Shown: positions 1-64,000 of the stretch, in pieces | How positions within the stretch are numbered: the first letter of the stretch is position 1 | Layout: each line of letters starts with the position of its first letter | Assembly (NCBI RefSeq): GCF_000614585.1 | Contig: NZ_BAKX01000007.1 | Coordinates: 1 to 64,000, forward strand | Length of the DNA stretch: 64,000 bases | Origin: Porphyromonas gingivicanis JCM 15907 | GTDB taxonomy: Bacteria; Bacteroidota; Bacteroidia; Bacteroidales; Porphyromonadaceae | Reading direction: 5' to 3' | Translations under genes and position numbers: made by a program | Notes under the pieces: model-generated | What the model was told of the DNA's origin: nothing | Seen by the model: only the letters and a program-made list of their open reading frames with translations | Databases searched by the model: none

Positions 1-1173
1 AGCTACGTAGACGGAGCAGGCTTCGGCATTGCTCTTACCATCGGTCAATCTCTGTACCTCCCAATCTCCCGTATTACCCTTTCGCTTCCAAAGAATCGCT
101 ACATTCATGTCCGAAGTGCTGTCCTCCTCGTACCCTACTATATAAAAGGTTCCATCGACCTCATAGATCGCACGAGCTTCGGACAAATCCGAAGAGCTGG
201 GTAGCTTGGTTACCTTGCCATCGTGCCATAGCATCGCCTCGGTACGCTCTCCAAGAGCTTCATACCCTACTATGTAGAGCTTATTGTCGGCTATGCAGAG
301 GTCGAACGCCTCGGCATCCTCGGCATGGAGGGAACTCAACTGCATAGGGCTACCATCTTTCCACAGTATGGCTACACGGTTCTCTCCCTGCTGTTTCCAA
401 CCTACTGCGTAGAGGCTCTCTGCCGTGCCACAGACGGCGTGCGCCTCGGCATTTTCGCTACCCATCGTTAGGGGCTTAGCCTTGCCATTCTCCCAGAGCA
501 TAGCTATCCGCTTGCCCCACTGCTCTTTATAGCCTGCTACGTAGACTCTACCCCCTGCTACCCACACGGATAAGGGGTGGGCATTCTGCGCCTCCTCTAA
601 GGGAGGCATGAGGCTCTCATTGCGCCAAAGCATCGCTACGGGCTCTCCCGCAGCTCCTTTCGAGTCGTAGCCTACTACGTAGAGGTCGTTATCTGTCAAA
701 CAGAGTGCAGTAGCAGAAGCAAACTTAGTGTAAGAGTCTCCCCTCGGTGCTCCAACCTCTCTGCGGAGGGGTGCCCTCATCAAAGTGCCCTGTAGCCCTT
801 GCTCTGCAGTGTGGGTATAAGCACCCCTTGTAGCAAAAGGCAACGATAGCGGTTGGGTATTCTTCCAGAGTGTGGCGACCATCTCCGTGCCCACTTTGCG
901 GTTACCTGCTACGTAAACATCGCTCCCCCGCACACCTACGGCGAGTGCCGAGGCATACTCTTTCTCCTCGGAGAGTGGGGTAGGGTTGCCATTGGTCCAG
1001 AGCATTGCTACCTCTCCACTCCCCGTCTCCTGTGTACCTGCCACATAGACGTCGTAAGTGTACTCCTTAGGCGTCGGTGGTTGAGGGTTGGGCTTGGGTA
1101 TATCACGCTTACAGCCTATCGCCAGCACTGTCATAGAGACGAAGGCAATACATACGAAATTTGACTTTCTCAT
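1..1173 (-). CDS. Repeat-rich (propeller-like) lipoprotein, cut by window edge
   Basis: An open frame of 391 codons runs from ATG at 1173 to base 1 without a stop, so the C-terminus lies outside the window. The N-terminus is a lipoprotein signal (basic start, hydrophobic core, lipobox LAIGC), so the protein is probably membrane-anchored. The mature part is built of repeats of roughly 45-60 residues, each with a DVYVAG-like strand and an 'A-LW-NG-P' turn, resembling blades of a beta-propeller. It is a tandem paralogue of the next gene upstream (1287-2309), sharing the KEYTYDVYVAG start of the mature protein. No catalytic motif is visible and the function is unknown; ligand or surface binding is a guess from fold resemblance only. 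Confidence 0.8.
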   Translation of the reverse strand, partial: MRKSNFVCIAFVSMTVLAIGCKRDIPKPNPQPPTPKEYTYDVYVAGTQETGSGEVAMLWTNGNPTPLSEEKEYASALAVGVRGSDVYVAGNRKVGTEMVATLWKNTQPLSLPFATRGAYTHTAEQGLQGTLMRAPLRREVGAPRGDSYTKFASATALCLTDNDLYVVGYDSKGAAGEPVAMLWRNESLMPPLEEAQNAHPLSVWVAGGRVYVAGYKEQWGKRIAMLWENGKAKPLTMGSENAEAHAVCGTAESLYAVGWKQQGENRVAILWKDGSPMQLSSLHAEDAEAFDLCIADNKLYIVGYEALGERTEAMLWHDGKVTKLPSSSDLSEARAIYEVDGTFYIVGYEEDSTSDMNVAILWKRKGNTGDWEVQRLTDGKSNAEACSVYVA

Positions 1174-1286
1174 ACTAATCATATTTATACGTTACTTACT
1201 CTATTCTTTTTATTACTCATCTATTCCCGAAAGACGTTCGCCCCCTTTGCTCTACAAGGGAGCACACGGCTCCACAATATGTGTCG

Positions 1287-2309
1287 CTACTCCTTCTCCC
1301 GCTTGACTACGTAGACGGAGGAGGCAGTGGCTTCTGGGGCGGCATCGATAAGCGACTGCACAGGCTCGCCATTCTTCCAGAGCATCATTTTATTCTTACC
1401 TCCGTGCATCTCATAGCCTGCCACATAGACATCGTTATCAATTACGAAGACAGAGCGTGCCTCTGCTCGTGTTGCCCTCCTATCACTTAAGCGAGTAGGC
1501 TTGTCATTCTTCCAAAGCATAGCACAGTACTTTCCGCCCCGCTCCTCATAGCCTGCTACGTAGACATCATCGCCCGAAACATAAACCGACTTGGCTCCAG
1601 ATGTATTCTTCGTCAAGTGCTTGGCTTTCTTGTTTGTCCAAAGTGTAGCAACACTCTTACCGCTATGCATTGCCTCGCCCGCCACATAGACATCACTTCC
1701 CAAAACGAAAACAGAGAAGGCATTACTATCCTCACCTGCCAACTTTTGAGCCTTCCAAGTCTTTTTGCTCACCCTCTTCGTCCAGAGCATAGCTACGCTT
1801 TCGTCATTGCCTACTACATAGATGTCTTTGCCCGAGACAAAAACGGAATAAGCCTCGGCCTCTTCGGTGCCATCGATAATCGCCATGGGCTTTCTGTTTT
1901 CCCAAAACAAGGCAACATCTTTTCCTCCTTTATACCCACTACCTACTACATAGACATCAGTGCCCGAAACAAAGACAGAGGAGGCATCGGACCCTATCGA
2001 GGCATCGGTAAGCACTTCGGGCTTACTGTTTTTCCAAAGTGCAGCAACAAAGTCTCTTCCTTTTACTCCACTACCCGCTACATAAACATCACTGCCCGAG
2101 GCGCAGACGGAGTAAGCATGACTCTCCTCCTCCGACAACCTTGTGAACTGATCCTTATTCCAGAGCAGAGCTCTATTTCCCCCTCCGCGGAGTCTCTCCA
2201 CTCCTGCTACGTAAACATCGTAGGTGTACTCCTTAGGTTTGCGCTTGCAACCTACCGCCAGCACAGCCGTAAAAGCTACGGCAAGAGCTATTCCAATCAA
2301 CTTTTTCAT
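1287..2309 (-). CDS. Repeat-rich (propeller-like) lipoprotein
   Basis: 340 residues starting with a lipoprotein signal (MKKLIGIALAV..., lipobox LAVGC, Cys21). From residue 32 the protein consists of about seven repeats spaced 43-47 residues, each with a [DN]VYVAG strand, a GGK-type turn and an LWKN-KP segment. Seven repeats of this size suggest a seven-bladed beta-propeller. It lies 113 bases upstream of its paralogue (1-1173) on the same strand, so the pair probably arose by tandem duplication. A Bacteroidetes-type promoter sits about 165 bases upstream. The family is not recognised by name and no function is assigned. Confidence 0.85.
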   Translation of the reverse strand: MKKLIGIALAVAFTAVLAVGCKRKPKEYTYDVYVAGVERLRGGGNRALLWNKDQFTRLSEEESHAYSVCASGSDVYVAGSGVKGRDFVAALWKNSKPEVLTDASIGSDASSVFVSGTDVYVVGSGYKGGKDVALFWENRKPMAIIDGTEEAEAYSVFVSGKDIYVVGNDESVAMLWTKRVSKKTWKAQKLAGEDSNAFSVFVLGSDVYVAGEAMHSGKSVATLWTNKKAKHLTKNTSGAKSVYVSGDDVYVAGYEERGGKYCAMLWKNDKPTRLSDRRATRAEARSVFVIDNDVYVAGYEMHGGKNKMMLWKNGEPVQSLIDAAPEATASSVYVVKREKE

Positions 2310-2472
2310 ACCGATACTATAATTATATACACTCTATAAACCTTCTGTCAGCAATGTACTCCGAAAGCTATCCGAACCTTCATCTCCTCTCTGAATGGGA
2401 AGGGGGGGAGACTCTCGAGACACTCAGAACACAAGCTAAACCATTACAATTCTTGGCGAACCAGTTCTGGTA

Positions 2473-2504
2473 CAAATATAACAAATCATAACGGAAAATA
2501 GCAA
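2473..2504 (-). promoter_or_regulatory. Bacteroidetes-type promoter for 2309 gene
   Basis: On the minus strand a TTG (-33 element, 2502-2504) is followed after 21 bases by TATATTTG (2473-2480), matching TAnnTTTG. This predicts a transcript start near 2466 and a 5' leader of about 155 bases before the lipoprotein gene at 2309. Confidence 0.5.
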
Positions 2505-2570
2505 CATTATTTACAAATTATTCACGATTGAGAGGCACCCTATGGCGCAAAACGCATCACACTCACCCCA

Positions 2571-2867
2571 GCATCGACTGCTTATTAGGAGATTATCGAC
2601 AGGTTATCGGGGCTGTTTCGACAAGTTATCAAGAAGTTTTCGACCGATTATCCCCAAGCTATTGACAGGTTATCAAAGAGAAATCGACAGCTTATCAAAA
2701 GTATTTTGACAGGTTATTAACGTCTTATTAACACCTCTCCACAACACTATCAACAGAATATCGGAGGCTTATGAACAGCTTATCGAAAGCATTTCAACAG
2801 CTTGTAGCGCCTTTATCTACCACTTATCAAAGCTGTATCTACAAGTTATCAAGAGGTTATCAACAGA
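2571..2867 (+). repeat. 11-bp-phased array of TTATC units (27 units)
   Basis: Reading in steps of exactly 11 bases from 2571 to 2867 gives 27 consecutive units with consensus TTATCAACAGC. TTATC begins at 2593, 2604, 2626, 2648, 2670, 2692, 2780, 2813, 2824, 2846 and 2857, and the intervening units keep the phase as variants such as GTTTCGACAAG or CTATTGACAGG. All are in one orientation and no GATAA is seen in the stretch. In the first half, units alternate between TTATCAA-type and TTTCGACAGG-type, giving a superimposed 22-bp period. Several units are one base away from the DnaA box TTATCCACA (TTATCGACA 2593, TTATCCCCA 2648, TTATCAACA 2857). There are no spacers, so it is not CRISPR, and 11 is not a multiple of 3, so it is not a coding repeat. 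Confidence 0.85.
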
Positions 2868-3096
2868 GGAGAGCAAAGGGAACAAAGCATTCTTCCCTCT
2901 CATTATCAAGGCAATAAAGGGATTTACAAGGGAGATATTCAGACATTATCAACGAAGAGTTAGAGTGCTTTATATGAAGATCGGCAGATGACACAACTGA
3001 TATTTAGAAATACAAGAGACAGAGGGCACACGCAACTAATAAAAGCAAGTTCCTTCCTCTTTGACCCATAGAACTATTGTACGAAAAGGAGCGAAT

Positions 3097-3184
3097 AAAA
3101 AGGGTCGTAGGTTCGGCTCAAAAGGATTAATGCTTCGCCTCAAAAGGATTAATCCTTAGCAACAAAAGGGTTAATGCTAAGAAA
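3097..3184 (+). repeat. 22-bp-phased intergenic array (4 units)
   Basis: Four consecutive 22-base units start at 3097, 3119, 3141 and 3163. Each begins with CAAAAGG (first unit AAAAAGG), followed in the last three by a TTAATGCTT-like block and a variable end. The same unit type and the same exact period recur at seven other intergenic loci in the window. The short reading frame that overlaps it (3149-3352, minus) is not a gene. Confidence 0.8.
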
Positions 3185-3366
3185 AGCGAAAGTAGCCCCT
3201 CCTACAACAGAGCCTATCTCCTGTAAAAAAGGGTAATAGAGACTTTTGTAGAATAAAGTAGACTCTTTTTTAGTTATTTTACTGCATATTAGTTGATTAT
3301 TTTGCATATCAGGAGTGTAAAATGACGTGATAAGACAAATAAAATTATCCAACTGAAGAGACCTTA

Positions 3367-3398
3367 TTTGTTTTGTATTTGTATTATTTATAAATTTG
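3367..3398 (+). promoter_or_regulatory. Bacteroidetes-type promoter
   Basis: TTTG at 3367-3370, 20 bases, then TAAATTTG at 3391-3398, an excellent match to TTTG-N19-21-TAnnTTTG. It would start transcription near 3405 and give a leader of about 168 bases before the secreted protein at 3573. Confidence 0.65.
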
Positions 3399-3572
3399 CC
3401 CTCTGAAAAGTGGTTAACCCCTCGGGTTGTTGCTTTTCAGAAGAGTTCTTGAAAAGAGTGCCAACTACATTTTTGAGAGTGTTGGAGTGTTGGTGTTTAG
3501 GCACTCTTTAGCGTGTGGTGGTTTAATGAGTATTGTAACAAGGTTTATTGATATTACTAAAGAATAAGTATT

Positions 3573-5217
3573 ATGAGAACAACAATTTTACACAAATGGG
3601 TACTGGCAGCTTTTGCCTTATAACCCTTTCTTCCCTTGCCCAAGCGCAAACGATGGGAGGAGGAGATGTCAAGGTATTTGACTACAAAAACAATCCAGCG
3701 ATAAAGACGAAAATGACTGTGGCAGACAATGGATGGATTTATCTAATGGCTCACGGCAAACACGAATCGGGAGAGACCGAAGTGAGAGTGTTTCGCTCTA
3801 AGGATGATGGAGTTACCTTCCAAGAGATAACGCATTGGACGCGCTCGAGTTATTGGTTCTTTCAAGATTTCGATATCATAGTAACAGGTAAGGACGAATC
3901 TGATATCCGGTTCTGGTCGGTAGAGCTTCTAAATGATCCCGCTGGGAATAGGAGTGTTCTTAGTGTCTTTAAGCGCAATGCCAATTTAGAGAATGGCAAT
4001 GCTGTTCGCATGTACGAAAAAGAGTTTACCAACACACAACTGTACGATGTGTCCATAGCCTCCAATTATCGTTCGCCCGCTCCCGACCTGATAGGGGGTG
4101 ATCCTTTTGCTTTGGCTATCGCTTATACGGGCTTTAACAGCGCGGAAAATAAGAGTTTCGTGGGCTATCTCATATCTACGGAGGCGGGACGCAAATTTAA
4201 ACTTCACCATCCCATTTTTAGTCAAGACGGAAAGGAAAAAATAGGAAAAGTAGACCTCTCTTTGGGTAGTACCTCTTCTTCTATGACGCACAATAAATGG
4301 CCCATAATGGGAGTCGTTTTCGAAATGAATAGAGTAGGAAACTCCAAGAGTGATATAGGGTTCCTATCCAACTTTGTCGACTATGATTCAGATTTTAGGT
4401 GGGCAGCCCCCATAAAAGTGAACACTTTCGGAGAGGCTAGAGGTCCAAAGATCCAAATGATGTTGGATAGTGAAAAAGATAATACCTCGCTGGGAAAAAC
4501 AGCCACAACTTTATGATTATGTACAATCATTATGATTCGGATGAGCGTGATTGGCAGATTCGGTACGTCTATCCCAAGCCTAATTTTAGATATAAAGAGG
4601 GAGTAACACCGACCATGGATGATTTGGAAGAGGCTCCGTTTGCAACTACCTCAAGCGATGAGTTTATTGGAGATCTATCGTATGACAAGAGTTATGGTCA
4701 CTATCTGGTTACTTATGCCAACACTTTTGAATATGAAGGCTCAGACGTGTGGAAATTAAATTACTGCTGGGTGCCCTACGATCTTCTCAACGATCTAAAA
4801 AAGTGGAGTGTAAGGTATGTATACAGAGATGATTTCAATACCACGGTAACACCCCAGGTGGACATTCATCCCATCAAAAGAAAAGCTTGCTGGGCTTGGG
4901 GAGAATACCATACGGACAAGAGTGTCATTAGGGCAGACACAGAGTGGAGTACGATCACATCTGTGGAAGAAATCCTCCCACAGGGAGAGGGGGTAAAGCT
5001 CTGCACAAGTTCTACCGATGGATATATGATGCTCAAGTTGCCAATGGATGCTACGTGGAAGGCTTTTGTTTACGATATGCAGGGGCGTAAGGTAGCCGAA
5101 GTTTCTTTCGAAGGCGAAGCGTATAAACTCAACGTACAACACTTGCCCAAGGGTACCTACCTGCTCAAGGTTGCATCCGATACGGGACGATTTGTAGAGA
5201 AGTTTATCGTAGAGTAA
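3573..5217 (+). CDS. T9SS-secreted sialidase-like (Asp-box) protein
   Basis: About 548 residues when two single-base gaps are closed (near 3622, where GCCTTATAACC needs one base, and near 4499 in an A-run). The chosen start, ATG at 3573, gives a proper signal peptide (MRTTILHKWVLAAFAL, then ITLSSLAQAQ) that the uncorrected frame lacks. The mature protein contains SKDDGVTF (about residue 75), an Asp-box of BNR/sialidase-type propellers, and a second weaker one, STEAGRKF (about residue 200). The last 75 residues are a T9SS type A sorting domain (AFVYDMQGRKVAE, LPKGTYLLKV), so it should cross the outer membrane through PorSS and be processed by sortase PorU. Catalytic sialidase residues cannot be confirmed; it may only share the fold. 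Confidence 0.75.
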
Positions 5218-5529
5218 ATGCTATGCCATTCTCGGCTTAGTTGGAAGGAAGTGCTCCATGCAACTGCTCCCACTGGCTGAGTGGATAGTAACAGTATAAC
5301 ATTTGAACGAATAAGAGAGGCGGGGACTATGCCTGTCTCTCTTTTCTTTACCCAAGAGGGCAAGGGTTTGGAGGCTCTGTACCAAAAGTACCAATCGCAG
5401 ATTTGTCATTCGGTTTCATCCCCCCTATAAAACAGCTTACTATATATTTGCAACAGCATTGCACCTGATACCGGCACCTGCATTGAGCAGACAACGGCTC
5501 TGAAAAAGCAAAAGAAATAGTTTCATATC

Positions 5530-6102
5530 ATGGGAATAAAGAGTAGACTTTTGTGCTTGATTGTCCTACTATTGGGAAGTATCCCAAAGGTTGGAGCCCA
5601 AGAGATCCTTACGAAAGAACAGCTTAATGACAGCACCTATACGTCTCGTCTTGATGGAGCTTACGTCTTGATGGACAAAGAGCAAAGAACGATTCTCAGC
5701 TTCAAAAACGGGAAAAAGCATGGTCAATGGGTTACTTTTGACTCCGATTTGTTCTTTTGGGTGGAGACTTTTGAAAATGGGAAAAGGCAGGGGCTCTATA
5801 TCTCATCGGGCATACACGGGGGTGACTTTGGATATTATGATAATGATCTGAAAGTCGGCTACTGGCGTGAAGTAGACGAAGGTGGGGTTTACAATGAAGA
5901 GGGGAACTACGATAAGGGGCAAAGAACGGGAATATGGAAATGCTATAACTACGGCGAAGAAAGACTTTGGACAGGTTCCTACAAGAGAGGTTTCAAGGAC
6001 GGGGTATGGATATGCCATGAATTAAATCACCCCGAACATATTTTTGCGAAAAAGATATTCCGCATGGGTGTTTTGGAGCGTAGCATAACTTTTGAAGATT
6101 GA
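5530..6102 (+). CDS. Exported MORN-repeat-like protein
   Basis: 190 residues with a signal peptide (MGIKSRLLCLIVLLLGSIP, cleavage near VGAQ). The body has short repeats such as FKNGKKHGQWVTF, FENGKRQGLYIS and YKRGFKDGVWICH, the Y/F-x-x-G-x-x-x-G-x-W pattern of MORN-like repeats (toxin_YwqK family) common in Bacteroidetes exported proteins. A TATATTTG promoter element lies at 5443-5450, about 80 bases upstream. No enzymatic motif is visible. These repeats usually form beta-hairpin stacks; the function here is unknown. Confidence 0.75.
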   Translation: MGIKSRLLCLIVLLLGSIPKVGAQEILTKEQLNDSTYTSRLDGAYVLMDKEQRTILSFKNGKKHGQWVTFDSDLFFWVETFENGKRQGLYISSGIHGGDFGYYDNDLKVGYWREVDEGGVYNEEGNYDKGQRTGIWKCYNYGEERLWTGSYKRGFKDGVWICHELNHPEHIFAKKIFRMGVLERSITFED

Positions 6103-6716
6103 GTTACCCATGAGTGATTTATCGGACAATTACCCTTGTCTAAATCGTTAGTCCGCACAAAAAAACAGGGCAATAGAGAGGACAACAAACCGAAGTAGAG
6201 CCAGCTCTAAGCGTACCTATTGCCAAAGAGTAAGCTACTCAGCGACGAGCATCAAACCTCTTTCCGTCCCCATCACGTTATAGGATGCCTTGCATCCAAA
6301 CAGCTTGATAACTATCGCTTGTTCTACTACATCTGCGAACATTTATCCATTTGGAGCCGTGGCGACAAGCTACTACTTCAACCCAGATTTGTCATTAGGT
6401 TTGGTTTTTCTAAAGGCAGATTTGGGTTGCACTCTATATATATCCCTCTCCTCGCCCACAGCCCATCACCCCGCCTCCTCCTGCCCCCCCAACTACACAA
6501 AAAAGAGGGAAAGAAGCGCATCCCTCTCCCCTCTTTATCGGTAAGTACAGCACATTCTTCCCCCTTGACCCAAGAAAGGCAACAAAATAAGCTACCGCCT
6601 CTCCCAAACCGCACACACCATCGCCCCCAGTTCTCCCTAAACGAAAGCAATTTATTCGGTTTCGGCGGGACACTTAAACTATTATTTTATTATACCCCCA
6701 TATAGAACCCTCTGGC
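6103..6716. other. Long non-coding gap, no gene recognised
   Basis: Reading frames on both strands here (for example 6220-6705 plus and 6434-6673 minus) have compositions unlike real proteins and no ribosome-binding site or homology that I can recognise. The stretch is pyrimidine-rich between 6440 and 6640. Nothing functional is seen except the promoter at its right end. Confidence 0.5.
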
Positions 6717-6747
6717 TTTGCTAATTAGGGTAGTTTTAATACCTTTG
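6717..6747 (+). promoter_or_regulatory. Bacteroidetes-type promoter
   Basis: TTTG (6717-6720), 19 bases, TACCTTTG (6740-6747). The predicted start is near 6754, about 44 bases upstream of the ATG at 6798. Confidence 0.65.
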
Positions 6748-6797
6748 GGAGGTCAGATTTTTTCTACAAAATATTAGTTTAATAAAGAGAGTATATC

Positions 6798-9700
6798 ATG
6801 AAAGAAAGAAGCATTTCTTTTTTGAGGAATAGGCTATGGCTTTTCCTCATCGGGATAAGTGCGGTGCTCGGTCTACGCGCCTCGGCACAGGGCACGCCCC
6901 CAGAGAATATGGATTTTTCCGTATTAGAGAGTAACAATCCCGTCGAGCAGTTTGAAGTTACCGACGGAGGGTTCAAAGCCGCTTTAGCGACCAATTGGAA
7001 GGTTATTACCTTGAATACCTTCCCGGGGATGAAGTGGACCACGACTTTCAAAGATGACTGTTTCAGCATCTCTCCCACGAAATTCAGTGTTAAGGCACCT
7101 TATTGTAGCTATTTGGTTACCCCCGCACTCGACCTCAGCAAGATGGGCGGTAAGGCTCTCTCCTTTTCGATGCTCGCCACCTCTTCGGCAGGCACATCGC
7201 CCCTCAAGGTGCTACTCATCGACAACCAAGGAGCTACACTCCGAGAGCTATTGAGCGTGAGCGAAATCTCTTCGAGCAATACGAGCTACTTCCCCAAAGA
7301 AGTGCAGATGCCAAGCGACCTCACGGGCATAGGGTTTATAGCTTTCGTTGCCAAGGGAGATAAGGAAAACCGCACCCAATTCAAGCTCAATGCACTGAAG
7401 CTCGCCGAAGCCTCTCAAGAGGTACAAATCTCTTGCACGCCTAAAGAGGCTTATACTTCGACACTACGCCGGCTGGCTCTGTTGGGGCAACTAAAGAGGT
7501 AGAAATCTTCATTAAAAACTTCGTAGGAGTACCCGAAGTAACTCTTACGGGCATCAACGCAAGCGACTTCCGCCTCCTCAACAAAAATGCCTTGACACAG
7601 ATGGGTGGAAAACTTTCGGTAGTCTTCGAACCCAAAAGCGGAGGCGACAAGAAAGCCGACATACAAATCTCGGCAGGCACAGCGACCTTCCTCGTGCCCC
7701 TCACGGGCAGGGCTACGGGTGCAGCCGCGACTATCAAGATGACCGCTTCGCCCCAATCTATCGCCTTTGGAAAGGTTAATGTAGGTAGCAGCAAAGGACC
7801 TAAATCCATCGCCATCGAGGTACAAAATGCCTTAGAAGCCCCCACTATGACGCTTAAGGGTGCCAATACAGGCGACTTTGCCGTAACGGGTGCCGACCAA
7901 CTCACCCATCAAGGCGGAGGACTTATGGTAACCTTTACTCCCTCTTCCAAGGGCGTTAAGTCTGCCACCATCGAGCTACAAGTACAAGGCACTCTGCTCA
8001 ACATCCACATGACAGGAGAGGGTACTGGCGAAGCTCCCACTCCCGAGCCAACCGATGACATAGAGCTTCTCAAAGACCCCTACTTCTACAACTTCAACAC
8101 AGAAAACCAACCTACCGATTGGGCATTTGAAGGAAAGGTAACCAAACTCGAACGAGGCTACAACTCCAGCACTGGATTTGCCGTGCAACTCGATGCACAA
8201 GGTAGCGAACAGGGGGCTTCTATCTTCCAAAAGGTAGCTCTCAAGAACGACAAGATAACCGTCAAAGAGGGCGATATGCTTGAGGGTACTATCCACTTCC
8301 GCTCTATGGGAGAGAAAGTAGAGGGCGGAGCTGTACGCCTTGCCTGCCAGTGGCTGAATGCCGATGGACAACCTATAGCCTCTGCCGAAGATGCTTTTAT
8401 CAACAATAGGGACTTCTTCGACCGCCATAAGGCTTGGGACAAAGTAGCCTTCCGCACTATTGCTCCAGCAGGAGCTACCCACTTCCTCTTCAAAGTGGTT
8501 ACTCGCGCTGGTAGTCTTGTAGAGATGGATGACTTCGGACTCTTGCGCCTCACCCGAGACAATGCCAATATGCCTTTCATCGCTGTACTGCCTCATATCA
8601 CCATTATTACAGGCGAGAAGGACAAGAGCGTTACCAGCTCTATCTTGGTGCAAGGTATGAAACTACCCTATGCACAGCGACCCTCTTTCGATGCTAAAAA
8701 TGGCTCTATGAGCATAGCTCCCGAAACAGTCCCCCAAGGCAATAGCGTAGGCACTTACACCGTAACGATGACTCCCGACAAAAAGGGTGTTTATCTCAAT
8801 GGTTACATCATTAAGTTTATGGGAGATGACCCTGTATCAACCTCTGCTTTCAATGCCTACTTTATTGATGCAAATAATCCTCCCAAGGTGAGCCTCTCGG
8901 CTACAACTCCTCTTAGAGAGATGGAGAGCTTCCCCACAGAGACGGACGAGCAAACTCTTACGTTCGATATAACAGGCGTTATCGACTCTCCCACAGTGGC
9001 TATCCTCCAAGACGAGGCAGGTATCTTTAGGCTTAGCACCTCCAGCTTCTACTATTCGGTAAAGCAAGATAAGGTACTCAATAGCACGGTAAAAGTAACC
9101 TTCCGCCCCAAAGAAGAGAAGGAGTACACCGCCCAACTCGTTATCACAACGGCTCTTATGGAACCTTTTGTACTAACCATCAAAGGTAAGGGCAAGAAGA
9201 ATAGCGATGGATGGCTCGAAAAGTTCACTGCCGATAAACCTCTCGATCCTCGCTTTGTAGGCGAAGCATGGAAGGGGTATCACCTCTTCGACCGTGGCTA
9301 CTATCGCTTAGATGGGGCTTGGCAAGAAGCAGGCAAGGTGCAAATCAAAGCAGAGGGTACTCTCGAATGCGATGAATGGTTTGCCAATGGCTTAGAAAAC
9401 ATCACCATCGCTCCTATCAGCTTGGCAAGCAAGGTGCGTTTGGAGTACAGCATAGATGGTGGCGGTCATTGGCAAAAGGGCGAAGCTTCGACAGAAACGG
9501 TTCGTCGGCTATCAAGACCCACAGACCGACTCGCTTCCGCTTGGTCAATACGACCCAAGAGGCTATTCAAATAGAGCAAATCCGCCTCACTCTCGGCAAG
9601 CCCGAAGAGCGCATCTCTTTCCCTAAGCTCAATGAAAAAGCGATGTTGGTCAATGCCGATGCTATGCCACTTGCCCTCCTCAACGAGACATTCAATGGTA

Positions 9701-10763
9701 GTCGACACACCAGAGGTATCGACCTTGCAGGCTGGCAAACCTTGGCACTGCAAGGCGACCGTCCTTTCTGGGGTTGGGCGCAGAAGAACAAAAGCACGAT
9801 GGAGGTAGAGGAGCAATGCGCCCAGATTTCGTTCCTCAACACGCTTAATCCAAGCGATAAGAGAGAGCATCAAGCATGGCTCATCTCGCCTGCCCTATCG
9901 TATCAAAAGGCAGCGAGTAAGATACTCACCTTCCGCCTACGCTACGAATTGCCCACTGAAAACGGCGAGGAGAAGTTCGGCGTCTTTATCATCAAGGAGA
10001 AAGAGGGGGCTATCGACCCTCAATACTTGGACATCACCAAGCTCCTCTTGGTAGAGAACATCGAAAACGAAACGTGGTATGATTACTATGTAGACCTCTC
10101 TAAGGTAGAGGGTATCTCGGTAGAAGATATTTTCCACATTGGATTTAGCTTCTACAGCCCTGTCGGAGGCAACGCTACCTCGCTTACCTTTATGGTAGAC
10201 GATGTAACCTTTGGGCGCACCGATATGACCGAAATCAATGTTGATAAAGACCTCATCTCCTTCCTCTTCAAGGTAGATCAGGAGTGTACACCACAGGTCT
10301 TCACCGTAACTACCAAAAATCCCAAGCATCCCATCGCCTTGACTATGGTACCTCACGCTTGGCAGAGCGTTTCAAACTCTCTACAACGAAACTTCCTAAA
10401 GAGGGGGGCGATGTTGCAGTCGGTTTCAAGTCGAAAGACGATAAAGACCGTGCCGCCGCGCTTCTCGTACAGAGCCGAGGCAGTGCTTCTAAGTTGGTAC
10501 GCCTTGTGGCACAGTTCGACAACGCCATAGAGGTACCCGATGCCTTTAACCCCACCAAAGTATATCCTACAATCACTCGCGAAACACTCTTCGTCGAGGG
10601 GCTCTACTCCGAGTATTACATCTACTCGATAGAGGGTGCATGCGTGGCACAGGGCAAGGCAAGTCATCGCATTGATGTAGCACACCTCCCTGAGGGCAAC
10701 TACATCATCCGCCTACTTGCGGAAGATGGCGGTATGGCAACTCATCGCTTTGTACGTGAGTAA
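6798..10763 (+). CDS. Large T9SS-secreted multidomain surface protein
   Basis: About 1,322 residues if three one-base gaps are closed: near 7457 (TT for TTT, restoring YTFDTTPAGSVG), 9501 (TT for TTT, restoring TVSSAIKTHRPTRF) and 10347 (GG for GGG, restoring TMGTSRLAERF). The signal peptide ends near LRASAQG. The middle has repeated Ig-like/ASPM-SPD2-Hydin-like modules (patterns such as VTFTPSSKGVKSATI and VTFRPKEEKEYTAQL), and a jelly-roll-like 'choice-of-anchor' segment follows (LNETFNGS, WLISPALSYQKA, MVDDVTFG). The last 75 residues are a T9SS type A domain (YYIYSIEGACVAQG, LPEGNYIIRLL). It is predicted to be cell-surface or released; adhesion or polymer binding is inference. Confidence 0.75.
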
Positions 10764-10800
10764 GCAAGCAATCTCTCGCTCTTGAGTGAGAGCTAAAAGA

Positions 10801-10833
10801 AAGGCGCACTTTTTAAGAGGTGCGCCTTTTTTT
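10801..10833 (+). terminator. Intrinsic terminator
   Basis: AGGCGCAC and GTGCGCCT form an 8-bp stem around a TTTTTAAGAG loop, followed by a run of Ts. It lies 40 bases after the stop at 10763. Confidence 0.85.
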
Positions 10834-10846
10834 ATTATTGATACTT

Positions 10847-10934
10847 GATTTTATTTCAAACCTATAATCCTTAAGCGTGTTTGCACGGTAGGTTACACGC
10901 CTAACCATCGTACCTTTTGCTCCAAAGTATTATA
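10847..10934 (-). repeat. 22-bp-phased intergenic array (4 units)
   Basis: Units start at 10847, 10869, 10891 and 10913. On the minus strand they read CAAAAGG, then TACGATGGTTAGGCG, TGTAACC, TACCGTGCAAACACG, CTTAAGG, ATTATAG. The order of blocks matches the array at 22330-22439, so the two loci carry inverted copies of one composite element. It directly follows the terminator at 10801. Confidence 0.8.
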
Positions 10935-11353
10935 GGTGCTTCAGCAGAAAAGTAAAGCCTAATCTAACAAGCAATGCTGTAATCGACACATTGTAACACA
11001 CCATCGGCATGGCTCGACAAAGTCATCTTGCCCCTCTCTTTCCTCTTTCGTAAAAGAAACCGTCATTACAAAACAGTTTCAATACCTCAGCTCTCCCTCT
11101 CGCCCTTTTGAGAGAAAAATTGTTATCGAAGCTCGATAGCTCCTTTTAGAGAGTAGACAATAGGCTTTTTGTACCCTCTGCATTACAAATGGGCATAGAT
11201 TAACACTATTTTAATAGATTTTCTTTCAAATAATAGGAAATAATGGAAATAGTTACTAAATTTGAGAATATACACTCAAACTAAAAGATGGATTGAGAGT
11301 TGCGGTACTCGCCAATTATTTAGAAAAATTAGACGAAATAAAATACTACTCCT
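10935..11353. other. Intergenic region upstream of 11354
   Basis: No gene seen. A TAAATTTG -10-type element at 11257-11264 could drive the gene at 11354 with a leader of about 80 bases; no good -33 partner was found. Confidence 0.35.
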
Positions 11354-13473
11354 ATGAAAAAATCACTACTTTTTAGCCTTCTCCTCGTAGCATCAAGTTA
11401 CCCCTTGGTTCTGAGGACACAGGCACAGAGCATCACGCAACGCACACTGCCGAAAGAGAAGCTGTCATAACGGCTCAAAAATCCCAACAAATTGCCTCCG
11501 AGCTATACAAACCAGCTTTTCGTACCTCGATTACGTTGCCTCAAGAAAAAGGGCGAATGGCTACAATTCCCCTAAAGGAGGCCGACATTTGCGAAGTAGA
11601 AGTTGTCTTCCAGGCATTAGGAAATAGTACTCCTCTAAAGGTAACACTATACAATGCCCAAGAAATCTTTGACGTTAGCTATAAACCCAATCTAAAGATC
11701 AAAGTACCCAAAGGAACTTATGATATGCACGCTCTTTTCCAAAACAAAGCTGGGGTAGGACTCTACTTTGTATTCAAAGAGCAGGTAAAAATCGACAAGG
11801 ACCAGCAGATTGTATTTGACCAAAGCACTGCTACCCGACCTATAATTATCAAGTCGGTAGATGAGAACAACCAAGAACTCTTCCCCGATATTTACAGTGG
11901 AGGTAGTATTTACAAAAAGGGCAATCTGGTAGATATGGGTACTACCGACCTCTTCGTCCTCGATGGCGTAGGCGTAGTCGAAACCGTTTTCGGAGGGGCT
12001 TATCGCGTAAAAGAAATCGAAGCAGAGTTCTTTACCAACCCTGTAAGTGAGCGTTACCACTACTTTCAAGTACGTAGTTTACATACGGAAAAGAAAGATT
12101 ATTTCGTCCACTATCAAGGGGCTCTAAAAGATATATCCACCCTAACCAACGACCCCACACAGATCGCCCTACATACCCAAAAGTTTCTCCCCACAAAGGC
12201 TGGTCTACAAATGCCCCAAGCTCACATTCAGGGATACCAACTATGGGTACTCTTTAATAACAAAATCAAAGCCGTTGTGCGGTCGTACAACCCTGGGAAA
12301 AATCCTGCCAATGGAGTAACTGACTATTACATAGGGCTCCCTATGGTAAATGGGAGCAAGTTCAATGCCATGGTAAGCCCCTTGTTGGGAGATACCTACA
12401 ACGACGAATATGCAGAATATAGGTTTACAGTAGGTATCCCTGTAATGGGTAGCAAAGGGAAGCTACAACACGTTCACTACGGATACGATATATATGTAGA
12501 CTACACTGTACCCGAAGGAGGTGGCGAGGCAATAGGCTACCCGGGACACCCTAAATTTTCATTCTCGGCTCAAGAGACTCAACCTACCTATGGAGGTAGT
12601 GCCCCTATGGCATCGACCAAATTCAAGTACTACAACAATGGCGAAAGCACAATTGGGTGCGTATTCTTAGGGCGTTTTGGAGAGCAATACGAAACGGACT
12701 ATAGAACCTATGAGGAGAAAAGCTCCACAGAGTCAGGACGCCACATCCATACTATCAAAAGTAAGAATGCACAGGTCGATGGTCTCGAAGGGGGCGTAGA
12801 TGTAACTATGAACTACAATCCACAACAGGACGATAAAACCCCTCCAACGCCTCAAATGCTCACTTTCCGACATAGCAACGGAGCGCGTACCGATCGCTTC
12901 GCCAGTGCCGAAGAGGGACGTATCGAGCTGGCCGCTGGAGACTTTAACTATCACGATAACGAGGATTTATTCCAACGTTACTTCGACTGTAAGGAGATAA
13001 CTGCCAAGCTCTCTTTCTCTCCCTACCATGAAGAGAAGTGGACCTCTCTATCCCTCACAGAAGATCCATCGGGCTTTCATATGCCCGGCTTCGGTTATTT
13101 CTACTCTGCCTCTCTAAAAGCAGTAGGAGAGAAAGGGTTAAAAGCGAGGAAAGGTTGGTTTGATATTAAAATAGAACTCACAGACAAAGCAGGCAATACA
13201 CACACGCAAACGATTAGTCCTGCTTTCCAAATCGCAAACTTGACCTCTATCATCGAACCTATACAAGCCGACGATGCCTACTTCCGCATCACAGATCAAC
13301 ATTTAGAGGTTGTCCACATACCGAATGCCGAAATCAGCGTTTACACCTTAGAAGGGCAGTCTGTACTCCAAACTCACGCACAGAAGCTCTCTCTGGCTCT
13401 TCTTCCCAAAGGTTGTTACATCGTAAAGGCTTCCAATGGTGCTATTCTCATTACTACTAAATTGATTTTATAA
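11354..13473 (+). CDS. T9SS-secreted protein, paralogue A
   Basis: About 706 residues when one missing base near 11447 is restored. ATG at 11354 opens a signal peptide (MKKSLLFSLLLVASSYPLVL, cleavage near TQAQS), which an internal start at 11536 would lack. Mature segments such as PKGTYDMHALF, NPVSERYHYF, YPGHPKFSFSA and HMPGFGYFYSASL align throughout with the next gene (13512), showing tandem duplication. The C-terminal 70 residues are a T9SS type A domain (ISVYTLEGQSVLQTHA, LPKGCYIVKA). No catalytic site is recognised. It is probably a surface protein and co-transcribed with its paralogue 38 bases downstream. Confidence 0.75.
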
Positions 13474-13511
13474 CAAGCATTATTCACCTACCGCATAAGA
13501 GAAAAAAGATT

Positions 13512-15647
13512 ATGAAAAAGAAAATACTCATCTCCATTTTATCCCTTTTTGGAGTTTTGACCTATACCTCCACACAGGCACAACAGATTGTGGATTACTC
13601 CTCTATGGAGCCAACAAAAGGTAAGGAATTTCAAAGCGAATGGTCACTGATGCCTCAGCAAGGCTATACACGCCAAGAATTTTCCGATTGCACTGTCTAT
13701 TCTTTGCAAAGAGAACCGCTACGAGCAGATCTCAAGATGGTCAATATCACCCTTGAGTACAAAGCTATCAAAGATGGAAAGGGGACTTCCGTCTATGCCT
13801 TTAATAAGGAATTGGGGGGTATCAAACTCAGTGAAAACCCTCAAAGCAATACAATACAAGTACAAATACCTGAGGGGACATACGACTTTCAAGCAACATT
13901 TAGCAAAAGACCCACAGGTACTTATCTCTTATACAAAGAAAATGTAACCGTACAGGAGGGTATGACACTCGTTTTTGACCAAGCAGAATGTACCCACCAA
14001 GTAGTTATCAGAAACTTTGATGAAAACAATACGGAGCTAACCCTCGACATACATAACGGAAGTCAAGTCGAAGAGGGTAATGCCAAAGAGTATCGGAGCT
14101 ACACTTTTATTCTCCTCAAAGACTATGGTATTATGCACACTATGATAGGGGGCGAATATCGTATCAAAGGTTACCATCAACTGCTACACATCAATCCCGT
14201 CAGCGAGCGCATCAGCTTCGGACACGTATGCTCGATGAAAACCAAAGAGACCAATAAGAGATACATATTACGCTACGATGGTGTTTTGAACCAGAGTTTA
14301 GAGCTATCCAACAATCATCAAGATTTGAAGCTCTATCGACAAGCCTTTGCAGCAGCACCAGAAATCTCGGACAATGCTACAAGAGTCTTCGGTTTTCAAA
14401 TACACTGTGCAGGCTATGGAGCTTATGCCATTCGGGCAAAAGTGTTCAATCCCTCTCACGTGCTTGAAGATGGAATTAACGAACTCTATATCGACCTGCC
14501 CGAGCGACCTGAGACGAATTTCGTGGGAATGGTTAGCCCTCTCTGTGGCGACTTCCGAAAGAAAAACAACGCAGGCAAGTACGAGTACAAGTTCACCATT
14601 GGTACTCCCGTACTGGGCAATAGCAAGGAAGGTCTCAAATTTATAAACTTTGGCTACGACTCTTTGGGCGACCTGCTCGTACCCATAGGGGGAGGGAAAA
14701 GTATGATTTATCCCGGGCATCCCATCTTTACCTTCACAGATAAAGACACGGTAAACTTTATCCAAGGCAATAATACGCCTATTTTAGCACTGAAAATGAA
14801 AGATTATGATGGCAAATCGAGCAAGGTGCGCACATTTTTAGGTCGCTACGGAGAGATTCGAGAAGCGGTACTACAAACCTGCAAAGAAGAGCATAAGCAG
14901 GAGGGGGCATTTATGAAACATACCTATACGGCAGATAACATACAGGTAGACGACCTCCGAGGAAAAAACATTACCCAACTCTTATGCCAAACTTCGGGCG
15001 AAGATATTACAGCCCCTGCCATTCAGATGTTGCGCTTTGTCAATGGCAAGCAACAGGTTACCGACCGCTTCGGAACTCCTGCCGATGGCACGCTACAATT
15101 TTCTGCAGGCGACTTCATCTACCATCACGATGCTACAAACAGAGAAAAGCGTTACTTCAACTGCAAAAAAACTACCGTAGAGGTGCAGTATGCCGAGCAT
15201 GGCTCTGAGAATTGGAAAGCCCTCCCCGTGCAAGAAGTACCCGAAAACTATCGTATGCCGGGGTTCGGTTACTTCTATCAAGGCTCCTTGGCTCCCGTGA
15301 GTAAGTTAGAGACCCAATGGTACGACCTCACCATCATACTCACGGACGAAAGCGGTAATAAACATACGCAAACTATTAGCCCTGCTTTCAAAATCGACAA
15401 ATCGCTCACAGGCATTGAGCCTCTCCTTCCTGCCAACGAAAGTACTAATTTCCGCCTCGAAGAGGGCATACTCGAAGTGGTCAATATGGAACATCCACGC
15501 ATAAACCTATACGCATTGGACGGAACATTGCTGTTGCAGTCGGTGGGTAAACAAGTATCTACTGCGGGGTTAGCGCAAGGGGTCTACATCGTCCAAGCCG
15601 AAGAGGGAGGACGCACCCTATCGGGCAAGATTAGCATCACCCAATAA
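13512..15647 (+). CDS. T9SS-secreted protein, paralogue B
   Basis: 711 residues, intact. Signal peptide MKKKILISILSLFGVL ends near STQAQQ. It is collinear with the upstream protein: PEGTYDFQATF, NPVSERISFGH, YPGHPIFTFTD, RMPGFGYFYQGSL and the TQTISPAFKI end of the ectodomain all correspond. It ends with a T9SS type A domain (INLYALDGTLLLQSVG, LAQGVYIVQA). The repeated Gly/Tyr-rich strands suggest a beta-sandwich ectodomain. The function is unknown; a duplicated pair with conserved cores and divergent loops could reflect antigenic or ligand diversification, which is inference. Confidence 0.85.
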   Translation: MKKKILISILSLFGVLTYTSTQAQQIVDYSSMEPTKGKEFQSEWSLMPQQGYTRQEFSDCTVYSLQREPLRADLKMVNITLEYKAIKDGKGTSVYAFNKELGGIKLSENPQSNTIQVQIPEGTYDFQATFSKRPTGTYLLYKENVTVQEGMTLVFDQAECTHQVVIRNFDENNTELTLDIHNGSQVEEGNAKEYRSYTFILLKDYGIMHTMIGGEYRIKGYHQLLHINPVSERISFGHVCSMKTKETNKRYILRYDGVLNQSLELSNNHQDLKLYRQAFAAAPEISDNATRVFGFQIHCAGYGAYAIRAKVFNPSHVLEDGINELYIDLPERPETNFVGMVSPLCGDFRKKNNAGKYEYKFTIGTPVLGNSKEGLKFINFGYDSLGDLLVPIGGGKSMIYPGHPIFTFTDKDTVNFIQGNNTPILALKMKDYDGKSSKVRTFLGRYGEIREAVLQTCKEEHKQEGAFMKHTYTADNIQVDDLRGKNITQLLCQTSGEDITAPAIQMLRFVNGKQQVTDRFGTPADGTLQFSAGDFIYHHDATNREKRYFNCKKTTVEVQYAEHGSENWKALPVQEVPENYRMPGFGYFYQGSLAPVSKLETQWYDLTIILTDESGNKHTQTISPAFKIDKSLTGIEPLLPANESTNFRLEEGILEVVNMEHPRINLYALDGTLLLQSVGKQVSTAGLAQGVYIVQAEEGGRTLSGKISITQ

Positions 15648-15688
15648 CTCACCCCCATGAAAGAATAAAACAGACTATCGAGAAATAA

Positions 15689-15726
15689 AAAGAAAAAGGC
15701 ACACTTCGTAGGGAGTGCGCCTTTTA
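15689..15726 (+). terminator. Intrinsic terminator
   Basis: AAAGGCACACT and AGTGCGCCTTTT pair around TCGTAGGG and are followed by Ts; an A-run on the left may also let it serve the opposite strand, facing the convergent TolC gene. Confidence 0.75.
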
Positions 15727-15781
15727 TTGTATCGGGGCTATTGAAGAAAAAGGTATAATCTATCGAAAAGTTTACTCGGAT

Positions 15782-15891
15782 GGTTTCGGTCAAAAGGGTC
15801 TATCCTTTTGTGGCTACCCCTTATACCTTTTGCTCCAAAGGACTATACCTTTTGTTGCCAACTATTCCCCCTTTTGTTTCTAAGGGTTGTA
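15782..15891 (-). repeat. 22-bp-phased intergenic array (5 units)
   Basis: On the plus strand CCTTTTG cores start at 15804, 15826, 15848 and 15870, exactly 22 apart, preceded by GGTTTCG at 15782. On the minus strand they read CAAAAGG followed by TATAAGGGGT-, TATAGTCCTT-type blocks. It lies between the convergent genes ending at 15647 and 15958, just after a terminator. Confidence 0.85.
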
Positions 15892-15957
15892 GCATTGCAC
15901 CGAACGGCTTGTGGAAGAGCGGCAATGGGGACTTACAGAGGAGGTGGGCGCCGAAGG

Positions 15958-17319
15958 TTATCGGCGATAAAGCTCCAAGAAGATGCTCTTTAGGATAAAG
16001 TCGTATTTGGCACGGAGGGCGTCGATCTGCGCCATAAGCAGTTTATTTTCTGCTTGCTCCAATTCGAACGTGGTGCTACGACCTGCCTCGAAAGAGGCTC
16101 TTACTGCCTCTGCCGACGAACGAGCTGCACGCTCGGCATTGCCCGAAGCTACGATGGTGCGCTCGGCTGCCACTGCATTGGCGTGCGCCTTGAATATCTC
16201 TTTATAGAGTCCCAAGTCGGCATCTATCTTGTCGGTTTGGGCGGACTTAAGGTCGATTTTCGCCTGACGAATGGCTTGCGATGTTGCGAAAGCATCGAAG
16301 ATAGGCACCGAGAGGGTAACGCCCACGAAGAAGCGTCCGTTGTGTTTCAACTGTTCGGCGAGCGACTGATTACTACTTGCATAGTTCCTGCCCAAGAGGC
16401 GAAAGTAGGCGTTGCTATACCCTGCATTGAGCGAGAGTTGAGGCCAATAGCCCGTGCGAGCGGTACGTATGCGCTCTTCGGCAGCGGCGATGCCGAAGTC
16501 CGTCGCCTTGATTTCGGGACGGCGTGCCAATGCCTCTTGATAGATAGTAGCGGGAGGAATGATTTTGGCACGTGCTTCTTGGATGAGTTGGTCTATATCG
16601 GGGGTGATAATCTGTAGAGGAGCTTCGCCGTAATACTCCACGGCTACCGACAAATCGACCCGTATGATGGCAGCCCCATTCTCTGCCTCGATGAGCGCAG
16701 CTCTATCTGCCTCGAGCTGCGCCTCTACCTCGCTAATCTTAGAAGCGGGCCACTTGCCCCCCTCGACAAAGGTACGAGTCTGCGCCAAGGTGCGTTCGGT
16801 CTGCTCGATACGTAGACGGGCTACACGGATAATCTCCTCTTGGAGCAAAAGATTGTAGAAGAAGCCAGCCACACGAAGCTCTGCCCGCTCGCGCAAGCCT
16901 GCCAATGCAGCGTCGGATTGTGCCTCACGCAAACGAGCCGTTTTGAGCATCGAAGGGCGACGAAGCCCCGTGAATAGGTCGTACGATGTGGTAATGGCAA
17001 GGGAGGAATTGGCAGACGAACGCTCCAAATAGGTGCCTGTGTTGTCTTGCGCACGCCCGAGTTCCCAGTTTTCGCCAAAGGAGGCGCGTAGAGTGGGCAA
17101 ATAGGCACTCCTGGCTTTGTCTAAGTTGAGGCGCACCATAGCACTATCTATCAGCTGACGCCCCACATTGCTATCGAAGAAAACACTCCGTGCCACACAT
17201 TCCTCATAAGACATGGGTCGGTGGAGCGACTCATAGATGGTTTCCAACTGCTGTGCTTGGACAAAGGGGGTAGCGCATAGCATAGCGCCGAGTAAGAGTA
17301 GGTATTTACAACACTTCAT
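15958..17319 (-). CDS. TolC-family outer-membrane efflux channel
   Basis: 453 residues with a signal peptide (MKCCKYLLLLGAMLCATPF, cleavage after VQAQ). Two TolC/OEP repeats are visible, each with long amphipathic helices; features include NLDKARSAYLPTLRASFG in the first, ARTGYWPQLSLNAGYSNAYF in the second, and FEAGRSTTFELEQAENKLL near the end. Length fits the family. It is the last gene of the minus-strand operon ATPase-permease-permease-adaptor-TolC (21961 to 15958) and should form the outer-membrane duct of that tripartite export pump. A 185-base gap with nothing recognisable separates it from the adaptor. Confidence 0.9.
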   Translation of the reverse strand: MKCCKYLLLLGAMLCATPFVQAQQLETIYESLHRPMSYEECVARSVFFDSNVGRQLIDSAMVRLNLDKARSAYLPTLRASFGENWELGRAQDNTGTYLERSSANSSLAITTSYDLFTGLRRPSMLKTARLREAQSDAALAGLRERAELRVAGFFYNLLLQEEIIRVARLRIEQTERTLAQTRTFVEGGKWPASKISEVEAQLEADRAALIEAENGAAIIRVDLSVAVEYYGEAPLQIITPDIDQLIQEARAKIIPPATIYQEALARRPEIKATDFGIAAAEERIRTARTGYWPQLSLNAGYSNAYFRLLGRNYASSNQSLAEQLKHNGRFFVGVTLSVPIFDAFATSQAIRQAKIDLKSAQTDKIDADLGLYKEIFKAHANAVAAERTIVASGNAERAARSSAEAVRASFEAGRSTTFELEQAENKLLMAQIDALRAKYDFILKSIFLELYRR

Positions 17320-17504
17320 ACAATCCTTTTTTTCAAAAAGTGATAGGTTGAGACGCTATTGCATAGGGGTTGGCTCGGCTAAGGCTTCGGCAAGAGATGC
17401 CTCGGCACACTTCCGTACGCTTGGGACGACCTCTACCGCCACCGCTTGCCCTACCACTATCCGACAGAATCCTCTATTGGTAATTAAAAACGACCACAAA
17501 GGTA

Positions 17505-18606
17505 CTACTTATCGTTTAGCTTTACACCACGCACTTTCTCGCCCTTCTTGAGCCCTTTCTTCACCTCTATGTTGATGCCGTCAGAGACACCTGTCTCTAT
17601 TTCTCTACGTTCAGTGGTGAGTTCGGGTTCCTCTTTGAGTACCACTTCGACGAAGGTTTTCTCTCCCTCGAAGAGGAGGCAAGACTCTGGTATAGCGAGT
17701 ACTTTGTAGCTGGCGTTGAGTACGACCTCTGCATTGGCACTGTACCCTGCACGGATAGGTTTACCCGCTGGGATCTGTACGTTGGCTTTAATTTCGTAGA
17801 AATTGGTACCCATATTGTCGGTACCCTTGGGGGCAATGTACTCAATCTCTGCCATAAAACGCTCTTTGCCCAATGCTCCTATGGTGATGTAGGCAGGCAT
17901 ACCGAGGCGGAGCTTGCCTATCACAGTCTCATCGACCTTACCCGTAAAGAGGATATCATTCATATCGGCAATACTTGCACGGTAGTACCGTCATTAAAGG
18001 TATTGGCTTGAATTACCGAATTACCCACCTTGAGAGGCACATCGAGTATCATACCCGATATAGTGCACGTACCAACGTGGTAGAGGTAGAGGCAGTACCG
18101 GTCGATTTGCCCGTGAGCACGATTTGGAGTGCCTCTCGAGATGAAGCAATCTCCTCTTGTGCTTGGCGGTAAGTAGCCTCGATAGCTTCGAACTCTTCAC
18201 GGGCTATCACCTCTTTGGCAAGGAGTGTTTGGGCGCGTTGATACTGCTCTTCTGCCTTTTTGTAGGCTATCTCGGCTTGGCGCACACGACTCTCAGCACT
18301 GGTTACCTGCATCATTTCAGGCACTACGGCTATACGAGCTATCACATCGCCCTTCTGCACCACATCGCCCGCTTCGTGCATAATCTCTGCCACGATGCCC
18401 GAGAGCTGAGGTTTAAGCAGTACCTCGTTACGAGGCTCTATGCGTCCTGTGAGTACGGACTTATTCTCTATGGTGTCGGTCAGCTTGACCTCTTCGATAG
18501 CGTAACGGTCGGGTTTCTTACGAGACTTCTGGAAGAGGAAGACGAAAACTACCACCACCAAAATGGCAAAGAGGGACCATCCTAAGATTTTGAACAACTT
18601 TTTCAT
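17505..18606 (-). CDS. Periplasmic adaptor (HlyD/MacA family)
   Basis: About 367 residues after closing two one-base gaps (near 18066, restoring LVRATISGMILDVPLKVG, and near 17979, restoring TTVASIADMND). N-terminal membrane anchor (ILGWSLFAILVVVVFVFLF), then the lipoyl-like half-motif RNEVLLKPQLSGIVAEI, a coiled-coil hairpin (residues about 85-150), the second lipoyl half (ISGMILDVPLKVGN) and beta-barrel domains (GKVDETVIGKLRLGMPAYI). It bridges the inner-membrane MacB-like permeases encoded upstream and the TolC channel encoded downstream. Confidence 0.85.
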
Positions 18607-18632
18607 CGCTTTTGTATCTATCTTACTATTTT

Positions 18633-19898
18633 TTATTCATCACGTAGTGCCTCGATGGCTTTAATCTTAATGGCACGGGCTACGGGGAGCAAGCCGCCCA
18701 AAATACCGCTCACCAGCACGATAAAGGCTGCCAAAAGCCCCACTTCAAAGGGGATAAGAGGTTGGTATATAAAGGCACTTGGATTGGATTCGATGAGGCT
18801 ATTGAAGCCCATCATAAGGAGTACTGCTGGTACAAAGCCCGACAAGCCTGCCAATGTAGTCAGGGTAACTGCCTCTAAAAGTATCTGCCAAACGATGTCT
18901 CTCGGGCGCGCTCCCAATGCCCGCCTTACGCCTATCTCTCGAGTACGCTCACGGATAGTAACGAGCATGATATTGCTCACCCCTACAATGCCCGATATGA
19001 TAGTGCCGATACCCACAAACCAAACTAAAAAATAGATCGAGAGAAGCACCATATCCATCATTTGGAAAAACTGCGAGAGGTCGAAAGTCATTACTGCTCC
19101 ATCATCATCGGGCGCAACATCATGACGTATGCGTAGTGTACGATTGACTCGATCAAGTACCCCTTGTGTATCCTGCACGTGAGGAAACACAGAGAAGACA
19201 AGAGCATCTATTCTATCTCCATCTCCATTCTTTCGCCTCATGACTTGATGGGGAAGTAACATCATACGATTAGTAGAACCAAAAAGATTGAGGTTCTCTG
19301 CGGCTTGCTTTACAACTCCTACCACTGTATAGCTTCCCCCTTTATATTCTATCTGCTTGCCTATAGCAGACTCTGAAGGAAATAGTCGCTCTCGAATTTC
19401 CTCTCCTATGAGACAATGATTTCGTTCCTCTCTTTCATCAACTTCATTGAGTAACCTTCCTTCTACAACAATCAGTGTCAAGATATTGAAGTAGTCTGGA
19501 CATACCCCTAAAACATTGTATACGGTCATTCGCTTATCAGCGTTGGTAAGAGTAACCCCTCGCCCAGAGTTGAAATTGACAGGAGTGATATGGTCAATCT
19601 CTCTATGATTTTGGCGAAGAAATTCAATGTCATCCATAGTAAAATCCCACATACGCCCTTTAGAAAAACCCTTATGGGCTTGAGTCGTTGGGGTAGCGAT
19701 TGTGGTTAGCGTGTTGTGTGCCAGCCCTTGCACCTGTCGCTGCATAGCATTGTTGAAGCCATAACCGACACTAAGCAAGATAACTAAGAGGAAAATGCCC
19801 CAAAAGATACCCATCGCCGTGATGATAGTACGCCTGCGGTTGCTCTTTAGGGTGGTAAAAACCTCCTGCCAAGTATCTCTGTCGAACAATCTATTCAT
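18633..19898 (-). CDS. MacB-like ABC transporter permease (FtsX domain) 1
   Basis: 421 residues. An N-terminal membrane helix (about residues 25-50) is followed by a MacB periplasmic core domain (residues about 55-265) and three C-terminal helices of the FtsX fold (FFQMMDMVLLSIYFLVWFVG, ISGIVGVSNIMLV, VLLMMGF / LLAAFIVLVSGILGG). The cytosolic coupling motif RTREIGVRRALGARPRDI before the second helix is typical of MacB-type permeases. No ATPase domain is fused; that is the separate gene at 21297-21961. Export substrate unknown; peptides, lipids or toxic compounds are possible by family. Confidence 0.9.
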   Translation of the reverse strand: MNRLFDRDTWQEVFTTLKSNRRRTIITAMGIFWGIFLLVILLSVGYGFNNAMQRQVQGLAHNTLTTIATPTTQAHKGFSKGRMWDFTMDDIEFLRQNHREIDHITPVNFNSGRGVTLTNADKRMTVYNVLGVCPDYFNILTLIVVEGRLLNEVDEREERNHCLIGEEIRERLFPSESAIGKQIEYKGGSYTVVGVVKQAAENLNLFGSTNRMMLLPHQVMRRKNGDGDRIDALVFSVFPHVQDTQGVLDRVNRTLRIRHDVAPDDDGAVMTFDLSQFFQMMDMVLLSIYFLVWFVGIGTIISGIVGVSNIMLVTIRERTREIGVRRALGARPRDIVWQILLEAVTLTTLAGLSGFVPAVLLMMGFNSLIESNPSAFIYQPLIPFEVGLLAAFIVLVSGILGGLLPVARAIKIKAIEALRDE

Positions 19899-19928
19899 AC
19901 GTCTACTGCCCCTTTTCGTTTACTCCTT

Positions 19929-21218
19929 TCATTGCTCTCTCATCGCCACAATAGCAGGTATGCGCACCGCTTTTCGAGCTGGCATATACCCCGCCAAAAC
20001 ACCCGATATAACCATAACCGTAAGAGAGGTTACTGCCACCCAAGGGGGTATCACAGGGTTTTGGAAGAAGATGAGCGTAACTCCCTCGAAGATTTGCCGA
20101 GAGCCAATGCCCGATGTTGCCAAATAATAGTCCGCCCCCCAAAGGAGTGCCACTGCTAAAATAAGCCCCAAAAGCCCCGAAATAAGGGTAACAAAGACCG
20201 ACTCTGCCAAGACCATACCGATGATATGCTTAGGGTGCGCCCCCAATGCTTTACGGATGCCGAACTCACGCATCCGCTCCTGCACCGAGACGAGCATAAT
20301 ATTGCTTACCCCGATAACCCCAATCGTCAGTATGGAAAGCCCGATAAACCAAAGGAAAACATCCAAACCAAAGAAGATTTTGCCCATCATATCGGAGGTA
20401 GAGAGGGTATCGTTGGACATATAAACTGCCCAATCATCTTCGGGCGAGAACTCTTTGACCAATGCTAAGGTTTGGCGCACACGTTGCTCCAAATGCTCGA
20501 AATCTGCCTCTTGCGTAATACTCGGACAATAAAGATAGAGGTTGCTATAAGCGACACCCTCGTCGGGAAATTGTGCCGCCATGGTTGTAAAGGGCAGATA
20601 GCATACAGCATTGCGAGAGCCAGAAAGTCTGTAAACCCCCACTACTGTATAGGAAAAAGGTCCTAAGAATATCAGTTTGCCCAGTACAGAGCCTCCATTG
20701 GGGCGCAAACTACGGGCCGTTTTGTCGTCTATCACCACGTTGCGCGCTCTACTCTTCATATCTCCAACCGTTATAAAACGCCCCTCTACGATGGGTACTT
20801 GCTGTATCTCTTCGTCATACTCGGGAAAAACAGCTCGCAACTCCAATCCAAAGTTGGCACTAATCACTTCGCCCTCCATCGAAGCATTATCTACCCATTT
20901 ATTAAGCTGCGGATAGATGCTCTCTATCTCGGGGAACTTGCGTTGGAGCAGTTGAATGTCCGTATCGTAGAGCTGTATAGTGCGCCCTCTTTCGTACCCT
21001 GCATAGGGCAATCGAGTTTCGTAACAGTGGAGCGAACTACTCCCTGAGCGCATCCCGATGGCATCACTATTCGCCTCTAATCCATGGCGCAAACCTGTAC
21101 CCGTACCCAAGAGTAAGATGAGCAAAAGTATGCCCCAGCCCACGGCAAAACCCGTGAGAAAGGTGCGGAGCTTATTGCGCATCAATGAAGCGGATATCTC
21201 TGTGTACCAATGAAACAT
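19929..21218 (-). CDS. MacB-like ABC transporter permease (FtsX domain) 2
   Basis: 429 residues, same architecture as its neighbour: N-terminal helix (FAVGWGILLLILLLGTGTG), periplasmic core to about residue 270, then three FtsX helices with coupling motif RMREFGIRKALGAHPKHI. The two permeases probably form a heterodimer served by the ATPase upstream. It starts 78 bases after the ATPase stop and ends 30 bases before the next permease, consistent with one operon. Confidence 0.9.
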   Translation of the reverse strand: MFHWYTEISASLMRNKLRTFLTGFAVGWGILLLILLLGTGTGLRHGLEANSDAIGMRSGSSSLHCYETRLPYAGYERGRTIQLYDTDIQLLQRKFPEIESIYPQLNKWVDNASMEGEVISANFGLELRAVFPEYDEEIQQVPIVEGRFITVGDMKSRARNVVIDDKTARSLRPNGGSVLGKLIFLGPFSYTVVGVYRLSGSRNAVCYLPFTTMAAQFPDEGVAYSNLYLYCPSITQEADFEHLEQRVRQTLALVKEFSPEDDWAVYMSNDTLSTSDMMGKIFFGLDVFLWFIGLSILTIGVIGVSNIMLVSVQERMREFGIRKALGAHPKHIIGMVLAESVFVTLISGLLGLILAVALLWGADYYLATSGIGSRQIFEGVTLIFFQNPVIPPWVAVTSLTVMVISGVLAGYMPARKAVRIPAIVAMREQ

Positions 21219-21296
21219 ATCTACTCTTTCTTAAACAATCTACCTCTAAAGCCCAAAAGCTGTGAGGCTCTTTTATAGCACAATGGGGCAGAGTAA

Positions 21297-21961
21297 TTAC
21301 TCTACAATAATACCATCACGAATATGTATGGTGCGGTCGCATAAAGCTGCCACACTACTCTCATGAGTAACTACGATAAGAGTTTTTCCCTCTTTATTGA
21401 CTCGCTTGAGAAGCTCCATAACCTCTACCGTAGTGGTACTATCGAGCGCACCCGTAGGCTCATCGGCAAGGATCACTTTAGGCTCGGTAACGAGGGCGCG
21501 TGCTATAGCAATGCGCTGCTTCTGCCCCCCCGAAAGCTCGCTGGGCAAGTGATGCCCCCACTCCTCCAACCCTACTGCTCGAAGGAGGGAAAGGGCTCGT
21601 TCGCGACGAAGAGAACGCGCCACCCCCTGATAGAAGAGGGGGAGGGCAATGTTCTCCACGGCATCTTTATACGCTATTAAGTTAAAAGATTGAAATACAA
21701 ATCCAATCTCTCGGCTTCGCACATAGGCAGCTTGGCTTTCCGTGAGATTACGTAGCGAACGCCCATCTAAGACATATTCGCCCTTATCGAAAGTGTCCAA
21801 GAGCCCCAGTATGTTAAGTAACGTACTTTTACCCGACCCCGATGCCCCCATTATGGCCACCATCTCACCCTCTTCTATTTGAGCATCAATACCCTTTAGT
21901 ACATGTAGCGGTTGCACACCCGGTAGGTTTTCTCTATACCGCTCAACTCTATCAGTGCCAT
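21297..21961 (-). CDS. ABC transporter ATP-binding protein (MacB/LolD type)
   Basis: About 221 residues. ATG at 21961 gives the expected start ([14 protein letters not shown]), but one base is missing near 21920 before [14 protein letters not shown]. Walker A is GASGSGKST, followed by Q-loop FVFQSFNLI, signature [15 protein letters not shown], Walker [13 protein letters not shown] and switch His in VVTHE, so it should be an active ATPase. It is the first gene of the five-gene export operon and powers the two FtsX-type permeases downstream. Confidence 0.9.
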
Positions 21962-22329
21962 TGTACGTTGTATTTTAATCTTAAACCCCACTCTTAAGTG
22001 TAAGGGGTTAGGTGTTTTACTATAATGATACGGAGCAAAGGTATTTAATACATCTGTATTATCCAAATAATATACCTATAAAAATTTGCTTTTTTCCAAT
22101 TCTTTCTCCTCGAAAGCATCCATTAAATGCCTCTAAAAAGGCAACTAAATAGATGATAAATAAGCAATTAAGGAGTATTTCGAGTAGAGAGTTTATTTCC
22201 CCTCTCGAAATACAAAAAAAGTTCCCATCTTAGTTGGAGGTAACCTATACAGCAGGTAACAACAACTTAAAAAAATGTTGGACACTCGATGTATCGCACC
22301 TTCTCAACGTCTCCTTGTCTTCCCCTTTC
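21962..22329. other. Intergenic region upstream of the export operon
   Basis: No gene seen. AT-rich between 22030 and 22260; it should contain the promoter of the minus-strand export operon, but no clear TTTG/TAnnTTTG pair was identified. Confidence 0.35.
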
Positions 22330-22439
22330 TGTTTCCTATGATGGTTAGCCCCAAAAGGTATAATCATTCGAGGCAAAAGGTACGATGGTTATAGTCGAAA
22401 CCCTCCGTGCAAACATTCCCAAGGATTATACCCTCCAGA
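22330..22439 (+). repeat. 22-bp-phased intergenic array (5 units)
   Basis: Units start at 22330, 22352, 22374, 22396 and 22418 with cores TGTTTCC, CAAAAGG, CAAAAGG, CGAAACC and CCCAAGG, followed by TATGATGGTT-, TATAATCATT-, TACGATGGTT-, CTCCGTGCAAACATT and ATTATACCC blocks. The last three units correspond block for block to the inverted array at 10847-10934. Confidence 0.85.
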
Positions 22440-22481
22440 TGAGAGCATCGCACGAGTCGTTTTCAACAGTCTCTGCAATAG

Positions 22482-22526
22482 AAAAAAACACCCACCCCTA
22501 ACATATAAGTATGGGGTAGGTGTTTG
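22482..22526 (-). terminator. Bidirectional-looking intrinsic terminator
   Basis: AACACCCACCCC pairs with GGGGTAGGTGTT with A-run and T-run flanks. It lies 27 bases past the stop of the minus-strand purine permease at 22553. Confidence 0.8.
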
Positions 22527-22552
22527 AAAGTTTAGGCTCTAAAAAAGAACTT

Positions 22553-23849
22553 TTACTGCAATATATAGCGCAAGATGAGTAGCGCGGTTACAATGTAGAG
22601 CGTTACACTTACCTGCTTGCACTGTCCGCTCAAGAGCTTCACAAGGGTATAGCTAATGAGTCCAAGAGCCATACCTTCCGCAATGTTATAGGTAAGAATC
22701 ATCGTAATCATTGTAATAAAACTGGGCAGAGCTCCGACATATCCGAGAGGTCAATCTCCTGAATAGCACTCAGCATAAAGACCCCTACCAAGACGAGTGC
22801 CCCCGTAGTGGCAGCCGCAGGTATAAGCAAAAAGAGGGGCGAGAAGAAGAGAGCCAAGAGGAAGAGCATAGCGGTCGAAAATGAAGTAAGCCCTGTACGT
22901 CCCCCTTCGGCAATACCCGAAGCACTCTCCACAAAGGTTGTTACCGTAGAAGTACCGAGCATCGCTCCTGCCGAAGTAGCTACAGCATCTGCCATCATAG
23001 CGGCTTTGACATTCTTGACATTGCCCTTTTCGTCCATCATTTCGGTATTAGCAGCAGCTCCGATAAGCGTTCCTATGGTATTGAATATATCCATAAAAAC
23101 GAGTGCAAAGATGGTGAGCATCATATCCATATTGAAGATCGCGGCAAAGTCGAACTTCAAAAACGTGGGAGCCAAAGACTGTGGCATCGAAACAGGCAAG
23201 AATCCGTCAGGAATGTTGGTAACCCCCAAAGGAATACCCACCAGCGTACAGATAATAATACCATAGAAGAGCGCACCGCGCACCTTTAGGACAATAAGTA
23301 CAGCACTGATAACAATGCCTAACGAGGCGAGGATAGCCGTTGGCGTGAACTTGCCCAAGGCTACAAAAGTAGCCTCATTCGCAACGATGATACCTGCATT
23401 CTTCAGTCCGATAAAGGCAATGAACATACCGATACCTGCCGAGATGGCAAAGCGGAGGTTCTTCGGAATACAACGTACAATCTGCTCTCGAATGTTAAAT
23501 GCTGTCAGTAAGATGAAGATAATACCCTCAACGAAGACAGCAGTAAGCGCGGCTTCCCAGCTATATCCCATACCAAGTACAAGTGTAAAGGCAAAGAAAG
23601 CATTAATCCCCATACTGGGAGCTTGCGCAAAGGGTAGTTTGGCAAAGAAAGCTATCAATATAGTACCAATAGCCGAGGCAAGTGCTGTAGCAGTAAAGAC
23701 AGCGCCTTTATCCATACCCGTAGCACTGAGAATAGAAGGATTAACGGCAAGGATATAGCTCATTGTAAGAAAGGTAGTAAGCCCTGCTATAACCTCTGTG
23801 CGCACTTTGTGGCGTTCGGGAGAGAAGCTAATAGTTGCAAAAATTTCAT
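22553..23849 (-). CDS. NCS2-family hypoxanthine/guanine permease (AzgA-like)
   Basis: About 432 residues once two one-base gaps are closed: near 23843 in the start codon region (restoring MKIFATISFSPERHKVRTEV) and near 22732 (restoring DMSEALPSFITMITM and the last helices to RYILQ). Some twelve hydrophobic segments are present. Family markers include SYILAVNPSIL, QAPSMGINAFFAF, DIFNTIGTLIG and GTSTVTTFVESASGIAEGGRTG, typical of proton-coupled AzgA/PbuG purine permeases. Followed by a terminator. It sits with a Tsx-like porin and a uracil-xanthine permease, forming a nucleobase uptake block. Confidence 0.85.
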
Positions 23850-23897
23850 AGGTAGTTCTTTTTTTCTGTTAGTACCCCATCATTCGACTCCAACCCA

Positions 23898-24611
23898 TCA
23901 AAAGCTCCACTTAACAGCAATAGTGGGGAGGGCGTAGAAACGCTCATTCTTCACGGGGAAGTTGTAGCTCATCTCCACCTCTGTACCGATGCTTAGGTTG
24001 CAGTCATCTGCTATGCAGGGGAGTTTGTTGAGGTTAAACCAAAGCTGAGGCTCCATAAGAAAGACCATCATATTTTGACCTGAGAAGTCGCGATCGCCCC
24101 ACAAATCGGCAAATCCCGTAAAGGTAAAAAGCCCCTTAGCAAAGTGGTAGTACCATGTGCCCGTTAGTTGAAAGGAGTGAGGGTTGCTTTGCTTGGCAAG
24201 GTACTTATACATAGGTGTGATGCCGAAGCCGTAAGAAAAGTCGTCTGCGTTATAGGAGTAATTAGTCCCTAAGAGGTAGGCATCGTTGTAAGAGAAAGCA
24301 TTGCTCAAGCCTCCATTATACTCCACATGCACCGAGAGGGGCAACTTCCAGAAGCGGAGGTCGCGTGCTATCTCCCAATAGGCAGACTTGATACCAGAGT
24401 TTTGGTAGTCCATATCTATGAAGAAGAAGGTACTACCCCACTTATCAGGACGGAACATCTCTACCGTGGAGGTAAGTGCAGGGCGTGCTTTCATATCCTC
24501 TGTTAGGAGGTGACCAAAGTCATAATGCAACTGTACGTTCTGCGCTTTAGCAACAGAACTAATGGATAGAGCTACACAAAGAGTAGCCATAAGGAGGAAT
24601 AATTTTTTCAT
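23898..24611 (-). CDS. DUF5020 outer-membrane protein (Tsx-like)
   Basis: 237 residues, signal peptide (MKKLFLLMATLCVALSISS, cleavage at AKAQ). The mature part consists of alternating amphipathic strands ending in the aromatic C-terminus VKWSF, typical of outer-membrane barrels. FFFIDMDYQNSG and SVHVEYNGGL match the DUF5020/nucleoside-specific Tsx-like family as I recall it. Its position between two nucleobase permeases suggests that it lets nucleosides or bases through the outer membrane; that role is inference from context. Confidence 0.75.
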   Translation of the reverse strand: MKKLFLLMATLCVALSISSVAKAQNVQLHYDFGHLLTEDMKARPALTSTVEMFRPDKWGSTFFFIDMDYQNSGIKSAYWEIARDLRFWKLPLSVHVEYNGGLSNAFSYNDAYLLGTNYSYNADDFSYGFGITPMYKYLAKQSNPHSFQLTGTWYYHFAKGLFTFTGFADLWGDRDFSGQNMMVFLMEPQLWFNLNKLPCIADDCNLSIGTEVEMSYNFPVKNERFYALPTIAVKWSF

Positions 24612-24714
24612 AAAATCGTGTATTTGATACTGTTTGTTCGAGATTACCTATAGAAATAAAAAGCACCGCCAACCATCACAGAGGTCAGCGTAGCAGAGTT
24701 TTTGTGCGAGTAAA

Positions 24715-25929
24715 TTACTCTTTAGAAGCCACCTTATCCTCGTTCGTCTCAGGTAAAATCAGGTTCAATAGTACAGCAATAATAGCCGAAAGCCCAATAC
24801 CCGATAGCGAAAAAGTACCCATCTGTAAGATAGCTCCACCAATACCTGTGGTGAGTGTAACCGAAATGATTACTATGTTACGAGGGCTTGAGAGGTTCAC
24901 CTTACTATTCAGTAGGTTAGAAATGCCCGCCCCAGCAATAGTACCGAAGAGAAGGAGCATTATACCGCCCAATACGGCAGGGTCTATACTCTTGAGTAGT
25001 GCGCTCACCTTACCAATCATCGAGAAAACTACGCCCGTAATAGCAGCTATACGTAGCACCGAAGGGTCTGTTACCTTGGTCAAAGACATCGCACCCGTAA
25101 CCTCGGAATAGGTTGTTACAGGAGGTGCGCCCACAAGGGAGGCAAAGAGGCAAGCCACCCCATCACCCAGCATTGTACGGTGCAACCCCGGAGACTTTAC
25201 AAAGTTTTTGCCCGTTACACTATTGACTACATAAACATCTCCAATATGCTCAATAACGGGAGCTATCGCTACGGGAATCATAAAGAGGATAGGCTCCCAA
25301 CTGAACTCCTTAGGCAGTACCACCTGAGGCAAAGCAAACCACGATGCAGAGGCTACCTCCGAGAAGTCGATGTCGAAGAAGATCATATCGGTCAAGTAGC
25401 CCACTATAATGCCACAGAAAATAGGGATGAGCTTCATAATACCCTTGGCATAGAGCGTTACAGCAATCGCTGTGGCAAGCGAGACAAGAGCCAAAAGCCA
25501 GTTGTTTGCCGCCATATTGACCGCAGCTCCTGAGAGCGAAAGCCCGATGAGCATAATGATAGGTCCAATAACGATAGGAGGGAAAAGGCGATTGATGAAC
25601 TTCAAACCGAAGAGGCGGATAAGCCCCGACATAACAATATACACCGCTGCCACTCCCAAAATACCGAAAAGAGCACCACTCAAACCATAAAGCTCGGTGG
25701 CTTTAATGATGGGTGCTATAAAAGCGAAACTACTACCCAAAAAGATGGGCACTTGCCCCTTAGTTACCAAATGGAATAGCAGTGTGCCAATACCTGCCGA
25801 GAAGAGAGCAGTAGAAGGGTCTAAGCCTACTAAAAGAGGTACCAGAACGGTAGCTCCGAAGGCAACGAAAAGATACTGTACACCCACTACCGTTTTGCGT
25901 ATGGGGGTTAAGTGTGGAGTCTGTTCCAT
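24715..25929 (-). CDS. Uracil-xanthine permease (NCS2/UraA family)
   Basis: 404 residues from ATG at 25929 (a TTG three codons upstream is less likely). Multi-pass membrane protein with family motifs FVAFGATVLVPLLVGLDPST, GSSFAFIAP, FPPIVIGPIIMLIGLSLSG and APPVTTYSEVTGAMSLTKV, characteristic of UraA/UacT symporters with an NxxP-type central region. It imports a pyrimidine or purine base with protons; which one cannot be read from sequence alone. AT-rich TAATTTTG-type elements about 40 bases upstream probably form the promoter, divergent from the gene at 26113. Confidence 0.9.
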   Translation of the reverse strand: MEQTPHLTPIRKTVVGVQYLFVAFGATVLVPLLVGLDPSTALFSAGIGTLLFHLVTKGQVPIFLGSSFAFIAPIIKATELYGLSGALFGILGVAAVYIVMSGLIRLFGLKFINRLFPPIVIGPIIMLIGLSLSGAAVNMAANNWLLALVSLATAIAVTLYAKGIMKLIPIFCGIIVGYLTDMIFFDIDFSEVASASWFALPQVVLPKEFSWEPILFMIPVAIAPVIEHIGDVYVVNSVTGKNFVKSPGLHRTMLGDGVACLFASLVGAPPVTTYSEVTGAMSLTKVTDPSVLRIAAITGVVFSMIGKVSALLKSIDPAVLGGIMLLLFGTIAGAGISNLLNSKVNLSSPRNIVIISVTLTTGIGGAILQMGTFSLSGIGLSAIIAVLLNLILPETNEDKVASKE

Positions 25930-26022
25930 AGAAAGCAATTATTCGTTTTTGTAAAAGGCAAGGGCAAAATTACAAATATTATCTTTTCGATAAGCCAATT
26001 ACCCCCGAGTAAACAGCCCCTA

Positions 26023-26053
26023 TTGGTATTGATAAAAGGTTTTATTAACTTTG
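26023..26053 (+). promoter_or_regulatory. Bacteroidetes-type promoter
   Basis: TTG (26023-26025), 20 bases, TAACTTTG (26046-26053), giving a predicted start near 26060 and a leader of about 53 bases before ATG 26113. Confidence 0.6.
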
Positions 26054-26112
26054 GGCGTCGGATAAAGTGTCCGAAATGTACAATAAGTAACACACATAAA
26101 GAAAACAACACA

Positions 26113-26684
26113 ATGAAAAAACTTATCCTACTGCTTGCCTCGCTGGCAATGCTTGCTATTCCTGTTACTTCTCAGGCTCAGAGAAGAGGAAAAGTTGCCC
26201 CTAACAAATACAAGAAGGCGCTGTTTGCCGAATTGGGTACGCCCAGTATGGGTATCTCATTCAACTATGATATGCGCTTTACCAAGGGACAAGTAAACGG
26301 TATCGGCGGTCAGATTGGACTTGGGTTCTTCTCGGCAGGAGACGTTCTCGTAGTCTCTGCTCCGATAGGGATTAACTACCTGTTCGGAACACGCAATAGC
26401 TTCTTTGAGGTGGGAGGCATCCTCACCCTCTTTGGCAAGAGCCAAGAGGAGTATTCTTCTCGCTACGACTATTACTATGGAAATTCCTATCAAGGGAGTA
26501 TCAAAAAAGTAAAGTATGTATCGGGTTATGGGGCTGGTCTCAGTCCTGTGTTCGGATGGCGTTATCAGCTGCCAGAGGAGGCATCTTCTTTGCTGTTGGC
26601 TTGAGTCCTTTTATCTCTCTCTCTCCAGCCATTATGAGTAGTTTGTATCCCGGAGGTTACCTCCGCTTCGGATATACGTTCTAA
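26113..26684 (+). CDS. Outer-membrane beta-barrel protein
   Basis: About 190 residues from ATG 26113 with signal peptide MKKLILLLASLAMLAIPVTS (cleavage at SQAQ). One missing base near 26572 hides the true end; restoring it gives LPRGGIFFAVGLSPFISL and the barrel-type C-terminus YLRFGYTF, stop at 26682-26684. Alternating strands such as GISFNYDMRFTKG and IGINYLFGTRNSFFEVG support a small barrel. No specific family recognised. Confidence 0.75.
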
Positions 26685-26821
26685 CCATTCGATCCAAGAG
26701 AATTGCGTTTATAATTGCTTGTTTTTAATCACAAGTCGAATGGCCAGCACGGAGAGGAAGAGACCCTTGTACTGAAAAACACCGGGATTATACTTTATCT
26801 AATAGGTCTTCTTCCTCTTCG

Positions 26822-27975
26822 TTGCGCTACTTCTATTCGGGAGGGTTCTTCTTACTTGTTGTTTTTGCTCTTTTCTCCTGTGGTGCTGAGCCTCCAAGAG
26901 GGGCACGCCTTCAGTTGCATTGGAAGGGAGCGAAAGGAGACTCTACCGAACTCTTTTTACACCTAACAGACTCTCTGGGACAAAGCTCCGTAAAAACGAT
27001 TTGGCTCACCGATGCTTCGGGCAGAGAGACATTACACTTTCCATTAACCAGTACCACAGAAGCCCTTCTCTACTACTACGGGGGAGTGGGCTTTTGCGCT
27101 ACAACTCGCTCCTCGTCGGGAGGTGCGGCTCGACTTGGACTGCTCCTCGCCTCGCTTGCACACAGCCCAAGGTTATCCCGAAGCAGACCTAAGGCGTAAG
27201 TTCGTCCGCCAAGAGAAAGAAACGCTACAAGCCTTAGATCGCATAGCACAGCGATTATATACGGAGGGTAGCAAACTCTCCGCTCAAGAGTGGCGTAAAG
27301 CAACGGAAGAGGGACGAAAGTTGGAGCAAAAGTTGCAAACCCAAGCAGCACACTTCATCGTTGCCAACAAGGAGAAACTTGGCATTGCCGCACTCGCAGA
27401 TGAGTACTTCCCCTCTTTCGAAGGAGCGCTCGACTTCCTACACCTCTATCCCAACGAGTCTCTCCCCCACCACCTACTACGTCTGAACAACTACATAGCC
27501 TACTGGAAGAGTAGATCGACCGATACATTGTGGCGAGACCCTCACCTCTTTCCCATGCCCTCTACGCTCCGCAAAGTGTGGGAAAAGAGACCACTCTACC
27601 CCTCGCTATCTACTTATAGCGATGACCGACTCTCTGTGGAGAAACGATGTGCAACGAACTATGCACAAAGCGCTACGAGCCGATTCGCTCTCCCAATCAC
27701 TCTTCATATTGGCACAGAGTGCTCCTCAATCGGACAGTCTTATTTCTACCAACACAACGCAACAAAAAATAGCATGGGCAGATTCGCTTGCTCTCATGCC
27801 TCATTACTACACTCAGCACCCCGCTCCTCTTATAGTACGCCATATCATGCGTCATTGGGGAGTACAAGATATGCCCTACTTCCTCCTTATTTCGGAGAAC
27901 AACCGCATAATCTATCGAGGCAAAAACCTATCACGGGCATTGGATACAATGCGTAAGGCTCGTGGCAATTCTTAA
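26822..27975 (+). CDS. Thioredoxin-like lipoprotein, multiply frameshifted
   Basis: The pieces join into about 385 residues if four missing bases are restored (near 27090, 27120, 27580 and 27617), giving for example GVGLLRYNSLLVGEVRLDLD and LAIYLLAMTDSLWRND. The N-terminus is a lipoprotein signal (lipobox LFSC) with an unusual TTG start; the true start could be an ATG further up in another frame. The first 130 residues resemble the DUF4369 N-terminal domain of Bacteroidetes TlpA-like proteins. The C-terminal part (MPYFLLISENNRIIYRGKNL) resembles a thioredoxin fold without a visible CxxC. It could equally be a genuine pseudogene, as it carries the most breaks in the window. Confidence 0.55.
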
Positions 27976-27998
27976 CCTTTTTTCCTCACTTCTGTTAT

Positions 27999-29537
27999 AT
28001 GTTAGTTCAAACCTTTACGGCTGCTTTGGTGAGTGTAGATGCGCACACTGTAACGGTAGAGGTCAATGCAACAGAGGGTAGCACATTCTCTATCGTGGGA
28101 CTACCCGATGCCTCTGTACGCGAAAGTTACGACCGCATACACACCGCTGCATACAACTCAGGCTACCAGCTCTATGGAAAACGAATGGTGGTTAATCTAT
28201 CTCCTGCCGATCTCAAGAAAGAGGGTACTGCCTACGATCTACCCATTGCTATCGGAATGATTGCTGCTTGCGGGCAACTCAAAAGCGAACAACTATCTCG
28301 CTATATGATGGTGGGAGAACTTTCATTAGATGGGCATCTACGCCCTGTCAAAGGGGCTCTACCGATTGCTATAAAAGCACGGGCAGAAGGGTTGGAGGGA
28401 CTGATTGTACCTCAAGCCAATGCCAGAGAGGCAGCAGTGGTCAATCGGCTCAAAGTCTACGCTGCCGACACACTTACAGAAGTGGTCGATTTTCTTGAGG
28501 GTAAGCTCTCTTTAATCCCCATTGAGGTAGATACTCGGGCAGAGTTTAGCCGTCAGCAAAGCGAAGTACTCTACGATTTTAGCGATGTCAAAGGACAAGA
28601 AAATGTAAAACGTGCCCTCGAAGTAGCAGCCGCTGGCGGGCATAATATCCTTATGGTCGGTGCTCCCGGTTCGGGTAAATCTATGATGGCAAAAAGAGTA
28701 GCAGGCATTCTTCCGCCCTTTACCCTAAGCGAAGCCTTAGAGACTACAAAAGTCTACTCCGTAGCAGGCAAACTACCGCCTCATACCACCCTACTCACGC
28801 ATCGTCCTTTCAGAGCCCCACACCACTCAGTATCTGTACCTGCGTTGGTAGGAGGGGGCGTAAATCCTCGTCCGGGTGAGATTAGTTTGGCGCACAATGG
28901 GGTACTTTTTCTGGACGAATTGGCAGAATTCAACCGCAATGTACTCGAACTAATGCGCCAACCTATGGAAGAGCGTACCATAGCGGTATCTCGCGCCAAA
29001 GCAACGGTCGATTACCCAGCTTCGTTTATGCTGGTGGCGGCTATGAATCCCTGCCCCTGTGGCTATTACAATCACCCTACACGTACCTGCTCTTGTGCAT
29101 CGGGAGCTGTACAAAAATATCTTTCCAAAGTTTCAGGTCCTCTAATGGACCGCATAGATATACAGGTAGAGATTGCCCCTGTGCCCTTTGAGGAGATTTC
29201 CAATGCAACCCCTGCCGAGCCTTCGCTAAGCATCCGCAAGCGCGTTTTGCAGGCACGTCTACGACAGACAGAGCGATTCAAAGATTACCCTCATATCCAC
29301 TGCAATGCGCAAATGCCTCCCAAACTAACCGCTCTCTACGCACGCCCCGACGCCGAGGGATTGGCTCGACTCAAACAGGCAATGGAACGCTTAGGGCTTT
29401 CGGCACGAGCCTATGACCGCATCTTAAAGGTAGCACGAACCATTGCCGACTTGGCAAACTCCGACACTATAACTTCCGAACACATCGCTGAAGCAATTCT
29501 CTACCGAGGACTCGACCGAGCATCTTGGGGTCTCTAA
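27999..29537 (+). CDS. comM: YifB/ComM-family AAA ATPase
   Basis: 512 residues. N-terminal ChlI-type domain (VEVNATEGSTFSIVGLPD), Walker A GAPGSGKSMMAKR, Walker B GVLFLDELAEFNR and sensor region SFMLVAAMNPCPCGYYNHP, followed by the C-terminal Mg-chelatase-like domain. In the best-studied relatives ComM is a hexameric helicase helping branch migration during integration of transformed DNA. It is complete and follows the lipoprotein gene after 23 bases. Confidence 0.9.
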   Translation: MLVQTFTAALVSVDAHTVTVEVNATEGSTFSIVGLPDASVRESYDRIHTAAYNSGYQLYGKRMVVNLSPADLKKEGTAYDLPIAIGMIAACGQLKSEQLSRYMMVGELSLDGHLRPVKGALPIAIKARAEGLEGLIVPQANAREAAVVNRLKVYAADTLTEVVDFLEGKLSLIPIEVDTRAEFSRQQSEVLYDFSDVKGQENVKRALEVAAAGGHNILMVGAPGSGKSMMAKRVAGILPPFTLSEALETTKVYSVAGKLPPHTTLLTHRPFRAPHHSVSVPALVGGGVNPRPGEISLAHNGVLFLDELAEFNRNVLELMRQPMEERTIAVSRAKATVDYPASFMLVAAMNPCPCGYYNHPTRTCSCASGAVQKYLSKVSGPLMDRIDIQVEIAPVPFEEISNATPAEPSLSIRKRVLQARLRQTERFKDYPHIHCNAQMPPKLTALYARPDAEGLARLKQAMERLGLSARAYDRILKVARTIADLANSDTITSEHIAEAILYRGLDRASWGL

Positions 29538-29573
29538 GCGAGGTTCTCTCCAACATCTACAACACTTTTCTCT

Positions 29574-29639
29574 CAAAAGCTAAAACCGTTCGAGTCAAAA
29601 CTTACGATACTTTTAACCCAAAAGCTCCCCCAAAAGCTC
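29574..29639 (+). repeat. 22-bp-phased intergenic array (3 units)
   Basis: Units begin at 29574 (CAAAAGC), 29596 (CAAAACT) and 29618 (CCAAAAG). The cores keep exact 22-base spacing, and the second is followed by TACGATACTT. The array overlaps the left arm of the terminator at 29624. Confidence 0.65.
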
Positions 29640-29664
29640 TTTTCATAAGAACCTTTGGGGGAGT
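29624..29664. terminator. Intrinsic terminator between convergent genes
   Basis: CTCCCCCAAAAG pairs with CTTTGGGGGAG. It lies between comM (ends 29537) and pepD (minus, ends 29710), so it probably serves both strands. Confidence 0.75.
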
Positions 29665-29709
29665 TATTACAATCGTTTATCTCCTTTTAGACTAAAAACA
29701 AACGAGGTT

Positions 29710-31166
29710 TTAAGCCCTAGGAACGTTCTTGAGTACTTCAAGGAGATGACTCCAGAAGAGGTCTACTGTGGCAATCTCCATACGCTCTACGGGAGAGTGT
29801 ACATCTCTTAGCGTAGGCCCGAAAGAAACCATATCGAGGTAAGGATACTTTGAAAGGAAGAGTCCACACTCAAGCCCCGCATGGATAGCCTTAACGGCAG
29901 GCTCTTTTCCGAAGAGCTTTTTGTAGGCATCAATGGTTACTTGCAAGATAGGAGAGTTAGGGTTAGGACTCCAACCGGGGTAGCCATCGCGCACTTCCAC
30001 CTCTGCTCCAGCCAAGTCAAACACACTCTTAACGGTGTTACCTACGTCTGCTTTGAGAGATTCGCTGGAAGAGCGTTGGCTGGTCTCTACGACAATCTTG
30101 TTGTTCTCCTTCATCTTGATAGAAGCAAGGTTGGTAGAGGTCTCTACGAGGCCTTCGATAGCGTGGCTCATGCCCATAACGCCATGAGGACAAGCATAGA
30201 GAGCCAAAATGAGACGTTGTGTAGTATCTCTGTCGATAATGCGTGTAGGAGTTTCAGTAGAAGATAATGCAACCTTTACATTGGGGTCTACTGCAGCCAA
30301 CTCTGTACGTACATCTGCATCCAATTCGTTGATAAGGATAGCAAGCTCTTCCTTGCGGTTCATAGGCACACCTACGAGAGCTACCGCTTCACGAGCAATA
30401 GCATTATGGAGGTTACCTCCATCTATTTGCGCCAGCACCAAAGGCATCTTTTCACGAATAGCATAGAGAGCACGGGTCAAAATCTTATTGGCAGAGCCAA
30501 GCCCTACGTGAATATCGCCACCTGAGTGCCCTCCCTTGAGACCACTTACATTGATTTTGCCATAGAAGTAGTCGGCAGGTGTAGCCTCTGTGGTATAGTT
30601 GAAAGTTGCAGTAGTACCCATACCACCAGCACAACCGATAAACATTTCGCCTCATCTTCGCTATCGAGGTTGAGCAAAATAGTACCCTTGATAAAGCCGG
30701 GGGCTAAGTTCATAGCACCTGTAAGCCCTGTCTCTTCGTCTACGGTGAATAGACATTCGATAGGTCCATGCTCTAAACTATTGTCGTCGAGTAGAGCTAA
30801 CTCTGCCGCCACACCGATACCATTGTCAGCTCCAAGAGTAGTACCTTCTGCACGCACCCACTCTCCGTCTATAACGGTGCGTATAGGGTCTGTGTCGAAG
30901 TTGTGTACCGTATCGTTGTTCTTCTCGCACACCATATCTACGTGGCTCTGGAGTATTACGGTCTTAAGGTTTTCATATCCGGGAGTTGCGGCTTTGCGTA
31001 TTACGATGTTGCCTGCTTCATCTTGGCTGTAATCGAGTTTGCGATCTTCTGCAAACTTCTTCAGATACGCCAAAATCTTCTCTTCTTTTTTGGAGGGGCG
31101 AGGTACCTGTGTAATCTCGTGGAAGTAACGCCACACCAAAGCGGGTTTAAGGTCTGTAATGTTCAT
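29710..31166 (-). CDS. pepD: Aminoacyl-histidine dipeptidase (M20 family)
   Basis: 485 residues once one missing G near 30650 is restored (EDEGEMFIGCAGG). Metal-site motifs of the M20 family are intact: LQSHVDMVCEKN, GADNGIGVAAEL, VDEETGLTGA, LDSEDE and the C-terminal AIHAGLECG. Length equals the usual PepD length. It is a cytosolic dizinc exopeptidase that splits Xaa-His and other dipeptides, fitting an amino-acid-fermenting lifestyle. Confidence 0.9.
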
Positions 31167-31264
31167 TGCTTTATTATATATGTTTTAGTTCAATTCTTAG
31201 AAAATACCCCCTTTGTCCTATGGGAGGAATATACTAACTTTGCTTTGTGCAAATATAAGACAAA

Positions 31265-31474
31265 ATGATGATATTCTTCCTTGTTACAGTCTTGATAGTG
31301 GGCGTAGCACTACTTCTTTTAGGGGTGCGTATTTTCTTTGTACGTGGGGGGACTTTTCCCAATACGCATATCGAGTCGAGCCAAGCCCTTCAGCGTAAGG
31401 GCATCGGATGTGCCAACAAACAATTGGAAGAGGAGACACATAGGTGCAACCTCTTCGACCGCATCAACGAATAA
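31265..31474 (+). CDS. Small conserved membrane protein
   Basis: 69 residues: an N-terminal membrane helix (FFLVTVLIVGVALLLLGVRI), then a short soluble tail with FPNTHI and two cysteines (GIGCANK, HRCNLF). I recall similar roughly 70-residue proteins with an FPNTH motif in many Bacteroidales. ATG at 31265 or 31268 is the likely start. Function unknown. It lies just upstream of the OmpH-like gene and divergent from pepD. Confidence 0.7.
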   Translation: MMIFFLVTVLIVGVALLLLGVRIFFVRGGTFPNTHIESSQALQRKGIGCANKQLEEETHRCNLFDRINE

Positions 31475-31527
31475 AATCTCTAAACAATAAACAGGGGTCG
31501 GAAGACCTCAATTCAACAAACTATACT

Positions 31528-32181
31528 ATGCAAAAAATGTCGCTAAAACTTGGAAGCGTGCTCTTAGGAGCTTTGCTTCTTTTGCTCGCCCCCTCCTGTT
31601 CGCAAGCCGATAAGCAAACCTCTCAAGCAACGGGAGCACAAGGCATTGCCTCTCAAGAGGCCACTACCGCTACTCCTACTCTAAAGGTAGCTTATGTACA
31701 ACTCGACTCTGTACTGAACAATTATGCGCAGTACAAAGAGATGCAAGAGAGACTTGAAAAGAAGGGCAACGATAGCCGTGCCTCTCTAACCGCCAAAATG
31801 AATGCCTTGCAACGCGCAGGGGCAGACTTCCAGCAGAAACTGCAAAACAATCAGTTCCTAACGCGAGAAGCTGCCGAAGCTGAGCAAAATCGTCTTATGA
31901 AGATGGAGCAAGACATACAGAAACTTAATGCCTCTCTGACCGAGCAGATGCTCAAAGAGCAACAAGCTGCCGAGGAGAAACTCTACACTTCTATCAAGAG
32001 TCGCATTGCCGAACTGAATAAGGAGTGGGGCTACGACCTCATCCTTACCAATGTGCGTGCCGACAATATGCTCTATGGCAATCCCGCTCTGGATATAACC
32101 GATGCCGTAATCAAAGGGCTTAACGAAGGCTATACCCAAGAGCCAACGGCTGTTGCGACTCCTACTCCTGAAAAGAAGTAA
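31528..32181 (+). CDS. OmpH/Skp-family lipoprotein
   Basis: 217 residues from ATG 31528 (the frame is open further up but only this start exposes a signal peptide). Signal MQKMSLKLGSVLLGALLLLL with lipobox LAPSC. After a low-complexity linker, KVAYVQLDSVLNNYAQYKEM begins the OmpH domain, followed by a long coiled coil (about residues 70-150) and YDLILTNVRADNMLYG. Skp-like proteins are periplasmic chaperones for outer-membrane proteins; lipid anchoring is a variation common in Bacteroidetes. Confidence 0.85.
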   Translation: MQKMSLKLGSVLLGALLLLLAPSCSQADKQTSQATGAQGIASQEATTATPTLKVAYVQLDSVLNNYAQYKEMQERLEKKGNDSRASLTAKMNALQRAGADFQQKLQNNQFLTREAAEAEQNRLMKMEQDIQKLNASLTEQMLKEQQAAEEKLYTSIKSRIAELNKEWGYDLILTNVRADNMLYGNPALDITDAVIKGLNEGYTQEPTAVATPTPEKK

Positions 32182-32214
32182 TAGACACTCAAACTCTTAA
32201 ACCCGAATACCTGT

Positions 32215-33201
32215 ATGAAACAATTCTATATCCTCGTTGAACAAGTGCAGGAGGGACCGCTCTCTCTGCACGATGTGATGAGTCGTAACCTCTCGGACGA
32301 GACACTCGTTTGGCGACTTGACTGGCCAGAGTGGAGACCCTATGCTTCTGTTCGAGAGGCTTTAGAGAAGGAGTACTCAGCTCTACAAGAAGCAAGCGAA
32401 CCCTACTACCTCTCTACGCTAACCGAGCGCATCGGCTCTTTCTCGCTCGAAGAGTTGGAGCGACAACCACACCTCTTGAACCAAGCCGTATTCGTTTGGA
32501 AGCAAGGTATGACCTCGTGGGTAGAACTTGACAAAGTAGAAGAATTGCGCCGTATCAAGGAGCGTTGGGCAACCGAAACAGCGACCCAACAAAAGGAGGC
32601 AAAAGAGGCTGACGCCCCTCAACCACAAGGCTCAGAGCCTCCACCTTTAGACCCTTCTTTCAGCACCGCTACTGAGAAGCCCAAGCGACCTCCTATGCCT
32701 AATGGTCGCTTTGCCCGATCGGTTAAAGCGGACTCTTTGTGGAGATATTTTTTCCTCTGCTTCTCGGAGCGTTTTGCTACCTTTTCGGGGCGTGCTCGTC
32801 GCAGTGAGTTTTGGGGCTTTATCCTTTTCTTTTACCTCTTCACTCAGTTTGTTTTTGCATGGAGAGAACCTTTCTTTTTCTGGCATATAGATGTATGGCC
32901 CGATGGATTGTATGATCTTTTTGCAAGTTGGAAAGAGTATTTCTTGTCGTGGGAGTTTCTCCGCTCCAGCTTTATCATAGGAAGTTTCTCTTCGCTGATA
33001 CGCATCATCTGCCTCATCCCCCTATTGGCAGTGTCTGTACGTCGGTTGCACGATATCGGTTACTCGGCTTGGTATCTCCTCTTTGGCTTAATCCCCTTTG
33101 TTGGTTGGGTTATTCTCATCATTTTCTTCTGTATGGATAGTGAAGAGAAGAGCAATAAGTATGGACCTTCTCCTAAGTACAGAGATATTTCGCAAGAATA
33201 G
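32215..33201 (+). CDS. GYF_2 + DUF805 membrane protein
   Basis: 328 residues. Two N-terminal GYF_2-like modules (YILVEQVQEGPLSLHDV with WRLDWPEWRPY; then LEELERQPHLLNQAVFVWK with GMTSWVEL) are followed by a charged/proline linker and a C-terminal DUF805 domain (FSGRARRSEFWGFILFFYLF, VSVRRLHDIGYSAWYLL, WVILIIFFC) with about four membrane helices. The GYF-DUF805 fusion is frequent in Bacteroidetes. Function unknown; GYF modules usually bind peptides. Confidence 0.85.
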   Translation: MKQFYILVEQVQEGPLSLHDVMSRNLSDETLVWRLDWPEWRPYASVREALEKEYSALQEASEPYYLSTLTERIGSFSLEELERQPHLLNQAVFVWKQGMTSWVELDKVEELRRIKERWATETATQQKEAKEADAPQPQGSEPPPLDPSFSTATEKPKRPPMPNGRFARSVKADSLWRYFFLCFSERFATFSGRARRSEFWGFILFFYLFTQFVFAWREPFFFWHIDVWPDGLYDLFASWKEYFLSWEFLRSSFIIGSFSSLIRIICLIPLLAVSVRRLHDIGYSAWYLLFGLIPFVGWVILIIFFCMDSEEKSNKYGPSPKYRDISQE

Positions 33202-33309
33202 GGGTATAGCTAAATTCTATAATTAAATAGATGCTATCTTAATAGGTGATTGAACGAAAATATATACCTTTGTTCGCGATAGAATAAAACAATTTAAGGA
33301 AGTAAAGTA

Positions 33310-33480
33310 ATGAGTATGCAGAAGTATATTTGTGAGCCTTGCGGTTATATCTATGACCCTGCCGTAGGCGACCCTGATAGCGGTATCGAACCCGGTACAC
33401 CCTTTGAAGCCATTCCAGACGATTGGTCTTGCCCAGTGTGTGGAGCTGAAAAGAGCGACTTCGAACCCTATTTCGAGTAA
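33310..33480 (+). CDS. Rubredoxin
   Basis: 56 residues, too short for many gene callers. It carries both iron-binding knuckles, [12 protein letters not shown] and [13 protein letters not shown], plus the rubredoxin core [15 protein letters not shown], so a mononuclear Fe(SCys)4 site is expected. It probably passes electrons in oxygen or peroxide detoxification, as usual in anaerobes. A TACCTTTG promoter element lies at 33265-33272 and a strong terminator follows, so it looks monocistronic. Confidence 0.95.
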
Positions 33481-33528
33481 AACGATAGACGGTGTAAACC
33501 GTTAGAAAGGATAATCTAAAGGATACAT

Positions 33529-33563
33529 AGCTCTGGTAAGGATTTTCTTACCGGAGCTTTTTT
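33529..33563 (+). terminator. Intrinsic terminator after rubredoxin
   Basis: AGCTCTGGTAAG and CTTACCGGAGCT form a 12-bp stem (one G-T pair) with a short GATTTT loop and a run of seven Ts. Confidence 0.9.
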
Positions 33564-33632
33564 GTGTTCTATACCGAACTCTCTCCTACAAACTTACCCG
33601 AAGCTCTTCTTTCTTGACATTTATTCAGCTCA

Positions 33633-33742
33633 AAAGAGGAGTGCTGCGTGGCATCAAAAGCTATAATCCTTTTGCGCAAAACCTATGATGGTTAGAAGCG
33701 TAAGGTATAAAGGTTACGAGGCTAAGGTATAATGACACCGAG
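33633..33742 (+). repeat. 22-bp-phased intergenic array (5 units)
   Basis: Cores at 33633 (AAAGAGG), 33655 (CAAAAGC), 33677 (CAAAACC), 33699 (CGTAAGG) and 33721 (GCTAAGG), each 22 apart, followed by TATAATCCTT, TATGATGGTT, TATAAAGGTT and TATAATGACA in the last four. It begins 70 bases after the rubredoxin terminator. The remaining gap to 34000 contains a TATATTTG promoter element at 33948-33955. Confidence 0.85.
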
Positions 33743-33999
33743 ACGGACAAATGTGCCTTACAAAGCATCAAGAGGGAACGTGAAAAGAGCGTACCGAGGG
33801 GTATGAGTTAAAGCGAATATCAGTAATGACTCAGAGAGAAAGCAGTATGCAATCATCTCTCCTTGAGAGATGTGGATTACCTTTATCGCTATGGCACACT
33901 TTAAGGTGAGATTAGGGGAGATGCATCTTGTGCGTCATATATTTAATTATATTTGCCTTGAGATATAAATCATAAGTATAATTAACACACACAGACACT

Positions 34000-34649
34000 A
34001 TGAAAATTTTAATTAGAAGGGTACTTTGTGTAGCTGCTACCCTTGCCCTAAGTGGGGCTATTGCTACGTATGCACAGAAGAGTAGTATTTCGATACTTTC
34101 CTCTGAATATGGAGCACGCTCAACGGCTCTGAGCACTGCCCAAGAGACCACTTCTTCCCCCCAAAAAGGGCGTTATGGTACTTTCCTAACAATACTCCCA
34201 CAGCATTTCCTCTTTGGTCCTAACATCGGATTCGAGCAGGGATTGTCTCGAAAGTGGAGCATGTCTTACGATGTAACAGGGCATTTATGGCTTACTTCGA
34301 CACCCAATATAGCTCTCAAAGCAAATCTAAAATACTACTTTCTGGGGCAAGTGGGCAAAGGAATATATGCACGTATCAATGCTACGGCTGGACACTTCCT
34401 ACAAGAGAGTGCCATAGCTGGTTATCCGTTCTATGCAGGTGGGGGTATCGGCTTAGGAGGGATGTTGCCCCTTACCCGTAATGGCAAGTGTACATAACTA
34501 CAGATGCTGGGCTTAAAGTAGTACCTCCCATCGGAAAACGCAAGATAGGCAGTAAAGACCCCGACCCTACTTTCTCTATGGCATACTATACTTTTTTGAG
34601 TCCTGCGGCACTCATAGATTTCTCTATCGGCATTGCATACCGATTTTAG
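34000..34649 (+). CDS. Outer-membrane beta-barrel protein
   Basis: About 216 residues with one missing base near 34491; closing it gives NGKVYITTDAGLKVVPPIG and the barrel-type end FSIGIAYRF. Signal peptide MKILIRRVLCVAATLALSGA with cleavage near TYAQK. Strands such as WSMSYDVTGHLWLTS and NLKYYFLG indicate a small barrel. A shrunken copy of this gene lies 320 bases downstream (34969-35148). Confidence 0.75.
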
Positions 34650-34739
34650 TTCCATAGGGTAGTTGCCAAAAGGCAAGAGCATAGTTATTGAGACCTTAGA
34701 TATAGGGGAGCGTAGATGTCGGCTCTCCCTTGAGATAGA

Positions 34740-34773
34740 AGAGGAGCTTCCGCAGTGGAGGCTCCTTTTTTAT
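34740..34773 (+). terminator. Probable intrinsic terminator
   Basis: GGAGCTTCC and GGAGGCTCC form an imperfect stem followed by six Ts, 90 bases after the barrel gene. Confidence 0.6.
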
Positions 34774-34968
34774 GACCTTTTGGCTCCGCTCTAAGGCAGA
34801 GTGGGCAACATCTTGCGCTTTCGCTCGTCCTATGATAAGAGAGAAAGCACAGGGCAAGAGTGCGCCTGAAGTGCCGTGCTACTCTCGAAGAAGTGTGCCG
34901 AGGCAGGGCAAGATTTAGTTATATTTGCAACGCAACGCACGTTGTCGAAAAGTTAATATACAGACATT

Positions 34969-35148
34969 ATGAAAAAATTAAGTAGGAGGATACTCTGTAT
35001 AGCTCCTGCCCTTATTGAGGGGGAGGCTATTGCCTCTTCGCTCCCTTTAGGCTACTACGCTCTGCGGAGTCCTATCATCCTACTCAATTTTGAGGCAACC
35101 AGCAATGCTAACCATCCGACCCCATTCATCGTAACACCCCATAATTAG
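34969..35148 (+). pseudogene. Internally deleted copy of the 34000 barrel gene
   Basis: A 59-codon frame. Its start MKKLSRRILCIAPAL matches the signal peptide MKILIRRVLCVAATL of the upstream barrel protein, and YYALRSPIILLNFEA matches that protein's C-terminal strand YYTFLSPAALIDFSI. Everything between is missing. Both genes also have a TATATTTG promoter element a short distance upstream (34920-34927 here). This is a tandem duplicate that lost its core; a functional micropeptide is possible but unlikely. Confidence 0.6.
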
Positions 35149-35151
35149 CCT

Positions 35152-35607
35152 ATGACAATCGCAACAAAGGGCGCAAGTACCCGAAGATATTACCTCCGTC
35201 GCAGTATTAAAAGTAGCCGTGTAGCTATAGCCTTGGCTATTTTGTATGCTATTGCTTTGAGTCTATTTACGTGGTTTATAGCCACGCACACCCCTGCTCC
35301 GTGGTGGACGCTTATTGCTCCTGTGGCAATAATTCCCGCGGGGATTATCTACTTCTTACGTCAAGACACGTACTACTGCATAGATCACGAAGCCTATATC
35401 CTTATGGCTGGCAATGATTATGGTCGTAAGCTACACCCCATAGCCTACTTGACTCAACTGCACGAAGTGCGCTACTTGCCTCACACTCGTGAGGTCAAAG
35501 TAAGCAAAGGCGATGGTACTGACTATCTCAAACTCGAAGAGGGAGAGGCGTTTGTCTCTACCCTTGAAGCACTTTTCTCAAAGATATATCCTGCCGAAGA
35601 GGAATAA
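35152..35607 (+). CDS. Membrane protein with PH-like domain
   Basis: 151 residues: a basic N-terminus, two membrane helices (VAIALAILYAIALSLFTWF and WWTLIAPVAIIPAGIIYFL), then a soluble part of beta-strands (YYCIDHEAYILMAG, YLTQLHEVRYLPHTREVKV) ending with a helix, a layout resembling bacterial PH-like domains. It starts 4 bases after the decayed barrel copy and ends 27 bases before comB. Function unknown. Confidence 0.65.
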   Translation: MTIATKGASTRRYYLRRSIKSSRVAIALAILYAIALSLFTWFIATHTPAPWWTLIAPVAIIPAGIIYFLRQDTYYCIDHEAYILMAGNDYGRKLHPIAYLTQLHEVRYLPHTREVKVSKGDGTDYLKLEEGEAFVSTLEALFSKIYPAEEE

Positions 35608-35634
35608 CAATAGCCATTTAGACACTACTCTGGA

Positions 35635-36399
35635 ATGAAAATCTCCCTCTCTCCCTCGCCCGATTTACTACATCTCTACGCCCCACCTTTGGAGGCTTTA
35701 ATCGTAGTAACCGATGTTTTTCGAGCTTCGGCTACGATGCTCTCTGCGCTTTACCATGGGGCTCTTTCAATACGTCCCGTAGCTACCGAAGAGGAGGCAC
35801 AGAGCTATCTTGACCGAGAAGATTACCTCGTGGCGGCAGAGCGAGATGCATTGCGCTGTGCCTTTGCTCCCTTGGGTAATGACCCAGAGGAGTACACTCC
35901 TCAAATAGTCCAAGGTAAGCATGTAGTACTCACTACGACCAACGGCACACGTTCCATAGATAGGGCTCTCTCGCTCGGTTATCGCCGTCTCACAGTGGGT
36001 TCATTCGGCAATATATCTCTCTTGGCACAACATATCCTCTCGGTAGATTATCCTGAAGTAGTTGTTATAGCAGCAGGCTGGAAAGGGACGCTTTGTGCCG
36101 AAGACTGCCTCTTTGCAGCTGCTCTGTACGAACGAGTGGCCCATGAAATAGCTCTCCGAAAAGAAGCTGGAGAGGGAGATGCCCTGCCTACTTCTTTAAC
36201 CTACAACGATGCCCTCTTCTTCCCTTTAGAGGCTTACCGCACACATCGAGCGGACTTGTGTAACTATACAAGTTACTTTGAACACTATCGTCGTTTGGAG
36301 CGGTTGGGACGTTTGGCTACCATACCCATTTGCTTAGAGGAAGACCGCTACCCCGTACTTCCCTATTGGCAGGAGAGTGGCGTCTTGAAGCCGTTATAA
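35635..36399 (+). CDS. comB: 2-phosphosulfolactate phosphatase family protein
   Basis: 254 residues, full length. Family motifs: VVTDVFRASATMLSAL near the N-terminus, CAFAPLGNDPEEY, VVLTTTNGTRSI and VVIAAGWKGTLCAEDCLFA. In methanogens ComB hydrolyses 2-phosphosulfolactate during coenzyme M synthesis; in bacteria without CoM the substrate is uncertain, so only the family is assigned with confidence. Confidence 0.85.
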   Translation: MKISLSPSPDLLHLYAPPLEALIVVTDVFRASATMLSALYHGALSIRPVATEEEAQSYLDREDYLVAAERDALRCAFAPLGNDPEEYTPQIVQGKHVVLTTTNGTRSIDRALSLGYRRLTVGSFGNISLLAQHILSVDYPEVVVIAAGWKGTLCAEDCLFAAALYERVAHEIALRKEAGEGDALPTSLTYNDALFFPLEAYRTHRADLCNYTSYFEHYRRLERLGRLATIPICLEEDRYPVLPYWQESGVLKPL

Positions 36400-36445
36400 T
36401 CAACCCTCCGCCAGCCACACCTTTTCCGAAAAATCACTACACTAC

Positions 36446-39118
36446 ATGTTCGATACAATGTATTACACCTCCTCTTTACGTACTCGGTTTTCGCTCCTCT
36501 GTGCGTTCTTTCTGCTCCTTTTGCCCATAACACTGGGAGCGCAAACGCTTATCGAGGGTAAAGTTCTCTCTACTGAAAACCGTGAACCGATACCCTATGC
36601 TTCGCTTTATGTCAAGGAGATACAGAGCGGTACAGTGGCAGATGGCAAGGGCAATTTTCTGCTCCATCTGACACCCGGTAGATATAACATTATCCTCCGT
36701 TCGATGGGTTTTCAGACACTTCACACCACGTTGGAGGTCAGAGAGCAGACCCAGAAGCAGGTTTACCAACTATCCCCCTCGGTGTTTCAACTCGAGGAAG
36801 TAGCTGTCGTGGCAAAGCGTAGGCGAGAAGACCCTGCCTATCCCATCATGCGAGCCCTTATGGCACGCACGCCTCTGTACGAGCATTTGGTGCAAAAAAG
36901 TAGTATGGAGAGCTATACCAAGGGCACAGGAGGCATCTATAAAGTACCAAAGTTTTTGGAAAAAGTAACTACTCAAGAGGGCATCCCCTTCAAGGAGTAC
37001 ATCGGTAAAACTATGGTCGTCGAAAGTCAGGCAGATATATCTTTCTCTGCCCCCAACCACTATCATCGCAAAATACGTGCTGTGCGCAGCTCCATTCCTG
37101 AGGAGTTAAAGGCAGATACAGCCAGTTATATGAACCTGCTCACGACTAATGTCTACGGCATCGCCATAGGGCTTGACGGCGAGGGAGGCATCTACAATCC
37201 CATCCGTGAGAAGGGGTTGCAAGTCTATCGTTATCGTCTGCTCGGTACCTCGACCGAAGGAGGAGAGAAAGTGCACCGCATAGCCTTCGTGCTACGTGAT
37301 ACAGAGTCCATAAAGGGGGAGCTATTCGTCGTAGATGGCCGCTATACTCTACAACGGATGAAGCTCAAATTAGACCTCAAAAAGGCAGTGCAACAGGAGT
37401 TTAGTATCGAGCTTAACGAGGTAGCCCCTATGCTCTACCTGCCCACGACCTATGCCGTTAACTCCAAAATCAATCTGATGGGTATTGATGCTTTCTTCAA
37501 CTATTACACCTCTACTCGTTATCGGGAAATCTCACTCAATCCCGAAATAGAACAACGGCTAAAGGCGCAAAGCGACCAACACTTTCGCACCCAAAAGGAA
37601 GTGCTACGCCACACCAAGAAGTTGAGGCAAAACCTTGACACCCTTGGCTATAACGTGCCCGACGCTTTCTACATACCACATAGAGGGGCACGAGTAACGG
37701 CACAGCTCGATTCGCTCTCATTACAGCGAGACTCTGCCTATTGGTCATCTATCATACCCACCCCCTTAACTCCAGAGGAGCAGAAAAGTTACCTACAAAA
37801 AGACTCGCTCATACAGGCACTTGAGAAGAAGAAATCCCTCTTGGCACGTGTCGAAAAGAAGATGGGCAAGGATGATAAATCTGCGCTCTGGCAGATGCTT
37901 ATGGGGCATACCTACCGACTGGGGGAGAAAACAACACTGGAAACACAGGGACTTCTAATGGGCTTGGCGCATGATATTACTTATGCCGACGGCTATTGGG
38001 TAGGACAGAAAGCGACCCTACGCCACCGATTTTCGCCCGCCGTGCAGTGGAGTTTAACGCCCACTCTCTCGTACGCTACCCGACGCAAAAAACTCTTTTG
38101 GGACGTTTCCACAGCCCTGCTCTATGCTCCCCTACGTCGGGGTAAGCTCTCCCTACAAGTGGGGCATAGAAGTATGGACTTGGCTACGGAGCATCAGATC
38201 GAAGAGCAGAGTTCGTATGCTTCGGTATTCCTCTTCGGACCGGGGCTATCCTCAAGCATTCGTTACGACCGTTCGCTCGTTAAACTTACCAACCAATTAG
38301 ACCTCGCTCCCGGTTTACAGCTCAATCTTATGGGGCAGATGCGTCATAGTGCTCCCGTTGCCACGAACAGAGAGTGGTGGCTCTCGAAAGAAAGCTCCTC
38401 GGCTACGCCTCCCGAGGGGGCGAACCAAGAAGAAGCTCTACTCAGCACACAGCTCCCAGCCCATACTACATACGGCTTTGGCGTGGCACTGCGCTACAAT
38501 CCACTACCTTACTATCGCTTAGACCACAACGGACGCAAGTACCATATGTACGAAGGGCAACGCGCACCCATATTCACCTTGGCATACCGAGGGGCTATCC
38601 CTCGCCAAGGGAGCTTCGATAGTGATTACCATTGGCTAAGCCTCTCGCTCCACCAAACGCTTGCCCTCGACTACCGCTTCTTGGTAGACTATCGGGTAGA
38701 GGCGGCTACCTATCTGAGCGACCGCAGAGTACATCCCGAGGAGCGACACTATTTGAAGGGCGACAACTCCACCCTATCGTTTGGCTACTACTCCCCTTTC
38801 CTCTTCCAAACGCCTATGCCCTACACGCCCTTGGGGCGGAGCTTTGTGCGGGCTCATACGGTAACGTATCTTCCCAAAGGATTGATTTCGATGCTTTTTC
38901 CTCGGCAGATGCTTTTCCACGAGTCGTTCCACCTCGGCGGAGCCTACTCTTTCGGGGCTTCTCAAAAGCCCTACTTCGAGGCAGGATATTCGGTGTGGGT
39001 TGGTGGCATCCTCCAAATAGGCGGTTACTATGGAGGATACAACTTCTCTCAAAAAGGAGCGTTTGCCCTGCGGCTCTCTATCAGTCTGCCCGATTTTACG
39101 GGGTCGAAAAACAATTAA
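36446..39118 (+). CDS. DUF5686 outer-membrane protein with carboxypeptidase-regulatory-like domain
   Basis: 890 residues. Signal peptide (FSLLCAFFLLLLPITLG, cleavage at AQT). Residues about 35-105 are a CarboxypepD_reg-like beta-sandwich (LIEGKVLSTENREPIPYASL, DGKGNFLLHLTPGRYNIIL), as in SusC/TonB-dependent proteins. The rest matches the DUF5686 layout: a periplasmic domain, a Lys-rich helical segment (about residues 365-480), then many amphipathic strands ending LRLSISLPDF. No TonB plug domain is evident. It is probably an outer-membrane barrel; function unknown. Confidence 0.8.
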   Translation: MFDTMYYTSSLRTRFSLLCAFFLLLLPITLGAQTLIEGKVLSTENREPIPYASLYVKEIQSGTVADGKGNFLLHLTPGRYNIILRSMGFQTLHTTLEVREQTQKQVYQLSPSVFQLEEVAVVAKRRREDPAYPIMRALMARTPLYEHLVQKSSMESYTKGTGGIYKVPKFLEKVTTQEGIPFKEYIGKTMVVESQADISFSAPNHYHRKIRAVRSSIPEELKADTASYMNLLTTNVYGIAIGLDGEGGIYNPIREKGLQVYRYRLLGTSTEGGEKVHRIAFVLRDTESIKGELFVVDGRYTLQRMKLKLDLKKAVQQEFSIELNEVAPMLYLPTTYAVNSKINLMGIDAFFNYYTSTRYREISLNPEIEQRLKAQSDQHFRTQKEVLRHTKKLRQNLDTLGYNVPDAFYIPHRGARVTAQLDSLSLQRDSAYWSSIIPTPLTPEEQKSYLQKDSLIQALEKKKSLLARVEKKMGKDDKSALWQMLMGHTYRLGEKTTLETQGLLMGLAHDITYADGYWVGQKATLRHRFSPAVQWSLTPTLSYATRRKKLFWDVSTALLYAPLRRGKLSLQVGHRSMDLATEHQIEEQSSYASVFLFGPGLSSSIRYDRSLVKLTNQLDLAPGLQLNLMGQMRHSAPVATNREWWLSKESSSATPPEGANQEEALLSTQLPAHTTYGFGVALRYNPLPYYRLDHNGRKYHMYEGQRAPIFTLAYRGAIPRQGSFDSDYHWLSLSLHQTLALDYRFLVDYRVEAATYLSDRRVHPEERHYLKGDNSTLSFGYYSPFLFQTPMPYTPLGRSFVRAHTVTYLPKGLISMLFPRQMLFHESFHLGGAYSFGASQKPYFEAGYSVWVGGILQIGGYYGGYNFSQKGAFALRLSISLPDFTGSKNN

Positions 39119-39161
39119 AGACGGTAGACTTTCTCGATAAGTTTCTAACTTTGCGTTCGTT

Positions 39162-40294
39162 ATGAAGCCACGTATATTAGTTATTCACAGGTCTTTAGCC
39201 CCCTATCGTATTGATTTTTTCAACGAGTTGTATCAGCGTTATCAGCCCGATATCTACTTTGAATACTCCTCTGTACGGGAGCAGGAGCTTGACCCCTCCC
39301 TCTGGCAAGAACGGATACACTTTCCCTACAAGGTGCTTAGTCCGGGACCTCAGAGTCTGCCCAATTGGCGCAAAGAACTATGGAATATATGCCGACAAGG
39401 GCGGTACGATGTGGTTTTTATGAGCGAGGTCAATCTTATCACCGCCACCCTCTGGGCGTACCGAGCTTTTACTATGCACCCTATGCGCTTGATTGTGGTG
39501 TGCGATGATAGTTACCCTATAGCGCAAGACTTAATCCGAGACCACTGGAGCCTCAAAAAGCAGGTGATGAACTATGGTAATATCGACGGTTGGGTACTCT
39601 GCGACAAGCGTACCGAGCAAATTTATCGGGACTATTTCCCCAAAAGTAGTCGCTTCTTCACCCTACCGATTATACAGAGCGAAGCCTTCTTCGAGAAGCA
39701 AAAGGCTCTGGTGCAGGAGGAGAGCCAAGCTCTGCGACAGATATTTTGCCAACGAGAGGGCGAGCGAAGCCGTCTACTGCTCTATGTGGGGCGATTAGCT
39801 CCTGAGAAAAACCTCAAGCGACTTATAACCGCTTTTGAACGAGCCTTTACGCATCAGCCGAAATGCAACTACTCATCGTAGGCGACGGACCCGAACGAGC
39901 CATGCTACAAGAGTATGCGGGGCGTACATCTGTGGCACGACAACTCTTCTTCTGTGGCAAGCAAGAGGGCAGAGAACTTTACAAACACTATGTGGCTGCC
40001 GATGCTTTTGTGTTGCCCAGTATAGTAGAACGGTTTGGAGCAACTGCCAATGAGGCTCTTTTGATGGGACTTCCCACAGCTGTGAGTCGTAATGCTGGTA
40101 TCTCTTATCTGGCAGAGGAGAGGGCGGCAATACATATTTTCGACCCATACGATGTGGAAGCGATGAGCCAAACGCTCGGCTCGATGATGGCACAACTCCC
40201 TGCTTGGCGTCCCAACCGCCCCTCGCTGATGCCAATCACTTTCGCTGATGCTATGGAGAACTTCTTCCTCCACTTCGAGCAACTCCTTCCCTAA
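39162..40294 (+). CDS. Glycosyltransferase family 4-type protein
   Basis: About 377 residues once one missing A near 39861 is restored (HQPKMQLLIVGDGPERA). N-terminal half: RILVIHRSLAPYRIDFFNEL and the acceptor domain. The C-terminal donor-sugar domain has LLYVGRLAPEKNLKRLI, LLIVGDGPER, the EX7E region (PSIVERFGATANEALLMGLP) and VSRNAGISYL, typical of GT-B retaining transferases. Probably adds a sugar in capsule, LPS or glycoprotein assembly. Substrate unknown. It converges on the HU-like gene. Confidence 0.85.
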
Positions 40295-40395
40295 CGCCTC
40301 GCCTCCCGCTTGCCCCCTCTGCTTTCCCTCTAACCTTTTAGCCAAAATCTTATCCCTATATGCCCGTCATTGTTGGGGGGCAAAGGGGCTTCTTC

Positions 40396-40842
40396 TTAGG
40401 ATTTTTCGCCCTTTTTCTTGCCCAAAGAGTTATAGGCGACATCAAGGAGACGATCGGCTCGCTCTAAGCGAACACCTTTGAGAGCTACTTTAACCTTCAC
40501 ACGAGGCGTATAGATGACCTTCGCCTTATCCACGAGGTCAATCCCCACTTTATCGGGGCTTTCAACGCCCGAACCTTTCTTCGCCGTGATGCTTGGACGA
40601 TAGGTGCCCATGTCGCCACAATCGACACTCTTACCTTCTTGGAGCAGGCGAATAAGCACCTTAGAAGTACGGTCAAACACCGCCTTAATATCAGCCGAAG
40701 AGATGGTCGTCTCGTCAGCCACAAGTTCGATAAACTCCTCAAACTTCACATCAGAATGCAAATGAATGGCAGGATACCAAAGCGTCTTGCCAGACCCTTT
40801 AACGAATGATGCCTTTCGCTCTACTGCTTTAATCTTAATCAT
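40396..40842 (-). CDS. HU-related DNA-binding protein
   Basis: 148 residues, longer than classical HU (about 90) and fitting the Bacteroidetes HU-like histone family. N-terminal PAIHLHSDVKFEEFIELVAD replaces the usual HU start; VFDRTSKVLIRLLQEGKSVDCGDMGTYRP is the helix-strand core; the arm region and basic C-terminus (YNSLGKKKGEKS) follow. It probably bends or coats DNA. A striking palindrome array (40900-40961) lies 57 bases upstream of its start and may be its operator. Confidence 0.85.
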   Translation of the reverse strand: MIKIKAVERKASFVKGSGKTLWYPAIHLHSDVKFEEFIELVADETTISSADIKAVFDRTSKVLIRLLQEGKSVDCGDMGTYRPSITAKKGSGVESPDKVGIDLVDKAKVIYTPRVKVKVALKGVRLERADRLLDVAYNSLGKKKGEKS

Positions 40843-40899
40843 AACAGCATAAATTGTTGGTTATAAATGTTTTCTACTATGCTTACGAAGGTAAATAAA

Positions 40900-40961
40900 T
40901 TTTCGTACGTGCGAAAATAATTTTTTGTACGTACAAAAATAAATTTCTATATATACAAAAA
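40900..40961. promoter_or_regulatory. Three palindromes at 22-bp spacing (operator-like)
   Basis: Site 1, 40900-40917: TTTTCGTAC-GTGCGAAAA (near-perfect). Site 2, 40922-40939: TTTTTGTAC-GTACAAAAA (perfect 18-bp palindrome). Site 3, 40944-40961: TTTCTATAT-ATACAAAAA (degenerate). Centres lie at 40908, 40930 and 40952, exactly 22 apart, so a dimeric protein would bind each on the same helix face. They sit upstream of the HU-like gene (minus) and after the cmr terminator. A fourth half-site, TTGCGAAAA, is at 40971-40979. Confidence 0.65.
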
Positions 40962-41068
40962 ATTATCGCCTTGCGAAAAAAATTTTAGATTGATGCTCTA
41001 AAAGATTTTTTAATATATACACAACCTATTTTGTTTCTCTCTTGATGTACATCACTGGATACAAAAAA

Positions 41069-41115
41069 ACGCCTACCCCAATACTTTTTGCGTATAGGGT
41101 AGGCGCTTACTTTTT
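41069..41115 (-). terminator. Intrinsic terminator of the cmr operon
   Basis: On the minus strand GCGCCTACCC pairs with GGGGTAGGCG, followed by seven Ts (the A-run at 41063-41069). It lies about 30 bases after the cmr6 stop. Confidence 0.85.
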
Positions 41116-41136
41116 TAGAGATTAGTGCAAAAGAGG

Positions 41137-41976
41137 CTACTGTTTAGGCTTTTCTACGTCTATGAACTGACCATAGCCAACGTTGGTCTTTGCCCCAAGA
41201 CCAAAGTCGCAGATAATAGCTTTGAAGAGCTCTTCCTTAAAATCTGCTATTAATACTTTATCGTCATCTTTCAGAGAAATGGAATCTTTGAGAACAACCT
41301 TGTCATCTAAGTCAACATGATCTTTCAAGATAAAGCGAAACTGATAGGTTACACCCGGATTGACCCTCAAAAAGCGTATAGGATTGGGATTTTTCAAGGG
41401 CTTGGAATGGGGGGTGATGTAGTCCTCTCCAAAGAGTTTGTTATCTACTTTTACAGGAATGGCATCGAGAAAAATGTCTCTGTCGTAAATGGAAAGCCCA
41501 TCCCCCTCAAAGACAGCCCGAATAATTGCTTTACGTAGAACATCTCTATCGGATAGACTGGCTGGAAGGGTTTTCTCTTCTTTGGGTTTGTAATCTGCAA
41601 GGAAGTCCCACTCTTCGATGGCAGAGCGTAGCATCCCTTTGATAGAAGAACCGGGGATAACGGGCAAACCCGACGTATAGTCGAAGTACATCCCAAGGTT
41701 ATAAACCTCTGGGGCATCCTCTTTATCCCCCTCATCTTTAGGTTTGTTTATCTCGTGGTGATAGCCCACACCACAGAGCAACCCCGGATAGCAGGTCTTT
41801 AGCTCGAAGCTCTTTATCCCTTGAATATTCACTTCTTCGTTGTGGGGAAGTAGGGGCTCCTCATTTAATTTATCATTCTTTCCTTTATTGAACGTAGAGA
41901 AGTTGGTTACAATGCCCTCACTATTGAGTTTTATCGTATTGAAATATTCTCGATAGTACCAGTATCCAAAATTCAT
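41137..41976 (-). CDS. cmr6: Type III-B CRISPR RAMP protein Cmr6
   Basis: 279 residues. Cas7-type RAMP markers: GLLCGVGYHHEI near residue 70, the PVIPGSSIKGMLRSAIEEW motif (residues about 105-125) and the C-terminal glycine loop CDFGLGAKTNVGYGQF typical of Cmr6. It caps the Cas7 backbone of the crRNA-guided Cmr complex near the 3' end of the target duplex. Its ATG overlaps the stop of the repaired cmr5 frame (ATGA), showing translational coupling. It is the last gene of the operon and is followed by a terminator. Confidence 0.9.
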   Translation of the reverse strand: MNFGYWYYREYFNTIKLNSEGIVTNFSTFNKGKNDKLNEEPLLPHNEEVNIQGIKSFELKTCYPGLLCGVGYHHEINKPKDEGDKEDAPEVYNLGMYFDYTSGLPVIPGSSIKGMLRSAIEEWDFLADYKPKEEKTLPASLSDRDVLRKAIIRAVFEGDGLSIYDRDIFLDAIPVKVDNKLFGEDYITPHSKPLKNPNPIRFLRVNPGVTYQFRFILKDHVDLDDKVVLKDSISLKDDDKVLIADFKEELFKAIICDFGLGAKTNVGYGQFIDVEKPKQ

Positions 41977-42457
41977 TGTGCACCTCCTTTTTGTTGTTCT
42001 GTATTGCTTGTCTCAGGTTCTTCAGCAACAAAAGTCCGAAGTGCCAACTTGAGAGCTACCGCATACTCAAGTATTTTGCGCTCCCACTCCTTGGCCTTGC
42101 CTCTAACTCTTCTATACTTCCTCCCTTTTTGTCTATTACAAGTTCGATAATCGCTGCGGGGGAGTTATTAGTCATCTTTTCCTCTCCGTCCACTGCCATA
42201 TAGTATAAAGCTCTGAGCCATAAGGTTCGCTTCTCCTTATTGTAGAATATGAGCGTAGGAAGAAGTCCCGACTGAATGATAGTAGGACCAAGAGCATTGA
42301 TATACCCCTCGTGGACTTTCTCGAATTTGTGTGTTTGAGGGTCTACAATCTTAGTCAGTTCTGGTTTGCTACTTTCTTTCTTCTTTAATTGCACCTCTAC
42401 ATACTCGATGGCTTGCATCGCCTTGGGAATTAAATTCTGAATGACTTTCTTATTCAT
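41973..42457 (-). CDS. cmr5: Type III-B small subunit Cmr5 (Cas11), frameshifted
   Basis: The first good start is ATG 42457 (MNKKVIQNLIPKAMQAIEYV). Signature Cmr5 region: YINALGPTIIQSGLLPTLIFY. As given, the frame ends early at 42056 with an unlikely tail, whereas one extra base near 42094 (CC for CCC on the minus strand) restores EARPKEWERKILEYAVALKL and a natural end whose TGA overlaps cmr6. Repaired length 161, slightly longer than usual for Cmr5. The helical protein forms the minor filament of the Cmr complex. The break is probably a sequencing error, but programmed frameshifting is not excluded. Confidence 0.8.
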
Positions 42458-43154
42458 TTTTGAGAGGAGCTTTAAGGTTAGTAATCTTGCAAAAACCGTA
42501 ACCAATAGAGCCATTAGCTCCTATTTGGATAACACCCTCTTCGATTATCTTGTTGAACTCTTTGAAAATGTCTTCATTATCGTAGGATACGAAGAAGACA
42601 AAATGGCTCTCGGCAGGCACAACCTCTTCGTACCATAGGTTCTTACTCTCTCCATTGTCCAATTTGTTGCGGGCTATGACGGGGAGTTGCTCAAAGTCCT
42701 CATTGGATAAATTCTTTTCAGTCCCTTCAGGTAACAGAGCTTCAATATTCGACGGAGTAGAAAGAAGGTTTGCTAACTCCCCTATAGGCTTTTGCAGAGC
42801 TTCGTTTGTTTTGAGAATGTAACTGATATTCTTTTCAGTTGTCTGAACAGGATAGGCTAATAGGTTAGCTTGGAAGAAGGTGAAGTTGCCAATGCTGTGC
42901 TCTTCTTCATTCTTCTCATTACTATTATTTTTCTTATCCCTGTTCACATCAGCCCCAAACACATAGTCAAGCTCGGTAAAGCCTTGCTTCGAAAAGAACT
43001 GTCTCAAAGCTCCTTTGAGGCTGGAGGAGTAGATGCAGGGCGTCCCTGTGGTTACGTCTCGTTGTACACATTTGTCCACTACTTCGTAGGTGGCATCTCC
43101 CTTACCCACGTGCATATTGGTAAGGCATCGAATGATATAGGTGGCAGTTTTCAT
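42450..43154 (-). CDS. cmr4: Type III-B backbone RAMP nuclease Cmr4 (Cas7)
   Basis: 234 residues. N-terminal RAMP strand TATYIIRCLTNMHVGKGDAT, then VVDKCVQRD with Asp27 at the position of the catalytic aspartate that cuts target RNA at 6-nt intervals, followed by CIYSSSLKGALRQFF. The C-terminal glycine-rich loop is QIGANGSIGYGFCKI. Length is somewhat short for Cmr4 (usually 280-300), but all key regions are present. It overlaps cmr5 by 8 bases. Confidence 0.9.
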   Translation of the reverse strand: MKTATYIIRCLTNMHVGKGDATYEVVDKCVQRDVTTGTPCIYSSSLKGALRQFFSKQGFTELDYVFGADVNRDKKNNSNEKNEEEHSIGNFTFFQANLLAYPVQTTEKNISYILKTNEALQKPIGELANLLSTPSNIEALLPEGTEKNLSNEDFEQLPVIARNKLDNGESKNLWYEEVVPAESHFVFFVSYDNEDIFKEFNKIIEEGVIQIGANGSIGYGFCKITNLKAPLKNE

Positions 43155-43167
43155 GTTTATATTCTGT

Positions 43168-44361
43168 TTATTTTATTGTTTTTGATGGATTGATTACTTC
43201 GGCACGATTGTAGCCGATGGTATAGAAGTTGGGAACTTCCTTGAGTTCTTTACAGAATTTATCCGCTTGCTCTTTAGTATCGAAGTAAAACACGGAACCT
43301 CTGGCGTATAGTTCGTACTGGTGACTTAGGGCTGTTTCAGCTTCTTTGAGGCTCTGCTCCTCTCTTTTCTTCTTCTTGTTGTAGAACCTTTGTGTTCCTA
43401 CGTGAGTGAGCAAACAGGCAAAGTCTTTCACTTCCGTGCTTGCAAATTTTACCCCCTTGAGGTGATTAGGCTCAATCATAGCATCGGATAGGAGTACCAC
43501 GGTATAGTGCTTCTCATCGCTCGTAAGAGCAGAACCCTTAATGTTGAGTTGGAGATCCTCTGTCTTTTCGCTTACCTCCATGAGGAAAGGTTGTCGCTCT
43601 CCACCGAGGTAGACAATTCTCCCATTCAACTTTTTGTGTTCGATTTCTCCCTCTATCTCTAAAACAGTGGCAAAGCAGAAGTCGTGCTCTCGCACGGGTG
43701 ATTGCTTACACTCGTTGGTCTTTTCGCTCTTTAGCTCTTTGAAGTTTTTGAAATGGTAGTATCTCTGACGGAAGAAGGCATCGTCGTTCGTAGCCCCTTT
43801 ATAATCTTTGCGTATCCCGATGCGTTCATCTTTTATAAAAAAGTCCTCTTCGTTAAGGAGCGTAGTGCCATTGGATGATAGCCAGCAAGATGCCAGCTCT
43901 TTCTTGGGGTCATAAGCCTCAAAGATGGGAGGGTATTCATCTTCATATTCATAGGAGAGGTGTAAGAGATTGTATGGGGCTTCTTCTTTCTTCTTTTGAA
44001 ACCGTCTACCCACAGGTAGGAAGTACTCTTCCTTACCCTCATTGTTCTTCTTCTTGTCTATGATAAAGACAGGAGAGAGCGATTGGATAACACCAAACTC
44101 CAACTTCTTCCCAGCGAATGGAGAGAAGCTCTGTTCGCCAATCAATTCGCCAGCTTTATCTTCATTTTGTATTTTATTATCCTTGAATACGTCCTCTCCC
44201 GCTATTTGTAACAGTTGATAGCGCAAAAGCCCCAACAAGGCAGTTTGCTGTGGAAAGTGGGAGGAGTACACAAAGTAGTCGGCATTATCATCGCCAAATG
44301 TTTTCTTCTGCCCAAAGAAAAACTTGTCCAAAGGCGTGAGTTTAATAAGATAGGTAGACAT
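43168..44361 (-). CDS. cmr3: Type III-B RAMP protein Cmr3 (Cas5)
   Basis: 397 residues. Cmr3 hallmarks: LIKLTPLDKFFFGQKKTFG and HFPQQTALLGLLRYQLLQIAG (the 'P-x-T-x-x-GxxR' region), and FSPFAGKKLEFGVIQSLSPVF. It should hold the 5' handle of the crRNA and contact Cas10. It starts one base after the cas10 stop, implying tight coupling. Confidence 0.9.
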   Translation of the reverse strand: MSTYLIKLTPLDKFFFGQKKTFGDDNADYFVYSSHFPQQTALLGLLRYQLLQIAGEDVFKDNKIQNEDKAGELIGEQSFSPFAGKKLEFGVIQSLSPVFIIDKKKNNEGKEEYFLPVGRRFQKKKEEAPYNLLHLSYEYEDEYPPIFEAYDPKKELASCWLSSNGTTLLNEEDFFIKDERIGIRKDYKGATNDDAFFRQRYYHFKNFKELKSEKTNECKQSPVREHDFCFATVLEIEGEIEHKKLNGRIVYLGGERQPFLMEVSEKTEDLQLNIKGSALTSDEKHYTVVLLSDAMIEPNHLKGVKFASTEVKDFACLLTHVGTQRFYNKKKKREEQSLKEAETALSHQYELYARGSVFYFDTKEQADKFCKELKEVPNFYTIGYNRAEVINPSKTIK

Positions 44362-44362
44362 A

Positions 44363-45958
44363 TTATTTCTCTGTTTTAGAAGTTACAAATTGACAGTAGC
44401 GCAAGATGCCGTGCAGGAGTTTCTTTTTCTCTTTCAACTCGCGAGGAGCATCTTCGGAGCGATGCATAGAGTAGATAAAATCCTTGAGGAGGGAGAAAAA
44501 CGTTTCGTTCTCTTTGTGAATTCCTTCGTCAAAAAAGTTGTCAAAGACCGCATTGATACGCTCTTTGTATAGGGCAACCTCGTCGGTGAAAATTGTCTCA
44601 TACATATCTTCTATCCAATAGATAAGACTGTTGAGCATACTCTCATCCTCCTTAAAGGCTCGTATAAGCTCGGTTGCCTTTTTGTATAGCCCTGTCTCTT
44701 GTTTACACTTATCGGTACTATGCTTGCAGGGGAGCAAGAACTCTATCCGCTGCCCACTGTGCTTTTGTATGGATATAGCTACGGCATCTCTCGTTGCATC
44801 TTTTGCTTTCCTCAACATACTTTCGGCTATCTCTATTGCCTCAGACATGGGACTCTTGTAGTAAAAGATACTTACGCCGTAAGACATCGATAGACCCTCG
44901 CCTATTTCCTTTTGGATAAATAGCTTATCTATCTCCTTAATAAGGTTGAATACATCCTTTTCGGTATTGCCCTCCAATACAGGAGCAAAGAGAAAGAGAT
45001 CATCCCCTCCGATATAGACAGGTATAGCCTTTGTTTTCTGTATTAACTCATCGGCTACATCAACAGAGAACTCGAAGAACGATTTTGTAAATTTCGTTAG
45101 CTCATCATCCACCTTTTTATCCTCGTCCTCTTGTACTTTGAGATTTTTGATATATGTCCCAAAGCCATCTCCGTCCGCCTTTATGACTGCCAAATACTTG
45201 TAGCAGTTGCGAAAACCAGGCTTTGAGGTTAATTGGGTGTACTCTACCTCTCCGTTTTCATCTTTGGGAGGAGCTTGTTCCCATCCCGATACGGCTATCT
45301 CCGAAGTGCTTGGGAAAGCTCTTTCCTTGGAATAACCTTGTAAGAACGAATTCTTCGAGGCCTCGATAAAGAGCTCTATATAATCTTCGTTGGTTTGAAT
45401 GGGGGCTTTGTTGAATAACTCTTGCGTGTCTAAGTAGCTATTGAGTCGCTTCAAAATGCCACAATTGGAGTCAAGCTCTACCGTTATGCAGGAGATAGAA
45501 AAGTAGCTCTCTAAGAATTCACAAATGTACTTCTTGCCCGTTGATGTATCGGTGTTATACCGACTTTTTATTTCTTCAAGTTCTTTCTTCCTCTTTGGAT
45601 CACTTTCCGTAGCTATCTTTTGCTCAATCTCCTTTTCTTTACTCTGAAGAATAGGTATGAATTTTTCGAGAAGTTCCTCGAAAATCTCTCCTTTTATAGT
45701 GTCGAGTTCTCCCTCTTTAAGTACTCCCTTTGCAAAAAGTCTATCGGGGAATAAGCCCACCTTTTCAAAAATGTTCTGAAAAGTATCATTGTCTGTTTGC
45801 ACTGGAGAGATAATATTAATCCCTTTTTTGTGCATCCTCACGATTAGTTCGTGCATTATCCAAGAGAAGAGGTAGCTCGCCGTCCAAAAGGACTTTACGC
45901 TCCGAGCCTTAGACAAAGTTTTACCTATTGGTCCTATGGTTATTGCGGTGTATTTCAT
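44363..45958 (-). CDS. cmr2: Cas10/Cmr2 without HD domain, GGDD cyclase intact
   Basis: 531 residues, short for Cas10 because the N-terminal HD nuclease is absent: the protein opens directly with the Cmr2_N domain (IGPIGKTLSKARSVKSFWTA, YLFSWIMHEL). A coiled, charged insert spans about residues 85-135. First palm motif: YLAVIKADGDGFGTYIKN (about 255-272). Second palm: IPVYIGGDDLFLFAP, with GGDD at 317-320, so messenger synthesis should be possible. A cysteine pair (CKHSTDKC) follows. Loss of HD with an intact cyclase means immunity should depend on the messenger-activated effector, here probably the CorA-like protein encoded first in the operon. Confidence 0.93.
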   Translation of the reverse strand: MKYTAITIGPIGKTLSKARSVKSFWTASYLFSWIMHELIVRMHKKGINIISPVQTDNDTFQNIFEKVGLFPDRLFAKGVLKEGELDTIKGEIFEELLEKFIPILQSKEKEIEQKIATESDPKRKKELEEIKSRYNTDTSTGKKYICEFLESYFSISCITVELDSNCGILKRLNSYLDTQELFNKAPIQTNEDYIELFIEASKNSFLQGYSKERAFPSTSEIAVSGWEQAPPKDENGEVEYTQLTSKPGFRNCYKYLAVIKADGDGFGTYIKNLKVQEDEDKKVDDELTKFTKSFFEFSVDVADELIQKTKAIPVYIGGDDLFLFAPVLEGNTEKDVFNLIKEIDKLFIQKEIGEGLSMSYGVSIFYYKSPMSEAIEIAESMLRKAKDATRDAVAISIQKHSGQRIEFLLPCKHSTDKCKQETGLYKKATELIRAFKEDESMLNSLIYWIEDMYETIFTDEVALYKERINAVFDNFFDEGIHKENETFFSLLKDFIYSMHRSEDAPRELKEKKKLLHGILRYCQFVTSKTEK

Positions 45959-47162
45959 TGTGCTTTGCAGAAATTGGTTTTACCTCTGGTATTGTAGATA
46001 TTAATTCTTTCAAGGAAAAAGTGTCTTTTGATGGTGTGTAAACATCTTTCTTCTCCTTTCCGTATGAAAAAATAAACTTTTTGCCAAATATGTCTTCGTC
46101 TATTTCTTTCAGAATTAGAAAAATGGTAGAACCTATTGGTTTGTACACAATAGGAGAAGCAAATCGTTCAATATCCTCGTTAGATACTATTACTTGTTGG
46201 TTTGAGTGTGTAAAATCAAAAAGAGAGTGTAATCCTAATAAAGCCCGAACATATTTTTGAGGAAAATCTTCGTGAGTGTCTTTTTCTATGCGCAAGGATA
46301 ACAACTTTCTTTCGATAGGCTTTTCCCATTCTATCTCCTTTTTTCTGAAATACTCTCTTATAAGAGAGCGCTTTTTTTTGTCTCCTGTTTTCAATTTGTT
46401 GTGAAAGGATCTAATCGTATTGAAAGTGTCCGATATATTAGAACAATTGTGCTTTAAGCAGTATTCTACCCCATAACTCTTCATGATTTCTACTACTTTT
46501 TGAGGCGAGGAGTCAATCCTTTTTTCTCCGTTGAGACAAAGGCTATAGCTACCAAAGCCTTTGGTTTGCCTTGCACCAAAGTTATGCAACAAGAAAAATG
46601 CTTCTAAGTATTTTTCTATATCTGCTTTCATATCCTTATTATGGATTAAAACAATGCCTTTAACACAACCTTCTTCTAAATGATTTGCCAAACATACGGG
46701 ACCTTTTGTAGGTTCCTTTATCTTGGCTTCATTAGCAAAATAGGGAGTGTTTGAAAGATTTGTTACCCCTTCTTCTATTCTCCCCTTATCCTTAACACGA
46801 GGCAAGAAATATTGCACTTTCGCATCAGAGCTTAGCTTAAAGGAGAGTTTGTAGTTCAAGGCTCCCTCTTGTCCGGGGATAAGACAAAGTTCCAATTTTG
46901 CATCCTTATTCCCTTTCTTCTTCTCTTCCTCGTACACTCTACGAGCCTCTGCATCTTTATTTTGGAGATGCTTTTTACCCTCCTTGTAACACACCTCTTC
47001 ATTTGCTTTGGGGTCATTCACAAACCTCTTACCTATTTGCATCAAGACAAACTTGTCGAGCTTCGGTTTGACCTCGGAGGCGCGAAGCGTTGCCCCTGCA
47101 TCCTTGGCTTGGAAGTGGATGATGGGCGTATGCTGTTCCAATTTAAATTCTAACTTATACAT
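45921..47162 (-). CDS. cmr1: Type III-B RAMP protein Cmr1-like
   Basis: 413 residues. The N-terminus LEFKLEQHTPIIHFQAKDAG and ATLRASEVKPKLDKF correspond to the Cmr1 'T-P-hh ... G-A-T-L-R-A-S-E-hK' region, and NFGARQTKGFGSYSL (about residues 195-210) is the RAMP glycine loop. The last 150 residues (Lys-rich) are less conserved. Cmr1 caps the complex at the crRNA 3' end. It overlaps cmr2 by 38 bases. Confidence 0.82.
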   Translation of the reverse strand: MYKLEFKLEQHTPIIHFQAKDAGATLRASEVKPKLDKFVLMQIGKRFVNDPKANEEVCYKEGKKHLQNKDAEARRVYEEEKKKGNKDAKLELCLIPGQEGALNYKLSFKLSSDAKVQYFLPRVKDKGRIEEGVTNLSNTPYFANEAKIKEPTKGPVCLANHLEEGCVKGIVLIHNKDMKADIEKYLEAFFLLHNFGARQTKGFGSYSLCLNGEKRIDSSPQKVVEIMKSYGVEYCLKHNCSNISDTFNTIRSFHNKLKTGDKKKRSLIREYFRKKEIEWEKPIERKLLSLRIEKDTHEDFPQKYVRALLGLHSLFDFTHSNQQVIVSNEDIERFASPIVYKPIGSTIFLILKEIDEDIFGKKFIFSYGKEKKDVYTPSKDTFSLKELISTIPEVKPISAKHNEIHRNNHRTNR

Positions 47163-47168
47163 TGTGGT

Positions 47169-47414
47169 CTATTCTTTTTGTTTTGTATTGTTCTTACAAT
47201 AGACATCTATAATCTCCTTATTGGTCTGAAGCAATGATTGGGCAAAAGCATTGTTTAGTTCTTTTGTTCTTTCTCGCTCTTGTTCGACCAATTTTCGATA
47301 CTCTAATTCTTCTTTTTTGATTTTGAATTTGTAACCCCATATAATGGCTACAACACCAATAATAGTAAAGGCTACCACACTCAGACAGAGTAATATCAAA
47401 GTTTCTTTTTCCAT
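47169..47414 (-). CDS. Small membrane protein in the cmr operon, unknown
   Basis: 81 residues: one membrane helix (LILLCLSVVAFTIIGVVAII, residues about 6-26), then KFKIKKEELEYRKLVEQERE and a charged helical/coiled-coil tail to residue 81. Its start overlaps the end of the CorA-like gene by 19 bases in another frame, and it ends 6 bases before cmr1, so it must be co-transcribed and is likely translationally coupled. I recognise no family. The layout (single anchor plus cytosolic coiled coil) would suit an assembly partner, regulator or tether of the CorA-like pore or of the Cmr complex; that is inference. Confidence 0.8.
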   Translation of the reverse strand: MEKETLILLCLSVVAFTIIGVVAIIWGYKFKIKKEELEYRKLVEQERERTKELNNAFAQSLLQTNKEIIDVYCKNNTKQKE

Positions 47415-49009
47415 ATCATTGTTTTATGTTTGAGATAATTTTGTATTGGAAAATAGAGACATATTAAGAGGAGAATAATTGTAATAATATCTCCATAGTT
47501 TAGTCTCCAATTTGAGGAGCAAACTCCTGCTATATGTTGTGTTTCAAATATCTTATTGAAAAGCTTTCCTCGTTGGAGAGCATAAGTACTCAAAATAGCC
47601 ACAAATAGAGTAAGAGGGAGGTAGCGATTGGCAGTTTTGTTGAGTACCCCCTGCTCCTCAAGTTCCGTATAATTGAAAAGTTCACCCATCTCTTCGTCGA
47701 GAGCTTTAGCATCTTTTCGTATGTTCATATTATTTTGAAGCATATCGTACATTTCTATGCCCTGTATTTGAGGGGTAACCTCTCGAAAGTACGTCTCATT
47801 GAGAAAGCGGATATAGTTGCCGTACAGCTCTTTGACCTGCTTTTCGGTCTTTCTCTTTGTCTTTTTATCCAATATCTGTTGTGTGATGGTGGCTATTTCA
47901 TTGCTGAAGCGCAGTATAGTAGAGCGTTGCACAAGGCTCAATGTCGCCATTTGGTAGTACATAGTTGTAATGTGATCCCCGATAAAATCCTCATTTGAAA
48001 TACCTACGAGAGAGTCTTTGGTTAGACCGAAGAGAGTGCCTCCTCCCGACCATCTTGCATAGGTTGTTCTCTTGACATCCTCCCTCTGTACAGAAGCATT
48101 CGCCACACTTTTTCCTCTCCCATCCCCAAAAAGGTATCGAAACCAAAGGTCTTCAAAGTCTTCATCTTTATTGACGATATTTTCTTCCTCTCTGGGGAGA
48201 AAAGGGACTTTGTCTTTCAGTTTTTGGGCATAATCGGGGCTATGGTAGTAGGTTATAAAGAACATCCTATCGTCCATAACGGGGGAGATGCGTATGATCT
48301 CTTTCCGTTCGCTCTCTTGATGAAATACGAACTTTTGATACCCATCGTCTTCTGTTCGATCCATTTTGTTGTAACCGAACACCTGACGAATATGGTCGGG
48401 GGGGAGAAAGGTGTTTTTGTGACTGATCTCTCCCTCAAATTGACGGAAGTCGTCGTCAAAATTCAGCACTCCTAAACTCCCATAGATGCGGTCGGCAAGA
48501 AAAGAATCTTTGGCCTTTAATCTGTTCCCTTTTACCATATATTGAGGATAGATGCGTCTGCCCGAGTCGTTGATGCGGAGGATGTCTTCAAATGCAGTGT
48601 GTTTGTCGTTGCGGAGAAAGTAGGCTACCGTTCCCACCCCCGTATCGAACACGGACACGACTATCTTCTCAAGTTGTAGAGAGTAGGTTGTAGAGCCTCC
48701 ATCGGCTTTCACGGAGATGTTGTAAGTGCCTTGGGTGTCGCTCAGTTCGTAGTGATAGACCGAAGTGTGTTTTTCTGTTCCAAAGAGGGCTCTTCGGGCG
48801 AAAGGATGAAAATAGGTGTATTCATTGTAGCGCTCTTCCGAAGCGCCTATTTCGAAGTAATGCCTTTTAAGAGGGCTAACTTCCGAAAACAATTCGTCGA
48901 ACTTCTTAATGTCCGTTCTATCATTGTAGGAGGGGTATTTTTTCTTCGCTATATAATCCCACTGAAAGGGAAAGATAAAAATGTGCCTACTGTAAGCGTT
49001 ATTTTCCAT
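47396..49009 (-). CDS. CorA-like membrane effector of type III CRISPR
   Basis: 537 residues. A large soluble N-terminal domain (about 1-330, beta/alpha) is followed by long charged helices (about 340-455; NEIATITQQILDKKTKRKTE) and two C-terminal membrane helices: NRYLPLTLFVAILSTYAL (about 461-479) and DIITIILLLICLYFPI (about 507-522). This stalk-plus-two-helix layout is that of CorA-type channels; the metal-transporter GMN signature between the helices is absent. Divergent CorA proteins are known partners of HD-less type III-B systems such as that of Bacteroides fragilis, where Cas10 makes SAM-AMP. First gene of the operon. Identification is by architecture and context, not by a database match. 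Confidence 0.75.
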   Translation of the reverse strand: MENNAYSRHIFIFPFQWDYIAKKKYPSYNDRTDIKKFDELFSEVSPLKRHYFEIGASEERYNEYTYFHPFARRALFGTEKHTSVYHYELSDTQGTYNISVKADGGSTTYSLQLEKIVVSVFDTGVGTVAYFLRNDKHTAFEDILRINDSGRRIYPQYMVKGNRLKAKDSFLADRIYGSLGVLNFDDDFRQFEGEISHKNTFLPPDHIRQVFGYNKMDRTEDDGYQKFVFHQESERKEIIRISPVMDDRMFFITYYHSPDYAQKLKDKVPFLPREEENIVNKDEDFEDLWFRYLFGDGRGKSVANASVQREDVKRTTYARWSGGGTLFGLTKDSLVGISNEDFIGDHITTMYYQMATLSLVQRSTILRFSNEIATITQQILDKKTKRKTEKQVKELYGNYIRFLNETYFREVTPQIQGIEMYDMLQNNMNIRKDAKALDEEMGELFNYTELEEQGVLNKTANRYLPLTLFVAILSTYALQRGKLFNKIFETQHIAGVCSSNWRLNYGDIITIILLLICLYFPIQNYLKHKTMIWKKKL

Positions 49010-49037
49010 ATACTTAGTAGTTCTTAAGCTGAATTTA

Positions 49038-49078
49038 TACAGGTAATTCTACTCTGGTAAAACACAAAGAGCGTTCCA
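49038..49078 (-). promoter_or_regulatory. Possible promoter of the cmr operon
   Basis: On the minus strand TTTG (49075-49078) and TACCTGTA (49038-49045) are separated by 29 bases as counted, or by a usual spacing only if an alternative -33 is used. The match to TAnnTTTG is weak. It lies about 30 bases upstream of the first operon gene. Confidence 0.25.
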
Positions 49079-49361
49079 AAAAGGAATGGGGTGCCTACAA
49101 CTACCGCTTATCGGATGATAGGGCAGGGGAGGAACGCTTATGGGATAGCTACACCAAGGGCAATAGCTCCGCATCATTATGTTTGTAGAATTAAGACCAA
49201 ATCTAATATAAATAAACGGATATTCTGCACCCTTACAAGTGGAAATTTTCGAGGAAAAGATAACCAACTCGCCCTTGTCCTGTCATCACCATACAGCACT
49301 CCATATAAGTCGCCTTTAGGAGGCATAATACTATGTGTTTAACGACTCCAATAAGTGGAGC
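49079..49361. other. Non-coding stretch upstream of the cmr operon
   Basis: No gene, no CRISPR repeat and no leader-like array seen. Short frames here have no start signal or recognisable product. Confidence 0.5.
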
Positions 49362-49449
49362 CAAAAGGTATAAAGGTTACTCTCCCAAGGGTTAATGCTT
49401 AAAGCAAAAAGGTACGATGGTTTTGCCCCTAACCATTGTACCTTTTGAA
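49362..49449 (+). repeat. 22-bp-phased intergenic array (4 units)
   Basis: Cores at 49362 (CAAAAGG), 49384 (CCCAAGG), 49406 (AAAAAGG) and 49428 (CCTAACC), followed by TATAAAGGTT, GTTAATGCTT, TACGATGGTT and ATTGTACCTT. The same blocks occur in the arrays at 3097, 22330 and 33633. Confidence 0.85.
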
Positions 49450-49499
49450 GAAAAGTCCATTTAGAAAAACAGACTTCTGCAAGCTAATGCAACAGTACT

Positions 49500-50035
49500 C
49501 TATGAACGACGAATATAGTAATGTACTGCCACATCTGTGGTCTGCATCCCTTGTGAAACGTGATAGCCACGCTCTAACAATATTTCAAGAATAGGGATAG
49601 GAGGAAAAGGAGCTATCAACTCCAACGTATCACTACGCTCCATACTCTCTACCCTCTCTAAAACTTCTTCTTTAGGATAAGCTCCACGCTCCAAAAGAGG
49701 TCGTACATCCAAGCGGAGGGTCGGCTCTATTGCCCCCATTTCAATAGGCAAACGCTTCAAAAGCTCGTCGCCTACACCTTGTAGACTACTTTCTTGCAGA
49801 GGCGATTGTCCAGCTACTTTACGTAGGGTATTAACCATATCAATGGCATTAAGCCAGCTACTTGGGCGGCTCTCCGTAGGGTCGTGATGCGAGCCACAGT
49901 ACGTCGCAAAAGAGGGTTCTTGAGCTTAGCAAAAGAGGGAGATAGCTCCAAGAGTCGTTGCTCTAATCCGGGGTAATACTCCAAAAGATCCGCCACGGTG
50001 GTCTCAGGAGTGATAAGTAACTTTTGCTCTGACAT
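49500..50035 (-). CDS. DUF1858 + DUF2249 domain protein
   Basis: About 178 residues from ATG 50035 (MSEQKLLITPETTVADLLEY) after restoring one missing A near 49843 (GLNAIDMVNTLRKVAG). Residues 1-70 match DUF1858 (VADLLEYYPGLEQRLLELSP ... ARITTLRRAAQVAG). The C-terminal 75 residues match DUF2249 (LDVRPLLERGAYPKEEVLE, APFPPIPILEILLERGY). Such proteins commonly neighbour DUF438/hemerythrin proteins, as here; they are thought to act in redox or nitric-oxide-related stress, but the biochemistry is unclear. Confidence 0.75.
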
Positions 50036-50043
50036 AATCAATA

Positions 50044-50092
50044 AAAAACCCACCTCCGACAAGCATATAGCCATACGGAAGTGGGGGGACAG
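50044..50092 (-). terminator. Hairpin with T-run between DUF438 and DUF1858 genes
   Basis: On the minus strand CCCCCACTTCCG pairs with CGGAGGTGGG (a bulge in the stem) and is followed by six Ts at 50044-50049. It ends about 10 bases before the DUF1858 start, so it would either end DUF438 transcripts or act as a read-through attenuator. Confidence 0.65.
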
Positions 50093-50102
50093 TTATAAGC
50101 TA

Positions 50103-51344
50103 TTATTTCTTAGTATAGGAGAGCAAACGCTGGTCTCCCTCCAACTTGCGCAGTTCAGTAAGGTCTTGCGTTACCTCTACCACCCCAAGGTATTCCCCTT
50201 CGGGCGAACGGACAGCAGAGTATTCGATGTAGACAAAGCGACCTTGAAAGTTGCTCAACCAAAAAGCAGCCTTGTTTTCCCGTCCGCTCTTAAAGTCCTC
50301 TATGATTTGCTCCACGATATGTACACTGCCTGGGGGATGACACATACGTACATCTCGACCAATGATAGAGCGGTTACGCTCGAAAACTCGCTTCGGACTG
50401 TGCGAGAAGAAACGCACCTTATCGTCCTTATCGACAAAAGTTATATCTATCGGGAGATGTATAAAAAGAGCCTCCAACTCCTTGATACTAAAAGCCCCTG
50501 AAGAGAGACGGATAGCATCGCTCTGAATGTACTGCGCCTCCTGAGCGTGCTTTTCCTTGGGTGTCCACTCATCGGTAGGGTCAATGAGACAATAGCCGAA
50601 ATCCATAGTTTCTTCGTACACCCTGCCCCAATCCGCCTCGGAAAGCGTATCTAACGACATCGGAAAGAGGATATTTTCTTCCTTAAATATCATGCCTCCA
50701 ATCTGCTCAATGGCAGGAGTAAAAACCAACTCTATCAACCCAGCAAACTCTTCCTGCGAAGAGAAGCCCGCATTGATAGCCTCAAAAGCCTTTTTCAATA
50801 GGTCTCGAGCCTCATCGTGCTTGCCCCACATCACTTTGGGTGGACCAGTGATGCCCTTCTGCTCCAAGTAGGGGAAAAGCAAAAACTCCTTTCGTTTGTA
50901 GTGCTTATCTACGTCTGCTAAATTGTTGAATATCTTGTGTAGTTGTAAAAAGAGTGCTGCTAACTCCTCTTGAGAGAGGGCCTCCGTCTCTACACGCTTG
51001 CGCAATGCCTCGTAACGCTCGATCTCTGCCTGAAGAGCGATATTCTCTTTCTTAAAAGTATCTATGGGATGACCCGCCGGCACTTGCTGGAGTGAAGAGT
51101 GGTCGATAGCTCCCTCCAGAGCTTTCGTATGCAGGTCGCAAAAGTGGAGTATCTCCTCTTCGCGTAATTCCTTACTATCTATGAGCTCTTGCTCTACCTC
51201 TACCACTTCGTTGTAGGGTATAGAGCGTAAACGTTCTATTAATTGCTGGCGCAGTGCCTCTGGGTTATCTCCCTTGTGAAGCTGCAAGATTAGATGCCGA
51301 AGCATCTCCTTTCTCTGGGAAGAGTTATTGATAAATTCGCTCAT
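50103..51344 (-). CDS. DUF438 / hemerythrin-like / PAS protein
   Basis: 413 residues. N-terminal DUF438 (about 5-80), central hemerythrin-like four-helix region with metal-ligand candidates (FCDLHTKALEGAIDH, DVDKHYKRKEFLLFPYLE, MWGKHDEARDLL, FKEENILFPMSL), and a C-terminal PAS domain (about 295-400) with IGRDVRMCHPPGSVHIVEQI, the CHPP motif typical of this family. Probably a cytosolic sensor of oxygen, NO or metal status. A TATTTTTG promoter element lies at 51408-51415 (minus), giving a leader of about 55 bases. Confidence 0.88.
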   Translation of the reverse strand: MSEFINNSSQRKEMLRHLILQLHKGDNPEALRQQLIERLRSIPYNEVVEVEQELIDSKELREEEILHFCDLHTKALEGAIDHSSLQQVPAGHPIDTFKKENIALQAEIERYEALRKRVETEALSQEELAALFLQLHKIFNNLADVDKHYKRKEFLLFPYLEQKGITGPPKVMWGKHDEARDLLKKAFEAINAGFSSQEEFAGLIELVFTPAIEQIGGMIFKEENILFPMSLDTLSEADWGRVYEETMDFGYCLIDPTDEWTPKEKHAQEAQYIQSDAIRLSSGAFSIKELEALFIHLPIDITFVDKDDKVRFFSHSPKRVFERNRSIIGRDVRMCHPPGSVHIVEQIIEDFKSGRENKAAFWLSNFQGRFVYIEYSAVRSPEGEYLGVVEVTQDLTELRKLEGDQRLLSYTKK

Positions 51345-51618
51345 ACTATTCTTCTTATGTTCTAAACTCTATATATACATATCGGCTCACTTTCATGTGC
51401 ACCAAGACAAAAATAAGCAAAACTATGACACTAAACTCTCCGTTAGAATTATTTATAAAAAGCGAGGCAAAAGAGCATTACTCTCTGCACAAAATAGTCT
51501 TCACCAACAGCTTCAAGAGGCGGACGGTGCACCCTCCCAACAGAAAGGTATGGATACAAAAAAAGAGTGCCGATATACATCGACACCCTCTCCCCTATCT
51601 TCTATGACTCAAAAAAAG

Positions 51619-51692
51619 TAGCGAGACCCGGGATTGAACCGGGGACCTCATGATTATGAATCATGCGCTCTAACCAGCTGAGCTATCTCGCC
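51619..51692 (-). tRNA. tRNA-Met (anticodon CAU)
   Basis: 74-base cloverleaf on the minus strand: acceptor GGCGAGA/TCTCGCT (terminal G-U), D-arm AGCTCAGCTGGTTAGAGC, anticodon arm CATGA-TTCATAA-TCATG, T-arm CCCCGG-TTCAATC-CCGGG, discriminator A, no encoded CCA. The G1-U72 pair and general form fit elongator Met; an Ile2 (lysidine) tRNA with the same CAU is less likely but cannot be excluded. A T-run follows immediately. Confidence 0.93.
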
Positions 51693-51852
51693 ATTTGAAA
51701 CTATCTGTTCCAAAACGCACGACAAAAGTAGTACATTTTTTCGATCTAACAAGATATTAGACAAAAATAAGCGTCTATTTGTCGCTTTGATGTGCTATTT
51801 TCCTCAACAGAAATAGCTTCTTCCCCCTCTTGGTAGCAATCTTTTGCATAGG

Positions 51853-52608
51853 TTACTTCCCATACTCACTCCAGATGCGCCAATTCTCATTAGCTTGGAT
51901 AAGCAACATATCAATACCATTCTTTATCGTTGCGCCCTGCGCTCGTGCCATACGCAAGAAGCGAGTCTCCTCTGGAGCATAGATAAGGTCATAGCAGAGA
52001 TGATTGGGCGTCAAGGCCTCGTAGGGAATAGGAGGCATAGCCAGAATATGAGGACTCATACCTACAGGCGTAGCATTGACGATAATAGGACAGGAAGCAA
52101 TCAACTCGGGCGTTAGTTGGTCATATCCGATGGTATCTTCAAAAGCCTCTCTACGGCTCGCTACAAGAGTCATAATACCCAATTTCTTAAAAGCTCTCTG
52201 CACGGCAAGCGATGCTCCCCCCGTACCTAAAACAAGAGCTTTGTTGTAATGGGGTTTCATAATAGAGAGCATCGACTGGTAGAAACCCTCTACATCGGTA
52301 TTGAAACCTATCAATCTGCGCTTGCCCCAAAAACTCTTCTGTACGACCACTGTATTGACAGCCCCCACATAACCTGCCTCTACATCTAAGGTGTGCAGAT
52401 AAGGGAGAATAGCCGTTTTGAAGGGACTGGTTACATTAAAACCACACAGATGGGGGTGCATTAAGAGAAAACGCCTCAATCGACTAAGGCTATCCAAATC
52501 GACATTGATATACTGTGCATCAATACCCTCTAAGCGAAACTTTTCATTGAAAAACACCTGAGACTTAGAGTGTTCTACAGGGTGTCCTATAAGTGCATAC
52601 TCTTTCAT
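51853..52608 (-). CDS. aroE: Shikimate dehydrogenase
   Basis: 251 residues. Substrate-site motif ALIGHPVEHSKSQVFFNEKF near the start, catalytic Lys in NVTSPFKTAILPYL, NADP-binding KALVLGTGGASLAVQRAF with a following ASRR (NADPH-type), and VNATPVGMS. It reduces 3-dehydroshikimate in aromatic amino-acid synthesis. Its ATG overlaps the ubiE stop (ATGA). Confidence 0.92.
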   Translation of the reverse strand: MKEYALIGHPVEHSKSQVFFNEKFRLEGIDAQYINVDLDSLSRLRRFLLMHPHLCGFNVTSPFKTAILPYLHTLDVEAGYVGAVNTVVVQKSFWGKRRLIGFNTDVEGFYQSMLSIMKPHYNKALVLGTGGASLAVQRAFKKLGIMTLVASRREAFEDTIGYDQLTPELIASCPIIVNATPVGMSPHILAMPPIPYEALTPNHLCYDLIYAPEETRFLRMARAQGATIKNGIDMLLIQANENWRIWSEYGK

Positions 52609-53317
52609 TTTATGGCTTTGTATAAAGTGGCTATACCTCCCGAAAGAGGGGTAAAAGAGACATTGCGATAGCCTACTCGTCGAAGCAACGAAGCAAAGGC
52701 TTCATACTGGGGCATAGCAACGATAGAACGAGGTAAGTAGCGATACGCCTCCCGATTGTGCGCCACGAGCGAACCGACAAAAGGCACGAACGTATGCGTC
52801 CAAAAGGTATATCCCATGCGGAGCAAGCTATTGCGCGGTACAGAAAGCTCTAAGATAACTATCTGACCTCCCTGTATAGTAACTCGGTACATCTCGCAGA
52901 GCGACTGCTCTAAATGCTCAAAGTTACGCACACCAAAAGCACACGTAACGGCATCGAAAGAACTTTCGGCAAAGGGAAGAGCCTCACAGTTGCCCTCCAT
53001 AAGAGTTATAGGAATGGTAGATGGGCTTTACGCACTTTCTCCTCGCCCTTCTCAAGCATCTCGGTAGAAATATCGACCCCTACGATAGAGCGAAGCGAGG
53101 GTATTCTCTCTGCCATATCGAGCGCAAGATCTGCCGTACCCACTGCCACATCGAGTAGTGTGGTGGGTTGGTCCTCTTTTAGAAGATGCACAGCACGATG
53201 CCTCCAAGAGCGGTCTACCCCAAAGGTCATGAGTTTATTGAGCAAATCGTAGCGGGTAGCAATGTCATCGAACATACTCCGCACGCGTTCGGTTTTGGTC
53301 TCCGTTTGAGTGGGCAT
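52605..53317 (-). CDS. ubiE: Demethylmenaquinone methyltransferase (UbiE/MenG)
   Basis: 237 residues from ATG 53317 (a TTG at 53326 is the alternative) after restoring one missing base near 53014 (HLPIPITLMEGNCEAL). Motifs: FDDIATRYDLLNKLMTFGVD, SAM-binding LLDVAVGTADLALDMA, VGVDISTEMLEKG, FDAVTCAFGVRNFE and the C-terminal GGIATLYKAIK. It makes the last step of menaquinone synthesis. First of the ubiE-aroE pair on this strand, 115 bases after purC. Confidence 0.88.
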
Positions 53318-53431
53318 AATCTTCAAAATAAAAAAGTGTTGAGAGCATTCCTCCCTCCCACCACATCTGGCAAGAGAGAGGTATGCCCTCCCATAGGTCT
53401 ACTATAAGGTAAAACGCCCGTATCGAGGTCT

Positions 53432-54385
53432 CTACTTATGCTGCTCTAAGAAGCGGACGATGTTCTTCTCGATACGTTCGGAGAGGTTGGATAGCTCGGT
53501 ACGTTCAAAAGGCTTACCCGTAACCTTCTCATAAAGCTCTATATAGCGGTCAGAAACACTCTTGCAGTACTCAGGTGTCATCTCTGGTATCTGCTCGCCC
53601 TCACGTCCCATAAAGCCATTGTCGGTAAGCCAGCGACGCACAAACTCTTTGGAGAGTTGGCGTTGAGGTTCTCCCTTCTCGAAACGCTCTTCAAAGCCAT
53701 CGGCGTAGAAGTAACGAGAAGAGTCGGGGGTATGGATTTCGTCAATAAGGTAAATCTTGCCATCTTTCTTACCAAACTCATACTTGGTATCGACGAGGAT
53801 GAGCCCTTTTTCGCGTGCCAACTCAGTGCCACGAGCAAAGAGTGCCTGCGTATATTGCTCCAAGAGCGTATAATCCTCTTCCGAAACAATCCCTTGTCGG
53901 ATAATTTCCTCACGAGATATATTCTCATCGTGCCCTTCGTCAGCTTTGGTAGTAGGGGTTATAATGGGGCGGTCGAAGCGTTGATTTTCGCGCAAACCCT
54001 CTGGGAGCTTAATACCGCATATCGTGCGTTCGCCCTCGCTATAAGCACGCCATGCACTCCCCGTTATGTAGCCACGGATAACCATTTCTACCTTGAAAGG
54101 CTCGCAACAATGCCCCACTGTTACCATAGGGTCAGGGGTAGCTATCTTCCAGTTGGGTACAATGTCGGCAGTGGCATCCAGCTGTCCTGCAGCTATTTGG
54201 TTAAGTACCTGCCCCTTGTAGGGTATGCCCTCTGGAAGTACCACATCGAAAGCGGAGATGCGGTCCGTGGCAATCATCGCCACAAGGTCTCCCTCTAAAA
54301 AGTAAACATCACGTACCTTACCGTGGTAAACGCTCTGCTGCCCGGGGAAGTGATAATCTGTGCGGAGTAATGTTTCTAACTTCAT
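53432..54385 (-). CDS. purC: SAICAR synthetase (PurC)
   Basis: 317 residues, the longer PurC type found in Bacteroidetes. Motifs: [37 protein letters not shown] split over two strands, [31 protein letters not shown] and [13 protein letters not shown]. It joins aspartate to CAIR in purine synthesis. Start overlaps the phoH stop by 4 bases. Confidence 0.93.
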
Positions 54386-55385
54386 AACGACCCTTCTTTT
54401 TGTCTATTTGTATTCTCTTCATTAGTCTTCTCTCTACGCTCCTCGGCTCGGCGCAGGTCGTCCTTATCGTAGGCTTCGACAATCTGCTGTACCAAGGGGT
54501 GGCGAACAATATCGCCTCGCTCAAAATGGATGTGGGCAATAGATGGGATACCCTCTAATACCTCCTGTGCGTGCTTAAGCCCCGAACGCACTCCGTAGGG
54601 GAGGTCTATCTGCGTAACGTCGCCTGTAATAATCATTTTGGAGTAGTACCCCATACGGGTAAGGAACATCTTCATCTGGTGTACCGTCGTATTCTGCGCT
54701 TCATCGAGTATAATCACCGCATCGTTGAGTGTACGCCCACGCATATAGGCAAGCGGCGCTATCTGTATAGTCCCTATCTCTATATACTCCTTGAGACGGG
54801 GCTGAGGTATCATCTCCTCCAGTGCATCGTACAGAGGTTGCAGATAGGGGTCTAACTTATCTTTCATCTCTCCGGGCAGAAAGCCCAGTTTCTCTCCCGC
54901 TTCTACCGCAGGGCGAGAGAGGATTATGCGACGGATGCGGCGCTCTTTCAAAGCCTTTACAGCCAAAGAGATCGCTATAAACGTTTTACCCGTACCGGCA
55001 GGACCCAAGGCAAAGATCATATCTTTCGTATCGAAAGCCTCTACCATGCGTTGCTGATTCTTACCCCTTGCCGAAATACTCTTGCCTTTAGTGCCATAGA
55101 GTATATGGTAGGCAGGCTCTGGAGTAGAGGCATCTTCGCCTCGGGCAATGCGTCGGATGGCCTCTTCGTTGAGCTGATTATACTTCTGCGTATGTGCCAC
55201 CAAAGCGTCAAGCACCAATACAAATTGGTCGATAGCCGAAGGCTCTCCCAAAATTTTCAAAGCCCCATCTACACCAAGAGCCTTATCTTTGGAAAGAGGG
55301 TACGCAGTAAAATCAAGTGCTCTCTATTGACCCCATAAAAAACGCCCAAATCAACATCTTCGGGGATATAAATTCGTTCGGTCAC
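54382..55385 (-). CDS. phoH: PhoH-family ATPase with an in-frame stop near the N-terminus
   Basis: The main part (from about 55268) has Walker [40 protein letters not shown], Walker [15 protein letters not shown] and [10 protein letters not shown]. Upstream, a GTG at 55385 starts [19 protein letters not shown] ... LRTLFPKI in the same frame, matching the family N-terminus, but a TAG at 55269-55271 separates the two. An ATG (55268) directly after the TAG could restart translation. Unlike other breaks here, one added base does not repair it. Cytosolic ATPase linked to RNA metabolism or stress. Confidence 0.8.
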
Positions 55386-55573
55386 TACCACTCTTTTGCT
55401 ACTTATAAGTTACGCACAAAAATACAAAAGATAATAGAGAAATAAAGAGAGACCCTTATAGAGTCTCCCAAAAGTCTACACAAGACTTCTAAAAAATAGC
55501 AAGAGGGGGCAACAAAATTGCTTTTGCCCCCACCCTCATTACTACGTATCACAAAAATACTTTTATGCGGTGC

Positions 55574-55954
55574 TTAGAGATTCACTACCATATGTCTTTT
55601 GGTGCTGTTGTGGGTTTCTTCGGCCTGTTCGATAGCCACCAAAACGCCGTTGTTGAAGACAAATACGTGATTGACCGTCGTTTCGTCGGACGACCAAACA
55701 TCGTCCCAAATCTTCTCCTTATAGAAGTACTCCTCCTGCAAGTTATTGGCAGGGTCTTTTCTTGCACTCTGTTTATAGGGTTTACCACAGATCTTTACCA
55801 CCTCTTGCTGGGTCATGCCCAACGCTACCTTGCTCGACAAAACAGCCCTCGTCTTGCACGAAGAGAATACCGTTAGTGAAGCCACCATGAAAAAACACAT
55901 TACCCACGAGGTAATACAACCTCTTGCACCACCAGCTCTTACCATAGCTTTCAA
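55574..55954 (-). CDS. BamE/SmpA-like small lipoprotein
   Basis: Up to 126 residues; an internal start at 55900 (MCFFMVASLTVFSSC) would give a more ordinary lipoprotein signal (lipobox FSSC). The mature part KVALGMTQQEVVKICGKPYK is the SmpA/OmlA (BamE-like) helix motif, followed by YFYKEKIWDDVW and VFVFNNGVLVAIEQ strands. Length and fold suit BamE-like proteins, but a role in barrel assembly is only one possibility. Confidence 0.7.
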   Translation of the reverse strand: MKAMVRAGGARGCITSWVMCFFMVASLTVFSSCKTRAVLSSKVALGMTQQEVVKICGKPYKQSARKDPANNLQEEYFYKEKIWDDVWSSDETTVNHVFVFNNGVLVAIEQAEETHNSTKRHMVVNL

Positions 55955-56240
55955 TCGTTTTGGAATAATAATTCTACTCTTGGTTTCCTACTGCCCTCTC
56001 CTTGCCAAGTAGCTCCTCTACCCGAAAGGAGTAGTCCGTAGAGTATCACAGTCTCTTGCACGCAAAAATATAGAATTAAACCATACGAAACACTCCGCAG
56101 TAGCATTCTTTAAGAGAGAGAGAACAAAAAAATTTGTTTCGGCATATCAAAAAACATATCTTTACGTTGTGAAATGTTCGCAACTCCACATCTTACGAGG
56201 CGGTTACTGTATCAATTAACAACTAAAAGACTCTAATAAT
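55955..56240. other. Intergenic region between divergent lipoprotein genes
   Basis: No gene seen; it holds the plus-strand promoter at 56133-56164 and presumably the minus-strand promoter of the BamE-like gene. Confidence 0.4.
56133..56164 (+). promoter_or_regulatory. Bacteroidetes-type promoter
   Basis: TTTG (56133-56136), 20 bases, TATCTTTA (56157-56164), one base off TAnnTTTG. The predicted start near 56171 gives a leader of about 70 bases to ATG 56241. Confidence 0.55.
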
Positions 56241-56711
56241 ATGGAATACAGAAAAGGATTATACCTACTTTTATCCGTAGGATTGTCTCTATTGTCCTTA
56301 ATGGCATGTCAGAGTAGTAACACAAGCAATAGAGAGCAAACCATCGAGGAGGTTCAAATAAAAGAGACTCCACTGGGAAAGGCTATCACCGAAGGGATGG
56401 AAAAATACCCTACCGAAGATTTTTACATCCTACACATAGCTTCGTCCGATGAGTATCTTGCCATGAGTCAAGAAGAGTATAAGGTATCGGAGGCTTTTGC
56501 CCATCTTGTAGTGAGAAAAAATAGCGACTCCCAAGCAGGAGAGCCTCTAACAGATGAAAGTTGGAGCATAGGAGGCAAAGGAAAGGAGCAGTCCGAAGCT
56601 ATGCGAATAGCCTATGAGCTGACCAACTCCCTCGAAGTCGATAAAAACTTTGAAATTTACGTTGAGTACCAAAAAGAGGGTACTTTCACCGTTAAGTACA
56701 GAACAGAATAA
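56241..56711 (+). CDS. Small lipoprotein, unknown
   Basis: 156 residues. Signal MEYRKGLYLLLSVGLSLLSL with lipobox LMAC, then an acidic, Ser/Thr/Glu-rich mature part with strand-like segments (EDFYILHIASSDEYLA, FEIYVEYQKEGTFTVKY). No recognised domain. It has its own promoter and a strong terminator 27 bases downstream, so it appears monocistronic. Confidence 0.7.
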   Translation: MEYRKGLYLLLSVGLSLLSLMACQSSNTSNREQTIEEVQIKETPLGKAITEGMEKYPTEDFYILHIASSDEYLAMSQEEYKVSEAFAHLVVRKNSDSQAGEPLTDESWSIGGKGKEQSEAMRIAYELTNSLEVDKNFEIYVEYQKEGTFTVKYRTE

Positions 56712-56737
56712 ACCAACTACCCTCTCGTAAGAAGAGC

Positions 56738-56778
56738 AAGAGGCTGTGTCATTTTCATTATAACACAGCCTCTTTTTT
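56738..56778 (+). terminator. Intrinsic terminator
   Basis: AGAGGCTGTGT and ACACAGCCTCT form a perfect 11-bp stem with a 13-base loop and a T-run. Confidence 0.92.
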
Positions 56779-56887
56779 TGCCCTCTTCGATAAAAGCAGA
56801 GCAAACCTCTTACCTATCGAGCAGCTTCCTCTATTCCTCCCCACTTATTCTCCCCCTCTTTTTCATTGAAAGTTTCTTGCAGCCCCT

Positions 56888-57019
56888 CACGACCCTCCGA
56901 AGTAGCTTTTGAAACCTACGTTGCAAACTCGCAAAACCATTAAAGCAAACTCTCGAAACCTACGTTGTAAACTCGCAAAACCATTAAAGCAAACTTTCAG
57001 AACCCTCCGAGTAAAATTG
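56888..57019 (+). repeat. 22-bp-phased intergenic array (6 units)
   Basis: Cores at 56888 (CACGACC), 56910 (TGAAACC), 56932 (CAAAACC), 56954 (CGAAACC), 56976 (CAAAACC) and 56998 (CAGAACC), all 22 apart. Units 2-3 and 4-5 form a nearly identical 44-base direct repeat (TACGTTG-AAACTCG and ATTAAAGCAAACT blocks). A further core pair 22 apart in another phase is at 57109 and 57131. The rest of the gap up to mnmG contains only a TAATTTTG promoter element (57291-57298). Confidence 0.85.
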
Positions 57020-57332
57020 CCCCACCCTACTCAAGAGGGAACAACACCTTCCGAAAAGTTGGCGAAGCTCTCCCTCTCAAACAACTAAACATAATTGAGA
57101 CCCTCCTTCAAAAGTTTTATGCACTCCCCTACGAACCTTTTAGTAAAAACGCGGTTATACTAATGTAAAAAGTCGCCCGAAAGGCTTGTAATCACCTGAT
57201 TATAAGAAGTATAAGAGCGCAACCAACGCTCCGAGGAAACAAGGCAACGAGACTCCTTTGGGCGCCATACGCTACTAATCGGTAAATAACTAATTTTGCT
57301 TTGATAATAACCATTGCTCCAAGGAGAAGAAA

Positions 57333-59214
57333 ATGACGCATACTTTTGATTACGATATTATAGTAGTAGGAGGTGGGCACGCAGGGTGCGAGGCAGCAGC
57401 TGCGGCAGCTACGTTAGGTTCGCACGTGCTACTCATCACCCACGATATGAACAAAATAGCCCAGATGAGCTGTAACCCCGCTATGGGAGGTATAGCCAAA
57501 GGCAGATCGTTCGTGAGATAGATGCCCTCGGGGGCTTGTCGGGCATCGTTTCGGATGCCTCCTCCATTCAGTTTCGGATGCTCAATAGGAGCAAAGGGCC
57601 TGCTATGTGGAGCCCTCGTGCCCAAATAGATCGTATGCGTTTTATGGAGCAATGGAGGCAAAAGCTCGATGCTATTGAACAGCTCGATATGTGGCAAGAC
57701 AGTGTACTACAACTCATCTTCGACGGAGAGAACGTAGTAGGCGTAGAGACCGCTCTGAAGAAAAAGTTCTATGCTCCGAAAGTTATCCTCACCGTAGGTA
57801 CGTTTTTGGGTGGATTGATGCACTTCGGCTCTACCATGCTACCAGGAGGACGGGTCAGCGAACCCGCTTCGTACGGCATTACCGACCAACTGATTCAAAT
57901 GGGTTTCGTGGCAGGACGTATGAAAACAGGTACTCCTGCTCGCATCGACGGCCGTAGCGTGGATTGGAGTCTCACTACCCTACAAGAGGGCGATGCAGAG
58001 TTTAACGCTTTCTCCTTCCTATCTACGCCCGATATGCCTCGGATGCCTCAACTTCCTTGCCATATCCTCTACACCAATGAGGAATGCCACGAAATATTGC
58101 GAGGTTCGCTCGACGAATCGCCCCTCTATAATGGTCAAATAGATAGTATCGGACCTCGTTACTGCCCAAGTATAGAGACGAAAATCGTAACCTTTGCGGA
58201 CAAAACAGCCCATCAGCTCTTCCTTGAACCCGAAGGTGCGGTTACCAATGAGTATTACCTCAATGGATTCTCCTCTTCTCTGCCGATGGAGACACAAATC
58301 AAAGCGCTCAAAAGCATTCCAGCCCTCCGTAATGTGCGTATCTACCGACCGGGGTATGCCATCGAATACGACTATTTCGACCCTACACAGCTACAACATA
58401 CACTTGAAACCAAACAGATAGCAGGGCTCTACTTTGCAGGTCAAATCAACGGAACTACAGGCTACGAAGAAGCCGCAGGACAAGGACTCATAGCTGGCAT
58501 CAACGCTCACAATGCTCTAAAAGGTAGAGAACCTTTCATTTTAGGACGTAATGAAGCTACATAGGAGTACTCATTGACGATCTTGTAACGAAAGGGGTAG
58601 ATGAACCCTACCGTATGTTTACCTCACGAGCAGAGTTCCGCACGCTCCTTCGCCAAGACAATGCCGACGAAAGACTCACACCCAAAGCTATCGAACTCGG
58701 TTTAGCTTCGGCAGAGAGGATAGAGCATTTCACGCAAAAGCAAACCGCTATTCAGAAGCTAATCGCCTTTACGAGCCAGTACTCTGTCAAGCCCGAATTG
58801 GTCAATAGTACGCTGGAAGAGATTGGAGAGCAACCCCTAAAACATGCCATCAAACTGAGAGAATTTTTGTTGCGCACGAAGGTAACCTTCGACCTCGCCC
58901 TGCGTTTGCTTCCAGAGGTCAAAGCAAAAGCCGAAAAAGTTGCACAGAAGCGTAAAGAAGTTATCGAAGCCTCTGAGATTGCCATCAAATATGCGGGTTA
59001 TATAGAGCGAGAGAAACTGCAAGCCGACAAGATGGTTCGTTTGGAAAACATAAAACTGGGCGATCGTTTCGACTATCTCAAAATCGAAAGCCTATCCACC
59101 GAAGCGCGCCAAAAGTTGGACAAGATACGCCCCATCACCATAGGGCAAGCGGCACGCATACCGGGGGTTTCTCCACACGACATTAGTATTTTGATTGTTT
59201 TGTGTCAGAAGTAA
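57333..59214 (+). CDS. mnmG: tRNA uridine-34 carboxymethylaminomethyl enzyme MnmG
   Basis: 627 residues after restoring one base near 57503 (C for [19 protein letters not shown]) and one near 58560 (T for [15 protein letters not shown]). FAD motif [41 protein letters not shown] and [17 protein letters not shown] are all present, as is the C-terminal domain ([13 protein letters not shown]). With MnmE it modifies the wobble U of certain tRNAs. Next to uvrC; a parS-like site lies 10 bases beyond its stop. Confidence 0.92.
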
Positions 59215-59223
59215 TGCTGCTTT

Positions 59224-59239
59224 TGTTTCACGTGAAAAC
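59224..59239. promoter_or_regulatory. parS-like palindrome
   Basis: TGTTTCACGTGAAAAC matches the universal ParB-binding site TGTTTCACGTGAAACA at the first 14 positions and contains the perfect 12-bp palindrome TTTCACGTGAAA. It lies in the 46-base gap between mnmG and uvrC. Confidence 0.6.
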
Positions 59240-59260
59240 AAGAAAAGACCCTACATTACG

Positions 59261-61105
59261 ATGACTCTCGAGGAAATAAAGAAGATAATCCCTACTATCC
59301 CAGAGCTCCCAGGATGTTACCAATACTTCAACGACGAGGAAAGTATCATCTATGTAGGCAAAGCCAAAAACCTGCGCAAACGGATAGCCAGCTACTTCTC
59401 CAAAGAGCATACCGACCGCAAAACAAGGCTCTTGGTGGCCTCCATACGAGAGGTAAAATACATAGTGGTAGAAGATGAGAGCGAAGCCCTTCTGCTCGAA
59501 AACAACCTCATCAAGACTCTTAAACCGAAGTATAATATCCTTCTTAAAGACGACAAGTCGTATCCCAGCATCGTAGTTACAAAGGAAGAATTCCCTCGCA
59601 TCATAGTTACCCGCAATAAGCTCCGCAATGATGGCACCTACTTTGGTCCTTACACCAACGTAGGCAACGCACATAAGATGGTGGGACTCATACGAGAACT
59701 CTACCAAACACGCACCTGTCGCCTCAAACTCACCCAAGAAAATATCCGAAAAGGAGCGTTTCAAACCTGCCTTCAGTACCACATAAAACGTTGCGAAGCC
59801 CCCTGCGTGGGTAAAATATCGTGGGCGGAATACAACCAGAAGATACGAGAAGCCTCCGAGCTACTAAAAGGCAATCTCAAGCAACTCATACAGCAAACCA
59901 CCGAAAAGATGTTTGCCTACGCCGAAAAAGAGCAGTACGAAGAGGCAGCACGAGAGAAGGCTCAGCTCGATATGCTCCAAAACTACACCAACAAGCATAC
60001 GGTAGCACCGCAAATCACACACGACATAGACGTCTTTAGCTACGATGAAGAAGAGAGCAAAGCATACATCAACATGATGCAAGTACACGAGGGAGCCATA
60101 GTCCGCGCCATGACATTGGAGTGGAAGAAGCCCATCGACGAGAGCAAAGAAGACCTCCTAACGACCGCCATCATAGAGCTTCGTCAGCGTTTCGACAGTC
60201 ATGCCGAGGAGATTATACTGCCCTACCCCATCGAATGGCAACCACACAAACGTTGTAAACTTACCATTCCCAAGCAGGGAGAAAAGAAGCATTTACTGGA
60301 TCTCTCCTACAACAACGTCCGTCAGTACAAGTTAGACCAGCTGAAAAGAGCTGAGAAACTCAACCCCGAACAGAGAGCTTTACAGCTAATGCAACGAATG
60401 AAAGCCGATTTACAACTGAAGAAATACCCCAGAGTAATAGAGTGTTTCGACAACTCCAATATACAAGGCACACATCCCGTAGCGGCTTGCGTGGTCTTCC
60501 ACAATGGGAAACCTCGGAAATCATCGTACAGAAAGTTTCACGTGAAAAGTGTAATCGGTCCCAACGACTATGCCTCTATGCACGAAATCATTACTCGTCG
60601 GTATAGCAAGGTAGTGAGCGAAGGAGAGCCTTTACCCGACCTCATCGTGATAGATGGCGGTAAGGGACAGTTAAAAGTAGCCACCGAAACACTCCAAAAG
60701 CTCGGTATCTTAGAGCAAGTGGAGGTCATCGGACTTGCCGAACGGCTCGAAGAAGTCTTCTACCCCGACAATCCCATCCCCCTTTTCCTCAAGAGGGGTT
60801 CCGACACGCTACGTACCCTACAACACATTCGCGACGAAGCACACCGCTTTGGTATCACATTCCATCGTTCGTTACGCAGCAAGGGACAAATCAAATCTGA
60901 ATTAGATAACATCAAAGGCATCGGACCTCAATTAAGAAAAGCCTTACTCAAAGAGTACAAAAGTATAGCTCGACTCAAGCAGGCAAGTAGGGAAGATTTA
61001 ATGCAATCTATCGGAACAAAGAGAGGTACTCAACTATTCGAAGCTCTCCACCCCTCTACCCCCAAAAAAGAAAACGACAAAGAAAACAACGCTACAATAT
61101 CATAA
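59261..61105 (+). CDS. uvrC: Excinuclease ABC subunit C
   Basis: 614 residues from ATG 59261 (MTLEEIKKIIPTIPELPG); the frame is open a little further upstream but that part runs through the intergenic palindrome. GIY-YIG nuclease at the N-terminus (SIIYVGKAKNLRKRIASYF), Cys-rich zone TCLQYHIKRCEAPCVG, UVR region (EKEQYEEAAREKAQLDML), RNase H-like C nuclease (IECFDNSNIQGTHPVA, LIVIDGGKGQLKVA) and HhH end (IKGIGPQLRKALLKEY). It makes both incisions in nucleotide excision repair. Leads uvrC-dtd-mazG-deoC. Confidence 0.95.
   Translation: MTLEEIKKIIPTIPELPGCYQYFNDEESIIYVGKAKNLRKRIASYFSKEHTDRKTRLLVASIREVKYIVVEDESEALLLENNLIKTLKPKYNILLKDDKSYPSIVVTKEEFPRIIVTRNKLRNDGTYFGPYTNVGNAHKMVGLIRELYQTRTCRLKLTQENIRKGAFQTCLQYHIKRCEAPCVGKISWAEYNQKIREASELLKGNLKQLIQQTTEKMFAYAEKEQYEEAAREKAQLDMLQNYTNKHTVAPQITHDIDVFSYDEEESKAYINMMQVHEGAIVRAMTLEWKKPIDESKEDLLTTAIIELRQRFDSHAEEIILPYPIEWQPHKRCKLTIPKQGEKKHLLDLSYNNVRQYKLDQLKRAEKLNPEQRALQLMQRMKADLQLKKYPRVIECFDNSNIQGTHPVAACVVFHNGKPRKSSYRKFHVKSVIGPNDYASMHEIITRRYSKVVSEGEPLPDLIVIDGGKGQLKVATETLQKLGILEQVEVIGLAERLEEVFYPDNPIPLFLKRGSDTLRTLQHIRDEAHRFGITFHRSLRSKGQIKSELDNIKGIGPQLRKALLKEYKSIARLKQASREDLMQSIGTKRGTQLFEALHPSTPKKENDKENNATIS
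60534..60549. promoter_or_regulatory. Second parS-like palindrome, inside uvrC
   Basis: AGTTTCACGTGAAAAG shares the 14-mer GTTTCACGTGAAAA with the site at 59225. Here it encodes KFHVK in a conserved UvrC stretch, so coding constraint may explain it in part. Confidence 0.4.
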
Positions 61106-61115
61106 AAAAGAGACT

Positions 61116-61568
61116 ATGAAACTGGTCATACAACGTGTACAGAACGCCTCCGTGAGCATTGGGGGCGCACTTTTCTCCTCCATAGAGAGGGGGTTGCTCA
61201 TCTTGGTAGGCATCAAAGAGAGTGATGGCGATAGAGAAATAGAGTACCTTTGCAGAAAGGTAGCCGCCCTACGTATATTCAACGACGACGAAGGGGTTAT
61301 GAATCGCTCTGTGATGGATGTAGAGGGAGAGGTGCTTATGGTAAGCCAATTCACCCTTATGGCCAATACCAAAAAGGGCAATAGACCCAGTTACATAAAC
61401 GCTGCCAAAGGAGCTATCAGCGAACCCCTCTATGACCGTTTCTGCTTAGCTATGGAGCAAACGTTGGGCAAGCCCGTAGCTCGGGGGCAGTTTGGTGCAG
61501 ATATGCAAGTCTCACTTACCAATGATGGACCCGTAACCATCATTATAGACACAGAAGAAAATATATAA
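61116..61568 (+). CDS. dtd: D-aminoacyl-tRNA deacylase
   Basis: 150 residues, usual length. Start KLVIQRVQNASVSIGG, active-site motif VSQFTLMANTKKGNRPSY and cross-subunit motif NDGPVTIIIDTEE are all intact. The dimer removes D-amino acids (and glycine) from mischarged tRNAs. It starts 10 bases after uvrC. Confidence 0.95.
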   Translation: MKLVIQRVQNASVSIGGALFSSIERGLLILVGIKESDGDREIEYLCRKVAALRIFNDDEGVMNRSVMDVEGEVLMVSQFTLMANTKKGNRPSYINAAKGAISEPLYDRFCLAMEQTLGKPVARGQFGADMQVSLTNDGPVTIIIDTEENI

Positions 61569-61601
61569 CAACCTGTAAATCAACTATATAAACCAATCAA
61601 T

Positions 61602-61931
61602 ATGACCCTACAAGAGCTTCAAGAGTGTGTAGACAAATGGATCAAAGAGTATGGGGTACGCTACTTTTCTGAACTTACAAATATGGCTATCCTCTGCGAA
61701 GAAGTGGGAGAAGTAGCGAGGATTATGGCACGTACCTACGGAGATCAGAGCCGTAAGGAGGGCGAAAAACCTCAAGAGTTAGCCGATGAATTGGCAGATG
61801 TACTATGGGTCTTGACCTGCATCGCTAACCAAACAGGTATTAACCTCGAAGAGGCTCTTCAAAAAAACATAGAGAAGAAAACGCTAAGAGATAAGCAACG
61901 ACATAAAAACAACCCTAAACTAAAGAGTTAA
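61602..61931 (+). CDS. MazG-like nucleotide pyrophosphohydrolase
   Basis: 109 residues. Metal-binding signature of the all-alpha NTP pyrophosphatases: CEEVGEVARI (ExxE) and ELADELADVLWVLTCIANQT (ExxD). A single-domain form, probably hydrolysing non-canonical NTPs. Placed between dtd and deoC in the same operon; it ends 4 bases before deoC. Confidence 0.9.
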   Translation: MTLQELQECVDKWIKEYGVRYFSELTNMAILCEEVGEVARIMARTYGDQSRKEGEKPQELADELADVLWVLTCIANQTGINLEEALQKNIEKKTLRDKQRHKNNPKLKS

Positions 61932-61935
61932 AAGC

Positions 61936-62810
61936 ATGGAAAAAAACAGATATAACGAGGCATTCGACCTCTTTGCTCCTGCCCTTTCTGAAGAGAAGAT
62001 TACGGCAGAAGTTGAGGTTATAATAGAGAAAAACTACGCCAAGGCTTATACCCAAGAGACGTTACGCTTCTTGCGTAGCACCATAGACCTTACTTCGCTC
62101 TCAGGCACCGATACGGAGGAGAGCATCAAAAAGATGGTCGATAGCGTCAATGAAACTGCTCGCAAAGAGCCTACCCTACCCCACGTTGCGGCGATATGCG
62201 TATACCCTTTACAAGTACCCGTGGTGAAGAAATACCTTCAAGTGCCAGTGTACACATCGCAGCCGTTAGTGGTGGCTTCCCAGCCTCACAGACTTTCGAA
62301 GAGATAAAATATGCCGAAACGGCACTAACTGTCGCTTCTGGAGCTAATGAAATAGACATTGTACTTAACTTAAATCACTTCTTAAGTGGCGATTACGCCT
62401 CTGCTGTAGTCGAAATAGAGGAGCAGAAAGCCTCTTGCCGTGGGGCGCATCTGAAAGTTATATTGGAGACAGGTGCTCTGAAAGATGCCGAATCTATACG
62501 CAGAGCCTCTATTCTCTCTCTCTTTAGTGGTGCTGATTTCATCAAAACCTCTACGGGCAAAGAGTTCCCCGGAGCCACTTTAGAGGCAGTTTATACCATG
62601 TGTTGCGTGCTTAAAGAATACCACCAACGCTACAATAAACGAATGGGAATAAAAGTTTCAGGTGGTGTGCGCACGGCAGAGGATGCAGTTAAATACTACT
62701 GCATTGTATCTGAAGTGCTCGGAAAAGAATGGCTTACTCCCGAACTCTTCCGCATCGGAGCAAGTAGTTTGGTAGGCAACTTAGAAAAAGCTATCAAAGA
62801 AACCCACTAA
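61936..62810 (+). CDS. deoC: Deoxyribose-phosphate aldolase
   Basis: About 291 residues after restoring one missing G near 62243 (YLQGASVHIAAVSGGFPASQ). N-terminal extension typical of Bacteroidetes DeoC. TALTVASGANEIDIVLNLNH, KVILETGALKD, GADFIKTSTGK and GIKVSGGVRT carry the Schiff-base and proton-relay lysines. It cleaves deoxyribose-5-phosphate to acetaldehyde and glyceraldehyde-3-phosphate, linking nucleoside salvage to glycolysis. Followed by a strong terminator, the end of the uvrC operon. Confidence 0.92.
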
Positions 62811-62876
62811 AACGCCCAAGCCAGTAGGAGTATTGCACGGTTTCTAAAGAACAACCGTTCCACACGTTATAAAAAG

Positions 62877-62926
62877 AAGTCTCATCCTTAGCTCCCATAC
62901 AAAGGCTAAGGATGAGACTTTTTTCT
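62877..62926. terminator. Strong intrinsic terminator between convergent genes
   Basis: AAGTCTCATCCTTAGC pairs perfectly with GCTAAGGATGAGACTT, with A-run and T-run flanks, so it can work for deoC (plus) and the barrel gene (minus). Confidence 0.93.
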
Positions 62927-62999
62927 ATTCTTTTTATTTTATTCTGGAAATATCTGAAAGAAAGAAAGAAAGCCTAGCAACACGCTAGAAGCTCTTTGA

Positions 63000-63935
63000 T
63001 TAAAAGAGTTTCACCGATATACCAACACTGGCAACAGGTAAAATTTGAGTATAGTAAAGTAGCTGTTGAACCTCTTTTGAATAATCTAAAAGGTTATTTA
63101 AATCTCCCTCTATTACGTTTGAAGAAGATACTTTCGCCTTTCCCGCTACAACAAAACCAATATCCCAAACGAATGAAACAGGTGTTTTAGAAACATTATA
63201 TCCCCCACCAATACCCAAATAGGGTTGGAAAACACGTCCCCAATTAACAGACATATCTAATGACAGTTTATCACTTGGTTTGATGACTACTTTATCCTGA
63301 CTATTCGACGCATCATAGAAGGTTATTGTATGGTCAGCACTCGGATCAAATATTTCATTATCAAAAGTTATGGGCTTCTTTGTTTTATGATCTATCAAAG
63401 CAAGGTCTCCCTTGAGCTTCAAACGTCCGAGATAAAACCCTCCTGTTAGTCGAAACGAGTTTCTAAAAGGATGATAATCTAGTAAAAGATGTCCTTGAAA
63501 ATTACTCAACTTAAGTGATGTCCTAACATCAGGAAAATTCTCTGAATTTGTTTGATTGCCATTCTTATAGTTAAAGTCTCTCAGAGCAATATCTCGATTA
63601 AAGAGACTTGTAGAGGGAATAAAACCAAAGCCAGCACGTGCTGTTAGTTCAGGAAGAAAGGAAACAGCAGCGGTGAATTGCATTCCTTCAGGAAAACTCA
63701 ATCGAAAACCTACTCCCCCTCCTATTTTATAAGGACTATCCATAGTTAAAGGAACCATAGACTCTACTACATCAATAGAACTATAGTTATCCATAGCCTC
63801 TCTAGGGGCTATAGAAGAAACTCTAACTTCGGAAAGGAAACCCTCCACCACCTCTTCTAACCTTGAATCTTGAGCAAAAAAAGTACAAGGAACAGCAAGA
63901 AGTAAAAAAAGAAAGCAGATAATACTCTTATTCAT
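63000..63935 (-). CDS. Outer-membrane beta-barrel protein
   Basis: 311 residues. Signal peptide MNKSIICFLFLLLAVPCTFF (cleavage at AQD). The mature protein alternates amphipathic strands (GVGFRLSFPEGMQFTAAVSF, NFQGHLLLDYHPFRNSFRL, GGFYLGRLKLKG) and ends ILPVASVGISVKLF with a terminal aromatic, as expected for a barrel inserted by Bam. No specific family recognised. It lies 28 bases after the remains of another minus-strand frame at the window edge. Confidence 0.8.
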   Translation of the reverse strand: MNKSIICFLFLLLAVPCTFFAQDSRLEEVVEGFLSEVRVSSIAPREAMDNYSSIDVVESMVPLTMDSPYKIGGGVGFRLSFPEGMQFTAAVSFLPELTARAGFGFIPSTSLFNRDIALRDFNYKNGNQTNSENFPDVRTSLKLSNFQGHLLLDYHPFRNSFRLTGGFYLGRLKLKGDLALIDHKTKKPITFDNEIFDPSADHTITFYDASNSQDKVVIKPSDKLSLDMSVNWGRVFQPYLGIGGGYNVSKTPVSFVWDIGFVVAGKAKVSSSNVIEGDLNNLLDYSKEVQQLLYYTQILPVASVGISVKLF

Positions 63936-63963
63936 ACCTTTGGTAAGTTTTTTGCGAAAACAA

Positions 63964-63999
63964 TTACTTCTCCACCTTAATGTTACCCTTGAAAAGAAT
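63964..63999 (-). CDS. Possible C-terminal end of an upstream gene
   Basis: Eleven codons read ILFKGNIKVEK then a stop; the strand-like ending would suit an exported protein transcribed with the barrel gene. Too short to be sure. Confidence 0.25.
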   Translation of the reverse strand: MLFKGNIKVEK

Positions 64000-64000
64000 C

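Follow-up and report, generated by a model that had tools for sequence, protein, structure and literature searches.

The 64,000-nucleotide stretch of the Porphyromonas gingivicanis JCM 15907 genome analysed here (the window; contig C29 of a 2.05-Mb assembly in 35 contigs, 88.5% complete with 5.4% contamination) carries at 22330-22439 an array of four to five 22-bp units, placed between two open reading frames (ORFs), 21297-21917(-) and 22553-22711(-). Our matrix calls positions 22352-22437 of this array, and a more degenerate unit at 22330 extends it. An initial annotation of the window had listed eight such loci, and all eight are present, seven of them recovered by a palindrome matrix chained at 22 bp. 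Four units each are found at 3097-3182 (score 65.5, TRF period 22), 10856-10941 (score 26.4) and 49362-49447 (score 63.4, the final two units mutually inverted), five each at 15791-15898 (in a convergent gap) and 33633-33740, both scoring 58.6, and two scored units form a weak array at 29574-29615 (score 23.3). Positions 10863-10934, within the 10856 array, share 76% identity on the opposite strand with part of the 22330 array. The remaining locus, which had been placed at 56888, is missed by the matrix and is visible through its TRF and autocorrelation period as a 22/44-bp array at 56891-57058, built mainly of other half-site types (GCAAAC, GAAACC). The same annotation had described all of these arrays as intergenic, and this is what we find: none of the seven called arrays overlaps a called ORF, and the 56888 array sits between ORFs 56301-56711 and 57333-57521.

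The window also contains a gene at 40396-40842, on the minus strand, that matches both the HU_rel and the HU-HIG profiles (TIGR01201 / PF18291) and encodes a paralog of the HU-HIG group of the HU/IHF superfamily. Directly upstream of it, at 40893-40961, lies a 22-bp array of another class, TTTTTGTACGTACAAAAAATTA, with an autocorrelation of 0.76 at lag 22 and its end 42 bp before the gene match; this gene is probably the owner of that class. Its direct neighbour, at 41137-41976, is the Cmr6 gene belonging to a type III-B CRISPR system, and in P. crevioricanis repeats resembling a CRISPR array (AATAGTCTGTAGGGCTATTGAGAC; L017:3320-3520) lie near the matching gene. The intergenic region that holds the 3097 array contains a further, different array at 2588-2872, with TTATC about every 11 bp (TTATCNACAG / TTATC) in some 13 units of 22 bp; its flanking ORFs have no HU match, and it slightly resembles repeated DnaA boxes. 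Tandem paralogs of 36% identity occupy 11536-13473 and 13512-15647; the first carries a weak T9SS sorting tail, and of the 38 family genomes just two others have a relative of the second, in one case only a weak match. An Rfam scan of the window returned a tRNA as its sole match. For one protein compared, the nearest named hit is P. crevioricanis, at 88% amino-acid identity.

We refer to the 22-bp class of the window as F1. Its unit is a 20-bp dyad, CRAAASS-N6-SSTTTYG, recurring every 22 bp, in which 11-bp half-sites face each other in turn; the half-sites are of several types (AAAGGTAT, AAACCATT, AAAGGGTT, AAACCCTC, GTTTGCAC and others), mixed inside single arrays. The initial annotation had proposed a unit made of a 7-bp core, a TAYRATGGTT-like block and variable bases; the 22-bp length is retained here, and the composition is corrected to a dyad of half-sites. 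Trained on the window and 60 stretches from elsewhere in the same genome (50 picked by single-unit matches and 10 by BLAST with the 22330 array), the F1 matrix converged to the palindrome CRAAASSTWTAATSSTTTTG, where S is mostly a GG or CC pair. Because the matrix counted both strands, which favours symmetry, we rechecked the dyad on one strand only. Following 79 left arms ([CT][AG]AAASS) in arrays, G or C stands at position 14 in 87% of cases and at 15 in 84%, and T at position 16 in 82% and at 17 in 84%, whereas after 35 left-arm words in array-free intergenic DNA T occupies positions 16-17 in only 17% and 23%. A CRISPR array, which would have near-identical repeats and unique spacers of similar length, was considered as an identity and rejected: F1 units vary in sequence and are separated by links of only 2 bp.

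Although F1 units differ strongly in sequence, they hold an exact 22-bp phase. Within the window there are 12 unit pairs at 22 bp, 10 at 44 and 4 at 66, with one at 23 and a few other distances seen once each, and the reversed window has none at 22, 44 or 66 bp. Adding the 60 stretches gives 94 pairs at 22 bp, 63 at 44, 37 at 66, 8 at 88 and 4 at 110, against one each at 21 and 23 bp; the reversed control never has more than three at one distance. In the autocorrelation spectrum, too, lag 22 stands out as the outlier, together with the multiple 44. The two-unit F1 pattern has 97 matches in the genome (overlapping unit pairs, not arrays), and its reversal has none. The spacing of exactly 22 bases claimed at the outset is therefore borne out, and it is far tighter than these controls would give by chance.

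There are 62 called arrays, one of them a single unit; they come from the window and from 54 of the fetched stretches, the other six having no array over the cut and hence not contributing. With genes called by a custom hexamer script, none of the 62 array midpoints falls in a called gene, though coding sequence makes up 77% of those stretches. By type of gap, 32 arrays lie between tandem genes, 18 between divergent and 11 between convergent genes, and one at an edge, roughly as intergenic length predicts; no promoter or orientation preference of F1 arrays emerges across the 62. In 27 of the 32 tandem gaps the array is closer to the upstream stop (median 95 bp) than to the next start (254 bp), and in divergent gaps the nearest start to any array is 107 bp away, distances which indicate that arrays mostly avoid the region just before starts, not gene ends. 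Intrinsic terminators (a GC-rich hairpin followed by a T run) were rejected as an identity, being found in two of the 62 arrays, against none in the reversed control, and in four of 52 stop-to-array gaps, the same as in the reversed control.

The array upstream of the HU-HIG gene in the window has many counterparts. An HU_rel profile search of six Porphyromonadaceae genomes returned 50 genes, 28 of which have an upstream array (21-23-bp period, autocorrelation of at least 0.58, within 420 bp), compared with 28 of 462 control genes (odds ratio 19.7, p 1.7e-17); eight genomes, in 35 stretches, supplied the controls. Seven of ten genomes from other Bacteroidales families gave HU_rel matches (67, of which only the 30 with loci were examined), and three of the ten gave none at the cut used. 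Pooled, with lags of 15-30 searched, arrays lie upstream of 44 of 80 HU_rel genes and downstream of 10 of 73, and upstream of 29 of 479 controls once these HU genes are removed; the odds ratio stratified over eight genomes is 22.5 (z 10.1). Within Porphyromonadaceae the counts are 28/50 upstream and 1/46 downstream, and in the other families 16/30 and 9/27, so the upstream preference is weaker in the latter. At the cut used, 36 of the 80 genes have no upstream array. All 36 HU-HIG members that were scanned are PF18291 proteins. The upstream arrays are palindromic, with a mean fraction of 0.65 of positions paired at the best dyad and 32 of 44 reaching 0.6, against a mean of 0.42 and a 95% point of 0.50 for random 77-mers from the window.

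By inspection, most paralogs have an upstream array of distinct sequence, and in some the period differs as well. Period clusters on a tree of 44 HU proteins (the 45 of a motif comparison that searched lags 20-24 and for that reason has one gene more than the pooled set, minus one truncated protein), with nine changes against a shuffled mean of 13.9; not one of 200 shuffles had so few. The correlation between motif and protein similarity is weak (Mantel r 0.12, reached in 2 of 2000 permutations), with a rise only among close relatives; if these proteins do read the arrays, specificity must therefore change fast. When 12 arrays outside HU promoters were compared with the HU upstream regions of their own genomes, five matched one region at 19-20 of 20 bases, the next best reaching 15-16. 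These clear owners are the genes at 961559 and 1574605 in G006 (for arrays L114 and L115), C13:123820 in G004 (L125), C17:10799 in G003 (the 21-bp array L180) and C5:919063 in G028 (L120). No owner is clear for the remaining seven, whose best matches reach 14-17 of 20 bases, one in G006 being marginal (L116:15485, 17 against 16); the ownerless arrays include the class behind 89 pattern hits in G028 and the second 22-bp class of G003.

The window's own genome has eight HU_rel and nine HU-HIG matches, and only one of the nine HU-HIG genes is preceded by an F1 array: C33:334353-334820(-), at locus L230, which encodes 156 aa. That array consists of three units in exact 22-bp phase with a chain score of 38.3, against at most 9.0 for the seven other HU_rel genes, 3.8 for the ninth HU-HIG match and 16.0 for the maximum of the reversed-window null. 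It is short, its plain autocorrelation is 0.56 at both lag 23 and lag 22, and its half-sites are closer to an AAAGC variant than to the commonest dispersed ones. The L230 protein scores 60.0 bits against PF18291 (cut-off 26.2), and its AlphaFold monomer (pLDDT 84) is predicted to have an HU fold with two extra N-terminal strands; the best Foldseek matches to the model among solved structures are 6n2l (a histone-family protein), 4fmr (a Bacteroides DNA-binding protein) and HU proteins, the hits including 5lvt and 1p71. Judged by profile and predicted structure, the protein is a member of the HU-HIG clade. We propose G000:C33:334353-334820(-), G000 being this genome, as the cognate gene of F1, with binding inferred in the absence of binding data.

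Upstream arrays recur among the relatives of L230 (orthologs and closer paralogs, 50 to 100% identity): a 21-23-bp array precedes 26 of 28 at an autocorrelation cut of 0.55 and 22 of 28 at the 0.58 used elsewhere, with 33 of 462 controls positive at 0.55. These 28 are the matches examined upstream out of 59 to the L230 protein, two further loci, one a 33% match and the other a fragment of 80 aa, having been excluded, and at least eight of them are already among the 80 pooled HU_rel genes. Many L230 orthologs show an AAA..TTT frame in their upstream arrays, and in the tree, from which L230 itself is absent, the clade of its protein's relatives has a 22-bp period in 10 of 10 cases. Of 12 genomes whose L230 ortholog is at least 73% identical, 10 have the F1 pattern, scored as any match, against 3 of the 26 other genomes (p 3e-5); this identity cut was chosen after viewing the list. 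Three genomes (G018, G028, G034) have the pattern without a close ortholog, and in three (G003, G006, G029) the reversed pattern is at least as frequent as the pattern itself. The L230 orthologs of G006 (C1:1586885-1587352) and G007 (C2:21110-21535) carry an in-frame stop; these genomes have seven and eight F1-pattern hits, against 97 in the genome of the window.

Arrays of other classes are found among relatives. Stretches of 20 kb revealed 22- or 23-bp arrays of quite different units in six of ten other Bacteroidales (G002, G004, G006, G007, G010, G028) and a 21-bp array in G096, with no clear array in the stretches from G029, G201 and G293. The stretches of one set were placed at round coordinates on contigs with known hits, and two (L123, L125) contain a known hit. 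Just past yifB, L143 (G016) and L163 (G027) have 22-bp arrays built on other palindromes (CTGA..TCAG and GACAG..CTGTC). Long arrays of near-identical 22-bp units occur in G010, G028 and G004 (L101:1484-1740, L103:1496-1816, L108), which suggests recent tandem growth, unlike the drifted short arrays described here. A general AAA-N10-TTT pattern, applied to 295 Bacteroidales genomes, proved too weak in AT-rich genomes for arrays to be counted.

In G003, the nearest relative, 375 kb of sequence gave counts of 19 for a lag of 21 bp, 16 for 22, 15 for 42 and 8 for 44, with at most seven for any other. This genome has few F1 arrays; it has a 21-bp class (TATATTCAATCTAAATATATG) and a second 22-bp class (AAACT..AGTTT), for which matrices drifted without clean convergence and no HU gene was assigned. 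At orthologous intergenic sites, G003 has an array at 11 of 15 F1 sites and at 2 of 15 non-F1 sites (p 0.0025). About ten distinct G003 arrays underlie the 11 positive sites and two of them include F1 units, so the class mostly differs; the counterpart of the 22330 array, for example, is an array of the second 22-bp class (L166:2402-2514). In this one relative, then, array position is often kept at orthologous sites while the class is swapped. The comparison is only a rough one: its sites depend partly on one another, one of 31 was left out (an own-genome site that holds another array class), L052 was scored negative although its F1 array aligns in G003, and one of the two positive controls is the 56888 array. 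At the yifB locus G003 has no array, and other arrays lie nearby in a few other species; as a synteny anchor, the gene at 13512-15647 is not conserved.

What we have computed comprises the phase, the dyad, the intergenic position, the enrichment upstream of HU genes, the presence of F1 at one HU gene, the sorting of period by clade and the positions kept in one relative. The reading we prefer, to which we give a probability of roughly 0.7, is that one HU-HIG paralog binds the arrays and that its dimers would line up on one face of the DNA at the paralog's own promoter and at many intergenic sites; the binding itself is inferred. Each 22-bp unit would be a dyad site for a single dimer, and successive dimers, two helical turns apart, would be aligned on one face, probably with cooperativity. 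That a protein binds one DNA face had been suggested by the initial annotation, and the suggestion is supported by the fixed phase despite drift, the dyad unit, the association with HU genes and the lack of any sign of RNA pairing. On this proposal F1 before the gene at L230 would reflect autoregulation, and the dispersed arrays between transcription units would most likely nucleate a short, sequence-specific nucleoprotein filament. We favour a role for such putative filaments in marking or insulating transcription-unit boundaries because arrays avoid the region before starts, not gene ends, and occupy all types of gap; alternatively, they would regulate genes locally. The genome's remaining paralogs would have array classes of their own, with periods of 21, 22 or 23 bp. 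Like binding, the cooperativity, the autoregulation and whatever part the dispersed copies may play in insulation, packaging or regulation are inferences made without binding or expression data.

It is possible, though unlikely, that the arrays are operators of another DNA-binding protein and that HU-HIG genes are merely among its frequent targets. The binding partner has not been directly identified, seven of the 12 compared arrays lack a clear HU owner, and 36 of the 80 HU genes lack an array; against the preferred reading it also counts that ordinary genes have upstream arrays too (29 of 479 controls). However, a single regulator would give one class, yet HU paralogs of the same genome mostly carry different arrays; moreover, period tracks HU clade, and F1 stands at the L230 paralog alone. 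We find it harder still to accept that the arrays are neutral or selfish minisatellites, perhaps MITE-borne like the BrickBuilt element of P. gingivalis (described as such in the part of PMC4596501 available), which expanded by slippage and survive only between genes. Such an origin would suit the intergenic position of every called array and the tandem growth plain in some relatives' arrays, but it sits poorly with strongly differing units in exact phase, with the retention of arrays at orthologous sites as their class changes and with the strong tie to HU genes. A MITE was also rejected as an identity for F1, there being no similar pairs among the 124 flanks (250 bp each) of the 62 arrays and no shared leader or tail. 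HU prefers bent DNA, and many classes contain phased AAA/TTT tracts, so an element of DNA shape (phased A/T tracts, curvature) read by ordinary HU without sequence specificity might be imagined; several HU-upstream arrays have no A-tracts, however (for example L193 and L205 of G010 and L295 of G096), and shape alone would need no paralog-specific sequences, which leaves this reading very improbable. An RNA-level element (a hairpin, intrinsic terminator or Rho site after genes) would be in keeping with the proximity of arrays to the upstream stop in co-directional pairs, but is scarcely credible given arms that are mostly non-complementary (59 CC..CC and 49 GG..GG units against 47 GG..CC), no pairs from RNAalifold on 15 arrays, terminator-like hairpins in so few arrays and the many arrays that lie between divergent genes.

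If the arrays are indeed HU-HIG binding sites, a broader and more tentative picture can be drawn, to which we would give somewhat less than even odds: a sequence-coded chromatin of the Bacteroidales in which each HU-HIG paralog has a private, two-turn palindromic array, placed at the paralog's promoter and at set sites between genes, with the sites kept in evolution and the class swapped. Within this picture, the conservation of position during changes of class implies that proteins and arrays co-evolve fast, somewhat as satellite DNA does with its binding proteins. Were binding confirmed, the arrays would amount to a sequence-coded form of bacterial chromatin, and many HU paralogs, each with a private phased DNA code, would change the picture of HU as non-specific. 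The HU-HIG expansions would also gain a suggested function, as would BrickBuilt and other orphan repeats, and matched pairs of protein and DNA with set repeat lengths would form a natural series in which to study the evolution of specificity.

How does this compare with known systems? The HU-HIG clade of the DNABII superfamily (PF18291 / TIGR01201) was reportedly described in 2017 by Burroughs and others, and the proposed binders fit it by profile, L230 also by predicted fold. Searches of the published literature, mostly without subscription journals and preprints, found neither arrays nor paralog-specific sites for HU-HIG proteins, and nothing tying such arrays to HU proteins; they did find BrickBuilt. 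HU is the textbook non-specific histone-like protein of bacteria. It is generally taken as non-specific and IHF as sequence-specific (see also PMC3969353), and for the P. gingivalis HU protein PG0121 the introduction to that article states that sequence-specificity at an inverted repeat of the capsule locus had been unknown; the word 'tandem' is absent from its text.

REP/BIME elements are dispersed, intergenic, palindromic and species-specific, and cluster in alternating orientation, traits which F1 arrays resemble. F1 differs in its exact 22-bp grid, and REP/BIME with RAYT was rejected as its identity: the arms do not pair, and the 88.5% complete assembly has no match to the Y1 transposase (PF01797). 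Matches to this transposase were present in only 3 of 23 other genus members searched. Another system to compare with the proposed HU-HIG filaments is BldC, a small DNA-binding protein which, according to the part of PMC5859096 available, forms cooperative multimers on direct repeats at sites of variable length. The small protein, the cooperative multimers and the variable length of the sites are points in common; unlike the putative HU-HIG binders of F1, with their HU fold and dyad units, BldC is MerR-like and arranged head-to-tail on direct repeats.

The initial annotation knew of no named element that matches the arrays, and this largely stands, the exception being BrickBuilt. As far as the accessible part of PMC4596501 shows, BrickBuilt is a dispersed intergenic minisatellite within a MITE of P. 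gingivalis, with imperfect 23-nt tandem repeats at 19 loci, and leader and tail portions in 11 of the 19 elements. The article mentions that repeats of 41, 23 and 22 nt had already been reported in strain W83, giving no locations; HU proteins are not discussed in it, and the terms 'histone', 'HU protein' and 'IHF' do not occur. The shortest complete element, BrickBuilt_14 (84 nt), lies between PGN_0871 and PGN_0872, on the 5' side of the latter, a plus-strand DNA-binding gene of the HU family (PF00216). In G006, probably P. gingivalis, we find a 23-bp array directly upstream of the HU_rel gene at 961559(+) and the same class, identical at 20 of 20 bases, at 218427, roughly the places expected from gene numbers for BrickBuilt_14 and BrickBuilt_2. 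From the article's table and these approximate positions, without the BrickBuilt sequence itself, we infer that BrickBuilt is the array class of the HU_rel paralog at 961559. It differs from F1 in its 23-nt repeat, against a period of 22, and in its leader and tail, where F1 has no shared flanks; like F1, it is intergenic, dispersed and made of imperfect tandem repeats, and on the part of the source available it is probably a sister class of the arrays described here.
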